Below, piece after piece: positions 1-49,415 of a DNA stretch of 49,415 nucleotides. The number at the start of each line of letters is the position of its first letter. The stretch's first letter is position 1. This stretch comes from Calditrichota bacterium (GTDB lineage: Bacteria > Calditrichota > Calditrichia > RBG-13-44-9 > J042): NCBI GenBank assembly GCA_013150955.1, contig JAADJD010000062.1:1-49415 (forward strand). Direction: 5' to 3'. Position numbers and translations under genes: made by a program. The notes below the pieces were generated by a model. That model was not told the DNA's origin and searched no databases. It was given only the letters and a program-made list of their open reading frames with translations.

Positions 1-6
1 CTCTCC

Positions 7-765
7 TTAATTTTTATTCAAATATCTTAAACGCCAGAACCAAACGGCAACAAACAACAGGTTAATTAATAATGTAAAATATTGGCCATAACGAAAAATG
101 CTAAACTGAAATCTAACCCCAATATAGTAAAGTGCATCCAGTATATTTGATAGCATAAAGAAAAATATGATCAAATTCAAATATTCACTAAGTACAAAAT
201 GTTTTCGATAATAAAAAATCCAGAAGATCATCAGAGAAAAAATGCTGAGCGACTTAAAATAATAAACCTTCTTGCTGTAAATTGGCCAAATTTCTTGAAG
301 GTTCAGCTGGTCAGGTAAGGTAACGATTGAATAAAAATTAAGGAGAGAAAAAGCGATACAAATAATAAAAACAACAATTAGAGATTTACTATATCCGAGA
401 AATTGAGTAAAACCCAACGCATAAAAAAGCAAATAGAGAGAAACAACAAGAATCAAACTGGTTAAAATAATGTCTGCATAAAAATAAGCCGCATTATTAA
501 ATGGGCTGCTCATTATCGTATATAAAAAAAAGGGAATAAGCAAAATAAACGCCAGATAGAAATAAAATATTTTAAAAAGTAAAACAATATCCCGATTATA
601 TTTCGATAGTTTTAGGTTTTCGTTAATTAAAATGTAGGTCAACAAATAGATAAAGTAATAAACATACGACAAAAGAAATTTTTCACCTTTAAAAAAAATA
701 AATATTAATACGATAATGTAGAATAAAATTAACTTTAGGTACTTTTTTGTTAAAGATAAAATCAT
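7..765 (-). CDS. Hypothetical polytopic membrane protein
   Basis: No family is recognised. The 252-residue product is almost entirely hydrophobic, with about seven predicted membrane spans separated by short Lys/Asn/Tyr-rich loops and a basic C-terminus (WRLRYLNKN), so it is an integral inner-membrane protein. The ATG is preceded by AGAGGGA on the minus strand, a usable ribosome-binding site. The gene is visibly more AT-rich than the rest of the window and uses many Ile, Phe, Tyr and Asn codons, which suggests a different origin from its neighbours. A strong terminator (834-868) lies just upstream and separates it from the repeat-protein gene, so it needs its own promoter in 766-833. It could be the membrane part of a sensor, but nothing in the sequence proves that. 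Confidence 0.6.
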   Translation of the reverse strand: MILSLTKKYLKLILFYIIVLIFIFFKGEKFLLSYVYYFIYLLTYILINENLKLSKYNRDIVLLFKIFYFYLAFILLIPFFLYTIMSSPFNNAAYFYADIILTSLILVVSLYLLFYALGFTQFLGYSKSLIVVFIICIAFSLLNFYSIVTLPDQLNLQEIWPIYSKKVYYFKSLSIFSLMIFWIFYYRKHFVLSEYLNLIIFFFMLSNILDALYYIGVRFQFSIFRYGQYFTLLINLLFVAVWFWRLRYLNKN

Positions 766-833
766 TCCCTCTATAAGTTATAGTTTAACCATTAAATTAT
801 CGTCATTTTTCTCTTGAAAGTTAGTTAAAAATA

Positions 834-868
834 AAAAAGTGCTAATCCACATGGGATTAGCACTTTTT
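834..868 (-). terminator. Rho-independent terminator of the WNP-repeat gene
   Basis: A perfect 15-bp stem (834-848 pairing with 854-868) with a 5-base loop acatg. The stem ends in A/T runs on both sides, so it can act in either direction. It lies 25 bases past the stop codon of the minus-strand repeat-protein gene and insulates the membrane-protein gene downstream. Confidence 0.88.
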
Positions 869-892
869 ATCTCAATTAAAGAGTTTTCTGTT

Positions 893-1510
893 CTATCGAG
901 GCAATCCAGGAGGAGGAATCGGATTCCAAATATTCACTCGCGGCAATCCAGGTGGGGGAATCGGATTCCAGATTGAAGCCTCTCCTTTTTGTTCATTTTT
1001 CAACTCATTAACAGCTAAGGCCACTCGCGGCAAACCAGGAGGTGGAATGGGGTTCCAAATGGACAACCGCGGCAAACCGGGAGGAGGAATCGGATTCCAG
1101 ATAGCGACCCGAGGTAACCCAGGAGGAGGAATTGGATTCCAGATCTCTGTTCGAGGTAACCCGGGTGGGGGGATTGGATTCCAGATCGACAAACGAGGCA
1201 ATCCAGGGGGCGGTATCGGGTTCCAAATAGAAATCCGAGGTAACCCCGGTGGGGGAATCGGATTCCATATGGAAATGTCCAGATTTTCTTCTGACGGAGG
1301 CGGTAACGGATTCCAAACATTCAAATTCACAACATCCATAGATGCATCCGGAGAAAAAGAACTATTGGACACAAAATTAACAAAATAAGCACCTGAAACC
1401 GTTACCTTTGCATCTACCGTACCGAAAGTGGTAGATGCAAAAAGACTCAGCGTGAAGATGAGGGCTAATGCCAAGCCCACGACCAGGAGCTTTTTGATGA
1501 TAGTACGCAT
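893..1510 (-). CDS. Secreted proline-rich protein with IWNPIPPPGLPR repeats
   Basis: No known family is recognised. The product has a clear signal peptide (MRTIIKK, then a hydrophobic stretch to about residue 25) and so is exported. The C-terminal two-thirds is a repeat array: one degenerate unit (NVWNPLPPPSEE), then eight exact copies of IWNPIPPPGLPR, mostly on a 14-residue period with two variable residues between units (IS, LS, TE, VA, LS, VN). A 16-residue spacer with KNEQK interrupts the array before the last two units, and the final unit ends at the stop codon. The start at 1510 is chosen because AAGGAGGT lies just upstream; an in-frame upstream start at 1540 has no such site. The array could be a polyproline-type binding surface or a precursor cut after Arg; function is unknown. 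Confidence 0.85.
   Translation of the reverse strand: MRTIIKKLLVVGLALALIFTLSLFASTTFGTVDAKVTVSGAYFVNFVSNSSFSPDASMDVVNLNVWNPLPPPSEENLDISIWNPIPPPGLPRISIWNPIPPPGLPRLSIWNPIPPPGLPRTEIWNPIPPPGLPRVAIWNPIPPPGLPRLSIWNPIPPPGLPRVALAVNELKNEQKGEASIWNPIPPPGLPRVNIWNPIPPPGLPR
896..1290 (-). repeat. Intragenic 42-bp tandem repeat array
   Basis: Eight units encoding IWNPIPPPGLPR, six consecutive and two after a spacer of about 45 bp. At the DNA level the units differ at many third codon positions (Arg cga/cgc, Pro and Gly-pairing codons variable), while the encoded 12-mer is invariant. Confidence 0.85.
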
Positions 1511-1579
1511 AACGTACCTCCTTTGGGTTAGATGGGACAAAATTATTGGGACAAATTAACGATTTAATCTTCTTTTGTC

Positions 1580-2065
1580 TTATTTTATTTCCTGTTTAAT
1601 GGCTTCCAGATGTTTTCGAGTGGTTAAAAATTTTTCTCGATTCTGACGATCGATCTTCTCCTGCCGATTGTTCAAAATTAACCAGGAAAAAAACTCATCC
1701 TTGTAGAATAAAATAAACTGATCATTTAACCGGATATGGGGAATTTTCTTGCGTCGGATATGGGTATAAACCGACTTTTTGTGATGCAAATCCAGGTAGG
1801 GATACACATCTTCCACACTCATCATCTCGCGATAGGCAGGCATCCGTTTTATAAACCAGTACCGGTTTTGCTTCTTATACGCACCAAATATTTTATTGGC
1901 TATGGCCATGCGGCGCAAAGGCAATCCTGGACTGCTCTGACTGTCCCGTAACAGGCCAGCATCATGTAGCCAACGTGCAGCTTCCATTAATGGCACTTCT
2001 GCCACGTTATTTTCTCTTAATTTTGATTGGAGAAAATTATTAATTTCCGCTATATTTTTAAACAT
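1580..2065 (-). CDS. Helix-turn-helix (excisionase/MerR-like) protein, probable DNA-binding
   Basis: A 161-residue soluble, basic protein. Residues of about 80-130 (MSVEDVYPYLDLHHKKSVYT, then basic residues and FYKDEFFSWL) have the layout of the small winged helix used by excisionase/HTH_17 proteins: sense a position in an array, turn, basic recognition strand, then an 'F..W' helix. The N-terminal half (VPLMEAARWLHDAGLLRDSQ) may be a second small helical domain. The ribosome-binding site before the ATG at 2065 is weak. It is divergent from the SDR gene across about 140 bp and precedes the WNP-repeat gene on the same strand with a 69-bp gap, so it could be cotranscribed with it or regulate it. 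That link is inference, and the family call is by pattern only. Confidence 0.55.
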   Translation of the reverse strand: MFKNIAEINNFLQSKLRENNVAEVPLMEAARWLHDAGLLRDSQSSPGLPLRRMAIANKIFGAYKKQNRYWFIKRMPAYREMMSVEDVYPYLDLHHKKSVYTHIRRKKIPHIRLNDQFILFYKDEFFSWLILNNRQEKIDRQNREKFLTTRKHLEAIKQEIK

Positions 2066-2208
2066 GGTAGAAAAAGTATAAATACTTTCGATTTAAAAAA
2101 CAAATTTTCTGACAAAATGATTACCAATAGTAACATATTGTAGTTTATACAAACAAGCAAAACCCCTGAAATTGTATTTAATGTAAAAATAACAACGGGA
2201 GAACAACG

Positions 2209-2943
2209 ATGGAAATGAAAAATAGAGTCGTGTTCATTACAGGAAGCGCTGAACGGGTAGGAAAACACATTGCCCTTTTTTTGGCTCAAAAAGGGGCTTC
2301 TGTTGTGATTCACTATCATACAAAAAAAGAAAAAGCCCGGCAAACTGCTCAAGAAATTGCTCAATTGGGAACCCCTCCCCTGGTCGTTCAGGGGGACATT
2401 TCAAGTGCAGCCGATTGGGAACGCATGCGGGACACCATCCTTCAACACCACGGCCGCATTGACGTCCTGGTCAACAATGCCGCGATTTTCTACAAAACAC
2501 CCTTTCTGGACTCCGACGAAAAGGACTGGGATCGTTTTATGAATGTCAATTTGAAAAGCGTCTACCTGGGATCAAGAATTATTGGCGCCGAAATGGTTCG
2601 CCAAAAAAGCGGTAAAATAATAAATATTGCGGATGTTTCGGCTTACACCATCTGGCCGCAATATATTCCCTATTGCGTTTCCAAAGCCGGGGTCATTGCT
2701 CTTACCAGAGGCCTGGCCAAAGCCCTTGCCCCCCATGTCCTGGTAAACGCCATTGCACCGGGTACCATTTTACTTGCCGAGCAGTATGATGAAGAAGAGG
2801 AGATGGCCTTAATCCAGAAAACCCCCTTAAAACGCATCGGCGATCCGCAGGATATTGCCGCAACGGTGGCCTTTTTGATTGAAGGCAGCGACTTTATTAC
2901 CGGTGCCGTAATCAATGTAGATGGAGGGCGTTCCCTGACCTGA
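2209..2943 (+). CDS. SDR-family oxidoreductase, pteridine reductase (FolM/PTR1)-like
   Basis: A classical short-chain dehydrogenase of 244 residues that probably uses NADPH. The cofactor motif is TGSAERVG near residue 11, followed by NNAA near residue 90 and the catalytic Tyr-x3-Lys in YCVSK. The position normally held by the catalytic Ser carries Asp (IINIADVSAY). Together with a TGSAxRVG glycine motif this is the signature of pteridine and dihydromonapterin reductases rather than FabG. The C-terminus ends in the usual FITGAVINVDGG. The likely role is reduction of a pterin or folate-like cofactor in the cytoplasm. A FabG-like reductase with an unusual active site is the alternative. Start at 2209; a second ATG lies two codons in. 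Confidence 0.75.
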   Translation: MEMKNRVVFITGSAERVGKHIALFLAQKGASVVIHYHTKKEKARQTAQEIAQLGTPPLVVQGDISSAADWERMRDTILQHHGRIDVLVNNAAIFYKTPFLDSDEKDWDRFMNVNLKSVYLGSRIIGAEMVRQKSGKIINIADVSAYTIWPQYIPYCVSKAGVIALTRGLAKALAPHVLVNAIAPGTILLAEQYDEEEEMALIQKTPLKRIGDPQDIAATVAFLIEGSDFITGAVINVDGGRSLT

Positions 2944-3215
2944 TTACTCCCCACTGCAGCATTCTAATCCCTGAAAATTGCCCTCATCCACAAAATTGGA
3001 TGGAGCGGGAACGTTTATCGTTTCACACTCGTTTATTGGATAGCCGTGGGTGGTAAAAAGGCATCTGAATATAAAAAAGTTTAAAATTTAGATAAGTTTT
3101 AAAAAGATTAAAAGCAAAAATATATTTAAATTGAAAATTTTAAATTAATTTGTTATTATTGGAAGTCTAAATGAAACTGGAAAAATTGACGTTTTAGGCG
3201 AGTGGAGGTGTATAA
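2944..3215. other. Intergenic region, promoter side of the pentapeptide gene
   Basis: A gap of 272 bp. The first part has a weak hairpin (CATCCA / TGGATG around 2985-3002) without a T-run. The second part, from about 3070, is strongly AT-rich and is the likely promoter region of the next gene. No ORF or RNA was recognised. Confidence 0.4.
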
Positions 3216-4103
3216 ATGACGTATCATAAATGTGCTGAAGAAGGTTGCCCTTTTAAACCCATTTCTTTTTCCCACTATTGCTGGCAACATATTCCTGATA
3301 AAAAAGCGTTTCTAAAAAAGTTACGCAAGAATATAGAGGGATCCGTTGCCCCCGTAACCCTGGATAAAATCGTTCTGGAAAACTACGATCTTTCAGGATT
3401 GGATTTGCGGAGTGCATCCTTTAACGGTGCGGTGTTCATTGATGTGGATTTTAGCAACTCCAATCTGACCAATATTAATTTTAAACGAAGCTTTATCCAG
3501 GGATCAAAATTCCATCACACCAAACTGATTCAGGCGACCTTAAGCAGCACCATTATCCTGGATTCCGAGTTTGTGGATGTGGACATGTCTCTGGTGGAAG
3601 GCAACTTACTGAAAATCAAAAATACGCGTTTCGAGAATCTCTACATTAAATCCGCCGATCTGAAAAATTCCTTCTGGAAGCAGGTGGAATTCAAATCGGT
3701 ACAGATCATCGATGGTAATTTTATGATGAGCTTTTTTGACAACCTGGTGGTCACCGACAGCAAACTGGATAATGCGTTATGTTCTGGAAGTCAATTTTAC
3801 AAGTGTATTTTTAATATGAATGATCTAATTGAAGTGAACTTCATTGGCTGCCTGATCGATGAAAATGAATACAAAAACAATCTGCTTCAAAACTGTCGGT
3901 TTGCCACCGCCATTATTCGAAATACAACATATGAAAACTGTAAAATCACCAAACCAATCATGCGAGAAACTCAGATTGTTAATAGCACATTTCCACGATG
4001 TACGATTACCACGCCAGTATTACAGCGGGCAGTGCTGATTCACACGAATCTGAATGTTAAAAAACTGGCAAATGCCAACACGGAAGGCCTGGTCGTGATG
4101 TAA
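3216..4103 (+). CDS. Pentapeptide-repeat-like protein with N-terminal Cys/His motif
   Basis: A 295-residue cytoplasmic protein. After residue 55 it follows the A(D/N)LxX style of pentapeptide repeats (YDLSGLDLRSASFNGAVFID and onwards), which fold as a right-handed quadrilateral beta-helix. The repeats become irregular towards the C-terminus, where Cys and Thr positions alternate (NCRF, NTTYENCKI, CTITTPVL). The N-terminus carries C6-x4-C11-x10-C22-x2-H25, a probable small zinc-binding knuckle that would link the helix to another partner. A strong ribosome-binding site (GGAGGTG) precedes the ATG. It is monocistronic, closed by a terminator at 4132. Function cannot be assigned; related proteins bind or mimic DNA-associated surfaces, but that is not shown here. 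Confidence 0.8.
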   Translation: MTYHKCAEEGCPFKPISFSHYCWQHIPDKKAFLKKLRKNIEGSVAPVTLDKIVLENYDLSGLDLRSASFNGAVFIDVDFSNSNLTNINFKRSFIQGSKFHHTKLIQATLSSTIILDSEFVDVDMSLVEGNLLKIKNTRFENLYIKSADLKNSFWKQVEFKSVQIIDGNFMMSFFDNLVVTDSKLDNALCSGSQFYKCIFNMNDLIEVNFIGCLIDENEYKNNLLQNCRFATAIIRNTTYENCKITKPIMRETQIVNSTFPRCTITTPVLQRAVLIHTNLNVKKLANANTEGLVVM

Positions 4104-4131
4104 TTCTTGCGAAATGCCATCTGATACTTGT

Positions 4132-4160
4132 AAAAAGCCGTCCATATGGATGGCTTTTTT
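4132..4160 (+). terminator. Rho-independent terminator of the pentapeptide gene
   Basis: Inverted repeat AAAAAGCCGTCCAT / ATGGATGGCTTTTTT with one G-T pair and almost no loop, ending in six T. It starts 28 bases after the stop codon. Confidence 0.85.
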
Positions 4161-4194
4161 CTTTTTAGTACTTCGCAGAAAGATTCCGAGTCAC

Positions 4195-4408
4195 TTAAAC
4201 CCAAATAATGCGTTAAACCGCGAATCACGCGAATGAAGCCTTAAAATATAAACAAAATTAGGATCAAACACTTCTTATTCGGATATAATCAAACGAATTT
4301 TATTATTTTTTTTCGCGTTAATTCGTGTCATTGCGTAGACTATTGCATAATCTGGGTTTATTTGTGGTCATTCGCGTGATTCGTGGTCTACAGCATAATC
4401 CGGGTTAA
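4195..4408 (+). repeat. Dispersed intergenic repeat, copy A
   Basis: A 214-bp unit starting TTAAACCCAAATAATGCG and ending ATAATCCGGGTTAA, so its ends are imperfect inverted repeats. The right end holds two successive half-units (…GACTATTGCATAATCTGGGTT, then the terminal one). It shares a 20-base word (CGGATATAATCAAACGAATT, with flanks) with copy B. It lies between convergent genes, and its right end overlaps the 3' end of pgpA. Confidence 0.85.
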
Positions 4409-4837
4409 AAAATGCACCAGAACCATGGCGTAAAGTCCGGCCACCACATCATCCATCATCACTCCCCAGCCATCCGGCAACCCTTGAAATTTATTGACCG
4501 GGAACGGTTTCCAGACATCAAACAAACGAAAGGCACCAAAAGCCAGCGCGTAAATCCACCCATTCAATGGCAGGAACAACACACTGATCCACATGCCGAC
4601 CATTTCATCAATCACCACTAAAGAGGGATCATGACGCTCCAATTCCCGCTCCACAAAAGTCGCCGAATACACCCCAACGAAAAAGAAAAACAGGATGCAG
4701 GCAATCAGAATGAACCACCGATCCTGGATCAGGAAATAGGCGGCCAACACGGCTAACAAACTTCCCGCAGTACCGGGCGCTATTGGCGCATAACCGGTAC
4801 CAAATCCCGAAGCAAATATGAAATAAATATTCCGCAT
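4388..4837 (-). CDS. pgpA: Phosphatidylglycerophosphatase A
   Basis: Removes the phosphate from phosphatidylglycerophosphate to give phosphatidylglycerol at the inner membrane. The family pattern is complete: ASGFGTGYAPIAPGTAGS at the N-terminus, IDEMVGMW in the middle, FRLFDVWKPFPV and GVMMDDVVAG near the end, with about four membrane spans. Start 4837 is preferred because GGAAAAA precedes it; an in-frame ATG at 4864 lacks a ribosome-binding site. It is divergent from the CoA-binding gene. The last codons (LTRIML and the stop) come from the end of dispersed repeat copy A, so the native C-terminus was probably replaced or extended by that insertion. The catalytic Asp residues are upstream and intact. 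Confidence 0.9.
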   Translation of the reverse strand: MRNIYFIFASGFGTGYAPIAPGTAGSLLAVLAAYFLIQDRWFILIACILFFFFVGVYSATFVERELERHDPSLVVIDEMVGMWISVLFLPLNGWIYALAFGAFRLFDVWKPFPVNKFQGLPDGWGVMMDDVVAGLYAMVLVHFLTRIML

Positions 4838-4919
4838 GCTTTTTCCGTTTGCTTTTGTAAACATAAAAATAGAAAATCAGCTGGAGTGGAAACAAGTTGA
4901 ATTAAAAAAGGACGGTACG

Positions 4920-5363
4920 ATGCTTAAAAGAGATCCATCTATGGATCAGCAAATTGTAAAGATTTTAACCGCTTACCGAAACGTCGCCATCGTGGGGGCA
5001 TCGAACAAACCGCATCGGGATAGCTTCCAGGTTACGCAATTTCTAATGGAACAGGGCTTTCAGATTTTCCCGGTCAACCCCAATGTCGAGGAAATACTGG
5101 GACGCAAATGCTACCCTTCTTTAATGGACATCCCGGAAACCGTAGAAATCGTCGACATTTTCCGTCGTCCCGAAGAAGTTGTCCCAATCGTGGAACAGGC
5201 CATTGCCATCGGCGCAAAAGTGATCTGGATGCAACTTGGGGTGATCAACGAAGAAGCAGCGCGCCTTGCCCGAAAGAGCGGGCTTTCTGTGATTATGAAT
5301 CGATGTATAAAAATCGAATTTCAGAGATGGATGTCAGACACAGAATATCCTAAAGACCGGTGA
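4920..5363 (+). CDS. CoA-binding domain protein (YccU family)
   Basis: A 147-residue single-domain Rossmann protein of the CoA_binding_2 family. It has the nucleotide-binding VAIVGASNKPHRDS motif near residue 25, VNPNVEEILGRKCYPSL, and the conserved VDIFRRPEEV and IWMQLGV segments. Members bind CoA in the cytoplasm; their physiological role is not settled. The start is placed at 4920 because AAAAGGACGG precedes this ATG; an earlier in-frame ATG (4836) would overlap the start of divergent pgpA. It is followed by a 116-bp gap before mtnA and may share a transcript with it. Confidence 0.85.
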   Translation: MLKRDPSMDQQIVKILTAYRNVAIVGASNKPHRDSFQVTQFLMEQGFQIFPVNPNVEEILGRKCYPSLMDIPETVEIVDIFRRPEEVVPIVEQAIAIGAKVIWMQLGVINEEAARLARKSGLSVIMNRCIKIEFQRWMSDTEYPKDR

Positions 5364-5479
5364 GTCCTAACAGGAGATATCCCCTGGCGATTTACAAAAA
5401 CGCAAAAAATAAAATGCCTTGAAAAATCAGAATGAGTATCCTAAATTTTTTCGTTTACAAGAAAAAAATTTGATGTCGG

Positions 5480-6538
5480 ATGACTCAAGCGCTCGAATGG
5501 AAGGGAAGTTATTTACGAATCATTGATCAAACCCGGCTTCCCTTTCAAAAAGTTTATGTGGACTTGCATACCATTCAGGACGTGCACCATGCCATTCGCT
5601 CCATGCAAGTGCGGGGTGCACCGGTCATTGGCATCACAGCGGCCTATGGATTGTATCTTGGCGTGAAAGATTTCCCCAACGATCACATTTCCCAATTTCA
5701 GGATCAGGTGGCGGCGCATGCGGAATACCTAAAATCCGCCCGACCAACGGCGGTCAATCTGGCCTGGGCAGTGGACTCGATCACCAATAAACTCCGCCAG
5801 CTGCAGATCACCGATGTGGAACAGGGTAAACGCTTTCTTCTTGAGCAGGCACAAGCCCTGCATGACGACGATCGCCGACGGTGCGAGGGCATCGCCCAGA
5901 ACGGAGTTCCCTTAATCCCCCAACGAGCCCGAATTTTAACGCATTGCAATACCGGCGCCCTGGCCACGGGGGGCATCGGTACAGCACTGGGCATTATCTA
6001 CAAAGCACATCAAAATGGGAAAGAGGTGGTGGTATATGCTGATGAAACCCGCCCATTCCTGCAGGGTGCCCGACTCACCGTCTGGGAACTTCAGCAAGCG
6101 GGAATACCGGTCACCTTAATCTGCGATAATATGGCCGCCTGGTTAATGAAACAGGGGCACGTGGATCTGGTTTTAGTCGGGGCAGATCGGATCACCCGCC
6201 ACGGTTATGTGGCAAATAAAATTGGCACGTACAATCTGGCCATACTGGCCCATCATCATAAAATTCCCTTTTATGTGGCGGCTCCCATTTCCACGTTCGA
6301 TTTTCAACTGGAACATGGGGATGACATCCCCATTGAAGAACGTGATTGCGAGGAAATTCGAAACATCCTGGGTCGGTGTGAGGTGGCTCCAGCAAATACA
6401 TCGTGCTGGAATCCAGCGTTCGATGTGACACCACCGGAATTCGTCACTGCCATCATCACCGAGGCTGGAGTCATTGAAACGCCGGTATCCGAAAACATTC
6501 GTCAGTTAAAAGAGAATTTAAAATTAACCATTCATTAA
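5480..6538 (+). CDS. mtnA: S-methyl-5-thioribose-1-phosphate isomerase
   Basis: Converts 5-methylthioribose-1-phosphate to 5-methylthioribulose-1-phosphate in the methionine salvage pathway. At 352 residues it has family length. Motifs seen are VRGAPVIGITAAYG near residue 45, THCNTGALATGG with the catalytic Cys near 156, VYADETRPFLQGARLT, DNMAAWLM, VGADRI with the catalytic Asp near 236, and ANKIGTYNLA. No other methionine-salvage gene is adjacent, so the rest of the pathway must lie elsewhere. The ribosome-binding site is weak. The downstream lipoprotein gene begins 18 bases after the stop and probably shares the transcript. Confidence 0.93.
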   Translation: MTQALEWKGSYLRIIDQTRLPFQKVYVDLHTIQDVHHAIRSMQVRGAPVIGITAAYGLYLGVKDFPNDHISQFQDQVAAHAEYLKSARPTAVNLAWAVDSITNKLRQLQITDVEQGKRFLLEQAQALHDDDRRRCEGIAQNGVPLIPQRARILTHCNTGALATGGIGTALGIIYKAHQNGKEVVVYADETRPFLQGARLTVWELQQAGIPVTLICDNMAAWLMKQGHVDLVLVGADRITRHGYVANKIGTYNLAILAHHHKIPFYVAAPISTFDFQLEHGDDIPIEERDCEEIRNILGRCEVAPANTSCWNPAFDVTPPEFVTAIITEAGVIETPVSENIRQLKENLKLTIH

Positions 6539-6556
6539 ACGGAAGGAGAAGTTCTA

Positions 6557-7648
6557 ATGAAAAAATTGGTAGGCATTGCGTTGATCGCGCTACTGTTGGT
6601 TTCTTTTCTGCTTACAGGTTGTCGTCCCCCCGAGGTGGAAGGGGTAGTAGTGGACATTCAACATGGAATGTACGATAAGGCACTTGAAGGTGCCCAGAAG
6701 GCTGTGGAGTTATACCCCGATAATGCGGAAGCCTGGTATTACCTGGGATTTTTGTATGGCCGCAAGGGCGAATTCAAAAAGATGAACGAAGCATTTGATA
6801 AGGCACTGGCTTTGAATCCCGATCAAAAGGTCAAATATGACAATGTGGACGTGCCTCTGAAAAAAGCCGTGGAACAGATCCGTCTGAATTATTTTGTACA
6901 GAATCACAACTCCGGAATTCAGGACTTCAACAAAGCCAATCAAACGGATGATCCCGAACAGCGCAAACAGTATCTGGCCAGTGCAGCGAAAAAATTCACC
7001 GCAGCACACGAAGCGTATCCCACCCGTGTGGAACCGTTGCAACCCCTGGCCCTGACTTATTTGCAGCTGGGCGATACCGCCACCGCCGAAAAATATTTTT
7101 TGGAAACCCTGCAAACCAACCCCAACAACGACACCCTGCTTTCCATGGTCGGGGAATTTTACATGATGGCGGGGAAACTGGATAAAGCCCAGGAAATGTA
7201 CGACAGGGCGCTGGAAATCAATCCCCAAAACGTGAACGCTCTGTTGGCCATGGCTCAGTTGATGACCACCAAAGACGACTGGGAAAAAGCGGTGACCTAT
7301 TTTGAAAAGGCACTGGAACTGGAACCCGACAACGCTGACATTTCCTTCAACATTGGATTGAGTTACTACCGACTGGAAAAATATCAGGAAGCCATACCTT
7401 ACCTGATGCGCACGCTGGAAAAAGAACCGGACAATGAAAAGGTGTACGAAGTGATTGGCGTATGCTACATTCAGGGTAAAATGTACGAAGAAGCATTGCC
7501 GTTTCTAAAGAAAGCTGTGGAAAAATTTCCGAACAACCATTACCTGTGGAATTACATCGCCATTGCGTATGCCAATCTGGGTAATGATGAAGAAGCCCAA
7601 AAGGCTTACGAAAAGGCCAAAGCACTGGAAAGTGCTCAACTGCAATGA
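6557..7648 (+). CDS. Tetratricopeptide-repeat lipoprotein
   Basis: A 363-residue protein with a lipoprotein signal (hydrophobic residues 4-19, lipobox LTGC with lipidated Cys22). It is therefore anchored on the periplasmic side of the inner or outer membrane. The rest is a chain of tetratricopeptide repeats: two near residues 32-95, then a run of about six from residue 155 onward, each with the A..Y..A.....P pattern (for example AEAWYYLGFLYGRKGEFKK and NADISFNIGLSYYRLEKYQE). Such proteins act as scaffolds for envelope complexes; the partner is unknown. A strong ribosome-binding site (GGAAGGAGAAG) precedes the ATG. The gene closes the mtnA transcript at the terminator at 7676. Confidence 0.88.
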   Translation: MKKLVGIALIALLLVSFLLTGCRPPEVEGVVVDIQHGMYDKALEGAQKAVELYPDNAEAWYYLGFLYGRKGEFKKMNEAFDKALALNPDQKVKYDNVDVPLKKAVEQIRLNYFVQNHNSGIQDFNKANQTDDPEQRKQYLASAAKKFTAAHEAYPTRVEPLQPLALTYLQLGDTATAEKYFLETLQTNPNNDTLLSMVGEFYMMAGKLDKAQEMYDRALEINPQNVNALLAMAQLMTTKDDWEKAVTYFEKALELEPDNADISFNIGLSYYRLEKYQEAIPYLMRTLEKEPDNEKVYEVIGVCYIQGKMYEEALPFLKKAVEKFPNNHYLWNYIAIAYANLGNDEEAQKAYEKAKALESAQLQ

Positions 7649-7675
7649 TCTCTTCGTTTCATGGAATTGCTATGG

Positions 7676-7705
7676 AAAAGGGGCTCCATAGTGAGCCCCT
7701 TTTTT
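7676..7705 (+). terminator. Terminator between convergent TPR lipoprotein and rex genes
   Basis: Stem AAAAGGGGCTC / GAGCCCCTTTTT with a short loop (catagt) and a T-run. It has A residues at the opposite end, so it can also stop the minus-strand rex transcript, whose stop codon is at 7737. Confidence 0.88.
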
Positions 7706-7736
7706 GTTGAAGAAATCAGGAAACTTTCGTACTTAT

Positions 7737-8372
7737 TCAGGAATTGGCTCGATTGCGGTTGCTCAGATGATAGGACAGCGCCTCGATTTCTATAGCCATA
7801 TTTTCGTTTTTAATATGCACGTGGGGAGGCACTTTCAAACTGCGGGGAGCAAAATTTAAAATGGCTTTCACGCCAGCTTCCACCAGCATATCGGCCACCT
7901 GTTGGGCGGCATTTGCGGGAACGGCGATGATGGCGATATCGATCCGCTCCTGAGCGATGAGCTCCGGTGCACGATTGACGTCCTCGATCCGGAGCCCGTG
8001 AATTTCGTTACCAATTTTTTGGGGATCCGAATCCATGATCAATTTGATATCGAAGCCCTGCTTGCGAAATTCTTCGTAGGCGACCAAGGCGCGGCCGATG
8101 TTCCCCGCACCGACGATCGCCACATTCCAGCGACGATTTAATCCCAGGATTTCGGCAATCTGATCCTTTAACGCACGGGTGTTATACCCCAGACCCCGTT
8201 TCCCGAACGTCCCAAAAAAGGACAAATCTTTACGCACCTGAGCGGAAGTGATCCCATCCATTTCAGCCAGTTCTTCTGACGAAACGGTTTCCACTCCCTT
8301 TTCAATCAGGTGCTCCAGCGAACGATAATACTTGGATAAACGTTTGACGGTTGAATCGGATATTTTTTTCAT
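7737..8372 (-). CDS. rex: Redox-sensing transcriptional repressor Rex
   Basis: A 211-residue Rex protein. The N-terminal winged helix (residues about 1-80, STVKRLSKYYRSLEHL…GITSAQVRKDLSFFG) binds operators. The C-terminal Rossmann domain (VAIVGAGNIGRAL near residue 88) senses the NADH/NAD+ ratio, and the FAPRSLKVP segment is also family-typical. Rex normally represses fermentation and respiration genes when NADH is low. A strong ribosome-binding site (GGAGG) precedes the ATG. Its start is only 21 bases after the gyrA stop, so it is very probably the last gene of the dnaN-gyrA operon, an unusual place for a redox regulator. Confidence 0.95.
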   Translation of the reverse strand: MKKISDSTVKRLSKYYRSLEHLIEKGVETVSSEELAEMDGITSAQVRKDLSFFGTFGKRGLGYNTRALKDQIAEILGLNRRWNVAIVGAGNIGRALVAYEEFRKQGFDIKLIMDSDPQKIGNEIHGLRIEDVNRAPELIAQERIDIAIIAVPANAAQQVADMLVEAGVKAILNFAPRSLKVPPHVHIKNENMAIEIEALSYHLSNRNRANS

Positions 8373-8393
8373 GGCGCCTCCAGAAATATAACA

Positions 8394-10838
8394 TCACTCC
8401 TCATTTGACGCATTTTCTTCCCGGATGACTCGAGCAACATCGCTGACACGATCGCCTTCGTCCAGCTTCATCAGCCGAACACCCATCGTATCCCGTCCGG
8501 TTACATTAATATTGCCCACATGAATCCGCAAAATCACGGCCTTGGTGGTAATTAGCATGAGATCATCCCGGTCAACAACTTCCATGATCGACACCAATCG
8601 CCCCGTCTTGTCACTGACTTTAAATGTTTTTACGCCCTTTCCACCCCGATGCGTTCGACGATACTGCCGAATATCGGTGCGTTTACCAAATCCTTTTTCC
8701 GACACCGAAAGCAGGGTACCTTCCCGCTTGACCACCACCATGCCAATCACTTCATCGTCAGCATCCAGGGTAATTCCGCGAACGCCAGCGGCAATCCGCC
8801 CCATTTCTCGCACTTCAGATTCGCTGAACCGGATGGCCATTCCCTTTGCCGTCGCCAGAATAATGTCGTTGTTTCCATCCGTTTGTTTGACCTCGATGAG
8901 GGTATCATCCGGATTCAATTTGATGGCATAAATTCCATCCCGGCGCGGATTTTTAAAGGCGGAAAGATTGGTCTTTTTCACCAATCCCCGGCGGGTCGCC
9001 ATCATGAGATATTTATCGCTGCTAAACTCCCGTACATTTACAAAGGCGGTGATCTTCTCGTCCCTGGAAATTTGAATCATATTCACGATGGCGCGCCCTT
9101 TACCCGCCTTGCCCACCTGAGGAATTTCGTGTACCTTCAGCCAGTATACCTTCCCCTTATCGGTAAAAAAGAGAATGTAATTATGGGTGGAAGCGATAAA
9201 AAGATGTTCCACAAAATCTTCGCCTTTGGCCACGGCCCCGGCACTTCCCCTGGTGTTGCGATGCTGTCGCCGGTATCCGCTCACCGGAAAGCGCTTGATG
9301 TAGCCATCCCGCGTGATGGTAATGACCATGTCTTCCTCGGCGATCATGTCCTCGATGGAAAACTCTTCGAAATCCTTGACAATTTCCGTACGGCGCTCGT
9401 CTCCGTAATTCTCCTTCAACTCCAGCAATTCTTCTTTGATAATTTCCATCTGCAAGGCATGACTTTCCAGGATCGATCGCAGCCGTTCAATGGTCTTCAG
9501 CAACTCGCGGTATTCCTCTTCGATTTTGCGGCGTTCCAGTCCCGTCAGGCGCTGCAATCGCATATCCAGAATCGCCTTGGCCTGCACCTCGCTCAATCCA
9601 AACTTTCGCATTAAATTGGTTTTGGCCGTTTCGGGATCACGCGATTTTTTGATCGTTTCGATGATCGCATCGATGTTGTCCAGGGCGATCTTTAACCCTT
9701 CCAGAATGTGCGCCCGCTTTTCCGCCTGATCCAGTTCGTAACGGGTGCGCCGGAGAATGACCGTGTGGCGATGCTTGATAAACTCATCCAGCAACTGCTT
9801 TAAATTTAAAATACGGGGAATGCCATCCACCAGTGCCAGATTGATGATGCCAAACGTCACCTGCAATTGCGTGTGCTTGAAAAGTTGATTCAGGATGACT
9901 TCCGGTTGCGCATCCCGACGCAGCTCAATCACCACCCGAATACCATCGCGATCGGACTCATCCCGAATATCGGTGATGCCATCGATTTTTTTCTCCCGCA
10001 CCAGTGCCGCAATCTTTTCGATCACGGAGGCCTTGTTCACCTGGTAGGGCATTTCGGTGATGACAATGTTGCTTCGGTTGTTGCGCGTGTGCTCAATATT
10101 GGCCCTGGCGCGGACAACGATCTTCCCACGACCGGTCTCGTATGCCTCCCGAATGCCATCGCTTCCGAAGATAATACCCGCTGTGGGAAAGTCCGGCCCC
10201 TTAATGTGTTGCATCAGCTCGGCAATGGTAATGTCCGGGTTGTCGATTTGCGCCACCAGCGCATCCACCACCTCATTTAAATTATGTGGCGGAATGTTGG
10301 TGGCCATTCCCACTGCAATACCGGACGATCCATTGCACAATAAATTGGGGAAAACCGTTGGCAACACCACCGGTTCCTGGAGGGACTCATCAAAATTGGG
10401 GCGCCAGTCCACGGTGTCCTTCTGCAAATCGCGCAGCATTTCCCCCGCAATCTTGGCCAGACGCACCTCGGTGTACCGCATGGCTGCGGGAGAATCTCCA
10501 TCGATGGAACCAAAATTTCCCTGGCCATCCAACAATGGGTAGCGCAGGGAAAAATCCTGCACCATACGCACCATGGTGTCGTAAACGGCGCTATCCCCGT
10601 GGGGATGGTACTTCCCCAGCACCTCACCGACCACACGGGCGCTCTTCTTATACGGCCGGTTATAAAACAGGCCCATTTCGTACATGCCATATAATACCCG
10701 GCGATGCACCGGCTTTAACCCATCCCGTACATCCGGCAATGCCCGGGCAACAATCACGGACATGGAATAATCCAGGTAGGAGACCTTCATCTCCTCTTCA
10801 ATGTCCGTGGGAATAATGCGCTGTCGTTGCAATTCCAT
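8394..10838 (-). CDS. gyrA: DNA gyrase subunit A
   Basis: The 814-residue DNA-cleaving and rejoining subunit of gyrase, which acts with GyrB to introduce negative supercoils. The N-terminal breakage-reunion domain shows [20 protein letters not shown], the catalytic Tyr in AAMRYTE near residue 123, and [10 protein letters not shown]. The C-terminal domain is a beta-pinwheel starting near residue 505. The canonical GyrA box QRRGGKG expected in blade 1 is replaced by [10 protein letters not shown] (about residues 523-532), while an HRGGKG stretch occurs much later, near residue 740. A ParC identity is unlikely because gyrB is adjacent. Ribosome-binding site GAGGAAG. Within the operon, gyrB ends 97 bases upstream and rex starts 21 bases downstream. 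Confidence 0.95.
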
Positions 10839-10935
10839 AAAACGTTCTTCCTCTCGATTTGTCCTGCTAACGCCTACAATTTACATCTCACGAAAATCAC
10901 TTAAACCCGGCAGGGACTCCCTTCCATCCCTGGGA

Positions 10936-13163
<2,228 letters not shown>

Positions 13164-13164
13164 A

Positions 13165-14277
13165 TTACGCTTCCACGGGCGATATTGTTCCTTCCTTCAC
13201 ATAATAGTAATGGACATCCGCCAGCGCATTCCCCACCTTTTCAAAAAAATTTCGAGACGTGGTGGTGACAAATACCTGCCCCATGGAACCCAGATGGTTT
13301 AGCATTTGGGTGATCCGATCCGCATCCAGCTCTCCAAAAATATCATCGAACAGTAAGATGGGGGTTTCGCTTTTCTGGCGCTGCAAATAGTGGTATTCGG
13401 CCAGCTTCAGGGCAATCACAAAGGTTTTGTGTTCTCCCTGGCTGGCAAAGGTTTTCATGGGTTTCCCATTTATCAAAAACAGTAGATCATCCCGATGTGG
13501 CCCTACCAGTGTACTGCCCAACTCTTTTTCCATCGGGCGGTGAGATCGGAGCGTTTCCCGATAAACCGTTTCCAGATCCTGTCCTTTCCCCGGATTGATG
13601 CGCGATCGGTACACCATTTTCACCTTATCCCCGGTCTTGCTCAGCCGTTGATACAACTCCTGCACCCGATGGCTTAACTCTTCCACCACTTCCAGGCGTT
13701 TCTGGATCAGTAAAACCCCGTTCTTAATCAGATTCTCTTCCCAGCTTTCCAGTAACGAATCTTCCACGGCCGTCTGTTGCAACAATAAATTGCGCTGTTT
13801 CAATGCCCGGCGATATTGCACCAGGTGATGCAGGTAAATTTTGCTGGATTGGGAAAGCAACACATCCAGAAAGCGGCGGCGTTGCTGTGGGCTCCCCTGC
13901 GAAAGGGACAAATCGGATGGACAAAGCAACACCACCGGAATGTCTCCGATGTAATCAGCAAATCGGGTTATCTTCTGCCCGTTGACACTCAAATGCTTGC
14001 CCCGGGTAATGGAATAAGCAATGTGGGCAACAATTTCCTGTCCCTGGGTTGTGTGAAACAATCCCTGAATTCGAAACATATCTCTGGCCGAAAAAATTAA
14101 GTGTTTATCGATCGAGGTTCGAAAACTTTTGGTAATTGCCAGGTAATAAATTGCTTCCAGAATATTGGTTTTCCCGGCCCCATTCGGCCCATACAGAATA
14201 TTGATGCCTTCCTGAAACGGAATGGTTGCATCCTGATAATTTCGAAAGTGATTTAATCGCAATTCCAGCAATTTCAT
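13165..14277 (-). CDS. recF: DNA replication and repair protein RecF
   Basis: A 370-residue SMC-like ATPase of the RecFOR pathway, which loads RecA at single-strand gaps. Walker A is YGPNGAGKTN near residue 32. The signature motif LSQGSPQQRRRFLD lies in the middle, and Walker B/D-loop is LLFDDIFGELD near residue 310. The N-terminal LRLNHFRNYQ segment is typical of RecF. Its start overlaps the dnaN stop by one base (TAATG type), so the two are translationally coupled. dciA follows with a 1-base gap. Confidence 0.95.
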   Translation of the reverse strand: MKLLELRLNHFRNYQDATIPFQEGINILYGPNGAGKTNILEAIYYLAITKSFRTSIDKHLIFSARDMFRIQGLFHTTQGQEIVAHIAYSITRGKHLSVNGQKITRFADYIGDIPVVLLCPSDLSLSQGSPQQRRRFLDVLLSQSSKIYLHHLVQYRRALKQRNLLLQQTAVEDSLLESWEENLIKNGVLLIQKRLEVVEELSHRVQELYQRLSKTGDKVKMVYRSRINPGKGQDLETVYRETLRSHRPMEKELGSTLVGPHRDDLLFLINGKPMKTFASQGEHKTFVIALKLAEYHYLQRQKSETPILLFDDIFGELDADRITQMLNHLGSMGQVFVTTTSRNFFEKVGNALADVHYYYVKEGTISPVEA

Positions 14278-15395
14278 TAAACCTGATCAAGCCTCACCGG
14301 CATTAACAACATTAATTGCTCCTCGTTTTCGGGCGGATCTACCGGGCGAACCAGTACTGCATAATCGGGTCGAACAAATTGCATCCGTACCTGGCTGGAG
14401 TCGACATGACGCAACACCTCCTGCAAATAGCGGGAGTTGAATCCCACGACGAATTCATCCCCGGTAAATTCACAGGGAATGCGCTCCTGCGCTTCGCCAC
14501 CATAATCTATATCCTGAGCAAAAATTTCCATATAATCCCGGTAAATACGCATGATGATCTGCAAGGTGATCGGATTGGCAAAAAGGGACACGCGCTTAAT
14601 CGATGCCATTAGTTGATCGGTATCGGCGATCATCTCGTAATGGATTTCCGGTGGAATGACCCGATGATAATCCACATAGGCTTCATCGATCAGGCGGGCA
14701 AAGATCAGTGTGGAATCCAGTCGGAACACCACATGATTCTGCCCAATCTCCATGATCGTCGTCGATTCCGGATTCAGGTTTCGCAGCAGCAGGTTTAGCG
14801 CCCGGGTAGAAATGATGACATTGCCCAGCGCTTCCTGAATATTCGGTTCATTATACTTCATCATGGAAAGGCGATGGCCATCGGTGGCCACGGTACGGAT
14901 ATAGCCCTCTTCAAATTCGAAATAAACGCCCGTCAAAGCGGGACGCAGTTCATCCGTAGAACAGGCAAAAACGGTTTTTTCGATTAGCCTCCTCAGCACA
15001 TCATTTTTCAGCGAAATTTCAAACTGCTTTTCAAATTCCGGACGTTTGGGAAAGTTGGCGGGATTATCTCCGGCAATTTTATAATTTCCAAAATCCGTTC
15101 GCAGAATCAATCGATTTTCGGGTTCCACCTCAAAGTGCAGAGTAGATTCGGGAAGTTCGCGGATAATTTCATATAGCATGCGACCGACCACGGCAGCCGA
15201 GCCCGGTTCTTCGATTTGTGCATTGACGTGGGCAGCCATGGTGATTTCCAGATCGGTCGCGACCAGATCGACGCCTGCGTTGGTCGCCTGGATCAATATG
15301 GTCTGGGTAATGGATATGGTCGATCGCTGGGGAACAACGTTGATGACTTTTTGGAGAACATCAAAAAGCGCGTTCCGATCAATGGAGAACTTCAT
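14277..15395 (-). CDS. dnaN: DNA polymerase III sliding clamp (beta)
   Basis: The 372-residue processivity clamp, made of three DnaN domains (about residues 1-125, 130-250, 255-372). Motifs include the N-terminal MKFSIDRNALFDVLQKV, TDLEITM, the VATDGHRLSM loop in the middle, and the C-terminal LLMPVRL, the clamp edge that binds client peptides. Ribosome-binding site TGGAGGAAAA. It is the first gene of the replication/gyrase operon. dnaA, its usual upstream neighbour, is absent; addA lies upstream on the same strand instead. Confidence 0.95.
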   Translation of the reverse strand: MKFSIDRNALFDVLQKVINVVPQRSTISITQTILIQATNAGVDLVATDLEITMAAHVNAQIEEPGSAAVVGRMLYEIIRELPESTLHFEVEPENRLILRTDFGNYKIAGDNPANFPKRPEFEKQFEISLKNDVLRRLIEKTVFACSTDELRPALTGVYFEFEEGYIRTVATDGHRLSMMKYNEPNIQEALGNVIISTRALNLLLRNLNPESTTIMEIGQNHVVFRLDSTLIFARLIDEAYVDYHRVIPPEIHYEMIADTDQLMASIKRVSLFANPITLQIIMRIYRDYMEIFAQDIDYGGEAQERIPCEFTGDEFVVGFNSRYLQEVLRHVDSSQVRMQFVRPDYAVLVRPVDPPENEEQLMLLMPVRLDQV

Positions 15396-15572
15396 GCTTT
15401 TCCTCCAATTAAAAAATTATTTTAAACTAATGAATTTAATGAAATTTCTATTGATTTTCAAGCAATTTACCGATTATCTGACAATCTTTTGTGCCTCTTT
15501 TCCCAAAACTCCAGGATCCGCCTCATGTTTTTAATCTTATCAATCTCGAAGCACCAGAAAAATGTTTTTCTC
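15396..15572. other. Gap between addA and dnaN
   Basis: 177 bp of AT-rich sequence on the promoter side of dnaN. No cluster of DnaA boxes and no clear terminator was seen, so there is no sequence support for an origin here. Confidence 0.4.
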
Positions 15573-18500
15573 TCACAGCTCTTCCAGCAGATGGCGCTCC
15601 TTATCCTGCAACTGACATATGGTTGTTTCCACCTCCCGCGAAATTTCCTTCATATCATCCGGGGTAAAAATGACCCGATGCCCCCGCTGCGGTCGCAAAA
15701 AGTACAATTGAACCGGAAACTGCTCCTGTTCCGGAAAAAGCTCGCTTAGCAACAGGGCATAATAGCGCACCTGGGGCGTGTATTTTTTTACCATTTCCGG
15801 GATCTGTTCCGCAGTAATCTGGTTGGTCTTAAAGTCCACAACTTCCCAGTGGCCATCCGAATTTCGAAACAGGCGATCGAAGATGCCCACCAGCGTACCC
15901 GAAGGCAGCGGACATTTCACCCGCAATTCCGCATATTGGGGGGCTGCCTTCATCAACCATCGTCCCAGTGCCGTTTGCCGGAAATTGGAAATGGTCTTCA
16001 ACAAGTCCTGCTGTAAGCGGGAATGTTCCTTTCGCGGAATTTTTTGCGCCCACAGGATACTTTGAATGGCCTGGACATCCTGTTCAGGTGCACGCAGGTG
16101 AACATCCTGAAGCAGTCGGTGCACCAGCGTTCCCCACAACAATCCCCCCGGCTCGTCTTCATACTCCAGATCGATCAAGGGGGGATGGATGATGCCATCC
16201 CGTAAATAAAAATGGCGCACATAGCGGGCGGGATCTTCCTTAAAAATCATGAGCTGAGTGGCAGAATATTCTTTATACGAGGCCGTGACCGGTAGCGGCT
16301 CAGCAAAAGGCAGGCTTTTCCGAAATTGCTCCTGGCCGATTTGGCTCTGTTGATGTCCGATCGGAGGATGACCACCCGTTTCGGAGACCGCTTTCGACGG
16401 ATCGATTTTGGTGGGAACTATTTTCAGGTGATTCTCAACCTCAACGCGATTTAAATTCCCGGGCGAAATATCCAGTGCCTGTAACACCATCTGAAGATGG
16501 CTTTTAGCGGCGTTTCTCCCTCTCAATCCCCAGGAACCCAATAAATACAGGCGCTCCCGTGCCCGTGTGGTGGCAACATACAGGATGCGTTTTTCCTCCG
16601 CCCACAATCGGGCTTGCGACAGTTGCCTGAAATACGCATAAATAAACGTTTTTTCAGACGTGTTATTTATTTTCACTTTCGGGAAGAATCCCACCTGTTT
16701 ATGAAACCACAGCACATCCCGATTGGGCATTCCCGATTCCAGCAGAGGAATAATCACCACAGGAAATTCCAGACCCTTGGCGGCATGAATGGTCATGATT
16801 TTTACCCGATTGCCTTCCTCCACCGGCACAACCGCCTCACCTTCTACCGCTTCTCCGGTAATCAGCTGATAAAAGGCCTGTAAAAAATCGGAAACGCGCT
16901 GGCTTCGGGTCTGTTCAAACTGATAAACAAACTGCAATAGCTTGTCCAGATTGGCCAGTTTTTGCCGACCATACGCTTCCAGGACAAGCAGTGGGCGCAC
17001 GTGTAAATCTTCAATGATTTGACTCAACAATTGACTGAATTTTAACTGCGGAGCTTGCTGCACCCAGCGGCGATACCGCTTCCAGAAATCAAGAAAGACC
17101 TGCCGGTCTTCTTCACGAAATTGGGGTTTCAGGTTGTGCGTGCGGAGAAATTGAACAAAGCCGGGCTCGAAACAGTCCTGAATGGCCTCCCCTTCCAGCC
17201 AGCGTGCCAGATACCCGGCTTTTTGAAAATAGGTGGCTCCCTGGCAATGCCGGAGGTAAAACAATGCTTCGTCCGACAGACCCACATACGGCGTGCGCAA
17301 TGCGGTAACCAGGGCAAAATCATCTTCGGGTTGATACAGCGATTTCATCAGATAAAACATATCCTGCACTTCGGGCTTCTGGTAAAATCCCGCACCTTTG
17401 TAGACTTCATAAGGAATTCCGGCCTCCATCAACGCCTGTTCGATATCCGGCAGACGATTCCGCCCCCGAATCAGGATCGCTATATCCCCATAATTTACTC
17501 GCCGCGCAGTTTCCCGATCCTTCCCATCCGCAACCAATCCCTGAATGAGCTTTACCAGATGATCCATCTGGTAGGGGAGATAGACCGAGCTTTTGAGAGT
17601 GTTCTCCAGGAGCAAGAGGTGCATTTCCGCCGGAAGATCAGGATCCGGAGGGGCTTCTCGCCCCGCCTCCAAAGGGGAAAAGGGTACATCGAATTCCGTG
17701 GTCGCATCGAAAATTCGGCGAAAGGCAGCGTTCAGAAAATCTATTAACGGAGGTACACTTCGGAAATTATGGGGGAGTTGAATCTTTCCCTGATGTTCCT
17801 CCGGAGTTGCCGTTAAACTACCCTTCCCGGACGGATGAAGAAACGAAGGGGGATCATTATTCCGCTGACAAATGCGTTTCTGGAATTCCATAAACAAGGC
17901 CACTTCCGCCCGGCGGAATCCGTAAATCGACTGCTTGGGATCACCCACAATAAACACATTGGGCAGGCCATCCGTGGGTTTCTCATCAAACCCGGCGAGA
18001 AGACCAATTATCTCCGCCTGCAATTCATCCGTGTCCTGAAACTCGTCCACCAGAATCCAGGGATACCGCTGTCGCATATGCTGGAGAATATTTGGGTGTT
18101 GCCGGAATAAATCCCGCGTGCGGATCAACAGATCGGTAAAATCCAGAACTTCCAGCTGCCGCTTTTCTTCTTCCAGACGATCCAGAAAACCGGTAAACAA
18201 GTGGCTCAATCCACAAACCACCTCGGCAAAGATCTGCTCCTGATTGTCGCTTTCTTCTGGAAAAATGAAATCTTCACGTAGGTGCTCGAGGTTTTCCAGC
18301 AAACGATCGTAAACAGGCTTTACGGCAGACGCCTTCTCAATCAACTTTTCCAATTGCTTTCTGGGTGTCCCCTGTTTGGTAAAAAACGCGTTTAACAATC
18401 CTGAAATACCACCGGCAAGGGCATCTGCAGAGACGGATTCTGCTAAATTCTGCAATTGAGTGTCAACATCCACCAACGTATTGACCGTAGCCCTGCTGGC

Positions 18501-19202
18501 ATTCGACGGTAGCTGGGCCACCAGTTTGTGGAAATCCTCAACAACCTGCAATTCCTGTAAGGTCTGGTAGATCTGTTGATAATAGCGGGTTTTCCACTTT
18601 GCCCATTCCCGCCGTAACGCATCCGGCGACAGGCGGGCATATTGCCTGGCAAAAGGTTCCACGCTGGCCCGTTGTTCATACATTTCCCAGAACAAGCCTT
18701 TCAGTTCAGCCGGGTTTAGATGGCTCATGGCTGCCATTACCCACTGCCGTTCGGAATCGCTGGCGGGTTGATAGTGATAAAAGAATTCCCAGAACACCCG
18801 ATTGAACAGGCTTCTCATCTGCAGATCATCTGCCACCTCGAATTGAGGCGACAGTCCTGCCTCCAGCGAAAAATTTTTTAACACCTGACGACAAAACGCA
18901 TGGATGGTTGAAATCTGTGTGCTGGAAAGCGATTTCATGACCTGAAACAGGCGCGCGCGGCTTTCGGGGCGGGAATCGAACAGTTCGTAAATCCGGCGCA
19001 CCACCCGCTCTTTCATCTCGGCCGCCGCTTTATCGGTGTAAGTAATGGCCAGAATTTGATGAACGGAAGCATTCGGCCGGGACAAAAGAATGTGAACGTA
19101 CCGTTCAACCAGAACGGTTGTTTTCCCCGATCCCGCACCGGCGGTGACTACAATATGCCGCTGTAAATCCAGGGCTTTTAATTGCTGTTCGGTTAGCTGC
19201 AT
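15573..19202 (-). CDS. addA: UvrD-family helicase/nuclease, AddA-like
   Basis: A protein of about 1209 residues combining a superfamily-1 helicase and a C-terminal RecB-like nuclease, as in AddA of the AddAB double-strand-break repair enzyme. Seen in order: Walker A TAGAGSGKTTVLVERYV near residue 22, ITYTDKAAAEMKERV, the STIHAFCRQVL motif, Walker B ILVDEFQDTDELQAEII near 390, GDPKQSIYGFRRAE, the MTIHAAKGLEFPVVIIPLLE motif, and near residue 1130 the nuclease motif GIFDRL…VVDFKTNQ. The ATG at 19202 is preferred over the in-frame TTG at 19211; neither ribosome-binding site is strong. No addB lies next to it within the window, which is unusual. It lies 177 bp upstream of dnaN on the same strand. 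Confidence 0.88.
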   Translation of the reverse strand: MQLTEQQLKALDLQRHIVVTAGAGSGKTTVLVERYVHILLSRPNASVHQILAITYTDKAAAEMKERVVRRIYELFDSRPESRARLFQVMKSLSSTQISTIHAFCRQVLKNFSLEAGLSPQFEVADDLQMRSLFNRVFWEFFYHYQPASDSERQWVMAAMSHLNPAELKGLFWEMYEQRASVEPFARQYARLSPDALRREWAKWKTRYYQQIYQTLQELQVVEDFHKLVAQLPSNASRATVNTLVDVDTQLQNLAESVSADALAGGISGLLNAFFTKQGTPRKQLEKLIEKASAVKPVYDRLLENLEHLREDFIFPEESDNQEQIFAEVVCGLSHLFTGFLDRLEEEKRQLEVLDFTDLLIRTRDLFRQHPNILQHMRQRYPWILVDEFQDTDELQAEIIGLLAGFDEKPTDGLPNVFIVGDPKQSIYGFRRAEVALFMEFQKRICQRNNDPPSFLHPSGKGSLTATPEEHQGKIQLPHNFRSVPPLIDFLNAAFRRIFDATTEFDVPFSPLEAGREAPPDPDLPAEMHLLLLENTLKSSVYLPYQMDHLVKLIQGLVADGKDRETARRVNYGDIAILIRGRNRLPDIEQALMEAGIPYEVYKGAGFYQKPEVQDMFYLMKSLYQPEDDFALVTALRTPYVGLSDEALFYLRHCQGATYFQKAGYLARWLEGEAIQDCFEPGFVQFLRTHNLKPQFREEDRQVFLDFWKRYRRWVQQAPQLKFSQLLSQIIEDLHVRPLLVLEAYGRQKLANLDKLLQFVYQFEQTRSQRVSDFLQAFYQLITGEAVEGEAVVPVEEGNRVKIMTIHAAKGLEFPVVIIPLLESGMPNRDVLWFHKQVGFFPKVKINNTSEKTFIYAYFRQLSQARLWAEEKRILYVATTRARERLYLLGSWGLRGRNAAKSHLQMVLQALDISPGNLNRVEVENHLKIVPTKIDPSKAVSETGGHPPIGHQQSQIGQEQFRKSLPFAEPLPVTASYKEYSATQLMIFKEDPARYVRHFYLRDGIIHPPLIDLEYEDEPGGLLWGTLVHRLLQDVHLRAPEQDVQAIQSILWAQKIPRKEHSRLQQDLLKTISNFRQTALGRWLMKAAPQYAELRVKCPLPSGTLVGIFDRLFRNSDGHWEVVDFKTNQITAEQIPEMVKKYTPQVRYYALLLSELFPEQEQFPVQLYFLRPQRGHRVIFTPDDMKEISREVETTICQLQDKERHLLEEL

Positions 19203-19374
19203 ATCACTCAAACGTTTCTGGAAACCTGCCTTAATTTAGGGATGCACCGGGGCGTTTTCCAACGATCTTTTTGTTGCAGACCCATTCGCCGGTTGATAAT
19301 TTTTGTTTGCAGCTTGCGTTGATTATTGGAAATCGTTTACTTTTTTGCAAATCACAAAAAGGAAGGAAGAGGTC

Positions 19375-20601
19375 ATGCCACTGGACAAATTAGATAGTGC
19401 CCTTCAATCCGACGTGGAAGCCCTGCAACAGGAAGGTCGAGCCAAGGCCCCGGAACGCATCATTGTGGATTACATTCCACCCCGCGGGGAAAAAGGGCCG
19501 CGGTATAAATTAAAGGGATCGGATCAGGAATATATTCGCATGAATTCCAATAGTTACCTGTCGCTATCGCATCATCCGGCATTGATCGAGGCTGCCGACG
19601 AAGCCACTCGCAAATTTGGCGTGGGGCCCGGGGCCGTTCGCTTTATTGACGGCACCTTCCATTATCACGTGGAACTGGAAGCGCGCATTGCCCGGTTTGT
19701 GGGAAAACCCGCGGCTAAGATTTTCAATTCGGCTTACACAGCCAATCTGGGTCTGGCACTGGCCATTAACACCAAACAAACTTACTGGATTGGTGACGAG
19801 CTTAATCACAACAGTATCATCCGGGCCATGCGTATTGCCAACGTCCCGCGGGAAAATAAGGGCATTTATCCCCACAACAATATGGATGAATTGAAGCGTT
19901 GCCTGGATGCGGTGCCTTCCCACATCGAACGCGTGGTGATTATTTTCGATGGAATCTTTAGCATGCGAGGCGATTACGCCCCCATTCCGGAAATCTTGCA
20001 ACTGGCCCGGGAATACCATCCGAAATTCAAAGACGGTGTAATCACGGTGGTGGATGACTCCCATGGAATCGGCGCTTTCGGCGATACGGGTCGGGGAACG
20101 GCTGAATTTACCGGTGCCACTCCTGACATCATCGTGGGGACTTTTGGTAAGGCCTTTGGGGTCAATGGCGGATTTGTGGCCGCCAGCGAATCGGTGATCG
20201 AGGCCATTCGCCAGAAAGCAGATACCTACATATACACCAATCCCTTGGGTGTTGCCGATTGTGCGGCAGCCATCAAGGCTATCGAAATTGCCGATGGCCC
20301 CGAAGGCCGAAAACGGCTGGCGAATTTAAAAGAACGCACCCGGCAATTTCGGGAAGGTATTACCGCACTGGGGATGGAATCCATTCCCGGCCCTCATCCT
20401 ATTGTTCCCTTGCTGGTGCGGGATACGCATAAAACTCACGAAATGGTGAATCGGCTGTTCGAGAAAGGGGTGCTGGTGGTTGGCCTGACCTTTCCGGTGG
20501 TTCCACGCGGTGATGAAACCATTCGATTTCAAATCAATGCAGCCCACACCGAAGCCGATGTCGATTATGTGCTGAGTGTTTTGAAAGAATTTGCGGGCTA
20601 A
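19375..20601 (+). CDS. kbl: PLP-dependent alpha-oxoamine synthase, Kbl-like
   Basis: A 408-residue fold-type I PLP enzyme of the alpha-oxoamine synthase family: glycine C-acetyltransferase (2-amino-3-ketobutyrate CoA ligase), AONS or serine palmitoyltransferase. Motifs seen are MNSNSYLSLSHHPALIEA at the N-terminus, GVGPGAVRFIDGTFHYHVEL, FNSAYTANLG, DDSHGIGAFGDTGRGT, and the PLP lysine in GTFGKAFGVNGG. Closest in feel to Kbl, but SPT-like and AONS enzymes share these motifs, so the substrate is not certain. The ATG at 19375 is preceded by AAGGAAGGAAGAGG; a longer reading from 19303 is disfavoured. It is divergent from addA. No threonine dehydrogenase gene is adjacent, so a threonine-degradation role is unsupported by context. 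Confidence 0.82.
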   Translation: MPLDKLDSALQSDVEALQQEGRAKAPERIIVDYIPPRGEKGPRYKLKGSDQEYIRMNSNSYLSLSHHPALIEAADEATRKFGVGPGAVRFIDGTFHYHVELEARIARFVGKPAAKIFNSAYTANLGLALAINTKQTYWIGDELNHNSIIRAMRIANVPRENKGIYPHNNMDELKRCLDAVPSHIERVVIIFDGIFSMRGDYAPIPEILQLAREYHPKFKDGVITVVDDSHGIGAFGDTGRGTAEFTGATPDIIVGTFGKAFGVNGGFVAASESVIEAIRQKADTYIYTNPLGVADCAAAIKAIEIADGPEGRKRLANLKERTRQFREGITALGMESIPGPHPIVPLLVRDTHKTHEMVNRLFEKGVLVVGLTFPVVPRGDETIRFQINAAHTEADVDYVLSVLKEFAG

Positions 20602-20617
20602 GGATTGTCCTGGCGAT

Positions 20618-20639
20618 CCCCGATGTGCGTCCATCGGGG
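20618..20639 (+). terminator. Weak terminator-like hairpin after kbl
   Basis: An 8-bp perfect stem CCCCGATG / CATCGGGG with loop tgcgtc, 17 bases after the kbl stop. It lacks a T-run, so it is only a weak candidate. Confidence 0.35.
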
Positions 20640-20759
20640 GGTCAACCGTTCTGAACACGGGGCGGTGATGTTTGGCACTCCCCATAATTCCTCCACCGGA
20701 AACTTTAACTCCGCCCGGAGGTTTGTTATATTGTTAAGAATTCGGTATAAGCGGAAAAT

Positions 20760-22052
20760 ATGATCGATACGCTAAAAATATTCAATGAACTTAAAGAGAA
20801 GCTCGATCCGGAAGCGGCTTTGAAGCTGGCCGAAATCATCGGATCGGTATATTCAGAGCTATCGGACACCGTTACCAAGGCCGAGTTCAATGAGTTAAAA
20901 GATATTGTTCACGATCTGCTAAATGCCCAGAGGCAGACGACGGATCACCTTAATCGCCTGCTGGAGTTCCAGCAAAAAGTTGAAAAACAACTGGAAACGC
21001 TTACCCGACGGGTTGACCAGCTTACAGTCGCGCAACAAAAGACCGAAGAACGGCTCAATCAACTGGCTGAAGCCCAGCAAAAAACCGAAGAACAGCTGGA
21101 GAAGCTTACGCAACGTGTCGATCAGTTGACGATCGCCCAGCAGAAAACTGAGGAGCGACTGGAAAAACTCACTCAACGGGTAGATCAACTGGCCGAAGCT
21201 CAGCGAAAAACCGAAGAACGGCTGGAAAAACTCACCCAACATGTCGATCAGCTGACGATCGCCCAGCAGAAAACTGAGGAGCGACTGGAAAAACTCACTC
21301 AACGGGTGGATCAACTGGCCGAAGCTCAGCGAAAAACCGAAGAACGGCTCAATCAACTGGCACAAGCCCAACAAAAAACCGAAGAACGGCTGGAGAAACT
21401 CACCCAACGCGTCGATCAGCTGACGATCGCCCAGCAGAAAACTGAGGAGCGACTGGAAAAACTCACTCAACGGGTGGATCAACTGGCCGAAGCTCAGCAA
21501 AAAACCGAGCAACGCCTCAATCAGCTGGCCCAAGCCCAACAAAAAACCGAGGAACGGCTCGAGCAATTAGCCGAGGCTCAGAGGAAAACCGAGGAGACGA
21601 TCCGGAAGCTCACCCGCCGGGTGGACGACATCGCGGAACAACTGGGCGGTATTAGCAACACCATCGGGTATCGGCTGGAAGACCAAGCCTACAAACCGCT
21701 GAAACAGATCCTGGAAAAAGAATACCGGATTTCCGTTGATCGCCTCTACCGCAAGAATCTGGTCTATTCCCCCAAAAAATACGATGAAATTAACATCTAC
21801 GGTGAAGGTCAACGGAACGGCAATCGGGTATTTGTAATAGGCGAATGCAAGGCTCAGTTTGGTGTGCGCGATGTAAATCGTTTCCTGAAACTGCTGGAAC
21901 GCCTGAAAAGCCGTCTCGAAGGCGAAATATTCCCTATCACCCTGGCATACCAGTATCATCCGGTAGCCGAGGAAATTCTGAAACAAAAAGGAATCCGCGT
22001 TTTCTGGTCTTACGAAATACCCAATGTCCTCCCTTACTCGGACATTTTTTAA
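20760..22052 (+). CDS. Coiled-coil repeat protein with PD-(D/E)XK nuclease-like C-terminus (DUF3782-like)
   Basis: A 430-residue protein. Residues about 40-300 form a long coiled coil made of a 21-residue (three-heptad) unit of the type KLTQRVDQLTIAQQKTEERL, repeated about ten times with shorter NQLAQAQQKTEERL variants. The C-terminal 130 residues resemble the PD-(D/E)XK fold of DUF3782 proteins: D342 in YDEINIYG, and E362-x-K364 in VIGECKAQFG, followed by a helix with YQYHPVAEEIL. The nuclease-like active residues look intact. The pattern (long coiled coil plus nuclease core) is known from archaea and cyanobacteria, but no function is established. No adjacent methylase or toxin-antitoxin partner is seen. 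The upstream region ends with TTGTTATATTG; no promoter call is made. Confidence 0.78.
   Translation: MIDTLKIFNELKEKLDPEAALKLAEIIGSVYSELSDTVTKAEFNELKDIVHDLLNAQRQTTDHLNRLLEFQQKVEKQLETLTRRVDQLTVAQQKTEERLNQLAEAQQKTEEQLEKLTQRVDQLTIAQQKTEERLEKLTQRVDQLAEAQRKTEERLEKLTQHVDQLTIAQQKTEERLEKLTQRVDQLAEAQRKTEERLNQLAQAQQKTEERLEKLTQRVDQLTIAQQKTEERLEKLTQRVDQLAEAQQKTEQRLNQLAQAQQKTEERLEQLAEAQRKTEETIRKLTRRVDDIAEQLGGISNTIGYRLEDQAYKPLKQILEKEYRISVDRLYRKNLVYSPKKYDEINIYGEGQRNGNRVFVIGECKAQFGVRDVNRFLKLLERLKSRLEGEIFPITLAYQYHPVAEEILKQKGIRVFWSYEIPNVLPYSDIF
20991..21640 (+). repeat. Intragenic 63/126-bp tandem repeats (coiled coil)
   Basis: Units of 63 bp (21 residues) alternate with 42-bp units (14 residues). A block of about 126 bp beginning ACGATCGCCCAGCAGAAAAC recurs almost identically at about 21128, 21254 and 21422. 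Near-identity at the DNA level implies recent expansion or slippage. Confidence 0.85.
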
Positions 22053-22224
22053 TACCTTAACCACTGGCCTACGAATGCAAAACCTGAGATAAAATTCACC
22101 AGAAAACAAGGTTTGAATTGGACTGGATTCGGTTAAACCTAAACCCAAACTGGTTCAAATTTGCAGCGGGATTTAGCCAATTGTCCCCGGGTCTATTCCA
22201 AACCTCAATCCACAGGAATTTCTC

Positions 22225-23166
22225 GTGAGGGCAAAAAAGATTTTAACACTGGGTGGCACAGGATTTATTGGACAGGAAGTGCTCCGAACACTGGTAGAAC
22301 AGTCCTATTCTGCCACCTGTCTGATTCATCAAACGGCTTTACCGGATGATTTACACGGGAAAGTCGAATTGGTTCACGGATCGTTGGAACGACTACCACT
22401 GGCTGGTGAGCATTTTGAATCGGCTACAGCCATTGTCCATCTGGCACGCATTGCCAGATCCACCCGGTTCGGTCGCTGGCTGGCAGCCCGCAAAAGTGCA
22501 CGTGCCAATCAAAAATTGATCCATTTGCTGTGGCAACCGATGCACCCTCCCCTGCTGGTTCTGGTGGCCGGGACACTGGCTTATGGGGATGGGCACGACC
22601 AGATTATCACCGAAAACACTCCACTCCATCCCGTCAGCTACGCCCGATACTACGCCCGTGGAGAAGCGCCGCTGGTGGAAGCCATTGTCCAGAAAAAAAT
22701 CAAGGGCATCATCTTACGTCCCGCCTGGGTTTACGGGACTGGATCATGGTTTCGGCAATTTTATCTTTTACCCATGCAGAAGCTCCAGATCGTTCCGCTC
22801 TATGGCAACGGAAAAAACTGGATGACGCTCATTCACGTTAAAGACTGTGCCCGGATGATTGTGCATTTACTGGAACGGGGTCAACCAGGAGAAACATACA
22901 ACTTATTTGCGGGCAACGCCATTCGGCAGGAACAGCTGGCCGAACAGCTGGCGTCTATCACCGGGCTTCCCATTCAGAAAATCTCCCTCACGCAGGTTGA
23001 GAAACGCTTTGGCAAATTGGCCGCCGAGGCTTTTTCCATTTCCCAGATCATTCAAAGCAGACATCAATCCCTGCTGGAAGAAATCCCCTTGCTGTTTCCA
23101 GACTTAACAAGGGGGCTGGCTAACGTTGTACTGCCTTTTCTGGCACAGAAAAAAGCATCCACCTGA
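22225..23166 (+). CDS. NAD-dependent epimerase/dehydratase-family protein (extended SDR)
   Basis: A 313-residue extended short-chain dehydrogenase. The Rossmann motif is TLGGTGFIGQEV near residue 8. Next come AIVHLARIARSTRF and VAGTLAYGDG with a Tyr at the catalytic site (YARYYARGEAPLVEA), LRPAWVYGTGSWF, and a long C-terminal region. It probably acts on a nucleotide sugar or another sugar-like substrate. It starts with GTG, with only a weak AGGAA upstream. It is convergent with the glycan operon, which gives some context for a sugar-related role, but the substrate cannot be deduced. Dispersed repeat copy B lies downstream. Confidence 0.78.
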   Translation: MRAKKILTLGGTGFIGQEVLRTLVEQSYSATCLIHQTALPDDLHGKVELVHGSLERLPLAGEHFESATAIVHLARIARSTRFGRWLAARKSARANQKLIHLLWQPMHPPLLVLVAGTLAYGDGHDQIITENTPLHPVSYARYYARGEAPLVEAIVQKKIKGIILRPAWVYGTGSWFRQFYLLPMQKLQIVPLYGNGKNWMTLIHVKDCARMIVHLLERGQPGETYNLFAGNAIRQEQLAEQLASITGLPIQKISLTQVEKRFGKLAAEAFSISQIIQSRHQSLLEEIPLLFPDLTRGLANVVLPFLAQKKAST

Positions 23167-23241
23167 TCTCTCAACCACTACGAATTTGATGGATTAAAAT
23201 CAGTAAATCGTTTTTCCTTTTGAGAAGGTTTTCTCTATTCA

Positions 23242-23450
23242 TCCCAAATAATCACTAAACCGCAAATCACACGAATGAATCCTAAAAATATCAACAAAAA
23301 AGAGAATAAATCCCGGAACACATTTTTTATCCGGATATAATCAAACGAATTTTATTGTTTTTGTTCGCGTTAATTCGTGTAATTCGTGGTTTTAATGCAT
23401 AATCTGGGTTTAATGATGTACATTCGCAGGCTAATGCTAAATTTGGGTTA
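23242..23450 (+). repeat. Dispersed intergenic repeat, copy B
   Basis: About 209 bp from TCCCAAATAATCACTAAACC to AATTTGGGTTA, in the same orientation as copy A. It shares CGGATATAATCAAACGAATT with A. The left end follows the epimerase stop by 76 bp, and the right end is 22 bp from the stop codon of the minus-strand methyltransferase. It fills most of this 306-bp gap; no other element is seen there. Confidence 0.85.
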
Positions 23451-23472
23451 GTTGCACAGGCACCTGATGTCC

Positions 23473-24342
23473 TCAGCGTTTAAACACCAGACAGGCTACC
23501 TGATCCGCAACGAATGCCAATCCCGGGATTCGCAGCGATCGGTATTCCAGGGCGCGATGAATGGGAAGCCGCACCCCTGTCGCCCGATATCCCGTTTGAA
23601 AGGGGGGCGTCCAGCAGAGCACCGGACGCACCATCAAGCGCCTGGGCAATCCCCGTAATAACTTTTTCACGCGCGCGGGGGAACGCAGCCACATCCGCTG
23701 TTGCCGACCCCGAATGTTAACCGTCAACGTGCCTGACCACCGCCGAAATGCCAGACGCGGATGGCCTTTGAATAGGTAATAAACCGTTTCCGACAGACAA
23801 ACCGGAGCTAAATGTGCAGTTAATAATACCCCACCCGCAGTCAACATGCGGTACAACACCTGATGAGCCCGAACAAACGCTTCATCATCCAAATACGAAA
23901 ATCCTCCCGTTGTGGAAAAAATCAGATCGAATGTCTGGCCATCAAAACTATTGGGTTGCAAACGCTCTGCCCGTCCCAGGTACAGCATGACCCGTTTATC
24001 CTGACAGGCCTGACTGAATTTTTTCCAGGCAACCCGCAACATGCCGGGCGATCCATCGCATCCAACCACCTGAAATCCCTGCTCCAGAAAAAAGGGAAAA
24101 TCATTACCCGGACCACAATTGAAATCCAGCATTCTCCAGGGTAAGGCCTGCTTTTTCAGGCGCGGACAGATTTCCTCAAGCACCAGCCGATACAGGAGCT
24201 CTTTTGTCAGCCGGAAAATGGGGTTCGTTGCTGGCAACCGACCGTATTCCTCCGCCCATGCATCGAACCCATCACTGGAATCCAGCGATACCCATTCTCC
24301 GGGATCAAACAGTCGATATATGCCCTGTGATACGGGAATCAT
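23473..24342 (-). CDS. Class I SAM-dependent methyltransferase
   Basis: A 289-residue methyltransferase with the Rossmann-like SAM fold. Motif I is MLDFNCGPGNDFPFF near residue 70, the acidic post-I residue is in VVGCDGSPGML, and DLIFSTTGGFSYLDDEAFV fits motif IV/post-IV. The substrate is unknown; small-molecule or glycan methylation is likely because it ends a five-gene operon of glycosyltransferase genes. The ATG has a CAGGGA ribosome-binding site, and it follows the GT2 gene with an 87-bp gap. No membrane span or signal peptide is seen. Copy B of the dispersed repeat lies 22 bp beyond the stop. Confidence 0.8.
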   Translation of the reverse strand: MIPVSQGIYRLFDPGEWVSLDSSDGFDAWAEEYGRLPATNPIFRLTKELLYRLVLEEICPRLKKQALPWRMLDFNCGPGNDFPFFLEQGFQVVGCDGSPGMLRVAWKKFSQACQDKRVMLYLGRAERLQPNSFDGQTFDLIFSTTGGFSYLDDEAFVRAHQVLYRMLTAGGVLLTAHLAPVCLSETVYYLFKGHPRLAFRRWSGTLTVNIRGRQQRMWLRSPARVKKLLRGLPRRLMVRPVLCWTPPFQTGYRATGVRLPIHRALEYRSLRIPGLAFVADQVACLVFKR

Positions 24343-24429
24343 TCCCTGTTTTGTGAATTAAGCCAATATTTCAATTGACGCAAAATGTACAAAATCCTAT
24401 CCAACCCAACTCGTCCACGCTCATCTTTT

Positions 24430-25476
24430 TTAAACCATTTTCGAACGCGTTGATTCAAGGGAGGGGCGAGACAGGAAAAATCCTTTTTTCCAGGAAAAAA
24501 CCTGAAATGCGCGCACCGGGTGCTGTAGAATCCATTGACCGAACCGCCGGATCATTTTCAGGGGTGGTCGTCCGGGCACCCGACGCATCAATCCCAGCAT
24601 TTGATACAGTAATGTTTCCTGAAACGCTGCCGATGTCAGGGCTTGCGGATGCCCGGCCACGAACCGTTCCAGCAATTCCAGGTAGCAATCCCAGAAGCGT
24701 TTGGCGTTTGCCACCCGGATTCCTCTGGGCACAGCGGCCAGAATTCGTACGCAATCCCGGGGGAACGCTTCCTTCAGCAAACATCGAACATAATGATGCA
24801 GGACTGGAAGTACCTGTTTCTCAAAAAGGGCTTCAATTGAATCCGCGGCAATTTGACGAATGGTGGATTGCTCATGGACGCGGTAGTCAATCAGGGGTAG
24901 GGGCAAATTTGCAGCCGGGCCCTGCAACAGCAGCCGCGACCAGAGGGCAATATCTTCGCAGTGGTGGCATTCCGGATAACCCCCAAACCGATCCACAACT
25001 GGCTGTCGTCGGAACATGACAGAGGTGTGAATAAACGGTGATTCGAAGCACTGTATCCAGCGCAAACTTTGCGCATCCACCGGTTTAAATAGATACCCCA
25101 ATCGAGTACCCGTGCGATTCACCCGAAATCCATGGCTGCCCACGATCAGATAATCCGGATGGGATTGCAAAAACCGCCACTGATATTCCAGGCGTTGGGG
25201 ATGCGATCGATCATCGGCATCCTGACGGGCAACCAGAGGATAACGCGCTCTGGCCAGCCCCAGATTCAGACAGTAACGAATACCCTGATGACTTTCCAGC
25301 CGAAAGTATCGGATGCGCGGATCGCTAAACTGACGGATTCGGAACCCGGTATCGTCCGTGGAGGCATCATCAATGATCAATAATTCAAAACGGGAAAATG
25401 TCTGATTCAAAATGCTACGTATGGCTTCCTCCACAAATTCCGCCCCGTTATAAACAGGCATAAGCACCGTGATCAC
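24430..25476 (-). CDS. Family 2 glycosyltransferase
   Basis: A 348-residue GT-A fold glycosyltransferase. The N-terminus MITVLMPVYNGAEFVEEAIR, then LLIIDDASTDDT, gives the nucleotide-sugar-binding half. The metal-binding DxD motif is in ARQDADDRSHP near residue 85. A region near residues 150-170 with FESPFIHTSVMF and GGYPE completes the GT2 core. It probably transfers a sugar in the assembly of a surface glycan on the cytoplasmic side of the membrane. The start is GTG, preceded by GGGGAGG, and overlaps the preceding methyltransferase stop by four bases (GTGA), showing translational coupling. Acceptor and donor are unknown. Confidence 0.88.
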   Translation of the reverse strand: MITVLMPVYNGAEFVEEAIRSILNQTFSRFELLIIDDASTDDTGFRIRQFSDPRIRYFRLESHQGIRYCLNLGLARARYPLVARQDADDRSHPQRLEYQWRFLQSHPDYLIVGSHGFRVNRTGTRLGYLFKPVDAQSLRWIQCFESPFIHTSVMFRRQPVVDRFGGYPECHHCEDIALWSRLLLQGPAANLPLPLIDYRVHEQSTIRQIAADSIEALFEKQVLPVLHHYVRCLLKEAFPRDCVRILAAVPRGIRVANAKRFWDCYLELLERFVAGHPQALTSAAFQETLLYQMLGLMRRVPGRPPLKMIRRFGQWILQHPVRAFQVFSWKKGFFLSRPSLESTRSKMV

Positions 25477-26330
25477 CGACGATCCTCCCCTGTGCCCTTT
25501 GCTGGCTTCAGCACATAAAGGCTGTACTCACCAATATTCCAGAAGGGGGTTTTATTCATCCATTGATCCATCCGCCACAGCCAGTGGGCCAATTTGCTGT
25601 TCGAAGCAACCCGATGTTGTCGGTACCAGGCCGGGAAGAAGATAGAGTAGCCTTTCTTGCGAACAATCTGGAAGTGCGGATGAAAATAATGTTTGATCTC
25701 CCGGGCCGAGCGGCAGGTGCTCTCCAACTGTTTTACCGGGGAATAACCCGCCCAGCGGTTGGTGATGCGCGAAAATGCTCGCCGATAGTTACCTCGCAGC
25801 AGGTAAAACAGCAAGTCAAACACATACCAGCGATTCACAAAGGTCAGCACCAGCGTACCGTTGGGAGAAACAACCCGCCGTAACGCATGCGCCACCTGTC
25901 TCAAATCCTTCACGGTATTCAACGCCCCGAAATAGCAGTAAATCATATCAAAAGTACGATGAGGGAAAAGTTGCTCCACATCTTCCACTGTGCCCACCTC
26001 CACCTGTACCTGCTGGAGCCCGTTTTGCGCCAGCAGGTGTCGGGCACGCCTGACCATTTCCCCGGAAACGTCAATCCCCACAATTTCCACTGTGGGATAC
26101 TTTTGTGCAAAATACCGTAAGTCGACCCCCGGGCCGCACCCAACTTCCAGCATCGAGCGGAAAGAAAATTGTTCGGTAATCTGGCGAAAATCATTTCGGA
26201 TGCGCTGCAACACATGATTCTGCTGATAGCGTTCCAGGAAATCCCGGGCATCCTGATCATAATAGGCCGCCACTTTGCGGTAATAATCATCCGAGCTGGC
26301 CTGCAGCTTTACGTCGTGAAGTGCACTCAT
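25473..26330 (-). CDS. Class I SAM-dependent methyltransferase
   Basis: A 285-residue methyltransferase. Motif I is MLEVGCGPGVDLRYF near residue 59, the ribose-binding acidic residue is in IVGIDVSGEMV, and motif IV is FDMIYCYFGALNTV. The later part, with a YVFDLLFYLL stretch and a basic region, is typical of enzymes acting on lipids or sugars. The ATG at 26330 has GGAGAG nine bases upstream; a TTG at 26339 is less likely. It overlaps GT2 downstream, so the two are coupled. The likely substrate is a glycan or glycolipid of the same pathway. Confidence 0.83.
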   Translation of the reverse strand: MSALHDVKLQASSDDYYRKVAAYYDQDARDFLERYQQNHVLQRIRNDFRQITEQFSFRSMLEVGCGPGVDLRYFAQKYPTVEIVGIDVSGEMVRRARHLLAQNGLQQVQVEVGTVEDVEQLFPHRTFDMIYCYFGALNTVKDLRQVAHALRRVVSPNGTLVLTFVNRWYVFDLLFYLLRGNYRRAFSRITNRWAGYSPVKQLESTCRSAREIKHYFHPHFQIVRKKGYSIFFPAWYRQHRVASNSKLAHWLWRMDQWMNKTPFWNIGEYSLYVLKPAKGTGEDRR

Positions 26331-26375
26331 GGAATACAACTCTCCTTTTCCTTATTGATCCTGCCCTTCCTCAAA

Positions 26376-27308
26376 TCACAACTCATCCAATCCCGCATCG
26401 CGATAAACGGCTTTTCGCAAATCTTCCCGGGAGGTAATGCCCGCATCGATCATCTGGTAAACCTCCTGATAATCCACTCGATTCAACTTGGCCAATCCCG
26501 GTTTAATAATGATGTTGCGTCCAACTAACCTGGGAAACTTCCGTTGCAGCCGGTTCCGGTACCACAAAAATAACCAGTGGTTGAGCTTGGTTAATCCGAA
26601 TCCCTTACCCTTCCCGGCAGGGCGAGGCTTTTCTCCCAGATAATAACGGGCATTGGGTTGCTCTTCCACCCGGGCATTGGGTAAAATGCGATAGATCCAG
26701 CGATTCTCCTGAACAAATCGGTTTTTAAAAGAATGATTGATGACCGACTGCATCTGTACGATTTGAACGGCCGTAAAATAATTTTGCTGTGAGAGGTTCA
26801 GGTTGGACTCATCGAGCAAAAAATTTACACACAGTTTCTTCCGAACCTTTAACACATGACTGACCATCACAATGATGCCATAGGTTAACCACAAACGATT
26901 GGGAGCGGTGACAATAAACAAGTCGACATCATCGTCGGCATTGCAGGACTCGAATGCATTGGCACCGGTCAAAGCAACATAACGCACCCAGGGAATTCGC
27001 ACAATCCATTTCAGATGCTTCCTGTTTTCATCGAATACGCGTTGACTCCATTCCCGGCGACGCTCGAACCCGTTCTTTTCGTTGGTGTGCTGCACCCAAC
27101 CCCCAACATCCCACAATTCACCTTCTTGTTGTATACGGGACAGCACGGCCTGAAAATCGGACTGGGAAACGGGCACCCGGATAAACCGACGCACCTGTTC
27201 CGCAGTGAACGCGCTGTCGAAGCTGCTGGCAATTTTCAGCACCCGGAAAATCTCTTTCCGAATTTGAAAAAATGCCTCCTCGTCCGGTATGTTTTCCGTG
27301 GCATTCAA
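26376..27308 (-). CDS. Nucleotidyltransferase-fold protein
   Basis: A 310-residue protein with a short winged-helix-like N-terminus and a central pol-beta-type nucleotidyltransferase core: VRYVALTGANAFESC, then DDDVDLFIVTAPNRLW near residues 123-140. The Asp pair and third strand match the GS…DxD motif of this superfamily, with GA in place of GS. A hydrophobic segment near residue 145 (LTYGIIVMVSHVL) may be membrane-associated. The family occurs in polysaccharide loci, but its reaction is not defined. The start is TTG with GGAGATGG upstream. It lies between GT4 and a methyltransferase in the glycan operon, which suggests a role in the same pathway. Confidence 0.6.
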   Translation of the reverse strand: MNATENIPDEEAFFQIRKEIFRVLKIASSFDSAFTAEQVRRFIRVPVSQSDFQAVLSRIQQEGELWDVGGWVQHTNEKNGFERRREWSQRVFDENRKHLKWIVRIPWVRYVALTGANAFESCNADDDVDLFIVTAPNRLWLTYGIIVMVSHVLKVRKKLCVNFLLDESNLNLSQQNYFTAVQIVQMQSVINHSFKNRFVQENRWIYRILPNARVEEQPNARYYLGEKPRPAGKGKGFGLTKLNHWLFLWYRNRLQRKFPRLVGRNIIIKPGLAKLNRVDYQEVYQMIDAGITSREDLRKAVYRDAGLDEL

Positions 27309-27348
27309 TAGTCCATCTCCATTCGTTACCCTACCTTCGCCTTAAATA

Positions 27349-28506
27349 TTACATGACGCGAACCCGTTGCTCCCATTTTCGATGGGGCGGTTGTAACCCC
27401 ACCCCTTCGTCCATTACCTGTAAATAAAGTTGAACGGCTTTATGGGCGGTTACCTCCCAGGAAAGATGCCGAATTTGCCGGGGGGAAAGCCTTTCCGGGA
27501 ACTGCTGACGATATGCTCGATGCCACACGTCCATCCACCGATCGATCTGGTAATGGGGAAAATGATAGGGATGATCCCCCAGCAATTCCGCCACCGTGTT
27601 GTTGCGATACAGAAACGCAGGAACGCCCATCCAAACGGCTTCAAAGGGGGTAAAACCAAAGCCTTCATATTCCGAAGCACTTAAGAAACAAAGCGCCCGC
27701 GCGTACAGGGTTTTTAAAAAGGATGGTTGAACATTGCTGTAAAAGAAAATGTCCTTTCGGAATGGCGACTCCTGCACGGCTCGTCTCACTTCTCCAAAAC
27801 CGTTGGCCGGGTAGCCCACAATAACCAGTCGGGCATTTTTCAAATGAGAAGCCTTTACTCGATTAAATAACTGGATTAAAAAGGGAATGTTTTTCCGTTT
27901 CTCGATGGAGTTTACGGACAAGAAATACGGTTGGGGAACGGGGATGGATGCGTCCGGCTCCACATCGTTCAGGTGATTCACCCCGGGATAAATGGTCACC
28001 AATTTGGTGTGGTATTCCGGAAAGAAAGCCGCCACTGCCTGACGGGTGGAATGGGACACCGTCCAGATCCGATCGGCTCGTTTTAAAAAGGTAGCAAATC
28101 GCTGGCGGAAATATGCGCGTTTTATAAGCGGATATTTATCGGGGTACAGGAAAAATCCCATATCGTGCACCGTGGTGATCAATTTGTAGGAAGAATGAAC
28201 CGGTGGTGTTAAATAATGGGTGGCATGAAACAACCGCACTTTTTCCCGGCGCAACGCCCGCGGTAACCCGACTTCGTAATAAGCCAGCAGATGGGCTCGG
28301 TTGCGGATGGGGACGGCAACCACCTGATCCCCTGGCTGTAAAATTGTTTGAAAAAGGGACGCGTGGGTGGGTTTACAAAAGACTTTTAATAAAAATGGCC
28401 GGTCAATCTGGCACAATGCGCTTACCAGATTGTACATGAAGAATCCGGCCCCGCTGTAATGGCCTGGCATGGCCAGGCAATCTATTCCAATGAATGGGAT
28501 ATTCAA
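27349..28506 (-). CDS. Family 4 glycosyltransferase
   Basis: A 385-residue GT-B glycosyltransferase. The N-terminal half begins PFIGIDCLAMPGHYSGAGFF. The C-terminal half has the GT4 pattern YFLSVNSIEKRKNIPFLIQL, LVIVGYPANG, and the donor-binding E-x7-E region SASEYEGFGFTPFEAVWMG near residue 290. It transfers a sugar from an activated donor. The start is TTG (28506) with only a weak ribosome-binding site; an internal ATG 12 codons later is possible but would cut into the conserved N-terminus. It is the first gene of the five-gene glycan operon; the next gene begins 40 bases after its stop. Confidence 0.88.
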   Translation of the reverse strand: MNIPFIGIDCLAMPGHYSGAGFFMYNLVSALCQIDRPFLLKVFCKPTHASLFQTILQPGDQVVAVPIRNRAHLLAYYEVGLPRALRREKVRLFHATHYLTPPVHSSYKLITTVHDMGFFLYPDKYPLIKRAYFRQRFATFLKRADRIWTVSHSTRQAVAAFFPEYHTKLVTIYPGVNHLNDVEPDASIPVPQPYFLSVNSIEKRKNIPFLIQLFNRVKASHLKNARLVIVGYPANGFGEVRRAVQESPFRKDIFFYSNVQPSFLKTLYARALCFLSASEYEGFGFTPFEAVWMGVPAFLYRNNTVAELLGDHPYHFPHYQIDRWMDVWHRAYRQQFPERLSPRQIRHLSWEVTAHKAVQLYLQVMDEGVGLQPPHRKWEQRVRVM

Positions 28507-28660
28507 ACTTAAACGTCCAGGTTAAATTCTCGTTCAGCTTCTGTATTCTATCGTCGACCGCTTCAACCGTCCCTGGGTGTTTTCTGTTGCCGAACCAACA
28601 AATTCCACTTCATCGATATTGATTTAAATTACCAGCCACTCTTTTTGTTCCGGATTGACC

Positions 28661-29716
28661 CTACCCCCGTCCCACAATTTCAAGAACCTTTCCTTCCAGA
28701 CGGGTGGATACCTGAAAAAATTGCTCCACCAGCCACAAGCGGGCATCAACGTGATCGGTGCATTCCGGTATCCGATAGCGCGTGATGCCTTTTGCCATAG
28801 CGGCATATGGTATCAGCTGATCGGCCAGGTAGCGATCCACAGTGGCACCGGTTTTCCAGTCGGCCACCAGCTGTCGGGCAACTTGCTGCCCGATCCACTC
28901 CGCCCGCCGACCGGGTTTGCCTGCCATATCGGCACCCAGATAACCATTCCAAGACGTTTGCGCCCAGATAGCCAGCGCCGCACCAGGCTGCACCGATGGC
29001 CGACGAAAGGCGGGATCATCGGCCTCGTCATACACTCGCTCAATTTTGGCAGCGATGCCTTCCTTCTGAAGCTCCTGCAAACAGGCATCCGCCATGCGAT
29101 GGGACACCCGCCGTTCCCGTAAGTGAGAAGAAAGGGCAATCCCCCGGACGTTTTCCAGGTGCCCACTCCCCAGCAATTCCAGGCTGCGCAGCGGGCCGCC
29201 ATGGGGTTGTACCCGTAAACGAATCTCTCCTTCCCCCACCGGGACATACCCCGGACGAACAATCTCCAGCTCCACCCGGATACCCATCTTGCGCAGCAGA
29301 GGCAAAAACAACTGTTGAAAATGAAAAGCGGAAGGGGCGAAATCCTGAAACACTCCCCCAACAATGTGGAATTCGGATGGTGCCTCCGCGAAGAGTGCCA
29401 GGGGCAGCACGGCCATCGCTAACATGATGGTGGAACCGGCAGTACCAATGTCCCAGCGATAGTGCCCTCCGCGAATGCGATCTCCGGGAGAAAAGTAAAT
29501 TTCGGATGAACCTACCGCATCTCCCTTCAGGCGCCCTCCGCACATCTGCGCACAGGCACGAATGGCTGTCACATGCTGCGCCCGCAATCCCGGATTCTTC
29601 CGGCGGGCACGAATATTAAACAGGTGCAGGGACTGTCCCGTCAAGACGGCGAAAGGGACAGCATCTCGAACAATGGTTCCGGAGCCCGATTTCTGACTGC
29701 CATCGATGCGAATCAT
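28661..29716 (-). CDS. rtcA: RNA 3'-terminal phosphate cyclase, variant
   Basis: A 351-residue RtcA family protein, which converts RNA 3'-phosphate to a 2',3'-cyclic phosphate through an AMP-enzyme intermediate. The N-terminus MIRIDGSQKSGSGTIVRDA aligns with the family IDGSxGEGGGQILR motif, but GEGGGQ is changed to KSGSGT. The rest fits: GLRAQHVTAIRACAQMC, the insert domain, and near the end RYLADQLIPYAAMA and ECTDHVDARLWLVEQF, where His aligns with the catalytic His of E. coli RtcA (12-residue spacing to the terminal Phe). So the nucleophile is kept but the N-terminal loop is altered. The ATG has AGAAGG upstream. rtcB is not adjacent. Confidence 0.82.
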   Translation of the reverse strand: MIRIDGSQKSGSGTIVRDAVPFAVLTGQSLHLFNIRARRKNPGLRAQHVTAIRACAQMCGGRLKGDAVGSSEIYFSPGDRIRGGHYRWDIGTAGSTIMLAMAVLPLALFAEAPSEFHIVGGVFQDFAPSAFHFQQLFLPLLRKMGIRVELEIVRPGYVPVGEGEIRLRVQPHGGPLRSLELLGSGHLENVRGIALSSHLRERRVSHRMADACLQELQKEGIAAKIERVYDEADDPAFRRPSVQPGAALAIWAQTSWNGYLGADMAGKPGRRAEWIGQQVARQLVADWKTGATVDRYLADQLIPYAAMAKGITRYRIPECTDHVDARLWLVEQFFQVSTRLEGKVLEIVGRG

Positions 29717-29730
29717 AACCTTCTGATGGA

Positions 29731-29900
29731 TCCAGATTTTTCATTATCCTGCAAATGACACGAATTCACACAAATAAAGATAATAAAATACATTGGACTA
29801 TATCTGGATGAAAAGGTGTTTTAGAGTTTATTTGCGATTTTGGGGATAATTTTCGGTTTCATTCATTTAATTCGCGGGTTATTGCATTATCTGGGATTAA
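29731..29900 (-). repeat. Dispersed intergenic repeat, copy C (reverse orientation)
   Basis: About 170 bp, ending TGCATTATCTGGGATTAA. The core, with AATAAAATACATTGGACTAT and ATCTGGATGAAAA, is the reverse complement of the core of copies A, B, D and E2, so it is inserted in the opposite orientation. It starts 14 bp after the rtcA start codon region and ends 33 bp before the carB stop codon. Confidence 0.8.
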
Positions 29901-29933
29901 TCCCTGAAAAAACGGCCGTTTTGATATGACGCT

Positions 29934-32900
29934 TTACGAATACTCTTCCCAGCTGCGAATTTGCAAATCCGCCAACCGCTTTCGGGAGATGGCCTCTGCA
30001 AATCGCATGGCCAGCTGGCGATTGGTAATCAACGGTACATTGTAATCCACCGCCGTGCGGCGAATCAGGTAGTCGTTGGTCAACTCTTCTTCCTGATAAT
30101 TTTTCGGGATGTTGATCACCAGATCAATTTTGCCCGATTTAATATAATCCAGTGTATTGGGCTGCTTATTTTCCAGTGGCCAGTGAAGAATTTCTGCCGG
30201 AATTCCATTGGCCTGCATGAAGCGCGCTGTTCCCCGGGTGGCATAAAAACGAATGCCCATCTGGTGCATCAGGCGGGTGCTTTCCAGCAGTTCCGCTTTG
30301 GACTCGATGTTACCGGTGGACAGCAATATCGCTCGCACTGGCAGGCGGAATCCCACCGAAAGCAGCGCTTTTAAGAACGCTTCGTCAAAATCATCGCCCA
30401 GGCATCCCACCTCCCCGGTGGATGCCATTTCCACCCCGGTGGTGGGATCCGCCCCTTCCAGCCGCGTAAAGGAAAACTGGGGCGCTTTGACCCCCACGTA
30501 ATCCAGATCAAACAGGGAATCGATGGCCGGTGCAACCCCATCGCCCATCATTACCCGGGTGGCCAGCTCGATGAAATTGCGTTTCAGGATTTTCGAGACA
30601 AATGGAAAACTTCGGGATGCCCGAAGATTGCATTCAATCACTTTCACTTCATTTTGTTTGGCAATGAACTGTATGTTAAACGGGCCATGAATGTTTAGCG
30701 CGCGGGCAATTTTGCGTGCAATCGCCCGAACCTGACGGATGGTTTCCAGATAAGTCCGTTGCGGGGGCAAAACCAGCGTGGCATCCCCCGAGTGCACTCC
30801 GGCATTTTCCACATGTTCAGAAATGGCTTCTGCAACAATTTCTCCATTTCGGGCCACGCCATCCAGTTCAATCTCCTTGGCATTCTCCAGAAATTTGCTC
30901 ACCACCGTGGGATGTTCCGGAGATACCTCGGTTGCCCGTTGCAGGTAGCGATACAACTCGTTTTCGTTTGAAGCGACCGCCATGGCTGCCCCGCTCAATA
31001 CGTAGGAGGGTCGAATTAAAACGGGATACCCCACCTCTTCGGCGAACTGACGGATTTCTTCCAGAGACGTCAGCTCCCGCCAGGCGGGTTGATCAATTCC
31101 CAGTTCATCCAGCAATCGCGAAAACTTGCCCCGGTTTTCTGCCTGATCAATGCTCTCCGGGGGTGTTCCCAGAATGGGAATCCCATTGCGATGTAATTTC
31201 AACGCCAGATTGTTGGGGATCTGTCCTCCCATGGAGACGATGACTCCCCGGGGTGAGAGTTTCCGCCACAGTTCGATGACCGTCTCCAGACGAATTTCAT
31301 CAAACACCAGCAAATCGGATTCATCGTAATCGGTGCTGACGGTTTCCGGATTGTAATTTAGCATAATCGTCTTTTTACCCATCTGACGCAACGTGCGGCT
31401 GGCGTTGACACAGCACCAATCGAATTCCACGCTACTGCCGATGCGATAGGTACCGGAGCCCAGAATAAGCACGCTTTCTCCCTTTGGTGGGGCTACATCA
31501 TCCGATAGCCCGTGGTAGGTCAGATACAGGTAATTGGTGCGGGCTGGAAATTCCGCGGCCAGGGTATCGATCTGGTGTAACACGGGAAAGATGTTCCAGT
31601 GCTCCCGCAAGCGGCGCACCTTTTCTTCCGGTAGCCCCAGAAGAACCCCAATCTGTTCATCGGAGAAACCGGCTTTTTTTGCCTGCAGCAATAAATCCCG
31701 ATCCACTTCCCGGCCGCGATTCTGTTTCAGCAACTCTGCCAGCTGAACCACGCGCTGGATCTTGTACAGAAACCAGCGGTCGATATGGGACAATCGGTGA
31801 ATGCGGGAAATGGACATCCCCTGCCGCAGGGCTTCCACGATGGCAAAAATGCGCTCTTCGGTGGGTTCCCGGATTTCCCGCGCCAGATTTTGAAACTGGA
31901 AGTTCTCGTTTGCCACCAGCCCGCGGGCGCCAATCTCCACCATCCGCAAGGCCTTTTGAAGCGCCTCTTCAAATGTCCGTCCAATGGCCATGACTTCTCC
32001 AACCGACTTCATACCGGAGCCAATGCGCCGGGAAACCCGCCGAAATTTCTTTAAGTCCCAGCGGGGAATTTTCACCACCACATAATCGAGTGCCGGTTCA
32101 AAAAACGCCCGGGTCACCCGGGTTACACTATTGGGTAGCTCGAACAATCCGTACCCCAGGGCCAGTTTAGCGGCCACAAATGCCAGAGGATATCCGGTCG
32201 CTTTGGAGGCCAGGGCTGAACTGCGAGACAACCGCGCGTTCACCTCGATGATGCGATAATCCTCGGAGCGCGGATCCAGCGCAAACTGAATGTTGCATTC
32301 CCCCACAATCCCCAGGTGGCGAATCACCCGAATGGCCACCTCCCGTAACAGATGATACTCACGATTGTTCAGCGTCTGGCTGGGCGCAACGACGATGCTT
32401 TCTCCGGTGTGGATGCCCAGAGGATCGAAATTCTCCATGTTACACACCGTGATGCAATTGTCATAGCGATCGCGCACCACTTCGTATTCAATTTCCTTCC
32501 ATCCTTCCAGGTATTCCTCGATCAGGATCTGGTGGGTGTAGGAGAGGGCCTTGCTCGCCAGGCGGCGCAGTTGCCGTTCCGTGCGGCACACGCCTGACCC
32601 CAGACCACCCAGGGCATAGGCGATCCGCACCATCACCGGATAACCCAGCCTGCGGGCCACGGCTACCGCTTCTTCTACCGTTCCCACCGCCTGACTGCGC
32701 GGTGTCCTGGCGTCGATCTCGTTTAACCGCTTTACAAATTGATCCCGGTTCTCCGTATCCTGAATGGCCTGAATCGGTGTACCCAGCACCCGAACGCCGT
32801 ATTTTTCCAGGATGCCCTTCTCGTGCAGGGCAATCCCCACATTGAGCGCGGTTTGTCCGCCAAAACTGAGCAAAATGCCATCGGGACGCTCGCGAGCAAT

Positions 32901-33185
32901 TACCTGTTCCACAAAATGAACATCCACGGGCAGAAAATACACCCGGTCGGCCATCGCTTCGGAGGTTTGAATGGTGGCAATGTTCGGATTTACCAGCACG
33001 GTGTAAATGCCTTCTTCTTTCAGGGCCTTAATAGCCTGACTGCCGGAATAATCGAATTCGCCGGCTTCGCCAATCTTCAGGGCGGCACTGCCCAGAATAA
33101 GCACTTTCCGGGGTAAAGAATCCGGTCTGGTATCCTTCGCTTCACCGGTCATGTTTTGCATGGATTGTTCCATCTTGCCGTACAT
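29934..33185 (-). CDS. carB: Carbamoyl-phosphate synthase, large chain
   Basis: Makes carbamoyl phosphate from bicarbonate, ammonia (channelled from CarA) and 2 ATP, for pyrimidine and arginine synthesis. 1083 residues from the chosen ATG at 33185, the family length. Two ATP-grasp halves are seen: KVLILGSAALKIGEAGEFDY with IAYALGGLGSG, and VLILGSGTYRIGSSVEFDWC with SMGGQIPNNLAL. The MGS-like allosteric domain closes the protein. Both halves resemble the CAD/eukaryotic form (SVEFDWC, TVSTDYDESD, FGGQTALNVG) more than the E. coli form. The frame stays open to 33380 but would overlap carA; that extension is not used. The ribosome-binding site is weak. It follows carA in the operon. Confidence 0.94.
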   Translation of the reverse strand: MYGKMEQSMQNMTGEAKDTRPDSLPRKVLILGSAALKIGEAGEFDYSGSQAIKALKEEGIYTVLVNPNIATIQTSEAMADRVYFLPVDVHFVEQVIARERPDGILLSFGGQTALNVGIALHEKGILEKYGVRVLGTPIQAIQDTENRDQFVKRLNEIDARTPRSQAVGTVEEAVAVARRLGYPVMVRIAYALGGLGSGVCRTERQLRRLASKALSYTHQILIEEYLEGWKEIEYEVVRDRYDNCITVCNMENFDPLGIHTGESIVVAPSQTLNNREYHLLREVAIRVIRHLGIVGECNIQFALDPRSEDYRIIEVNARLSRSSALASKATGYPLAFVAAKLALGYGLFELPNSVTRVTRAFFEPALDYVVVKIPRWDLKKFRRVSRRIGSGMKSVGEVMAIGRTFEEALQKALRMVEIGARGLVANENFQFQNLAREIREPTEERIFAIVEALRQGMSISRIHRLSHIDRWFLYKIQRVVQLAELLKQNRGREVDRDLLLQAKKAGFSDEQIGVLLGLPEEKVRRLREHWNIFPVLHQIDTLAAEFPARTNYLYLTYHGLSDDVAPPKGESVLILGSGTYRIGSSVEFDWCCVNASRTLRQMGKKTIMLNYNPETVSTDYDESDLLVFDEIRLETVIELWRKLSPRGVIVSMGGQIPNNLALKLHRNGIPILGTPPESIDQAENRGKFSRLLDELGIDQPAWRELTSLEEIRQFAEEVGYPVLIRPSYVLSGAAMAVASNENELYRYLQRATEVSPEHPTVVSKFLENAKEIELDGVARNGEIVAEAISEHVENAGVHSGDATLVLPPQRTYLETIRQVRAIARKIARALNIHGPFNIQFIAKQNEVKVIECNLRASRSFPFVSKILKRNFIELATRVMMGDGVAPAIDSLFDLDYVGVKAPQFSFTRLEGADPTTGVEMASTGEVGCLGDDFDEAFLKALLSVGFRLPVRAILLSTGNIESKAELLESTRLMHQMGIRFYATRGTARFMQANGIPAEILHWPLENKQPNTLDYIKSGKIDLVINIPKNYQEEELTNDYLIRRTAVDYNVPLITNRQLAMRFAEAISRKRLADLQIRSWEEYS

Positions 33186-33279
33186 TTCGTTATGTTTATT
33201 CCGATTTCTTTCCCTGCCAATCTTTTCTGCGGATGATTCACCAACCCCTGCGGAAAGACCGGGGGACTCGCATGACATT

Positions 33280-34392
33280 TCAACGGTGCGAATGCTCCTC
33301 CTGAACCATCTCCATGAAGGCATCGAAAATGAATCGTGTATCCACCGGCCCCGGGGATGCTTCTGGATGGAACTGCACACTCAGAAAAGGGCGCTCCCGA
33401 TGCCGCATACCCTCGTTGGTACCATCATTCAAATTGATAAACCAGGTGTCCCAGTCGTCCGGCAGGGTGTGGATGTCCACCGCAAATCCATGATTCTGGG
33501 AAGTAATAAAGCAGCGGTGGTTGCCTTTTTCCTGTACGGGTTGATTTTGTCCCCGGTGGCCATATTTCAACTTGAAGGTATTGGCCCCTGCCGCCAGCGC
33601 CATCAATTGATGCCCCAGACAAATGCCCAGCATGGGCCGATTCCGCGCCATCACCTGACGAATCTGCAGGATGGCCTTGCGGCACATTTTGGGATTTCCC
33701 GGCCCGTTGGAAATGACCAGCCCATCAAACTCCAGCTGCCGCAAATCGTAATCCCAGGGCACGCGAATTACCTGTACATCGTGCGCAAGTAAGTTCCTCA
33801 GAATATTTTCCTTACACCCGCAATCCAGGAGCACAATCCTGAATCGCCCTTCCCCGTAAGTGCGCACCCGGCGAATGCTCACCTTCCGAACCAGATTTTC
33901 CTGATCGGGATCATAAAATGCGATTGGCTGGTTTGCAAACTCAATTTTCCCCAGCATGGTGCCCTTCTCGCGCAACTTGCGGGTTAGCGTCCGGGTGTCC
34001 ACACCGGAAAGGGCAGGCACCTTCTGCGCCTGCAACCAGCGACTGAGCGACCGATAGCTGTTCCAGTGGGAGAATTCTTCGGAGTCGCTGGCCACAATCA
34101 ATCCCTGCACCTGAATGCGTCGGGACTCAAAATGCTGTAAAATGCCATTCTGCTGACGGTTGGCCGGTACTCCATAGTTCCCGATCAATGGATAGGTTAA
34201 TACCAGAATCTGACCAAAGTAGGAAGGATCGGTGAGGGCTTCGGGATAACCCACCATGCCAGTGTTAAACACGACTTCCCCTGCCCGGGAAGCCGGATAA
34301 CCAAAGGAGATGCCTTCAAAAACGGAACCATCTTCGAGAATGAGACGGGCCTTGAGCGGTGGGGACTTCGTTGAAACTGCAAATGCTGCCAT
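33280..34392 (-). CDS. carA: Carbamoyl-phosphate synthase, small chain
   Basis: The glutamine-hydrolysing subunit of carbamoyl-phosphate synthase, 370 residues from the ATG at 34392. It has the N-terminal domain (RLILEDGSVFEGISFG, NTGMVGYPEALTDPSY) and the class I amidotransferase domain with catalytic Cys in MLGICLGHQLMALA and His/Glu in VQFHPEASPGP. The motifs YGHRGQNQPV and ITSQNHGFAVD match the CAD-type small chain. A longer reading frame starting at 34506 adds a hydrophobic, unlikely leader and is rejected. It is upstream of carB with a 94-bp gap. No pyrimidine-sensing attenuator was recognised before it. Confidence 0.94.
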   Translation of the reverse strand: MAAFAVSTKSPPLKARLILEDGSVFEGISFGYPASRAGEVVFNTGMVGYPEALTDPSYFGQILVLTYPLIGNYGVPANRQQNGILQHFESRRIQVQGLIVASDSEEFSHWNSYRSLSRWLQAQKVPALSGVDTRTLTRKLREKGTMLGKIEFANQPIAFYDPDQENLVRKVSIRRVRTYGEGRFRIVLLDCGCKENILRNLLAHDVQVIRVPWDYDLRQLEFDGLVISNGPGNPKMCRKAILQIRQVMARNRPMLGICLGHQLMALAAGANTFKLKYGHRGQNQPVQEKGNHRCFITSQNHGFAVDIHTLPDDWDTWFINLNDGTNEGMRHRERPFLSVQFHPEASPGPVDTRFIFDAFMEMVQEEHSHR

Positions 34393-34672
34393 AATACCCA
34401 AAAATTTTCCGCCAAATATACAGAAAAACCCATGGGAATAAAACAGAAAAAAGAGAAAGGAATGGCAAAAATGGTACAAGCAGAACCCGGGCACGGGAAT
34501 CGCCACAAGGCACCAATGGGCAGGGATGGGTAGTGGATCAAAACCACCGGATGGGTCACCAGAAAAAGACCGCTCCCACGACCAGAAAAATGGCGCTCAT
34601 TCCCAGCATGGGGTTATGGGTGGTGATCATTATTTCCCATAAGGTTTTTATCCACAACAATGGCTTCCATTT
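34393..34672. other. Upstream region of carA
   Basis: About 280 bp with no recognised gene. It includes the carA promoter side and one isolated perfect DnaA-box-like 9-mer (TTATCCACA, 34648-34656). A 24-codon minus-strand frame at 34556-34630 (single hydrophobic span) is discussed in the findings. Confidence 0.3.
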
Positions 34673-34936
34673 CCCCAAATAATAAACCGCGAATCATGCG
34701 AATGAATTTAAACCCAAATAATGTGTTAAACCACGAATCACACGAATAAATTCGAATCATATTAACAAAATAGCGAATATATCCCGGGAAACATTTTCAT
34801 CCAGACACAATCCAATGTATTTGATTGGTTTTATTTGTATTAATTCGTGTCATTCGTAGGCTATTGCTTAATCTGGGATTATTTTTATTTGTATTCATTC
34901 GTGTCATTCGCGGTCTAATGCATCATCTGGATTTAA
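34673..34936 (+). repeat. Dispersed intergenic repeat, copy D
   Basis: About 264 bp, the longest copy, with duplicated half-units at the left end (AATAAACCGCGAATCATGCG, then a second AAACCCAAATAATGTG start) and at the right end. It shares AAAATAGCGAATATATCC and the ACATTTTCATCCAGA stretch with copy E2. It ends 22 bp before the stop codon of the TonB-receptor gene. Confidence 0.85.
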
Positions 34937-34946
34937 GGGGCAACAA

Positions 34947-34975
34947 CCCGATCGGCGCTTACAGCGCCAATCGGG
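34947..34975 (-). terminator. Hairpin over the TonB-receptor stop codon
   Basis: Stem CCCGATCGGCGCT pairing with AGCGCCAATCGGG around the stop codon at 34959-34961, with one mismatch and a 3-base loop. On the minus strand it is followed by TTGTTG, a weak U-rich tail. Confidence 0.4.
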
Positions 34976-36812
34976 CACCCACGATGGCCGTTCGCCCAAA
35001 CATGGGACGACCATCAAAAGTTTCGTACGTTTGATTGGTAAGATTGGCTACCCGACCCACCAGATGAATGTATTTATTCAACCGCACCTGAAGTGCCAGG
35101 TTGATCAGCAGCCAGTCATCCAGTACCGTGGGGGCACCCCGCATGGCCTGCACGCCCCGGGCTTCGCCACCATAGCGCACTTCCAGTTGCCCCTTCAGCC
35201 AGGTTCCCGAATAAGTGATGCCGGCATTCATCAACAGATCCGGGGCACTGTATGCTAAATACGCACCGGACGGTTCCCGACGCACCTTATTCAACGTTGC
35301 ATTGGCGAATCCATTCCACTGCCGGGAAAGGCGCCAGCGGGTTTCCAGTTCCAGTCCACGGGAGACCACCCGGTCTGTTTCGTTGCGATAATAAAAGCGC
35401 GGAAACTGTCCCGAAAAATCGGCCACAAAACGGGCCTCGTTCCTCAACGTCAGGTAAAAGTAGTTTACCTGCACATCCAGTTGCCGGGGAATCACCTGCA
35501 CCTCCACGCCAAGGTCGTGCCCCTCCAGACGCTCTCCCTGCAAACCGGTACCGGCCTCCTCGATGGCAAATTCGCTCAAACCCGGCCATCGGGTGGACTG
35601 GCTCCAATGTCCCTGCAGGGATACCCACGGGAAGGGTTCAAACCGGAAGGCAAGAGCCGGATTCCAGTAGCCCTGATCTTCAGAGTGGTCATCAAAACGA
35701 ATTCCAAGGGTGATCCATAACGGATCGATGGGCTGCCACTGATCTTCCAGATACAGCCCCAGGACGGTTGTCCGGGTCAGCGGCAATGGCGCGGCCAACC
35801 GTTCCTCCGCCAGGTTTTGCTTCCAGTACAGCCCCATGGACAGGCGATGATTTCCCGGCAGGGCCAGCCAGGCATCGATCCGCGTGCCCTGAACCACCCG
35901 CTTCTGATCCCGCACCGTGGGATGTTGCATCAAATTTAACCGATAGGTTTCATCGGTGCGGAAAACCGTTGCCTTCAGAAACGCGCGCTCTCGATAGTTC
36001 CACTGGTAATTCAGGTTCATCATGTACAGCTCCCGATCCCGGAATTCCCGCTGATCCCGAAAGATGCGATCGGAGAACAGCTTATAACTTTTCACGTACT
36101 GACCGTACCAGGAAAGGCGGGACGACGGGCTCAACTGCAGCATCACTTTTCCGGCGGGTTTAACAATCCAGTAAGAGCGATCCCCATACACCAGATTGTC
36201 TTTAGGCGGAGTGCGACGCACGCCGGTCAGATTGTCGGTTTTTAAATAATCCACAAAGGCCAGATAGTTCAGGGCACCTCGCGCACCCTGCGTTTGAAAC
36301 GCCCCCAGCAGTGACTGGTATTCTCCATACCCGCCGGAAAATTCCGCCTCATATTCCCGTACCGCGCTGCGGGTAAAGATTTCGATGGCCGCATGGGCAC
36401 CCCCAAAACGAACCGGAATGGGCGGTTTGTACACCACAATCTTTTCAATCAGTTCAATCGGGGGCAGATGGGCGAATTCGTTTGCGCCACTCAATCCATC
36501 ATTCAACGGCATGCCATCGATCAGCACGAGAACGTTTCGGCCACTGTCCCGGGGGTATCCCCGAATGAGCAACCAATCCTCTGCACCAACATCACTGGAG
36601 CTTTTCACCGTAATGCCCGCTTTGACCCACAATGCCGCCAGGACGTCAAACAGGTCGTAACCATAAAGTCCGCTCTGTAATTCTTCCGCGGTCACCACCA
36701 CAACATTGGATGAATTTAATGTATCCGACTGTCCATAAATCGAAGCGATTCCAAAGAACAATCCCAATAAAACACTCATGATATTCAACGGTAACTTCCA
36801 ACGGGTCACCAT
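34959..36812 (-). CDS. TonB-dependent outer-membrane receptor
   Basis: A 617-residue outer-membrane receptor. It has a signal peptide (hydrophobic stretch to about residue 27), a short N-terminal segment, and a plug domain from about residue 36: VVVVTAEELQSGLYGYDLFD, VLVLIDGMPLND, then IELIEKIVVYKPPIPVRFGG. A beta-barrel of alternating strands follows, ending with a final hydrophobic strand (GARLAL). It imports a large nutrient using TonB energy, but the ligand is not evident; no iron, cobalamin or saccharide gene is adjacent. The ATG follows GGGAGGG. Relative to SusC types it lacks the N-terminal carboxypeptidase-like domain. A small ORF lies 104 bp upstream on the same strand. Confidence 0.9.
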   Translation of the reverse strand: MVTRWKLPLNIMSVLLGLFFGIASIYGQSDTLNSSNVVVVTAEELQSGLYGYDLFDVLAALWVKAGITVKSSSDVGAEDWLLIRGYPRDSGRNVLVLIDGMPLNDGLSGANEFAHLPPIELIEKIVVYKPPIPVRFGGAHAAIEIFTRSAVREYEAEFSGGYGEYQSLLGAFQTQGARGALNYLAFVDYLKTDNLTGVRRTPPKDNLVYGDRSYWIVKPAGKVMLQLSPSSRLSWYGQYVKSYKLFSDRIFRDQREFRDRELYMMNLNYQWNYRERAFLKATVFRTDETYRLNLMQHPTVRDQKRVVQGTRIDAWLALPGNHRLSMGLYWKQNLAEERLAAPLPLTRTTVLGLYLEDQWQPIDPLWITLGIRFDDHSEDQGYWNPALAFRFEPFPWVSLQGHWSQSTRWPGLSEFAIEEAGTGLQGERLEGHDLGVEVQVIPRQLDVQVNYFYLTLRNEARFVADFSGQFPRFYYRNETDRVVSRGLELETRWRLSRQWNGFANATLNKVRREPSGAYLAYSAPDLLMNAGITYSGTWLKGQLEVRYGGEARGVQAMRGAPTVLDDWLLINLALQVRLNKYIHLVGRVANLTNQTYETFDGRPMFGRTAIVGARLAL

Positions 36813-36916
36813 GTTGGCCCTCCCTTAAGATTTTGTTTTTAACTGAACACTTAACAGATTCCGAGACGGGTCATGGCAAAACGGTTGGCGCCCTGCCATT
36901 TGCGGGAAAATTCCTC

Positions 36917-37078
36917 TCACCGCGCTCGCCGATAACGGTTCGCCGTTTCATCGCTATCCAGGTACTCTTTGCAAAATACGGCCGGTCGGTTAAACAGGAA
37001 TCTTTGCCTGACTCGTGGGTACGTAAAAACCTCAATGGACGGATTTAAGATGAGCATGTATCGTCGTAAAGCCATCAT
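36917..37078 (-). CDS. Small hypothetical protein (53 aa)
   Basis: Too short to be picked up by usual length cut-offs. The ORF begins ATGATG at 37078 and codes for 53 residues (start MMALRRYMLILNPSIEVFTY, end DETANRYRRAR). Seven bases ahead of the ATG is GGAGAGAG, a good ribosome-binding site, and the product has normal protein composition with a basic C-terminus. It is 104 bp upstream of the TonB receptor and on the same strand, so cotranscription is plausible. No family recognised; it could be an unused frame. Confidence 0.45.
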   Translation of the reverse strand: MMALRRYMLILNPSIEVFTYPRVRQRFLFNRPAVFCKEYLDSDETANRYRRAR

Positions 37079-37454
37079 AGACTCTCTCCATCATTAAAAT
37101 TTTTCAATCCTCAAATTTTCACGCCGGATTATAAAAACAAAACCGGTGGGCAAAAATACTTTTTGAAAACAAGAATCTGTATTATGTTAAAGGAAGTTTT
37201 TCGCTGGAAGCTTAGTTGAACAAATGCCAGTTCACTCCTGAAATCATTGTCAGGGGAAAAACCACCGACAGTTGCCTGCGGCATTCGAACTTCCGGAAGG
37301 ATCATCCGGGAACACGGGCTCTCCCGAAGAAACCCCCGTAAAAATTGAGGGAACAGGGTTTTACAAAAAATTTCCCGTGGAAAATTTGTATCTTTCCTTT
37401 TTTTTCTGCATTTTATAGGTGCAATCATTTTTCATCATAAAAGGAGGAGCCACC
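37079..37454. other. Divergent promoter region, DUF2892 gene and TonB-receptor unit
   Basis: About 375 bp between divergent transcription units. It is AT-rich around 37100-37200 and has no convincing gene. A minus-strand frame of 99 codons across 37129-37428 has biased Cys/Phe-rich composition and no ribosome-binding site. No riboswitch was recognised. Confidence 0.35.
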
Positions 37455-37646
37455 ATGAAACGCAATGTGGGAAAAACGGATCGCGTGATCCGGATCGTAC
37501 TGGGGCTGGTCATCATCGTTCTGGGGTATTTAAATAACAGCTGGTGGGGGGCAATTGGATTGATTCCATTGCTGACAGCCTTTGTGGGATTCTGTCCCCT
37601 GTACGTTCCCTTCAAGATCAACACCGAGAAGTCCGCAGCAGAATAG
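37455..37646 (+). CDS. DUF2892 (inner membrane) protein
   Basis: A 63-residue small membrane protein with the DUF2892 pattern. MKRNVGKTDRVIRIVLGLVI is the first amphipathic helix and span, then a short loop (NNSWWG), and a second span ending with FCPLYVPFKI. This domain is often fused to rhodaneses, or stands alone, in sulfur and stress contexts; its function is unknown. A strong ribosome-binding site, AAGGAGGAG, is next to the ATG. It is monocistronic, with a GC-rich hairpin downstream (37661-37690). Confidence 0.85.
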   Translation: MKRNVGKTDRVIRIVLGLVIIVLGYLNNSWWGAIGLIPLLTAFVGFCPLYVPFKINTEKSAAE

Positions 37647-37660
37647 ATGGCAACCGCCGG

Positions 37661-37690
37661 CCCATCCACCGACCCATTCCGGTGGATGGG
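37661..37690 (+). terminator. Terminator-like hairpin after the DUF2892 gene
   Basis: A perfect 11-bp stem, CCCATCCACCG / CGGTGGATGGG, with loop acccattc. It is followed by TTTGG rather than a long T-run. Confidence 0.55.
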
Positions 37691-37929
37691 TTTGGATTCC
37701 GCTTCATCCTTCGCATGTCCCACCCCGGTGTGCACATCGTGCGCTACCAGGAACCGTTTTGTGCACATTTTTTGCTCATCTCATGGATTCATCGAAAAAC
37801 ACCACCCATGACGGTCGCTTGTAAGTCCATATAAATCAATAGATTCTACCATTCCCGTTGGACACGCCTTTTTTCTGGCACACCTTTTGAACATTCCTGG
37901 CGAGACAAAACAATAACAGGAGGTTCAAT

Positions 37930-40410
37930 ATGCATTCTTGGTTCAAATTCAACAACAGGATGATGTTCAGCATCATCGTTAGCATTCTGGTGCTTATGGT
38001 CTCGTCCTTTGTCATGGCAGACACTCCGGACGACGACGAAATTCGCACCACGGGCTACATCCAGGCCATTGGAAACGACAGCCTGGTGGTAAACGACATG
38101 GTCTTCTGGGTCAACGAGAATACGCGAGTCAAAAGCGAGCACCACATGCACATTCGTTTCTCGGATTTAAAAGTTGGGGATTATGTGGAAGTGGAGGCAC
38201 GGGTGCTGGATGATGGACGCTACCTGGCAAAAGTGATCGAGCTGAAGGATGATGACGGGGATCGGGAAATCGAGGTGGAAGGATTCATCGAAGCGCTGGG
38301 GGATGATTCCCTGGTGGTGGAAGGTATAACCTTCTTTGTGGATTCCAACACGGTCATCCGCGGTGACCATCACATGGAATTGTCTTTCAGCGATCTGCAG
38401 GTTGGCGATTACGTGGAAGTAAAGGGCATTATTCAGGCGGACAGCAGCTACCTGGCCATCCGGATCAAAGTTGAAAACGAAATGAAGATGTTCGAAATCG
38501 AGGGCTTCATCGAAGCGATCGGTCAGGACAGTCTGGTTGTCAACGGCTGGGTATTCTGGGTGGATTCCAGCACCATGATCATGAATGACGACGATGATCC
38601 CATCTCTTTTGACGAGCTGCAAGTCGGACAATTCGTGGAAATTAAGGCGGAACGTCAGCCGGATGGCTCCTACCTGGCACGCAAAATCAAACTGGAAGAC
38701 TACGATGATGACTTCATGAAAATGGAACTGGAAGGCTTCATTCAGGAAGTGGGGCCGGATTACATCATGGTCAACTTCATGCAGATTTTTGTGGATTCCA
38801 GCACCGTCATCGAAGCGGATGATGATTCCCTGCTTCAATTCAGCGATCTTCAGGTGAACATGTATGTGGAAGTGAAAGCCATTCGGCAGATGGACGGCAC
38901 CCTGCTGGCGAAAAAGATTGAAGTGAAACGTGAAGATGATTACAGCGACGAATTCGAGATCAAAGGCCCCATCGATGATCTGGGTATCGACTCCACCAAC
39001 ACGCAGTACATCGTCGTTCGTGGCATCACCTTCCTGCTCAACGATCAGACCCGAATCGAAGGCAAGCACCACACGCCATTAACCTTCGATGACCTGAGTG
39101 TGGGCACGGTGGTGGAAGTGGAAGCGGTCTTGCAGGCAGATGGTTCCTACCTGGCCAAAAAGATCAAGGTCAAAGAAAGCCAGCTGGTCGAGATCGAGCT
39201 GACCGCACCCATCGACACCCTGTACAACAACGTGGTGGTTGTGGCCGGTATTCCGTTCCAGACCGATTCCAGCACCGAAATTTATGGTCGGCACCGGACG
39301 CCACTGACGTTCGCCGATTTGCGAATCGGGATGATTGTAAAAGTAAAAGGCTATCAGTTGCAGGATGGCAGCTTTTATGCCTACCGGATTAAAGTCGAAG
39401 AGCTGTGGCGAGAAGAAGTTGAGTTCGAAGCCGTCATTGACAGCGTGGGATTTGACTGGATAGCGGTACTGGGACAGAAAATTTACGTCACCGACAGCAC
39501 CCGGATTTACGACGAATCCAAGAATCCGGTAGACTTCAGCTACCTGCAGGCCGGACAGTGGGTAGAGGTGAAAGCCTTCATCCAGTCCGACGGCAAGCTG
39601 ATTGCGATCAAGATTAAAGTGAAAGACGTGAATCGGGTAGAAATCGAAATCCACGCCACTATCGACACCCTGTACGCCAACATCGTACGTGCCGGTGGGA
39701 TTAACTTTCTGGTGGACAATCGTACGGAAATCCTAGATCAATCCGGGGATTCCATCACACTGGGCGATTTGAGCATCGGGATGGTGGTGGAAATTAAGGC
39801 CGTGCAGGAAGCCGATGGTAGCTACCGCGCCTTACGAATTAAAGTGGAAGACGATCCCAATGTCAACACGGTGGCGGGTAGTGTGGCGGGTCTCAGCGGA
39901 GGTCAACTGGTGGTCGGCAACACCAGCGTGGATTTAACGCCGCAAACGGTCGTGCTGGATCAGAACTTCAACCCGATTTCGGTTGATCAATTGAATCTGG
40001 GCGATCAGGTAACCGTGTGGGCAGATTACTCTGACCCGAGCAATCCCCAGGCGGTACAGGTTCAACAGGGAACCACGGATACGGTTACCGGACTGGAAGA
40101 CGATCCTATCTCCGGCATCCCAACGCGGTTCGAGCTGGGTCAGAATTATCCCAACCCGTTCAACCCGTCCACGACCATCCCGGTGACCATCGCCGGTAAT
40201 GAATGGCAGAATGTCCAGCTGATCGTTTACAACATCCTGGGTCAGAAAGTCCGCACCCTGTTCAATGGCGTGCTGCAGGGTGGCACCTACAAATTCCAGT
40301 GGAACGGTCGGAACGATCAGGGCCAGATTCTGCCATCGGGAATTTACTTCTATCGATTAACGGTGAATCAGCAGCCCATTCAGACTCGACGGATGATCTT
40401 TCTGAAATAA
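37930..40410 (+). CDS. Secreted DUF5666 repeat protein with type IX-style C-terminal sorting domain
   Basis: An 826-residue exported protein. The signal peptide is residues 1-30 (cleavage after VMA). Then come nine tandem modules of about 65-75 residues, each like GFIEAIGQDSLVVNGWVFWV, ending VGDYVEVEARVLxDGxYLAK; these are DUF5666 modules. The last 95 residues, from RFELGQNYPNPFNPSTT, are a sorting domain with the V.YNILGQKVRTL core, typical of type IX-like secretion. DUF5666 modules occur in single or few copies in many secreted proteins; nine is unusual. Modules 1-5 are Asp/Glu-rich (DDDE, DDGDRE), so metal or polymer binding is possible. A strong ribosome-binding site, CAGGAGG, precedes the ATG. 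Confidence 0.88.
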   Translation: MHSWFKFNNRMMFSIIVSILVLMVSSFVMADTPDDDEIRTTGYIQAIGNDSLVVNDMVFWVNENTRVKSEHHMHIRFSDLKVGDYVEVEARVLDDGRYLAKVIELKDDDGDREIEVEGFIEALGDDSLVVEGITFFVDSNTVIRGDHHMELSFSDLQVGDYVEVKGIIQADSSYLAIRIKVENEMKMFEIEGFIEAIGQDSLVVNGWVFWVDSSTMIMNDDDDPISFDELQVGQFVEIKAERQPDGSYLARKIKLEDYDDDFMKMELEGFIQEVGPDYIMVNFMQIFVDSSTVIEADDDSLLQFSDLQVNMYVEVKAIRQMDGTLLAKKIEVKREDDYSDEFEIKGPIDDLGIDSTNTQYIVVRGITFLLNDQTRIEGKHHTPLTFDDLSVGTVVEVEAVLQADGSYLAKKIKVKESQLVEIELTAPIDTLYNNVVVVAGIPFQTDSSTEIYGRHRTPLTFADLRIGMIVKVKGYQLQDGSFYAYRIKVEELWREEVEFEAVIDSVGFDWIAVLGQKIYVTDSTRIYDESKNPVDFSYLQAGQWVEVKAFIQSDGKLIAIKIKVKDVNRVEIEIHATIDTLYANIVRAGGINFLVDNRTEILDQSGDSITLGDLSIGMVVEIKAVQEADGSYRALRIKVEDDPNVNTVAGSVAGLSGGQLVVGNTSVDLTPQTVVLDQNFNPISVDQLNLGDQVTVWADYSDPSNPQAVQVQQGTTDTVTGLEDDPISGIPTRFELGQNYPNPFNPSTTIPVTIAGNEWQNVQLIVYNILGQKVRTLFNGVLQGGTYKFQWNGRNDQGQILPSGIYFYRLTVNQQPIQTRRMIFLK

Positions 40411-40432
40411 AACCCAAGGCAGGGGTTGTGTT

Positions 40433-40464
40433 GTCTGGAAGGGGATTGGGTTCCCCTTCCAGAC
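40433..40464 (+). terminator. Terminator-like hairpin after the DUF5666 protein
   Basis: A 13-bp stem GTCTGGAAGGGGA / TCCCCTTCCAGAC with loop TTGGGT, 22 bases past the stop codon. It is followed by an AT-rich stretch but no clear T-run. It separates the gene from the SinR-like gene. Confidence 0.6.
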
Positions 40465-40495
40465 CTAATTTAAACAAAAATTGCAGGTAACCCAT

Positions 40496-40780
40496 ATGTC
40501 CCGATTGCCCATCAAATCATTCATCATCACCACCATGGAACCGTTGCGAGCCACCGAACGAGATCGGGTGAACCAGGTACTGGCCGGTGTGAGCCACCAC
40601 ACTTTTCAACTGGGGCAACACTGGATCGTGAAAACCCGTCTTTCGGCGCGGCAACTTCGGGACGTGTTAAACCAGAGCACCCATCAACCCACATCGTTTT
40701 TAATTTTGCGTTTAAATCACGAGGCCGCCTGGACAAACACCTGCGAACAGGAGGCCCAATGGTTAAAAACCCATTTATGA
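40496..40780 (+). CDS. SinR/Cas2-fold-like small protein
   Basis: A 94-residue protein whose C-terminal half (HWIVKTRLSARQLRDVLNQS, FLILRLNHEAAWTNT, EQEAQWLKTHL) resembles the small proteins commonly annotated as 'SinR family', which have a ferredoxin-like fold related to Cas2: VKT.LSA..IRD.L, then L.V..L..EAAW, then S.WLK..L. No CRISPR array or cas gene is present, so there is no support for a CRISPR role. The ATG at 40496 has GCAGGTAA upstream. It precedes the Crp/Fnr regulator by 40 bases on the same strand and may be cotranscribed. Assignment is by pattern only. Confidence 0.55.
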   Translation: MSRLPIKSFIITTMEPLRATERDRVNQVLAGVSHHTFQLGQHWIVKTRLSARQLRDVLNQSTHQPTSFLILRLNHEAAWTNTCEQEAQWLKTHL

Positions 40781-40820
40781 TGAGCAGGGCACATGGGCAA
40801 ATCTGCACAAGGAGGCAACC

Positions 40821-41501
40821 ATGAGGGATCAACTGTTAAGTGCGTTCCCCATCCTGAAAAACGCCAACGATAAAATCTGGAACGAGCTTGAAGAATTTGC
40901 CATCTTCAAGAAATACAATGCCAATGAGATTGTGGCATTGGAGGGGGACACCACCCACTATTTTCCGCTGGTGCTATCGGGGAGCATCCGGGTGTACAAA
41001 TGCGGGGACTCCGGTAAAGAAATCACCCTGTACAAAGTACGGCGGGGGGATTGTTGTGTGCTGACGGCCCTGTCGATCATGGGACAAACCGGCTTTGGTG
41101 CCAATGCGGTGGTGGATACGGCCTGCAGCACCGTTTCTATTCCGGCACCGGTGTTTCGGGACTGGATCAATCGGCACGATCTGTGGCGCAACTTTGTGTT
41201 CAAGCTCATTTTCCATCGGCTGACGGAAATCATTTCCAAAGTAGAAGCACTGGCGTTCCAACGGGTCGACGAACGGGTGGCTGCTTTTCTGCTCCAGTCT
41301 TTTATGAAAGAACACAAGCCGGTCATTCGGGTAACCCATTCCGATATTGCCCGAGAACTGGGCACCGCCCGCGAAGTGGTCAGCCGGGTGCTGAAATCTT
41401 TCGAACGTGAAAAGCTGGTGCAGCTGTCCCGCGGACGCATCACCATCATCAACCATCGGGATCTGCGTCGCCACAGCCGACTGTTCCATATGACCAACTA
41501 A
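40821..41501 (+). CDS. Crp/Fnr-family transcriptional regulator
   Basis: A 226-residue regulator. The N-terminal cyclic-nucleotide-binding-like beta-barrel (about residues 20-120, with FPLVLSGSIRVYK) is followed by a long dimer helix and a C-terminal winged helix (TRVTHSDIARELGTAREVVS-type; RVLKSFEREKLVQLSRGRI) that binds DNA. The N-terminus lacks the four-cysteine cluster of FNR, so it is not an oxygen-sensing iron-sulfur FNR. Cys residues occur in GDCCVLTAL, which is common in this subgroup. The ATG is preceded by AAGGAGG. A strong hairpin follows the stop codon. The target regulon is unknown; nearby genes are candidates. Confidence 0.92.
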   Translation: MRDQLLSAFPILKNANDKIWNELEEFAIFKKYNANEIVALEGDTTHYFPLVLSGSIRVYKCGDSGKEITLYKVRRGDCCVLTALSIMGQTGFGANAVVDTACSTVSIPAPVFRDWINRHDLWRNFVFKLIFHRLTEIISKVEALAFQRVDERVAAFLLQSFMKEHKPVIRVTHSDIARELGTAREVVSRVLKSFEREKLVQLSRGRITIINHRDLRRHSRLFHMTN

Positions 41502-41536
41502 AACCCTGGTGCATAGCGCAAACCTCACCCCCCAAC

Positions 41537-41574
41537 ACCTGACCGGTTGGTATCGATCATCCAGCCGGTCAGGT
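41537..41574 (+). terminator. Hairpin terminator after the Crp/Fnr regulator gene
   Basis: A 14-bp stem with one G-T pair (ACCTGACCGGTTGG / CCAGCCGGTCAGGT) and loop tatcgatcat, followed by TTCCTCTATTC. It starts 35 bp after the stop codon and 12 bp before the dispersed repeat. Confidence 0.65.
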
Positions 41575-41585
41575 TCCTCTATTCG

Positions 41586-41695
41586 ACCCGGATTATGTAC
41601 CCGTATTAGACCGCGAATTAACACCAATAAAAACAATAAAATCCATTGATTTAGATCTGTATGAAAATTCGCTTCGAGGTTTATTCGTGATTTTA
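41586..41695 (-). repeat. Dispersed intergenic repeat, copy E1 (reverse orientation)
   Basis: The first, truncated unit of a composite locus: ACCCGGATTATGTACCCG, then GACCGCGAATTAACACCAAT and a core matching the reverse complement of the A/B/D type. It runs directly into unit E2. Confidence 0.75.
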
Positions 41696-41922
41696 TTCCA
41701 AATAATGCGTTAAACCACGAATCACGCGAATGAATTCGAATCATATCAACAAAATAGCGAATATATCCGGGAAAACATTTTCATCCAGATAGAATCAAGA
41801 GCATTTTATTAATTTTATTGGTGTTTATTCGTGTCATTCGTAGGCTATTGCATAATCTGGGTTTATTGATATTTTTGTGTTCATTCGCGTGATTCGCGGT
41901 TTCATGCATGATTTGGGTTAAA
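41696..41922 (+). repeat. Dispersed intergenic repeat, copy E2
   Basis: A complete unit of about 227 bp. Its left end (CCAAATAATGCGTTAAACCA) and the reverse complement of its right end (CCAAATCATGCATGAAACCG) match as inverted repeats of about 38 bp with few mismatches. It shares AAAATAGCGAATATATCC with copy D. It ends 66 bp before the stop codon of the ABC permease. Confidence 0.87.
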
Positions 41923-41988
41923 CCAATGACGAGCGGAGGATCCTCCCCCCATCAGGCAGGTTCTCAGAGAACGGTCACGACGATACCT

Positions 41989-43491
41989 TTAGCCCTTACC
42001 CCACAACAGCTTCCACACTTCCGTCCAGCCCGGCCGGTGATGATAAAACAGGCTGGACGTACGGAATAATCGGATGGAAACCAGCAACGCCACAATCGTG
42101 GACACCAGCATCACCGCGATGGAAATAACATAATCAATTTCCGGTGGGTGTCCCAGCGGGGTGCGCAGAATCATGAACGTCGGGGTTAAAAAGGGAATAA
42201 AGGACAGGATGCGAACAAAGACGGCATTGGGGAACATCAAAATGGGTACCGAAAACAAAATGGGGGAAATGGAGAGCATTCGTAACACCAGGTGAACGTG
42301 GTGTGCCTCGTCCTCATCGGAATAGACCGTGCCAATCCCCACGTAAATGGCCGCAAAAAAGAAGTAGCCCAGCACAAAATAAAGCACAAAAACCCCAAGG
42401 TTCCGCAACGTGAAAAAGGTTAAATTTTCCACCGAAAGCAATTCGGCCAGAATCAGCCCTTCGGTTAATAGCAACCAGATCAAAATCTGAACCAATCCCA
42501 GGAATCCCAGTCCCAGGATTTTCCCCGCAATTATCTGAAAACTGTTGGCGGAGGTCATCAACACTTCCAGCACCCGGTTGCCCTTTTCCGATAGCAAACT
42601 GTAGAACAAAAATCCCGCCGGTGTAAAAATAGAAATAAAAAGGAACACCACCACGATAATGGGCGCCAGATACGACTGTAGAAAACTAAACTCCCGTTTT
42701 TTGGCCCCCTCCACCAGTATCTCGTTGATGACCACCGGCTTCAGCCATTCGTGTATCTGCGAAATGGTAATGCCTTCCTGGCGTAACCGCATTTCTACCA
42801 GAAATTCCTGAAGTACTGTCTTCAACGGTTCAATTTGCAGGAACTGATTGGGATAGATGGAATGAAATTCCACCTCGCCGTTGAGCAATTCCTCCCCTCG
42901 CAGAATCAGATAACCTTCAACAATCTGATTAAAAAGCAAACTGTCTGCCGTGCGGAGGATCTGCGCCTGCCATAGCGAGTCCACATAGGCCTTTTTCCGG
43001 TTGAATTCAATTTCAGCCAGATCCCGCTGTTCACGGGTCATGTGGAGTTGTTCATAGGTTTGCCGGAGGAGTCGCTCTTTGGTTGGGGAGTTGGGTCGCT
43101 GGAAAATATAGCGGCGCCGCTCCTTGATGCGGTTGTAGGCATCGTTCAAGCTGTCCAGTTCATGCTTCAGGCGGGCCACTTCCTGAAAGAGATTCCGCAA
43201 GGGTTCGGTCGTATCGGCCTGGATGTCCATCAAAATGACGGCCGGGCTTCCGGTACCCGGCAGGGTGAAATTGTTGAGTTTCTCCTGCAATGCTTCACAA
43301 TACCGGGTGGTATCCAGCTCCACACAACCGATGACCCGCGGCTGTGGGGTACGCGATTCCCGATAAAAGAAAAACAAAATAAACGCCACCACGGTAAATA
43401 ACAGGGGCGGAACAAAAGTGGCCAGAATGAAACTGCGCGATTTTAAATGGCGCCAGAATTCCCACCCGGTAATGATCCAGAGATTTCTCAT
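41989..43491 (-). CDS. ABC-2 type transporter permease, NatB-like
   Basis: A 500-residue membrane protein of the NatB/ABC-2 permease type. One N-terminal span (about residues 20-45) is followed by a large extracytoplasmic region of about 230 residues with a coiled stretch (DSLNDAYNRIKERR), then about six spans in the C-terminal half (from IIVVVFLFISIFTPAGFLF to IAVMLVSTIVALLVSIRLF). The segment VLEVLMTSANSFQIIAGKILG is a typical NatB motif. The ATG overlaps the ATPase gene stop by four bases (ATGA), so both are made together. It exports an unknown substrate; sodium export by NatAB is only one option. Confidence 0.85.
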   Translation of the reverse strand: MRNLWIITGWEFWRHLKSRSFILATFVPPLLFTVVAFILFFFYRESRTPQPRVIGCVELDTTRYCEALQEKLNNFTLPGTGSPAVILMDIQADTTEPLRNLFQEVARLKHELDSLNDAYNRIKERRRYIFQRPNSPTKERLLRQTYEQLHMTREQRDLAEIEFNRKKAYVDSLWQAQILRTADSLLFNQIVEGYLILRGEELLNGEVEFHSIYPNQFLQIEPLKTVLQEFLVEMRLRQEGITISQIHEWLKPVVINEILVEGAKKREFSFLQSYLAPIIVVVFLFISIFTPAGFLFYSLLSEKGNRVLEVLMTSANSFQIIAGKILGLGFLGLVQILIWLLLTEGLILAELLSVENLTFFTLRNLGVFVLYFVLGYFFFAAIYVGIGTVYSDEDEAHHVHLVLRMLSISPILFSVPILMFPNAVFVRILSFIPFLTPTFMILRTPLGHPPEIDYVISIAVMLVSTIVALLVSIRLFRTSSLFYHHRPGWTEVWKLLWGKG

Positions 43492-44390
43492 GCTTCACCC
43501 TGATTGTTGACGGCTTCCAGATAAATATCTTCCAGGCTGGGTCGATTGACCTCCAGACGGGTAATGCGCACCTGCTTGATGATCTGATCCAGTACCTTCT
43601 GAACCGGTTGATTGGGATCCACATATAGGCGGGCCACCTGGTTTTGCAGTAAAAACTTCCTGACCCCGGAAATCTTCTTGAGGTCGGTCAGGTTGTCCTC
43701 GCCTTCCACCAGCACCAGATTCTCCCGGTATTTCTTGCGGATCTGACCCACACTGCCCTGCAAAATAGCCCGACCCTGATGCAGCAGCAGAATCTGATCA
43801 CAAAGCGATTCGGCCAGATTCATCTGCTGGGTGGCCAGAATCACCGTGCGCTGTTCCTCTTTATAACGCAAAATCAATTTCTTGATCAAATCCTGATTGA
43901 GATTGGCCATGCCCAGAAACGGCTCGTCCAGGATCAGCAGTTTGGGATCGTGCACGATGGTGACCAGAATCTGCACTTTCTGTTGCATTTCCGGGGGTAA
44001 TTCCTGCACCGTATGTTCCATAAAATCAATCATGTCAAAGCGATCCAGATGACGCACCGCCTCCACCTGCGCCTTTTTTCGGGACAACCGCTTCAACCGG
44101 GCAAAGTAGATCAGAATATCGATCACCCGATGATGCGGATACACCCCCCGCGCTTCCGGCAAATATCCGATTTGATTCCGGATTTCCGGCTTTAACTTCT
44201 GGTCATCAAAGCGTACACTGCCTTCATCCGGTTTAACCAGATCCAGAATCATGCGTAAAATGGTGGTTTTTCCCGCCCCATCTGGCCCCAGTAAACCCAG
44301 CACCTTGCCCGGTGTTACCTCGAAGGAAATATTCTCCACCGTTAACCGATCCGGCACCTTCCTGGAAAGTTTTTCGGCTACCACTTTCAT
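43488..44390 (-). CDS. ABC transporter ATP-binding protein, NatA-like
   Basis: A 300-residue ATPase subunit. Walker A is LLGPDGAGKTTILRM near residue 37. The Q-loop follows (QIGYLPEARGVYPHH). The signature region is changed from LSGGM to ELPPEMQQKVQILV, while Walker B is KLLILDEPFLGM and the H-loop ILATQQM has Gln where His is usual. So it is an ABC ATPase of the Nat/drug-export group with a divergent signature. The ATG at 44390 is preceded by AGGAGGTCGG; a longer in-frame opening to 44645 overlaps the next gene and is rejected. It overlaps the YigZ stop by four bases and feeds the permease. Confidence 0.9.
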   Translation of the reverse strand: MKVVAEKLSRKVPDRLTVENISFEVTPGKVLGLLGPDGAGKTTILRMILDLVKPDEGSVRFDDQKLKPEIRNQIGYLPEARGVYPHHRVIDILIYFARLKRLSRKKAQVEAVRHLDRFDMIDFMEHTVQELPPEMQQKVQILVTIVHDPKLLILDEPFLGMANLNQDLIKKLILRYKEEQRTVILATQQMNLAESLCDQILLLHQGRAILQGSVGQIRKKYRENLVLVEGEDNLTDLKKISGVRKFLLQNQVARLYVDPNQPVQKVLDQIIKQVRITRLEVNRPSLEDIYLEAVNNQGEA

Positions 44391-44995
44391 CCACCGACCT
44401 CCTGAAATGCGATTTTCCCGCCAGCACGGGCACTCAGTTCCCCCCGAAAGGCTTCCAGCTGCTCCTGTGGTATCTCTACCGTCACCTCCACGTCCTCTCG
44501 GTAATCGGCCTCCACCAGATGTCCCCCAAATTGATGCAACAGATGGTGCAATTGCCGGATAAAGGGATAATCGCATCGGAATCGCAGCTGTTGAAAGAAA
44601 ACCACCGGCTGAACCGATGCTCCCCGAACGGTTTCCTCGGCGCACCGGGCATACGCGCGGGATAGCCCTCCGGTGCCCAGCTTAATGCCACCAAAATATC
44701 GGGTGACCACCAAGACCGCCCTGACCAGCTGAAATTTTTCCAGAATGGTCAGAATCGGGCGTCCCGCCGTTCCCGATGGCTCCCCATCATCGGAATAACG
44801 AAAAGTGGAGGGATCGATACGATAGGCATAGCAATTGTGGGTGGCATCGTGAAATGTCCTGCGAATCTGCTGAATGAACGCCTCGGCCTCCTCTTTTGTA
44901 TGCGCGGGTGCTATGGTACCAATGAATACCGACCGTTTGATTCTAACCTCATGCTGATGCGTGTTAGAGATCGTATATAATTTACCGTTGGTCAT
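44387..44995 (-). CDS. YigZ/IMPACT family protein
   Basis: A 202-residue protein of the UPF0029/IMPACT family. The conserved N-terminal domain is seen: KRSVFIGTIAPAHTKEEAEA, then HDATHNCYAYRI, FRYSDDGEPSGTAGRPIL and VVTRYFGGIKLGTGGLSRAY. A smaller C-terminal domain (about residues 140-202) completes the YigZ-type architecture. The family is linked to translation and stress responses in eukaryotes; in bacteria the role is unknown. It is the first gene of an overlapping three-gene operon with the ABC exporter. GGGTG precedes the ATG. Confidence 0.93.
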   Translation of the reverse strand: MTNGKLYTISNTHQHEVRIKRSVFIGTIAPAHTKEEAEAFIQQIRRTFHDATHNCYAYRIDPSTFRYSDDGEPSGTAGRPILTILEKFQLVRAVLVVTRYFGGIKLGTGGLSRAYARCAEETVRGASVQPVVFFQQLRFRCDYPFIRQLHHLLHQFGGHLVEADYREDVEVTVEIPQEQLEAFRGELSARAGGKIAFQEVGG

Positions 44996-45070
44996 TTACA
45001 CCCATCGTTACGGACAGGAAAATATAACGCACGGGGGGAAAATTGTCAAGCAAACCCGCGGCGTGTCCCC
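44996..45070. other. Intergenic spacer before repeat copy F
   Basis: Short upstream region of the yigZ operon. No element beyond a likely promoter side is seen. Confidence 0.3.
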
Positions 45071-45295
45071 TTTAACTCAGATTTTGCATTCGGCTACGAA
45101 TTACACGAATAGTCATGAATAAACCCAGATGATGCATTAGGCCACAAATTAAACGAATTAACACAAATAAAATTAAAAAAACACCCTGGATATTAAATCT
45201 GAATGAAAATTTGTTTCGGTGTTTGTTAGCGATTTTGTGGGTATTTTTTAGATTCATTCGCGTAATTTGCGTTTAATGCACTTATTTGGGTTTAA
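45071..45295 (-). repeat. Dispersed intergenic repeat, copy F (reverse orientation)
   Basis: About 225 bp, from TTTAACTCAGATTTTGCATT to TTATTTGGGTTTAA. The left end has two successive half-units (the second starts AAACCCAGATGATGCATTAG). The core, with CATGAATAAACCCAG and AATCTGAATGAAAATTTG, is in the same orientation as copy C. It is the only copy between divergent genes. Confidence 0.83.
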
Positions 45296-45419
45296 CCGCA
45301 TGGCAGCCCCGAAAGATCACCATTTCTGCCCTTCTGCAATGGCTTATGGAAATTGCATTTGGAGAACGTCTAACATTTTTATAAATTTTTACTTGCAGAA
45401 AATCAGTTGGGGAACCGTC

Positions 45420-45872
45420 TTGAAATCCTTTAAATTTGGTCAGAAAGATATTCAAATCATCCAGCAAGTGTTGGGGGTCGCTCCCATTGAACGGGTGGAT
45501 CACTTCCGGTTTGTTCTGGAAAACCAGAAAGAAAACCGGCGCCTGGCACTGGAAATTTATCCAGAGGTGGAAACCGGATCGGGAAAGGGTAGCCTGATCT
45601 CCATTTACACGATGAACACCCACATTCAGCTTCACAATTGCGCGGGATATGTCCCCAGTGAGTCGCTGGGAGAGGTCATCTTCTTCAGTGAACACCAAGG
45701 ACGATTGACGGGGGTAATCGTCGAAAAAGGCGCTGGATGCTCGGTTTATGCCAACGTGGATCGCAGCTTGCTGTCTGGCGACTTTACCAAACTGGCTCCC
45801 GAAGTCATGCTGTCGGGTATTGCCCTCTCCATTACGGAACACCTGCTACCCGTGGATAACAACACCGATTGA
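45420..45872 (+). CDS. Hypothetical protein
   Basis: A protein of about 150 residues, unrecognised. It starts at TTG (45420) with GGGGAA seven bases upstream; an earlier in-frame opening runs through the dispersed repeat and is not credible. The product (KSFKFGQKDIQIIQQVLGV at the start, LHNCAGYVPSESLGEVIFF in the middle) looks like a soluble alpha/beta protein with no membrane span. It is followed by the MBL-fold gene with a 2-bp gap and probably shares its transcript. Confidence 0.55.
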   Translation: MKSFKFGQKDIQIIQQVLGVAPIERVDHFRFVLENQKENRRLALEIYPEVETGSGKGSLISIYTMNTHIQLHNCAGYVPSESLGEVIFFSEHQGRLTGVIVEKGAGCSVYANVDRSLLSGDFTKLAPEVMLSGIALSITEHLLPVDNNTD

Positions 45873-45874
45873 AC

Positions 45875-46498
45875 ATGGAAATATTTAAATTCACTCTGGG
45901 ATTTTTTGGGGTTAACAACTACCTGATTAAATCCTCTCAATCTAACCGCGCCATCCTCATCGATGCTGCCGAAGACGTGACTCCCATTCTCCGAAAAATT
46001 CGCGAGCTGCAACTGCAGCTGGTTTATCTGATCAATACCCACGGACACGGCGATCATATTGCGGGAAACAGCGCCATTATTCAGGAAACGGGTGCCCAAT
46101 TGCTCATCCATGCCCTGGATGCTCCCTATTTGACCGATCCCAACCTCAACCTTTCCATGATGCTGGGCATCCATCTGGAATCGCCGCCGCCGGATGCCTA
46201 TTTGAACGAAGGGGATGTCCTGGAGATTGACGACATTCGGTTAAACGTTCTCCATACACCGGGACACACGCCCGGCCACATCAGCCTGGTTGCCGAAGGC
46301 GTGGCGTTTGTGGGGGATGTGATTTTCCGGGAATCCATTGGGCGAACCGATTTCCCACAGAGTTCCCATTATCAGCTACTGGAAACCATTCGCACCAAAA
46401 TTTATACCCTGCCCGACGAAACCGTGCTCTACAACGGCCACGGGCCAGAAACGACCGTGGGCCACGAAAAGAAATACAACCCATTCGTCAGGGGATAA
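45875..46498 (+). CDS. Metallo-beta-lactamase-fold hydrolase (glyoxalase II-like)
   Basis: A 207-residue member of the MBL superfamily, cytoplasmic. The zinc-binding motif is NTHGHGDHIAGN near residue 55, and HTPGHTPGHIS near residue 130 gives the next His. VGDVIFRESIGRTDFP carries the bridging Asp, and NGHGPETTVGHEKK gives the last His. The layout fits the glyoxalase II/YcbL type that hydrolyses a thioester or a related bond; the true substrate is unknown. The ATG at 45875 is chosen over an in-frame TTG two codons earlier. The next gene, xerD, begins 6 bases after its stop. Confidence 0.9.
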   Translation: MEIFKFTLGFFGVNNYLIKSSQSNRAILIDAAEDVTPILRKIRELQLQLVYLINTHGHGDHIAGNSAIIQETGAQLLIHALDAPYLTDPNLNLSMMLGIHLESPPPDAYLNEGDVLEIDDIRLNVLHTPGHTPGHISLVAEGVAFVGDVIFRESIGRTDFPQSSHYQLLETIRTKIYTLPDETVLYNGHGPETTVGHEKKYNPFVRG

Positions 46499-46504
46499 TG
46501 CCCC

Positions 46505-47404
46505 ATGAACTGGCGCAAATGGCTGGAACGGTACATGCGTTACCTGGCGCTGGAAAAGAACCTTTCCAACAACACCCAGTTTTCCTATCAAACCGACTTG
46601 AACCGTTACATCCAATTTCTGGAAGAGAAAAAGATTGACCGCGTGGAAGCGATTACCCCCCGGTGCATTCAGGAATACAATCTGTTGCTTTCTCGCATGG
46701 GGCTGGCGGCAAGCAGCTTATCGCGCAATTTTTCGGCGCTGCGGGGATTTCATAAATTTCTGGTACTGGAAGGAGTCACCGACTGGAATCCCACTGAACT
46801 GCTGGAAACACCACGCCTGCAGCGCAAACTGCCGGAAGTATTGAGCATCGAAGAGATAGAAGCCATCCTGAATCAGCCGGACGTTGAGGAACCGACGGGT
46901 ATCCGAGATCGGGCAATCCTGGAAGTATTTTACGGTGCCGGCCTGCGGGTATCGGAATTGATCCAGTTAAAAATCGAAGACGTCTTCTTTGCCGAAGAGC
47001 TGCTTCGCGTGATGGGGAAAGGCCACAAAGAACGCTACGTTCCCCTGGGTAGTCAGGCCCAACACTGGCTAAAAGTGTACCTGGCCCGCGTTCGTCCCCT
47101 GCTCACAAAAGGGCTGACCTCCCGCAGTCAGGTATTTCTCAATCGCTTTGGACGCCCCTTTTCCCGCATGGGCATCTGGAAGCTGGTACAGAAATATGTG
47201 GTGCAGGCAGGCATTTCCAAAGCGGTTTATCCCCATATCTTTCGGCATTCTTTTGCCACGCACCTGCTGGAAAACGGCGCCGACCTGCGTGCCGTGCAGG
47301 AAATGCTGGGGCATGCGGATATTTCAACCACCCAGATTTACACGCACGTCACTCACGGTTATTTAAAGGACGTTTATCAGCAATTCCATCCCCGTGCTCA
47401 ATAG
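46505..47404 (+). CDS. xerD: Tyrosine recombinase XerD
   Basis: A 299-residue XerC/XerD recombinase, which resolves chromosome dimers at dif with its partner and FtsK. The N-terminal SAM-like core-binding domain is residues 1-100, followed by the catalytic domain. All six catalytic residues are present: R148 (GAGLRVSEL), K172 (GKGHKERYVPL), H244 and R247 (HIFRHSFATHLLENG), H270 (LGHADISTTQIYTHV) and Tyr279. It ends with the C-terminal helix (YQQFHPRAQ) typical of the XerD group. XerC is possible but less likely. It is cotranscribed with the MBL gene; no dif site was sought successfully in this window. Confidence 0.92.
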   Translation: MNWRKWLERYMRYLALEKNLSNNTQFSYQTDLNRYIQFLEEKKIDRVEAITPRCIQEYNLLLSRMGLAASSLSRNFSALRGFHKFLVLEGVTDWNPTELLETPRLQRKLPEVLSIEEIEAILNQPDVEEPTGIRDRAILEVFYGAGLRVSELIQLKIEDVFFAEELLRVMGKGHKERYVPLGSQAQHWLKVYLARVRPLLTKGLTSRSQVFLNRFGRPFSRMGIWKLVQKYVVQAGISKAVYPHIFRHSFATHLLENGADLRAVQEMLGHADISTTQIYTHVTHGYLKDVYQQFHPRAQ

Positions 47405-47449
47405 GGCGCCGGCAGGCCTCCACCAATGAGAAATCCGGAAGCAACAAAA

Positions 47450-48649
47450 TCAGGCGGTATTTTTCCGCACCTTCAGCTCAATGCGGAAAACGGATCCTTT
47501 TCCGGGATGGCTTTCCTTGAGGAATATTTTCCCACCGTGGTATTCTTCGATAATGCGCTTGGCCAGACTTAATCCCAGTCCCCAGCCCCGCTTTTTAGTA
47601 CTGAAGCCCGGTTTAAAGATGTTCTTGCGATCCGAGCTGGCAATCCCCTTCCCCGAATCGCGTACCTCCAGAAAAATCTTCTGCGCGTTGATCTTGCCGG
47701 CGACAATGGCAATTTCCCCACCGTTTTCGCCCAGTGCATCCAGGGCGTTTTTTATCAAATTCTCCAGCACCCAGGAGAACAAATCCCGATTCACCATCAC
47801 AAAAGGCAAACCATCTTCCAGATGGGTATTCAAAACAATCCGACCATTCTGCCTGGGCAACCGCTTTTGAAAATACTGAATGGTCTCCTCAACAATGCGA
47901 TGTAAATTTTCCGGCTGTAAATCGGGCAATGAACCAATCTGAGAGAATCGATTGGTAATGACCTTCAATCGCTGGACGTCCTTCTCCAGCTCGGGCAAAA
48001 TCTGCTCCACGCGATCGGGAGAAGCCTTCAGGTACTCCACCCAGCCGATCAGGGACGATAAGGGTGTGCCCAGCTGGTGGGCCGTTTCCTTGGCCATGCC
48101 CACCCAGATGTACCGCTCTTCGCTTTTTTTAATGGAGCTAAATCCGGCATACCCAATCAAAATAAAGAGGGCAACCACCACAATCTCCACATACGGCAGC
48201 CAGCGCAGTTTGTAGATGATGGGGGACTCCCCGTAATGGTAATATCCCAGCACCTGATCCTGAAAGGAGATGGGAACCGGTTGATTTTCGGAATCGAATT
48301 TGGCGATCAGCGACTTGAGATACCGCAGGGTATCTTCCGGTATGGGACGATTGATGTACTGGGGAACGTCCACATTCCGCCAGTAGATGGGGTTGTTGTC
48401 CGCATCGGTGTAGATGATGGGATAATCCGCCTGCTGAATGACTTCCTGGAAGAAGAAGCTGAGATCCTGCAGGGTTTCGTTATTGATGTTTTGTTCGAAA
48501 ATTTTGATGCGAAATTTCAAAAACTCTTCCGACTGGCGCTGCAGTTCATTCACCAGGGTCTGGGTATAATACAGAAACCCCAGCGCCATGACCACCGCCA
48601 GAACAAACAAAAAGCTTTTGAAATTTCCCTTGAATCGGTATAAATTCAT
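47450..48649 (-). CDS. Sensor histidine kinase
   Basis: A 399-residue kinase from the chosen ATG. Membrane spans lie near residues 12-30 and 170-192, with an extracytoplasmic sensor of about 140 residues between them. The dimerisation/phosphoacceptor helix has H in ETAHQLGTPLSSLIGWVEYL. The HATPase has N-box LENLIKNALDALGENGG, G1 VRDSGKGI and G2 GWGLGLSLAK. The HisKA helix is of the 'HQLGTPLSSL' type. No response regulator is adjacent in the window. A longer in-frame opening to 48910 lies opposite the metallophosphoesterase gene and is rejected. It ends convergent with xerD. Confidence 0.85.
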   Translation of the reverse strand: MNLYRFKGNFKSFLFVLAVVMALGFLYYTQTLVNELQRQSEEFLKFRIKIFEQNINNETLQDLSFFFQEVIQQADYPIIYTDADNNPIYWRNVDVPQYINRPIPEDTLRYLKSLIAKFDSENQPVPISFQDQVLGYYHYGESPIIYKLRWLPYVEIVVVALFILIGYAGFSSIKKSEERYIWVGMAKETAHQLGTPLSSLIGWVEYLKASPDRVEQILPELEKDVQRLKVITNRFSQIGSLPDLQPENLHRIVEETIQYFQKRLPRQNGRIVLNTHLEDGLPFVMVNRDLFSWVLENLIKNALDALGENGGEIAIVAGKINAQKIFLEVRDSGKGIASSDRKNIFKPGFSTKKRGWGLGLSLAKRIIEEYHGGKIFLKESHPGKGSVFRIELKVRKNTA

Positions 48650-48731
48650 TTTATTCTTAACGTTAGTTCTTGGTAAAATACGCTGTTTTTGGAAGCGAAT
48701 CAACTTTTTCCCGCATAAAGAAAGGAACGGC

Positions 48732-49415
48732 ATGCCCTGGCCCATACGCATATTACTGTATACTGCCCCCATTGCCTTTATTTTAACCGGCTTTGTGTGC
48801 CTGCGGTTGCGCCAATCGTTGCTGACCCTGTGGCCCGATTTTCCTTCCTGGATGCTACAGCTGTTACGCTGGATCCCACTGGGGATGCTCCTGCTACCCG
48901 GCGTGGTCATCTACCAGTACTATTCCGGCGGTATTCAACGAATATTTTTGTTGCAGGACAAGCAAAACATTCTGGATGTGGTGTTGAATTACCCCTACTG
49001 GCTGGCGTTTATTTCTGCAGTGGAACTTTTTCCTTATCTGTTGCTGCTTGCCATTGCTTCTCTAATCATCAAAAAAACCGGGCTGCCAACCGTTCCCTAT
49101 GTCAAAGGAATCGCCGTCATTCAGCTGGTGTTGATCGTCACGATCTTTCTTTACGTGGGTTTTCGTACAGCACGGGATACCTTCTCCGTGCGATTCCGGG
49201 AACATCAAATTACCCTGAAACAACTGCCGCCTCAACTGGATGGGATGACCATTCTTCTCCTGGCCGATATCCAGATCGATCGTTACACCTCCGCACGGAA
49301 GTTGACGCCTGTTCTTCCAGAAATTCAGAAGCGTTCCCCACAACTCGTCCTGTTTGCCGGCGATTTGATTACCTATCGCACCCGCGATGCCCGTGAAGGC
49401 ATCCGGCTGCTCTGC
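48732..49415 (+). CDS. Calcineurin-like metallophosphoesterase, membrane-anchored (5' part)
   Basis: Starts at ATG 48732 after AAAGGAACGG and runs off the right edge in frame (228 codons visible). The N-terminal 165 residues are about four membrane spans (ILLYTAPIAFILTGF, IPLGMLLLPGVVIY, LFPYLLLLAIASLII, VIQLVLIVTIFLYVG). Then the phosphoesterase domain begins, with MTILLLADIQIDRY near residue 175 and VLFAGDLITY near residue 210. The usual DxH is DIQ here, a variant seen in membrane metallophosphoesterases. It is divergent from the histidine kinase gene. Substrate unknown; the catalytic Asn/His motifs are beyond the window. Confidence 0.8.
   Translation, partial: MPWPIRILLYTAPIAFILTGFVCLRLRQSLLTLWPDFPSWMLQLLRWIPLGMLLLPGVVIYQYYSGGIQRIFLLQDKQNILDVVLNYPYWLAFISAVELFPYLLLLAIASLIIKKTGLPTVPYVKGIAVIQLVLIVTIFLYVGFRTARDTFSVRFREHQITLKQLPPQLDGMTILLLADIQIDRYTSARKLTPVLPEIQKRSPQLVLFAGDLITYRTRDAREGIRLLC

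Follow-up and report, generated by a model that had tools for sequence, protein, structure and literature searches.

A secreted Trp/Pro repeat protein, a probable multi-copy peptide precursor, beside a putative receptor and histidine kinases in Calditrichota, a candidate peptide-signalling locus

The cluster and its putative peptide precursor

The stretch of DNA that was analysed (the window, 49,415 nucleotides from a Calditrichota bacterium) corresponds to the opening 49 kb of contig C20. It carries, at its beginning and on the minus strand, part of a small gene cluster. The first cluster gene (1580-2065) codes for a helix-turn-helix (HTH) protein of 161 amino acids that resembles HTH_17 at a score just under the Pfam cut-off. 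It is followed by a gene for a secreted, putative multi-copy peptide precursor of 205 amino acids (893-1510, with its ATG at 1510), by an intrinsic terminator made of a 15-bp stem and a T tail (834-868), and by the gene of a polytopic membrane protein, a putative receptor, of which the N-terminal 252 residues with eight transmembrane (TM) helices are present (7-765), the contig start falling inside the gene. The remainder of the cluster is carried by contig C3 of the same genome, which opens with the 91 C-terminal residues of the membrane protein and continues with two histidine kinase genes. The first kinase (HK1, 517 amino acids) has a PAS-HisKA-HATPase-REC architecture and the second (HK2, 958 amino acids) a HAMP-PAS-GAF-HisKA-HATPase-REC architecture; both carry HisKA, HATPase_c and Response_reg domains, the HisKA domain of this HK2 lying just under the gathering score. 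The order HTH gene, peptide gene, terminator, polytopic membrane protein gene, PAS histidine kinase gene and second kinase gene is conserved among relatives. The stop codon of the membrane protein frame at 7-9 coincides with the contig edge, where the frame may be disturbed, and the HTH protein shows a weak similarity, far below cut-off, to the MADS1 defence HTH protein (NF047737).

The precursor begins with a hydrophobic signal sequence, MRTIIKKLLVVGLALALIFTLSLFA (residues 1-25, 1436-1510), recognised in the translation and by a hydropathy screen of the homologues. Translation of the open reading frame bears out what an earlier note on this DNA had described, an exported protein with eight exact copies of a 12-residue unit, IWNPIPPPGLPR, the last of which closes with an Arg directly before the stop codon. 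The units start at residues 81, 95, 109, 123, 137, 151, 180 and 194 and correspond, in this order, to positions 1235-1270, 1193-1228, 1151-1186, 1109-1144, 1067-1102, 1025-1060, 938-973 and 896-931. The two-residue spacing reported in the same note holds for most of the array, where variable dipeptides (IS, LS, TE, VA, LS and VN) separate the units, but unit 7 is preceded by a spacer of 17 residues, VALAVNELKNEQKGEAS. The count of eight also missed a ninth, degenerate unit, VWNPLPPPSEEN (residues 65-76, 1283-1318), which stands ahead of the exact ones. Sequence searches of Pfam, NCBIfam and PDB gave no family for the precursor, and no relative was found in phage and plasmid collections. Designed SAKe proteins, considered as PDB relatives of the repeat protein (E 0.0015 and 0.026), were rejected, their matches extending over 16-18 residues only.

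The codons of the array are informative about its history. Among the eight IWNPIPPPGLPR copies, 11 third-codon positions are variable and at least 20 substitutions can be counted with zero residue changes. Over all pairs of copies, 189 synonymous and 0 nonsynonymous codon-pair differences were obtained; about 28% of random point changes are expected to be silent, and the synonymous-only pattern has a chance of roughly 1e-11 when substitutions are treated as independent. The units of a relative, genome G003, likewise show 35 synonymous and 0 nonsynonymous codon-pair differences. Because the DNA has diverged without any residue change, each 12-residue unit is, judged by its codons, under selection that maintains every copy individually, and the array is on the same evidence a product neither of chance nor of recent slippage or fresh duplication.

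Peptide homologues in related genomes

A secreted Trp/Pro peptide occupies the same slot in seven genomes of the order, the window genome included. According to the hydropathy screen each homologue has a signal sequence, and the number of units ranges from 1 to about 9. G007 has five LNTWNPLVPPGIPPELS units and G013 about eight TWSPVVPPKIPKLA units. The peptide of G005 (74 amino acids) combines WNPVEPPNLEIQ with two WNPVRPPHIPD units, and in that of G003 five VWNPWPPPIK units are separated by spacers of different lengths (KEKGGDGIAGN among them). G009 encodes a diverged protein in which IWNQLTPPEKSK occurs together with two SLASIIPIPRPGGGKPTI units, and G002 a protein of 58 amino acids with a single unit, NTWNPTPRPDLPIPDMN. 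The core can be written roughly as [TIV]-W-[NS]-P-x-x-P-P-x-[IL]-P, its wording being specific to each species; the double proline is absent in G002, whose homologue has no consecutive prolines (TPRPDLPIP). A pattern of two WNPxxPP units was detected in 4 of the 385 genomes searched, each time at the peptide locus, and occurs nowhere else in the window genome. In the array of G013 (L007 5544-6191), a 7-base duplication shifts the frame and the later units continue in the other frame, which represents either an assembly error or a phase-variation-like event.

The single-unit member bears directly on the alternative named in the earlier note, a structural surface protein in which the proline-rich array forms a wall-spanning stalk or a binding repeat. 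Polyproline-type repeats can form rigid stalks in other proteins, and the array could in principle be one of them. A 58-amino acid homologue with one unit in the same slot disfavours such a role; moreover, there is no recognisable anchor after the array, the stop codon coming directly after the last unit, and the neighbouring genes code for sensor kinases and not for surface assembly. We consider a stalk very unlikely.

The homologues also decide on the mode of processing that had been proposed for the window, cutting of the precursor after the Arg at the end of each unit. The residue that follows the core varies (R, P, K or D), and the units of the relatives end, in place of Arg, in PELS, PKLA, PDLA, PDMN or IKKEK. 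Since the Arg end is not conserved while the copy number itself varies, Arg-directed cleavage is ruled out as a rule of the family, and the Arg-cut model has been given up. The wider idea of a secreted multi-copy precursor remains the best reading of the gene, with the Arg spacing no longer among its grounds.

A cleavage site that is not conserved across relatives is also what would be seen if the repeat protein were never cut. It would then stay whole in the periplasm or the envelope, where the membrane protein and HK1 would monitor it as a multivalent ligand or sacrificial sensor, for example of envelope stress or secretion flux. The genetic linkage would be identical, the cluster encodes no protease, and a Sec-exported protein would stay in the periplasm of a diderm cell. 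The identity of the individual units and the existence of a single-copy member are nevertheless more easily reconciled with dosage of a small ligand than with multivalency, and an uncut protein appears to us unlikely, though worth keeping in view.

Gene order, terminator and the putative receptor

In locus L006 of G007 the cluster is intact (HTH gene 4774-5310, peptide gene 5341-5691, membrane protein gene 5892-6959, HK1 gene 6963-8501 and HK2 gene 8557-11424) and is adjoined by a divergent SDR gene. G013 has the same order, which is partly seen in G005, G002, G003 and G009, as contigs or gene loss allow; no relative of the HTH protein was found in G005. The peptide gene lies just upstream of the receptor gene in all five assemblies of the order in which that stretch is contiguous (window, G007, G013, G005 and G002). 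In G003 and G009 it is located on a contig that ends before the receptor, and in G001, a genome of the same genus, the contig begins within the receptor gene; the part that should lie upstream was looked for in that genome and not found, a result that is uninformative. A gene for a YfiR/HmsC-like secreted protein (DUF4154, just under cut-off) lies between the HK1 and HK2 genes of G005 (L042 4577-5173, minus strand), and a weak match to CHASE8 was obtained with the HK2 of the window genome; on account of these two observations, HK2 may be a YfiN-like sensor.

The peptide gene of the window is preceded by an AGGAGG Shine-Dalgarno sequence (1517-1522), and the same ribosome-binding site was seen in G007 and G013. 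Terminator-like hairpins separate the peptide and receptor genes in the window, G007, G013, G005 and G002; that of G009 closely precedes the receptor gene on a separate contig, and that of G003 is found just after the peptide gene at the contig end. The stem sequences differ among the seven genomes, and the hairpins were unmatched in 300 shuffles of each stretch. Their distance from the stop codon of the peptide gene varies from 25 to about 125 nt, and they do not overlap its reading frame. With a strong ribosome-binding site and a terminator of its own, the gene would be expected to give far more peptide than receptor, and such an excess would be the natural reading of the layout.

Hairpins in this stretch of seven genomes could also belong to a leader open reading frame, in which translation of Trp/Pro-rich codons would govern terminator read-through into the receptor operon. 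PPP and PPG motifs slow ribosomes, and their presence would fit such a device. A ribosome-stalling leader is however disfavoured because the single-unit member of G002 has no PP, and the variable position of the hairpin outside the reading frame speaks against it as well. A signal sequence and eight selected units would in addition be superfluous for a leader, which we hold to be highly improbable and the least credible of the readings considered here.

By profile search, 16 of the 40 Calditrichota genomes have the membrane protein family, as does G040, a genome of another phylum. A wider search of 385 genomes recovered it from Calditrichota and G040 only, G040 being the sole genome of its phylum in that sample. 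The protein has no usable sequence match in Pfam, NCBIfam or PDB. In AlphaFold models the confidence of the eight TM helices is fair (mean pLDDT 82, pTM 0.80), and the full-length model adds two further C-terminal helices with low confidence. The positive-inside rule predicts both termini to be inside and the loop of 40 residues that joins TM8 to TM9 to be cytoplasmic. Conservation is lowest in the external loops (0.27-0.34, a 3-residue loop left out) and reaches one of its highest values in the long cytoplasmic loop (0.54), a pattern that would be expected of a receptor whose ligand changes while its output stays the same. Among the matches listed by Foldseek nearly all are GPCRs, a class which dominates the helical bundles of PDB; the best E value is 0.048, none is significant and TM-scores are mostly under 0.5, and the resemblance of the predicted model to GPCRs is a lead only.

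The receptor gene has a GC content of 27%, compared with 49% for the window. Of 7 fragmented assemblies, 5 break within about 1.5 kb at this place (P about 3e-4 if breaks fell uniformly; for the window genome, window positions 7-765 and G000:C3:1-278), a clustering that could reflect strain-level variability or, equally, coverage dropout in AT-rich DNA.

Peptide genes of other kinds accompany the receptor family elsewhere. In G016 (family f4), the HK1 gene is directly followed by three genes in tandem (L051, reverse complement 6950-7539), each for a small secreted Pro-rich peptide; two of the peptides end in SEYAAIPPFEKPELPPKK and one has KYASTQLPVPPAMDSNKNLADKLD, and no homologue of the first was found elsewhere in the class. 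G040 encodes, upstream of its receptor gene, a secreted Pro-rich peptide of 65 amino acids ending in DYASLQVEYPLPPRPPPK. The G016 and G040 peptides share only a short YA..PP resemblance, and the WNP core is absent in both. Between the peptide and receptor genes of G040 there is an inserted DDE transposase gene (L097 4330-5562), and a sigma-54 activator gene, instead of a kinase gene, comes after the receptor gene. In the genomes of family f6 and in two of the three f4 genomes, the membrane protein and HK1 genes have no adjacent peptide gene, and these pairs are mostly located directly behind glyS. Since the pair occurs alone in those genomes, the sensor can exist without a neighbouring peptide.

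The persistence of the membrane protein family without peptide in other families is ill-suited to an immunity protein, which is what it would be if the locus made a secreted proline-rich antimicrobial or bacteriocin-like peptide under the control of the two-component genes. The sequences are secreted and species-variable, as such a peptide might be, and some insect antimicrobial peptides, apidaecin among them, are known to derive from multi-copy Pro-rich precursors. The units are, however, not consistently cationic, that of G007 having no basic residue and one acid, and an antimicrobial function is in our estimate rather improbable.

A candidate peptide signal and its counterparts

On balance, and with some reserve, we hold it probable that the gene encodes a secreted multi-copy precursor of signal peptides which are read by the adjacent sensor and kinase. 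This reading is favoured because of the adjacency of receptor-like and kinase genes, the selection on each unit, the intervening terminator and the single-unit homologue, and also of the predicted receptor-like topology and of the secreted Pro-rich peptide genes beside the receptor homologues of G016 and G040. Against it count the lack of a processing signal conserved among relatives, the lack of an outer-membrane exporter or dedicated protease in the cluster, the genomes in which the sensor pair has no peptide gene beside it, and the absence of the WNP core from the G016 and G040 peptides. The Sec pathway would export a precursor carrying multiple identical short Trp/Pro signals and deliver them to the periplasm, and probably also outside the cell, and a putative protease would cut the precursor at a presumed cleavage site into free peptides. 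The neighbouring 8+2-TM membrane protein would bind and thereby detect the peptide, and may communicate its state to the product of the next gene, the soluble PAS-HisKA-HATPase-REC kinase. Both the second, HAMP-PAS-GAF kinase/receiver and the HTH protein would be part of the same response, which might consist of activation or repression of HK1 together with downstream targets. Such a system could serve for cell-to-cell signalling or for self-monitoring.

Peptide signalling is known chiefly from Gram-positive bacteria. No such system has been described in Calditrichota as far as we could find, and searches of open-access papers gave no described bacterial system of a multi-copy peptide with an adjacent receptor. 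The locus supplies a candidate ligand that can be synthesised (12-17-mers), a candidate receptor family without Pfam entry and a kinase directly behind it. More tentatively, and as a possibility that we rate somewhat short of probable, it may be the bacterial equivalent of the mating-factor system of yeast, with a polyprotein pheromone of species-specific wording, a new multi-TM receptor family, a separate histidine kinase, and related pairs of peptide and receptor in two phyla of non-model bacteria. A repeat-precursor strategy familiar from fungi would then be at work in bacteria, and the copy number of its natural variants runs from 1 to about 9.

Fungal Kex2-processed repeat proteins and yeast MFalpha1 are similarly built, with several identical short peptides behind a signal peptide, and their repeat number varies among relatives while their wording diverges between species (PMC7329392, PMC5850478). 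In a fungal pheromone precursor, the repeat number alters the amount of pheromone produced (PMC5850478). The mature yeast alpha-factor is read by a polytopic membrane receptor, and the candidate receptor of Calditrichota is also predicted to be polytopic. In contrast to the fungal systems, the Calditrichota precursor is bacterial and Sec-exported, its receptor-like gene is adjacent, and histidine kinases stand in place of G proteins. A conserved dibasic site (KR/RR) between units is absent; the units are followed by R, PELS, KLA, DLA or DMN, and KK occurs in G003 only. By analogy, the precursor would work like the fungal repeat pheromone precursors but is not one of them, having neither a conserved Kex2-type site nor known homology.

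Among bacterial systems, Agr (AgrD/AgrC) and ComX/ComP share with the locus a precursor gene beside a polytopic sensor and a kinase, as well as a species-specific wording. Their precursors contain one copy of the peptide, dedicated proteins (AgrB, ComQ) take care of processing and export, and the TM sensor is fused to the kinase. Here, by contrast, sensor and kinase are encoded by separate genes, the copies are multiple and diderm cells are expected in the host phylum; the cluster encodes no processing or export protein of the AgrB/ComQ type, and the membrane protein matches neither of these families. Multicore RiPP precursors, of which cyanobactins are an example, also carry repeated core peptides. 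The Calditrichota precursor differs from them by a Sec signal sequence in place of a RiPP leader, and no modifying enzyme was seen beside it in the gene content of L006, L007 and L042. A multi-TM sensor that passes its signal to a kinase is also known from the 7-TM LytS-type kinase BtsS (PMC10653868). The membrane protein of the present cluster differs from BtsS in having eight TM helices, a conserved cytoplasmic loop and two more TM helices, a kinase on a separate gene and no sequence relative in Pfam or PDB.

Finally, two other repeats were noticed in the window. A coiled-coil-like protein encoded at 21058-21593 contains 63-nt and 42-nt tandem repeats with units of the type AQQKTEERLEKLTQRVDQL, and a 48-nt tandem repeat in two copies is located at 45074-45171.
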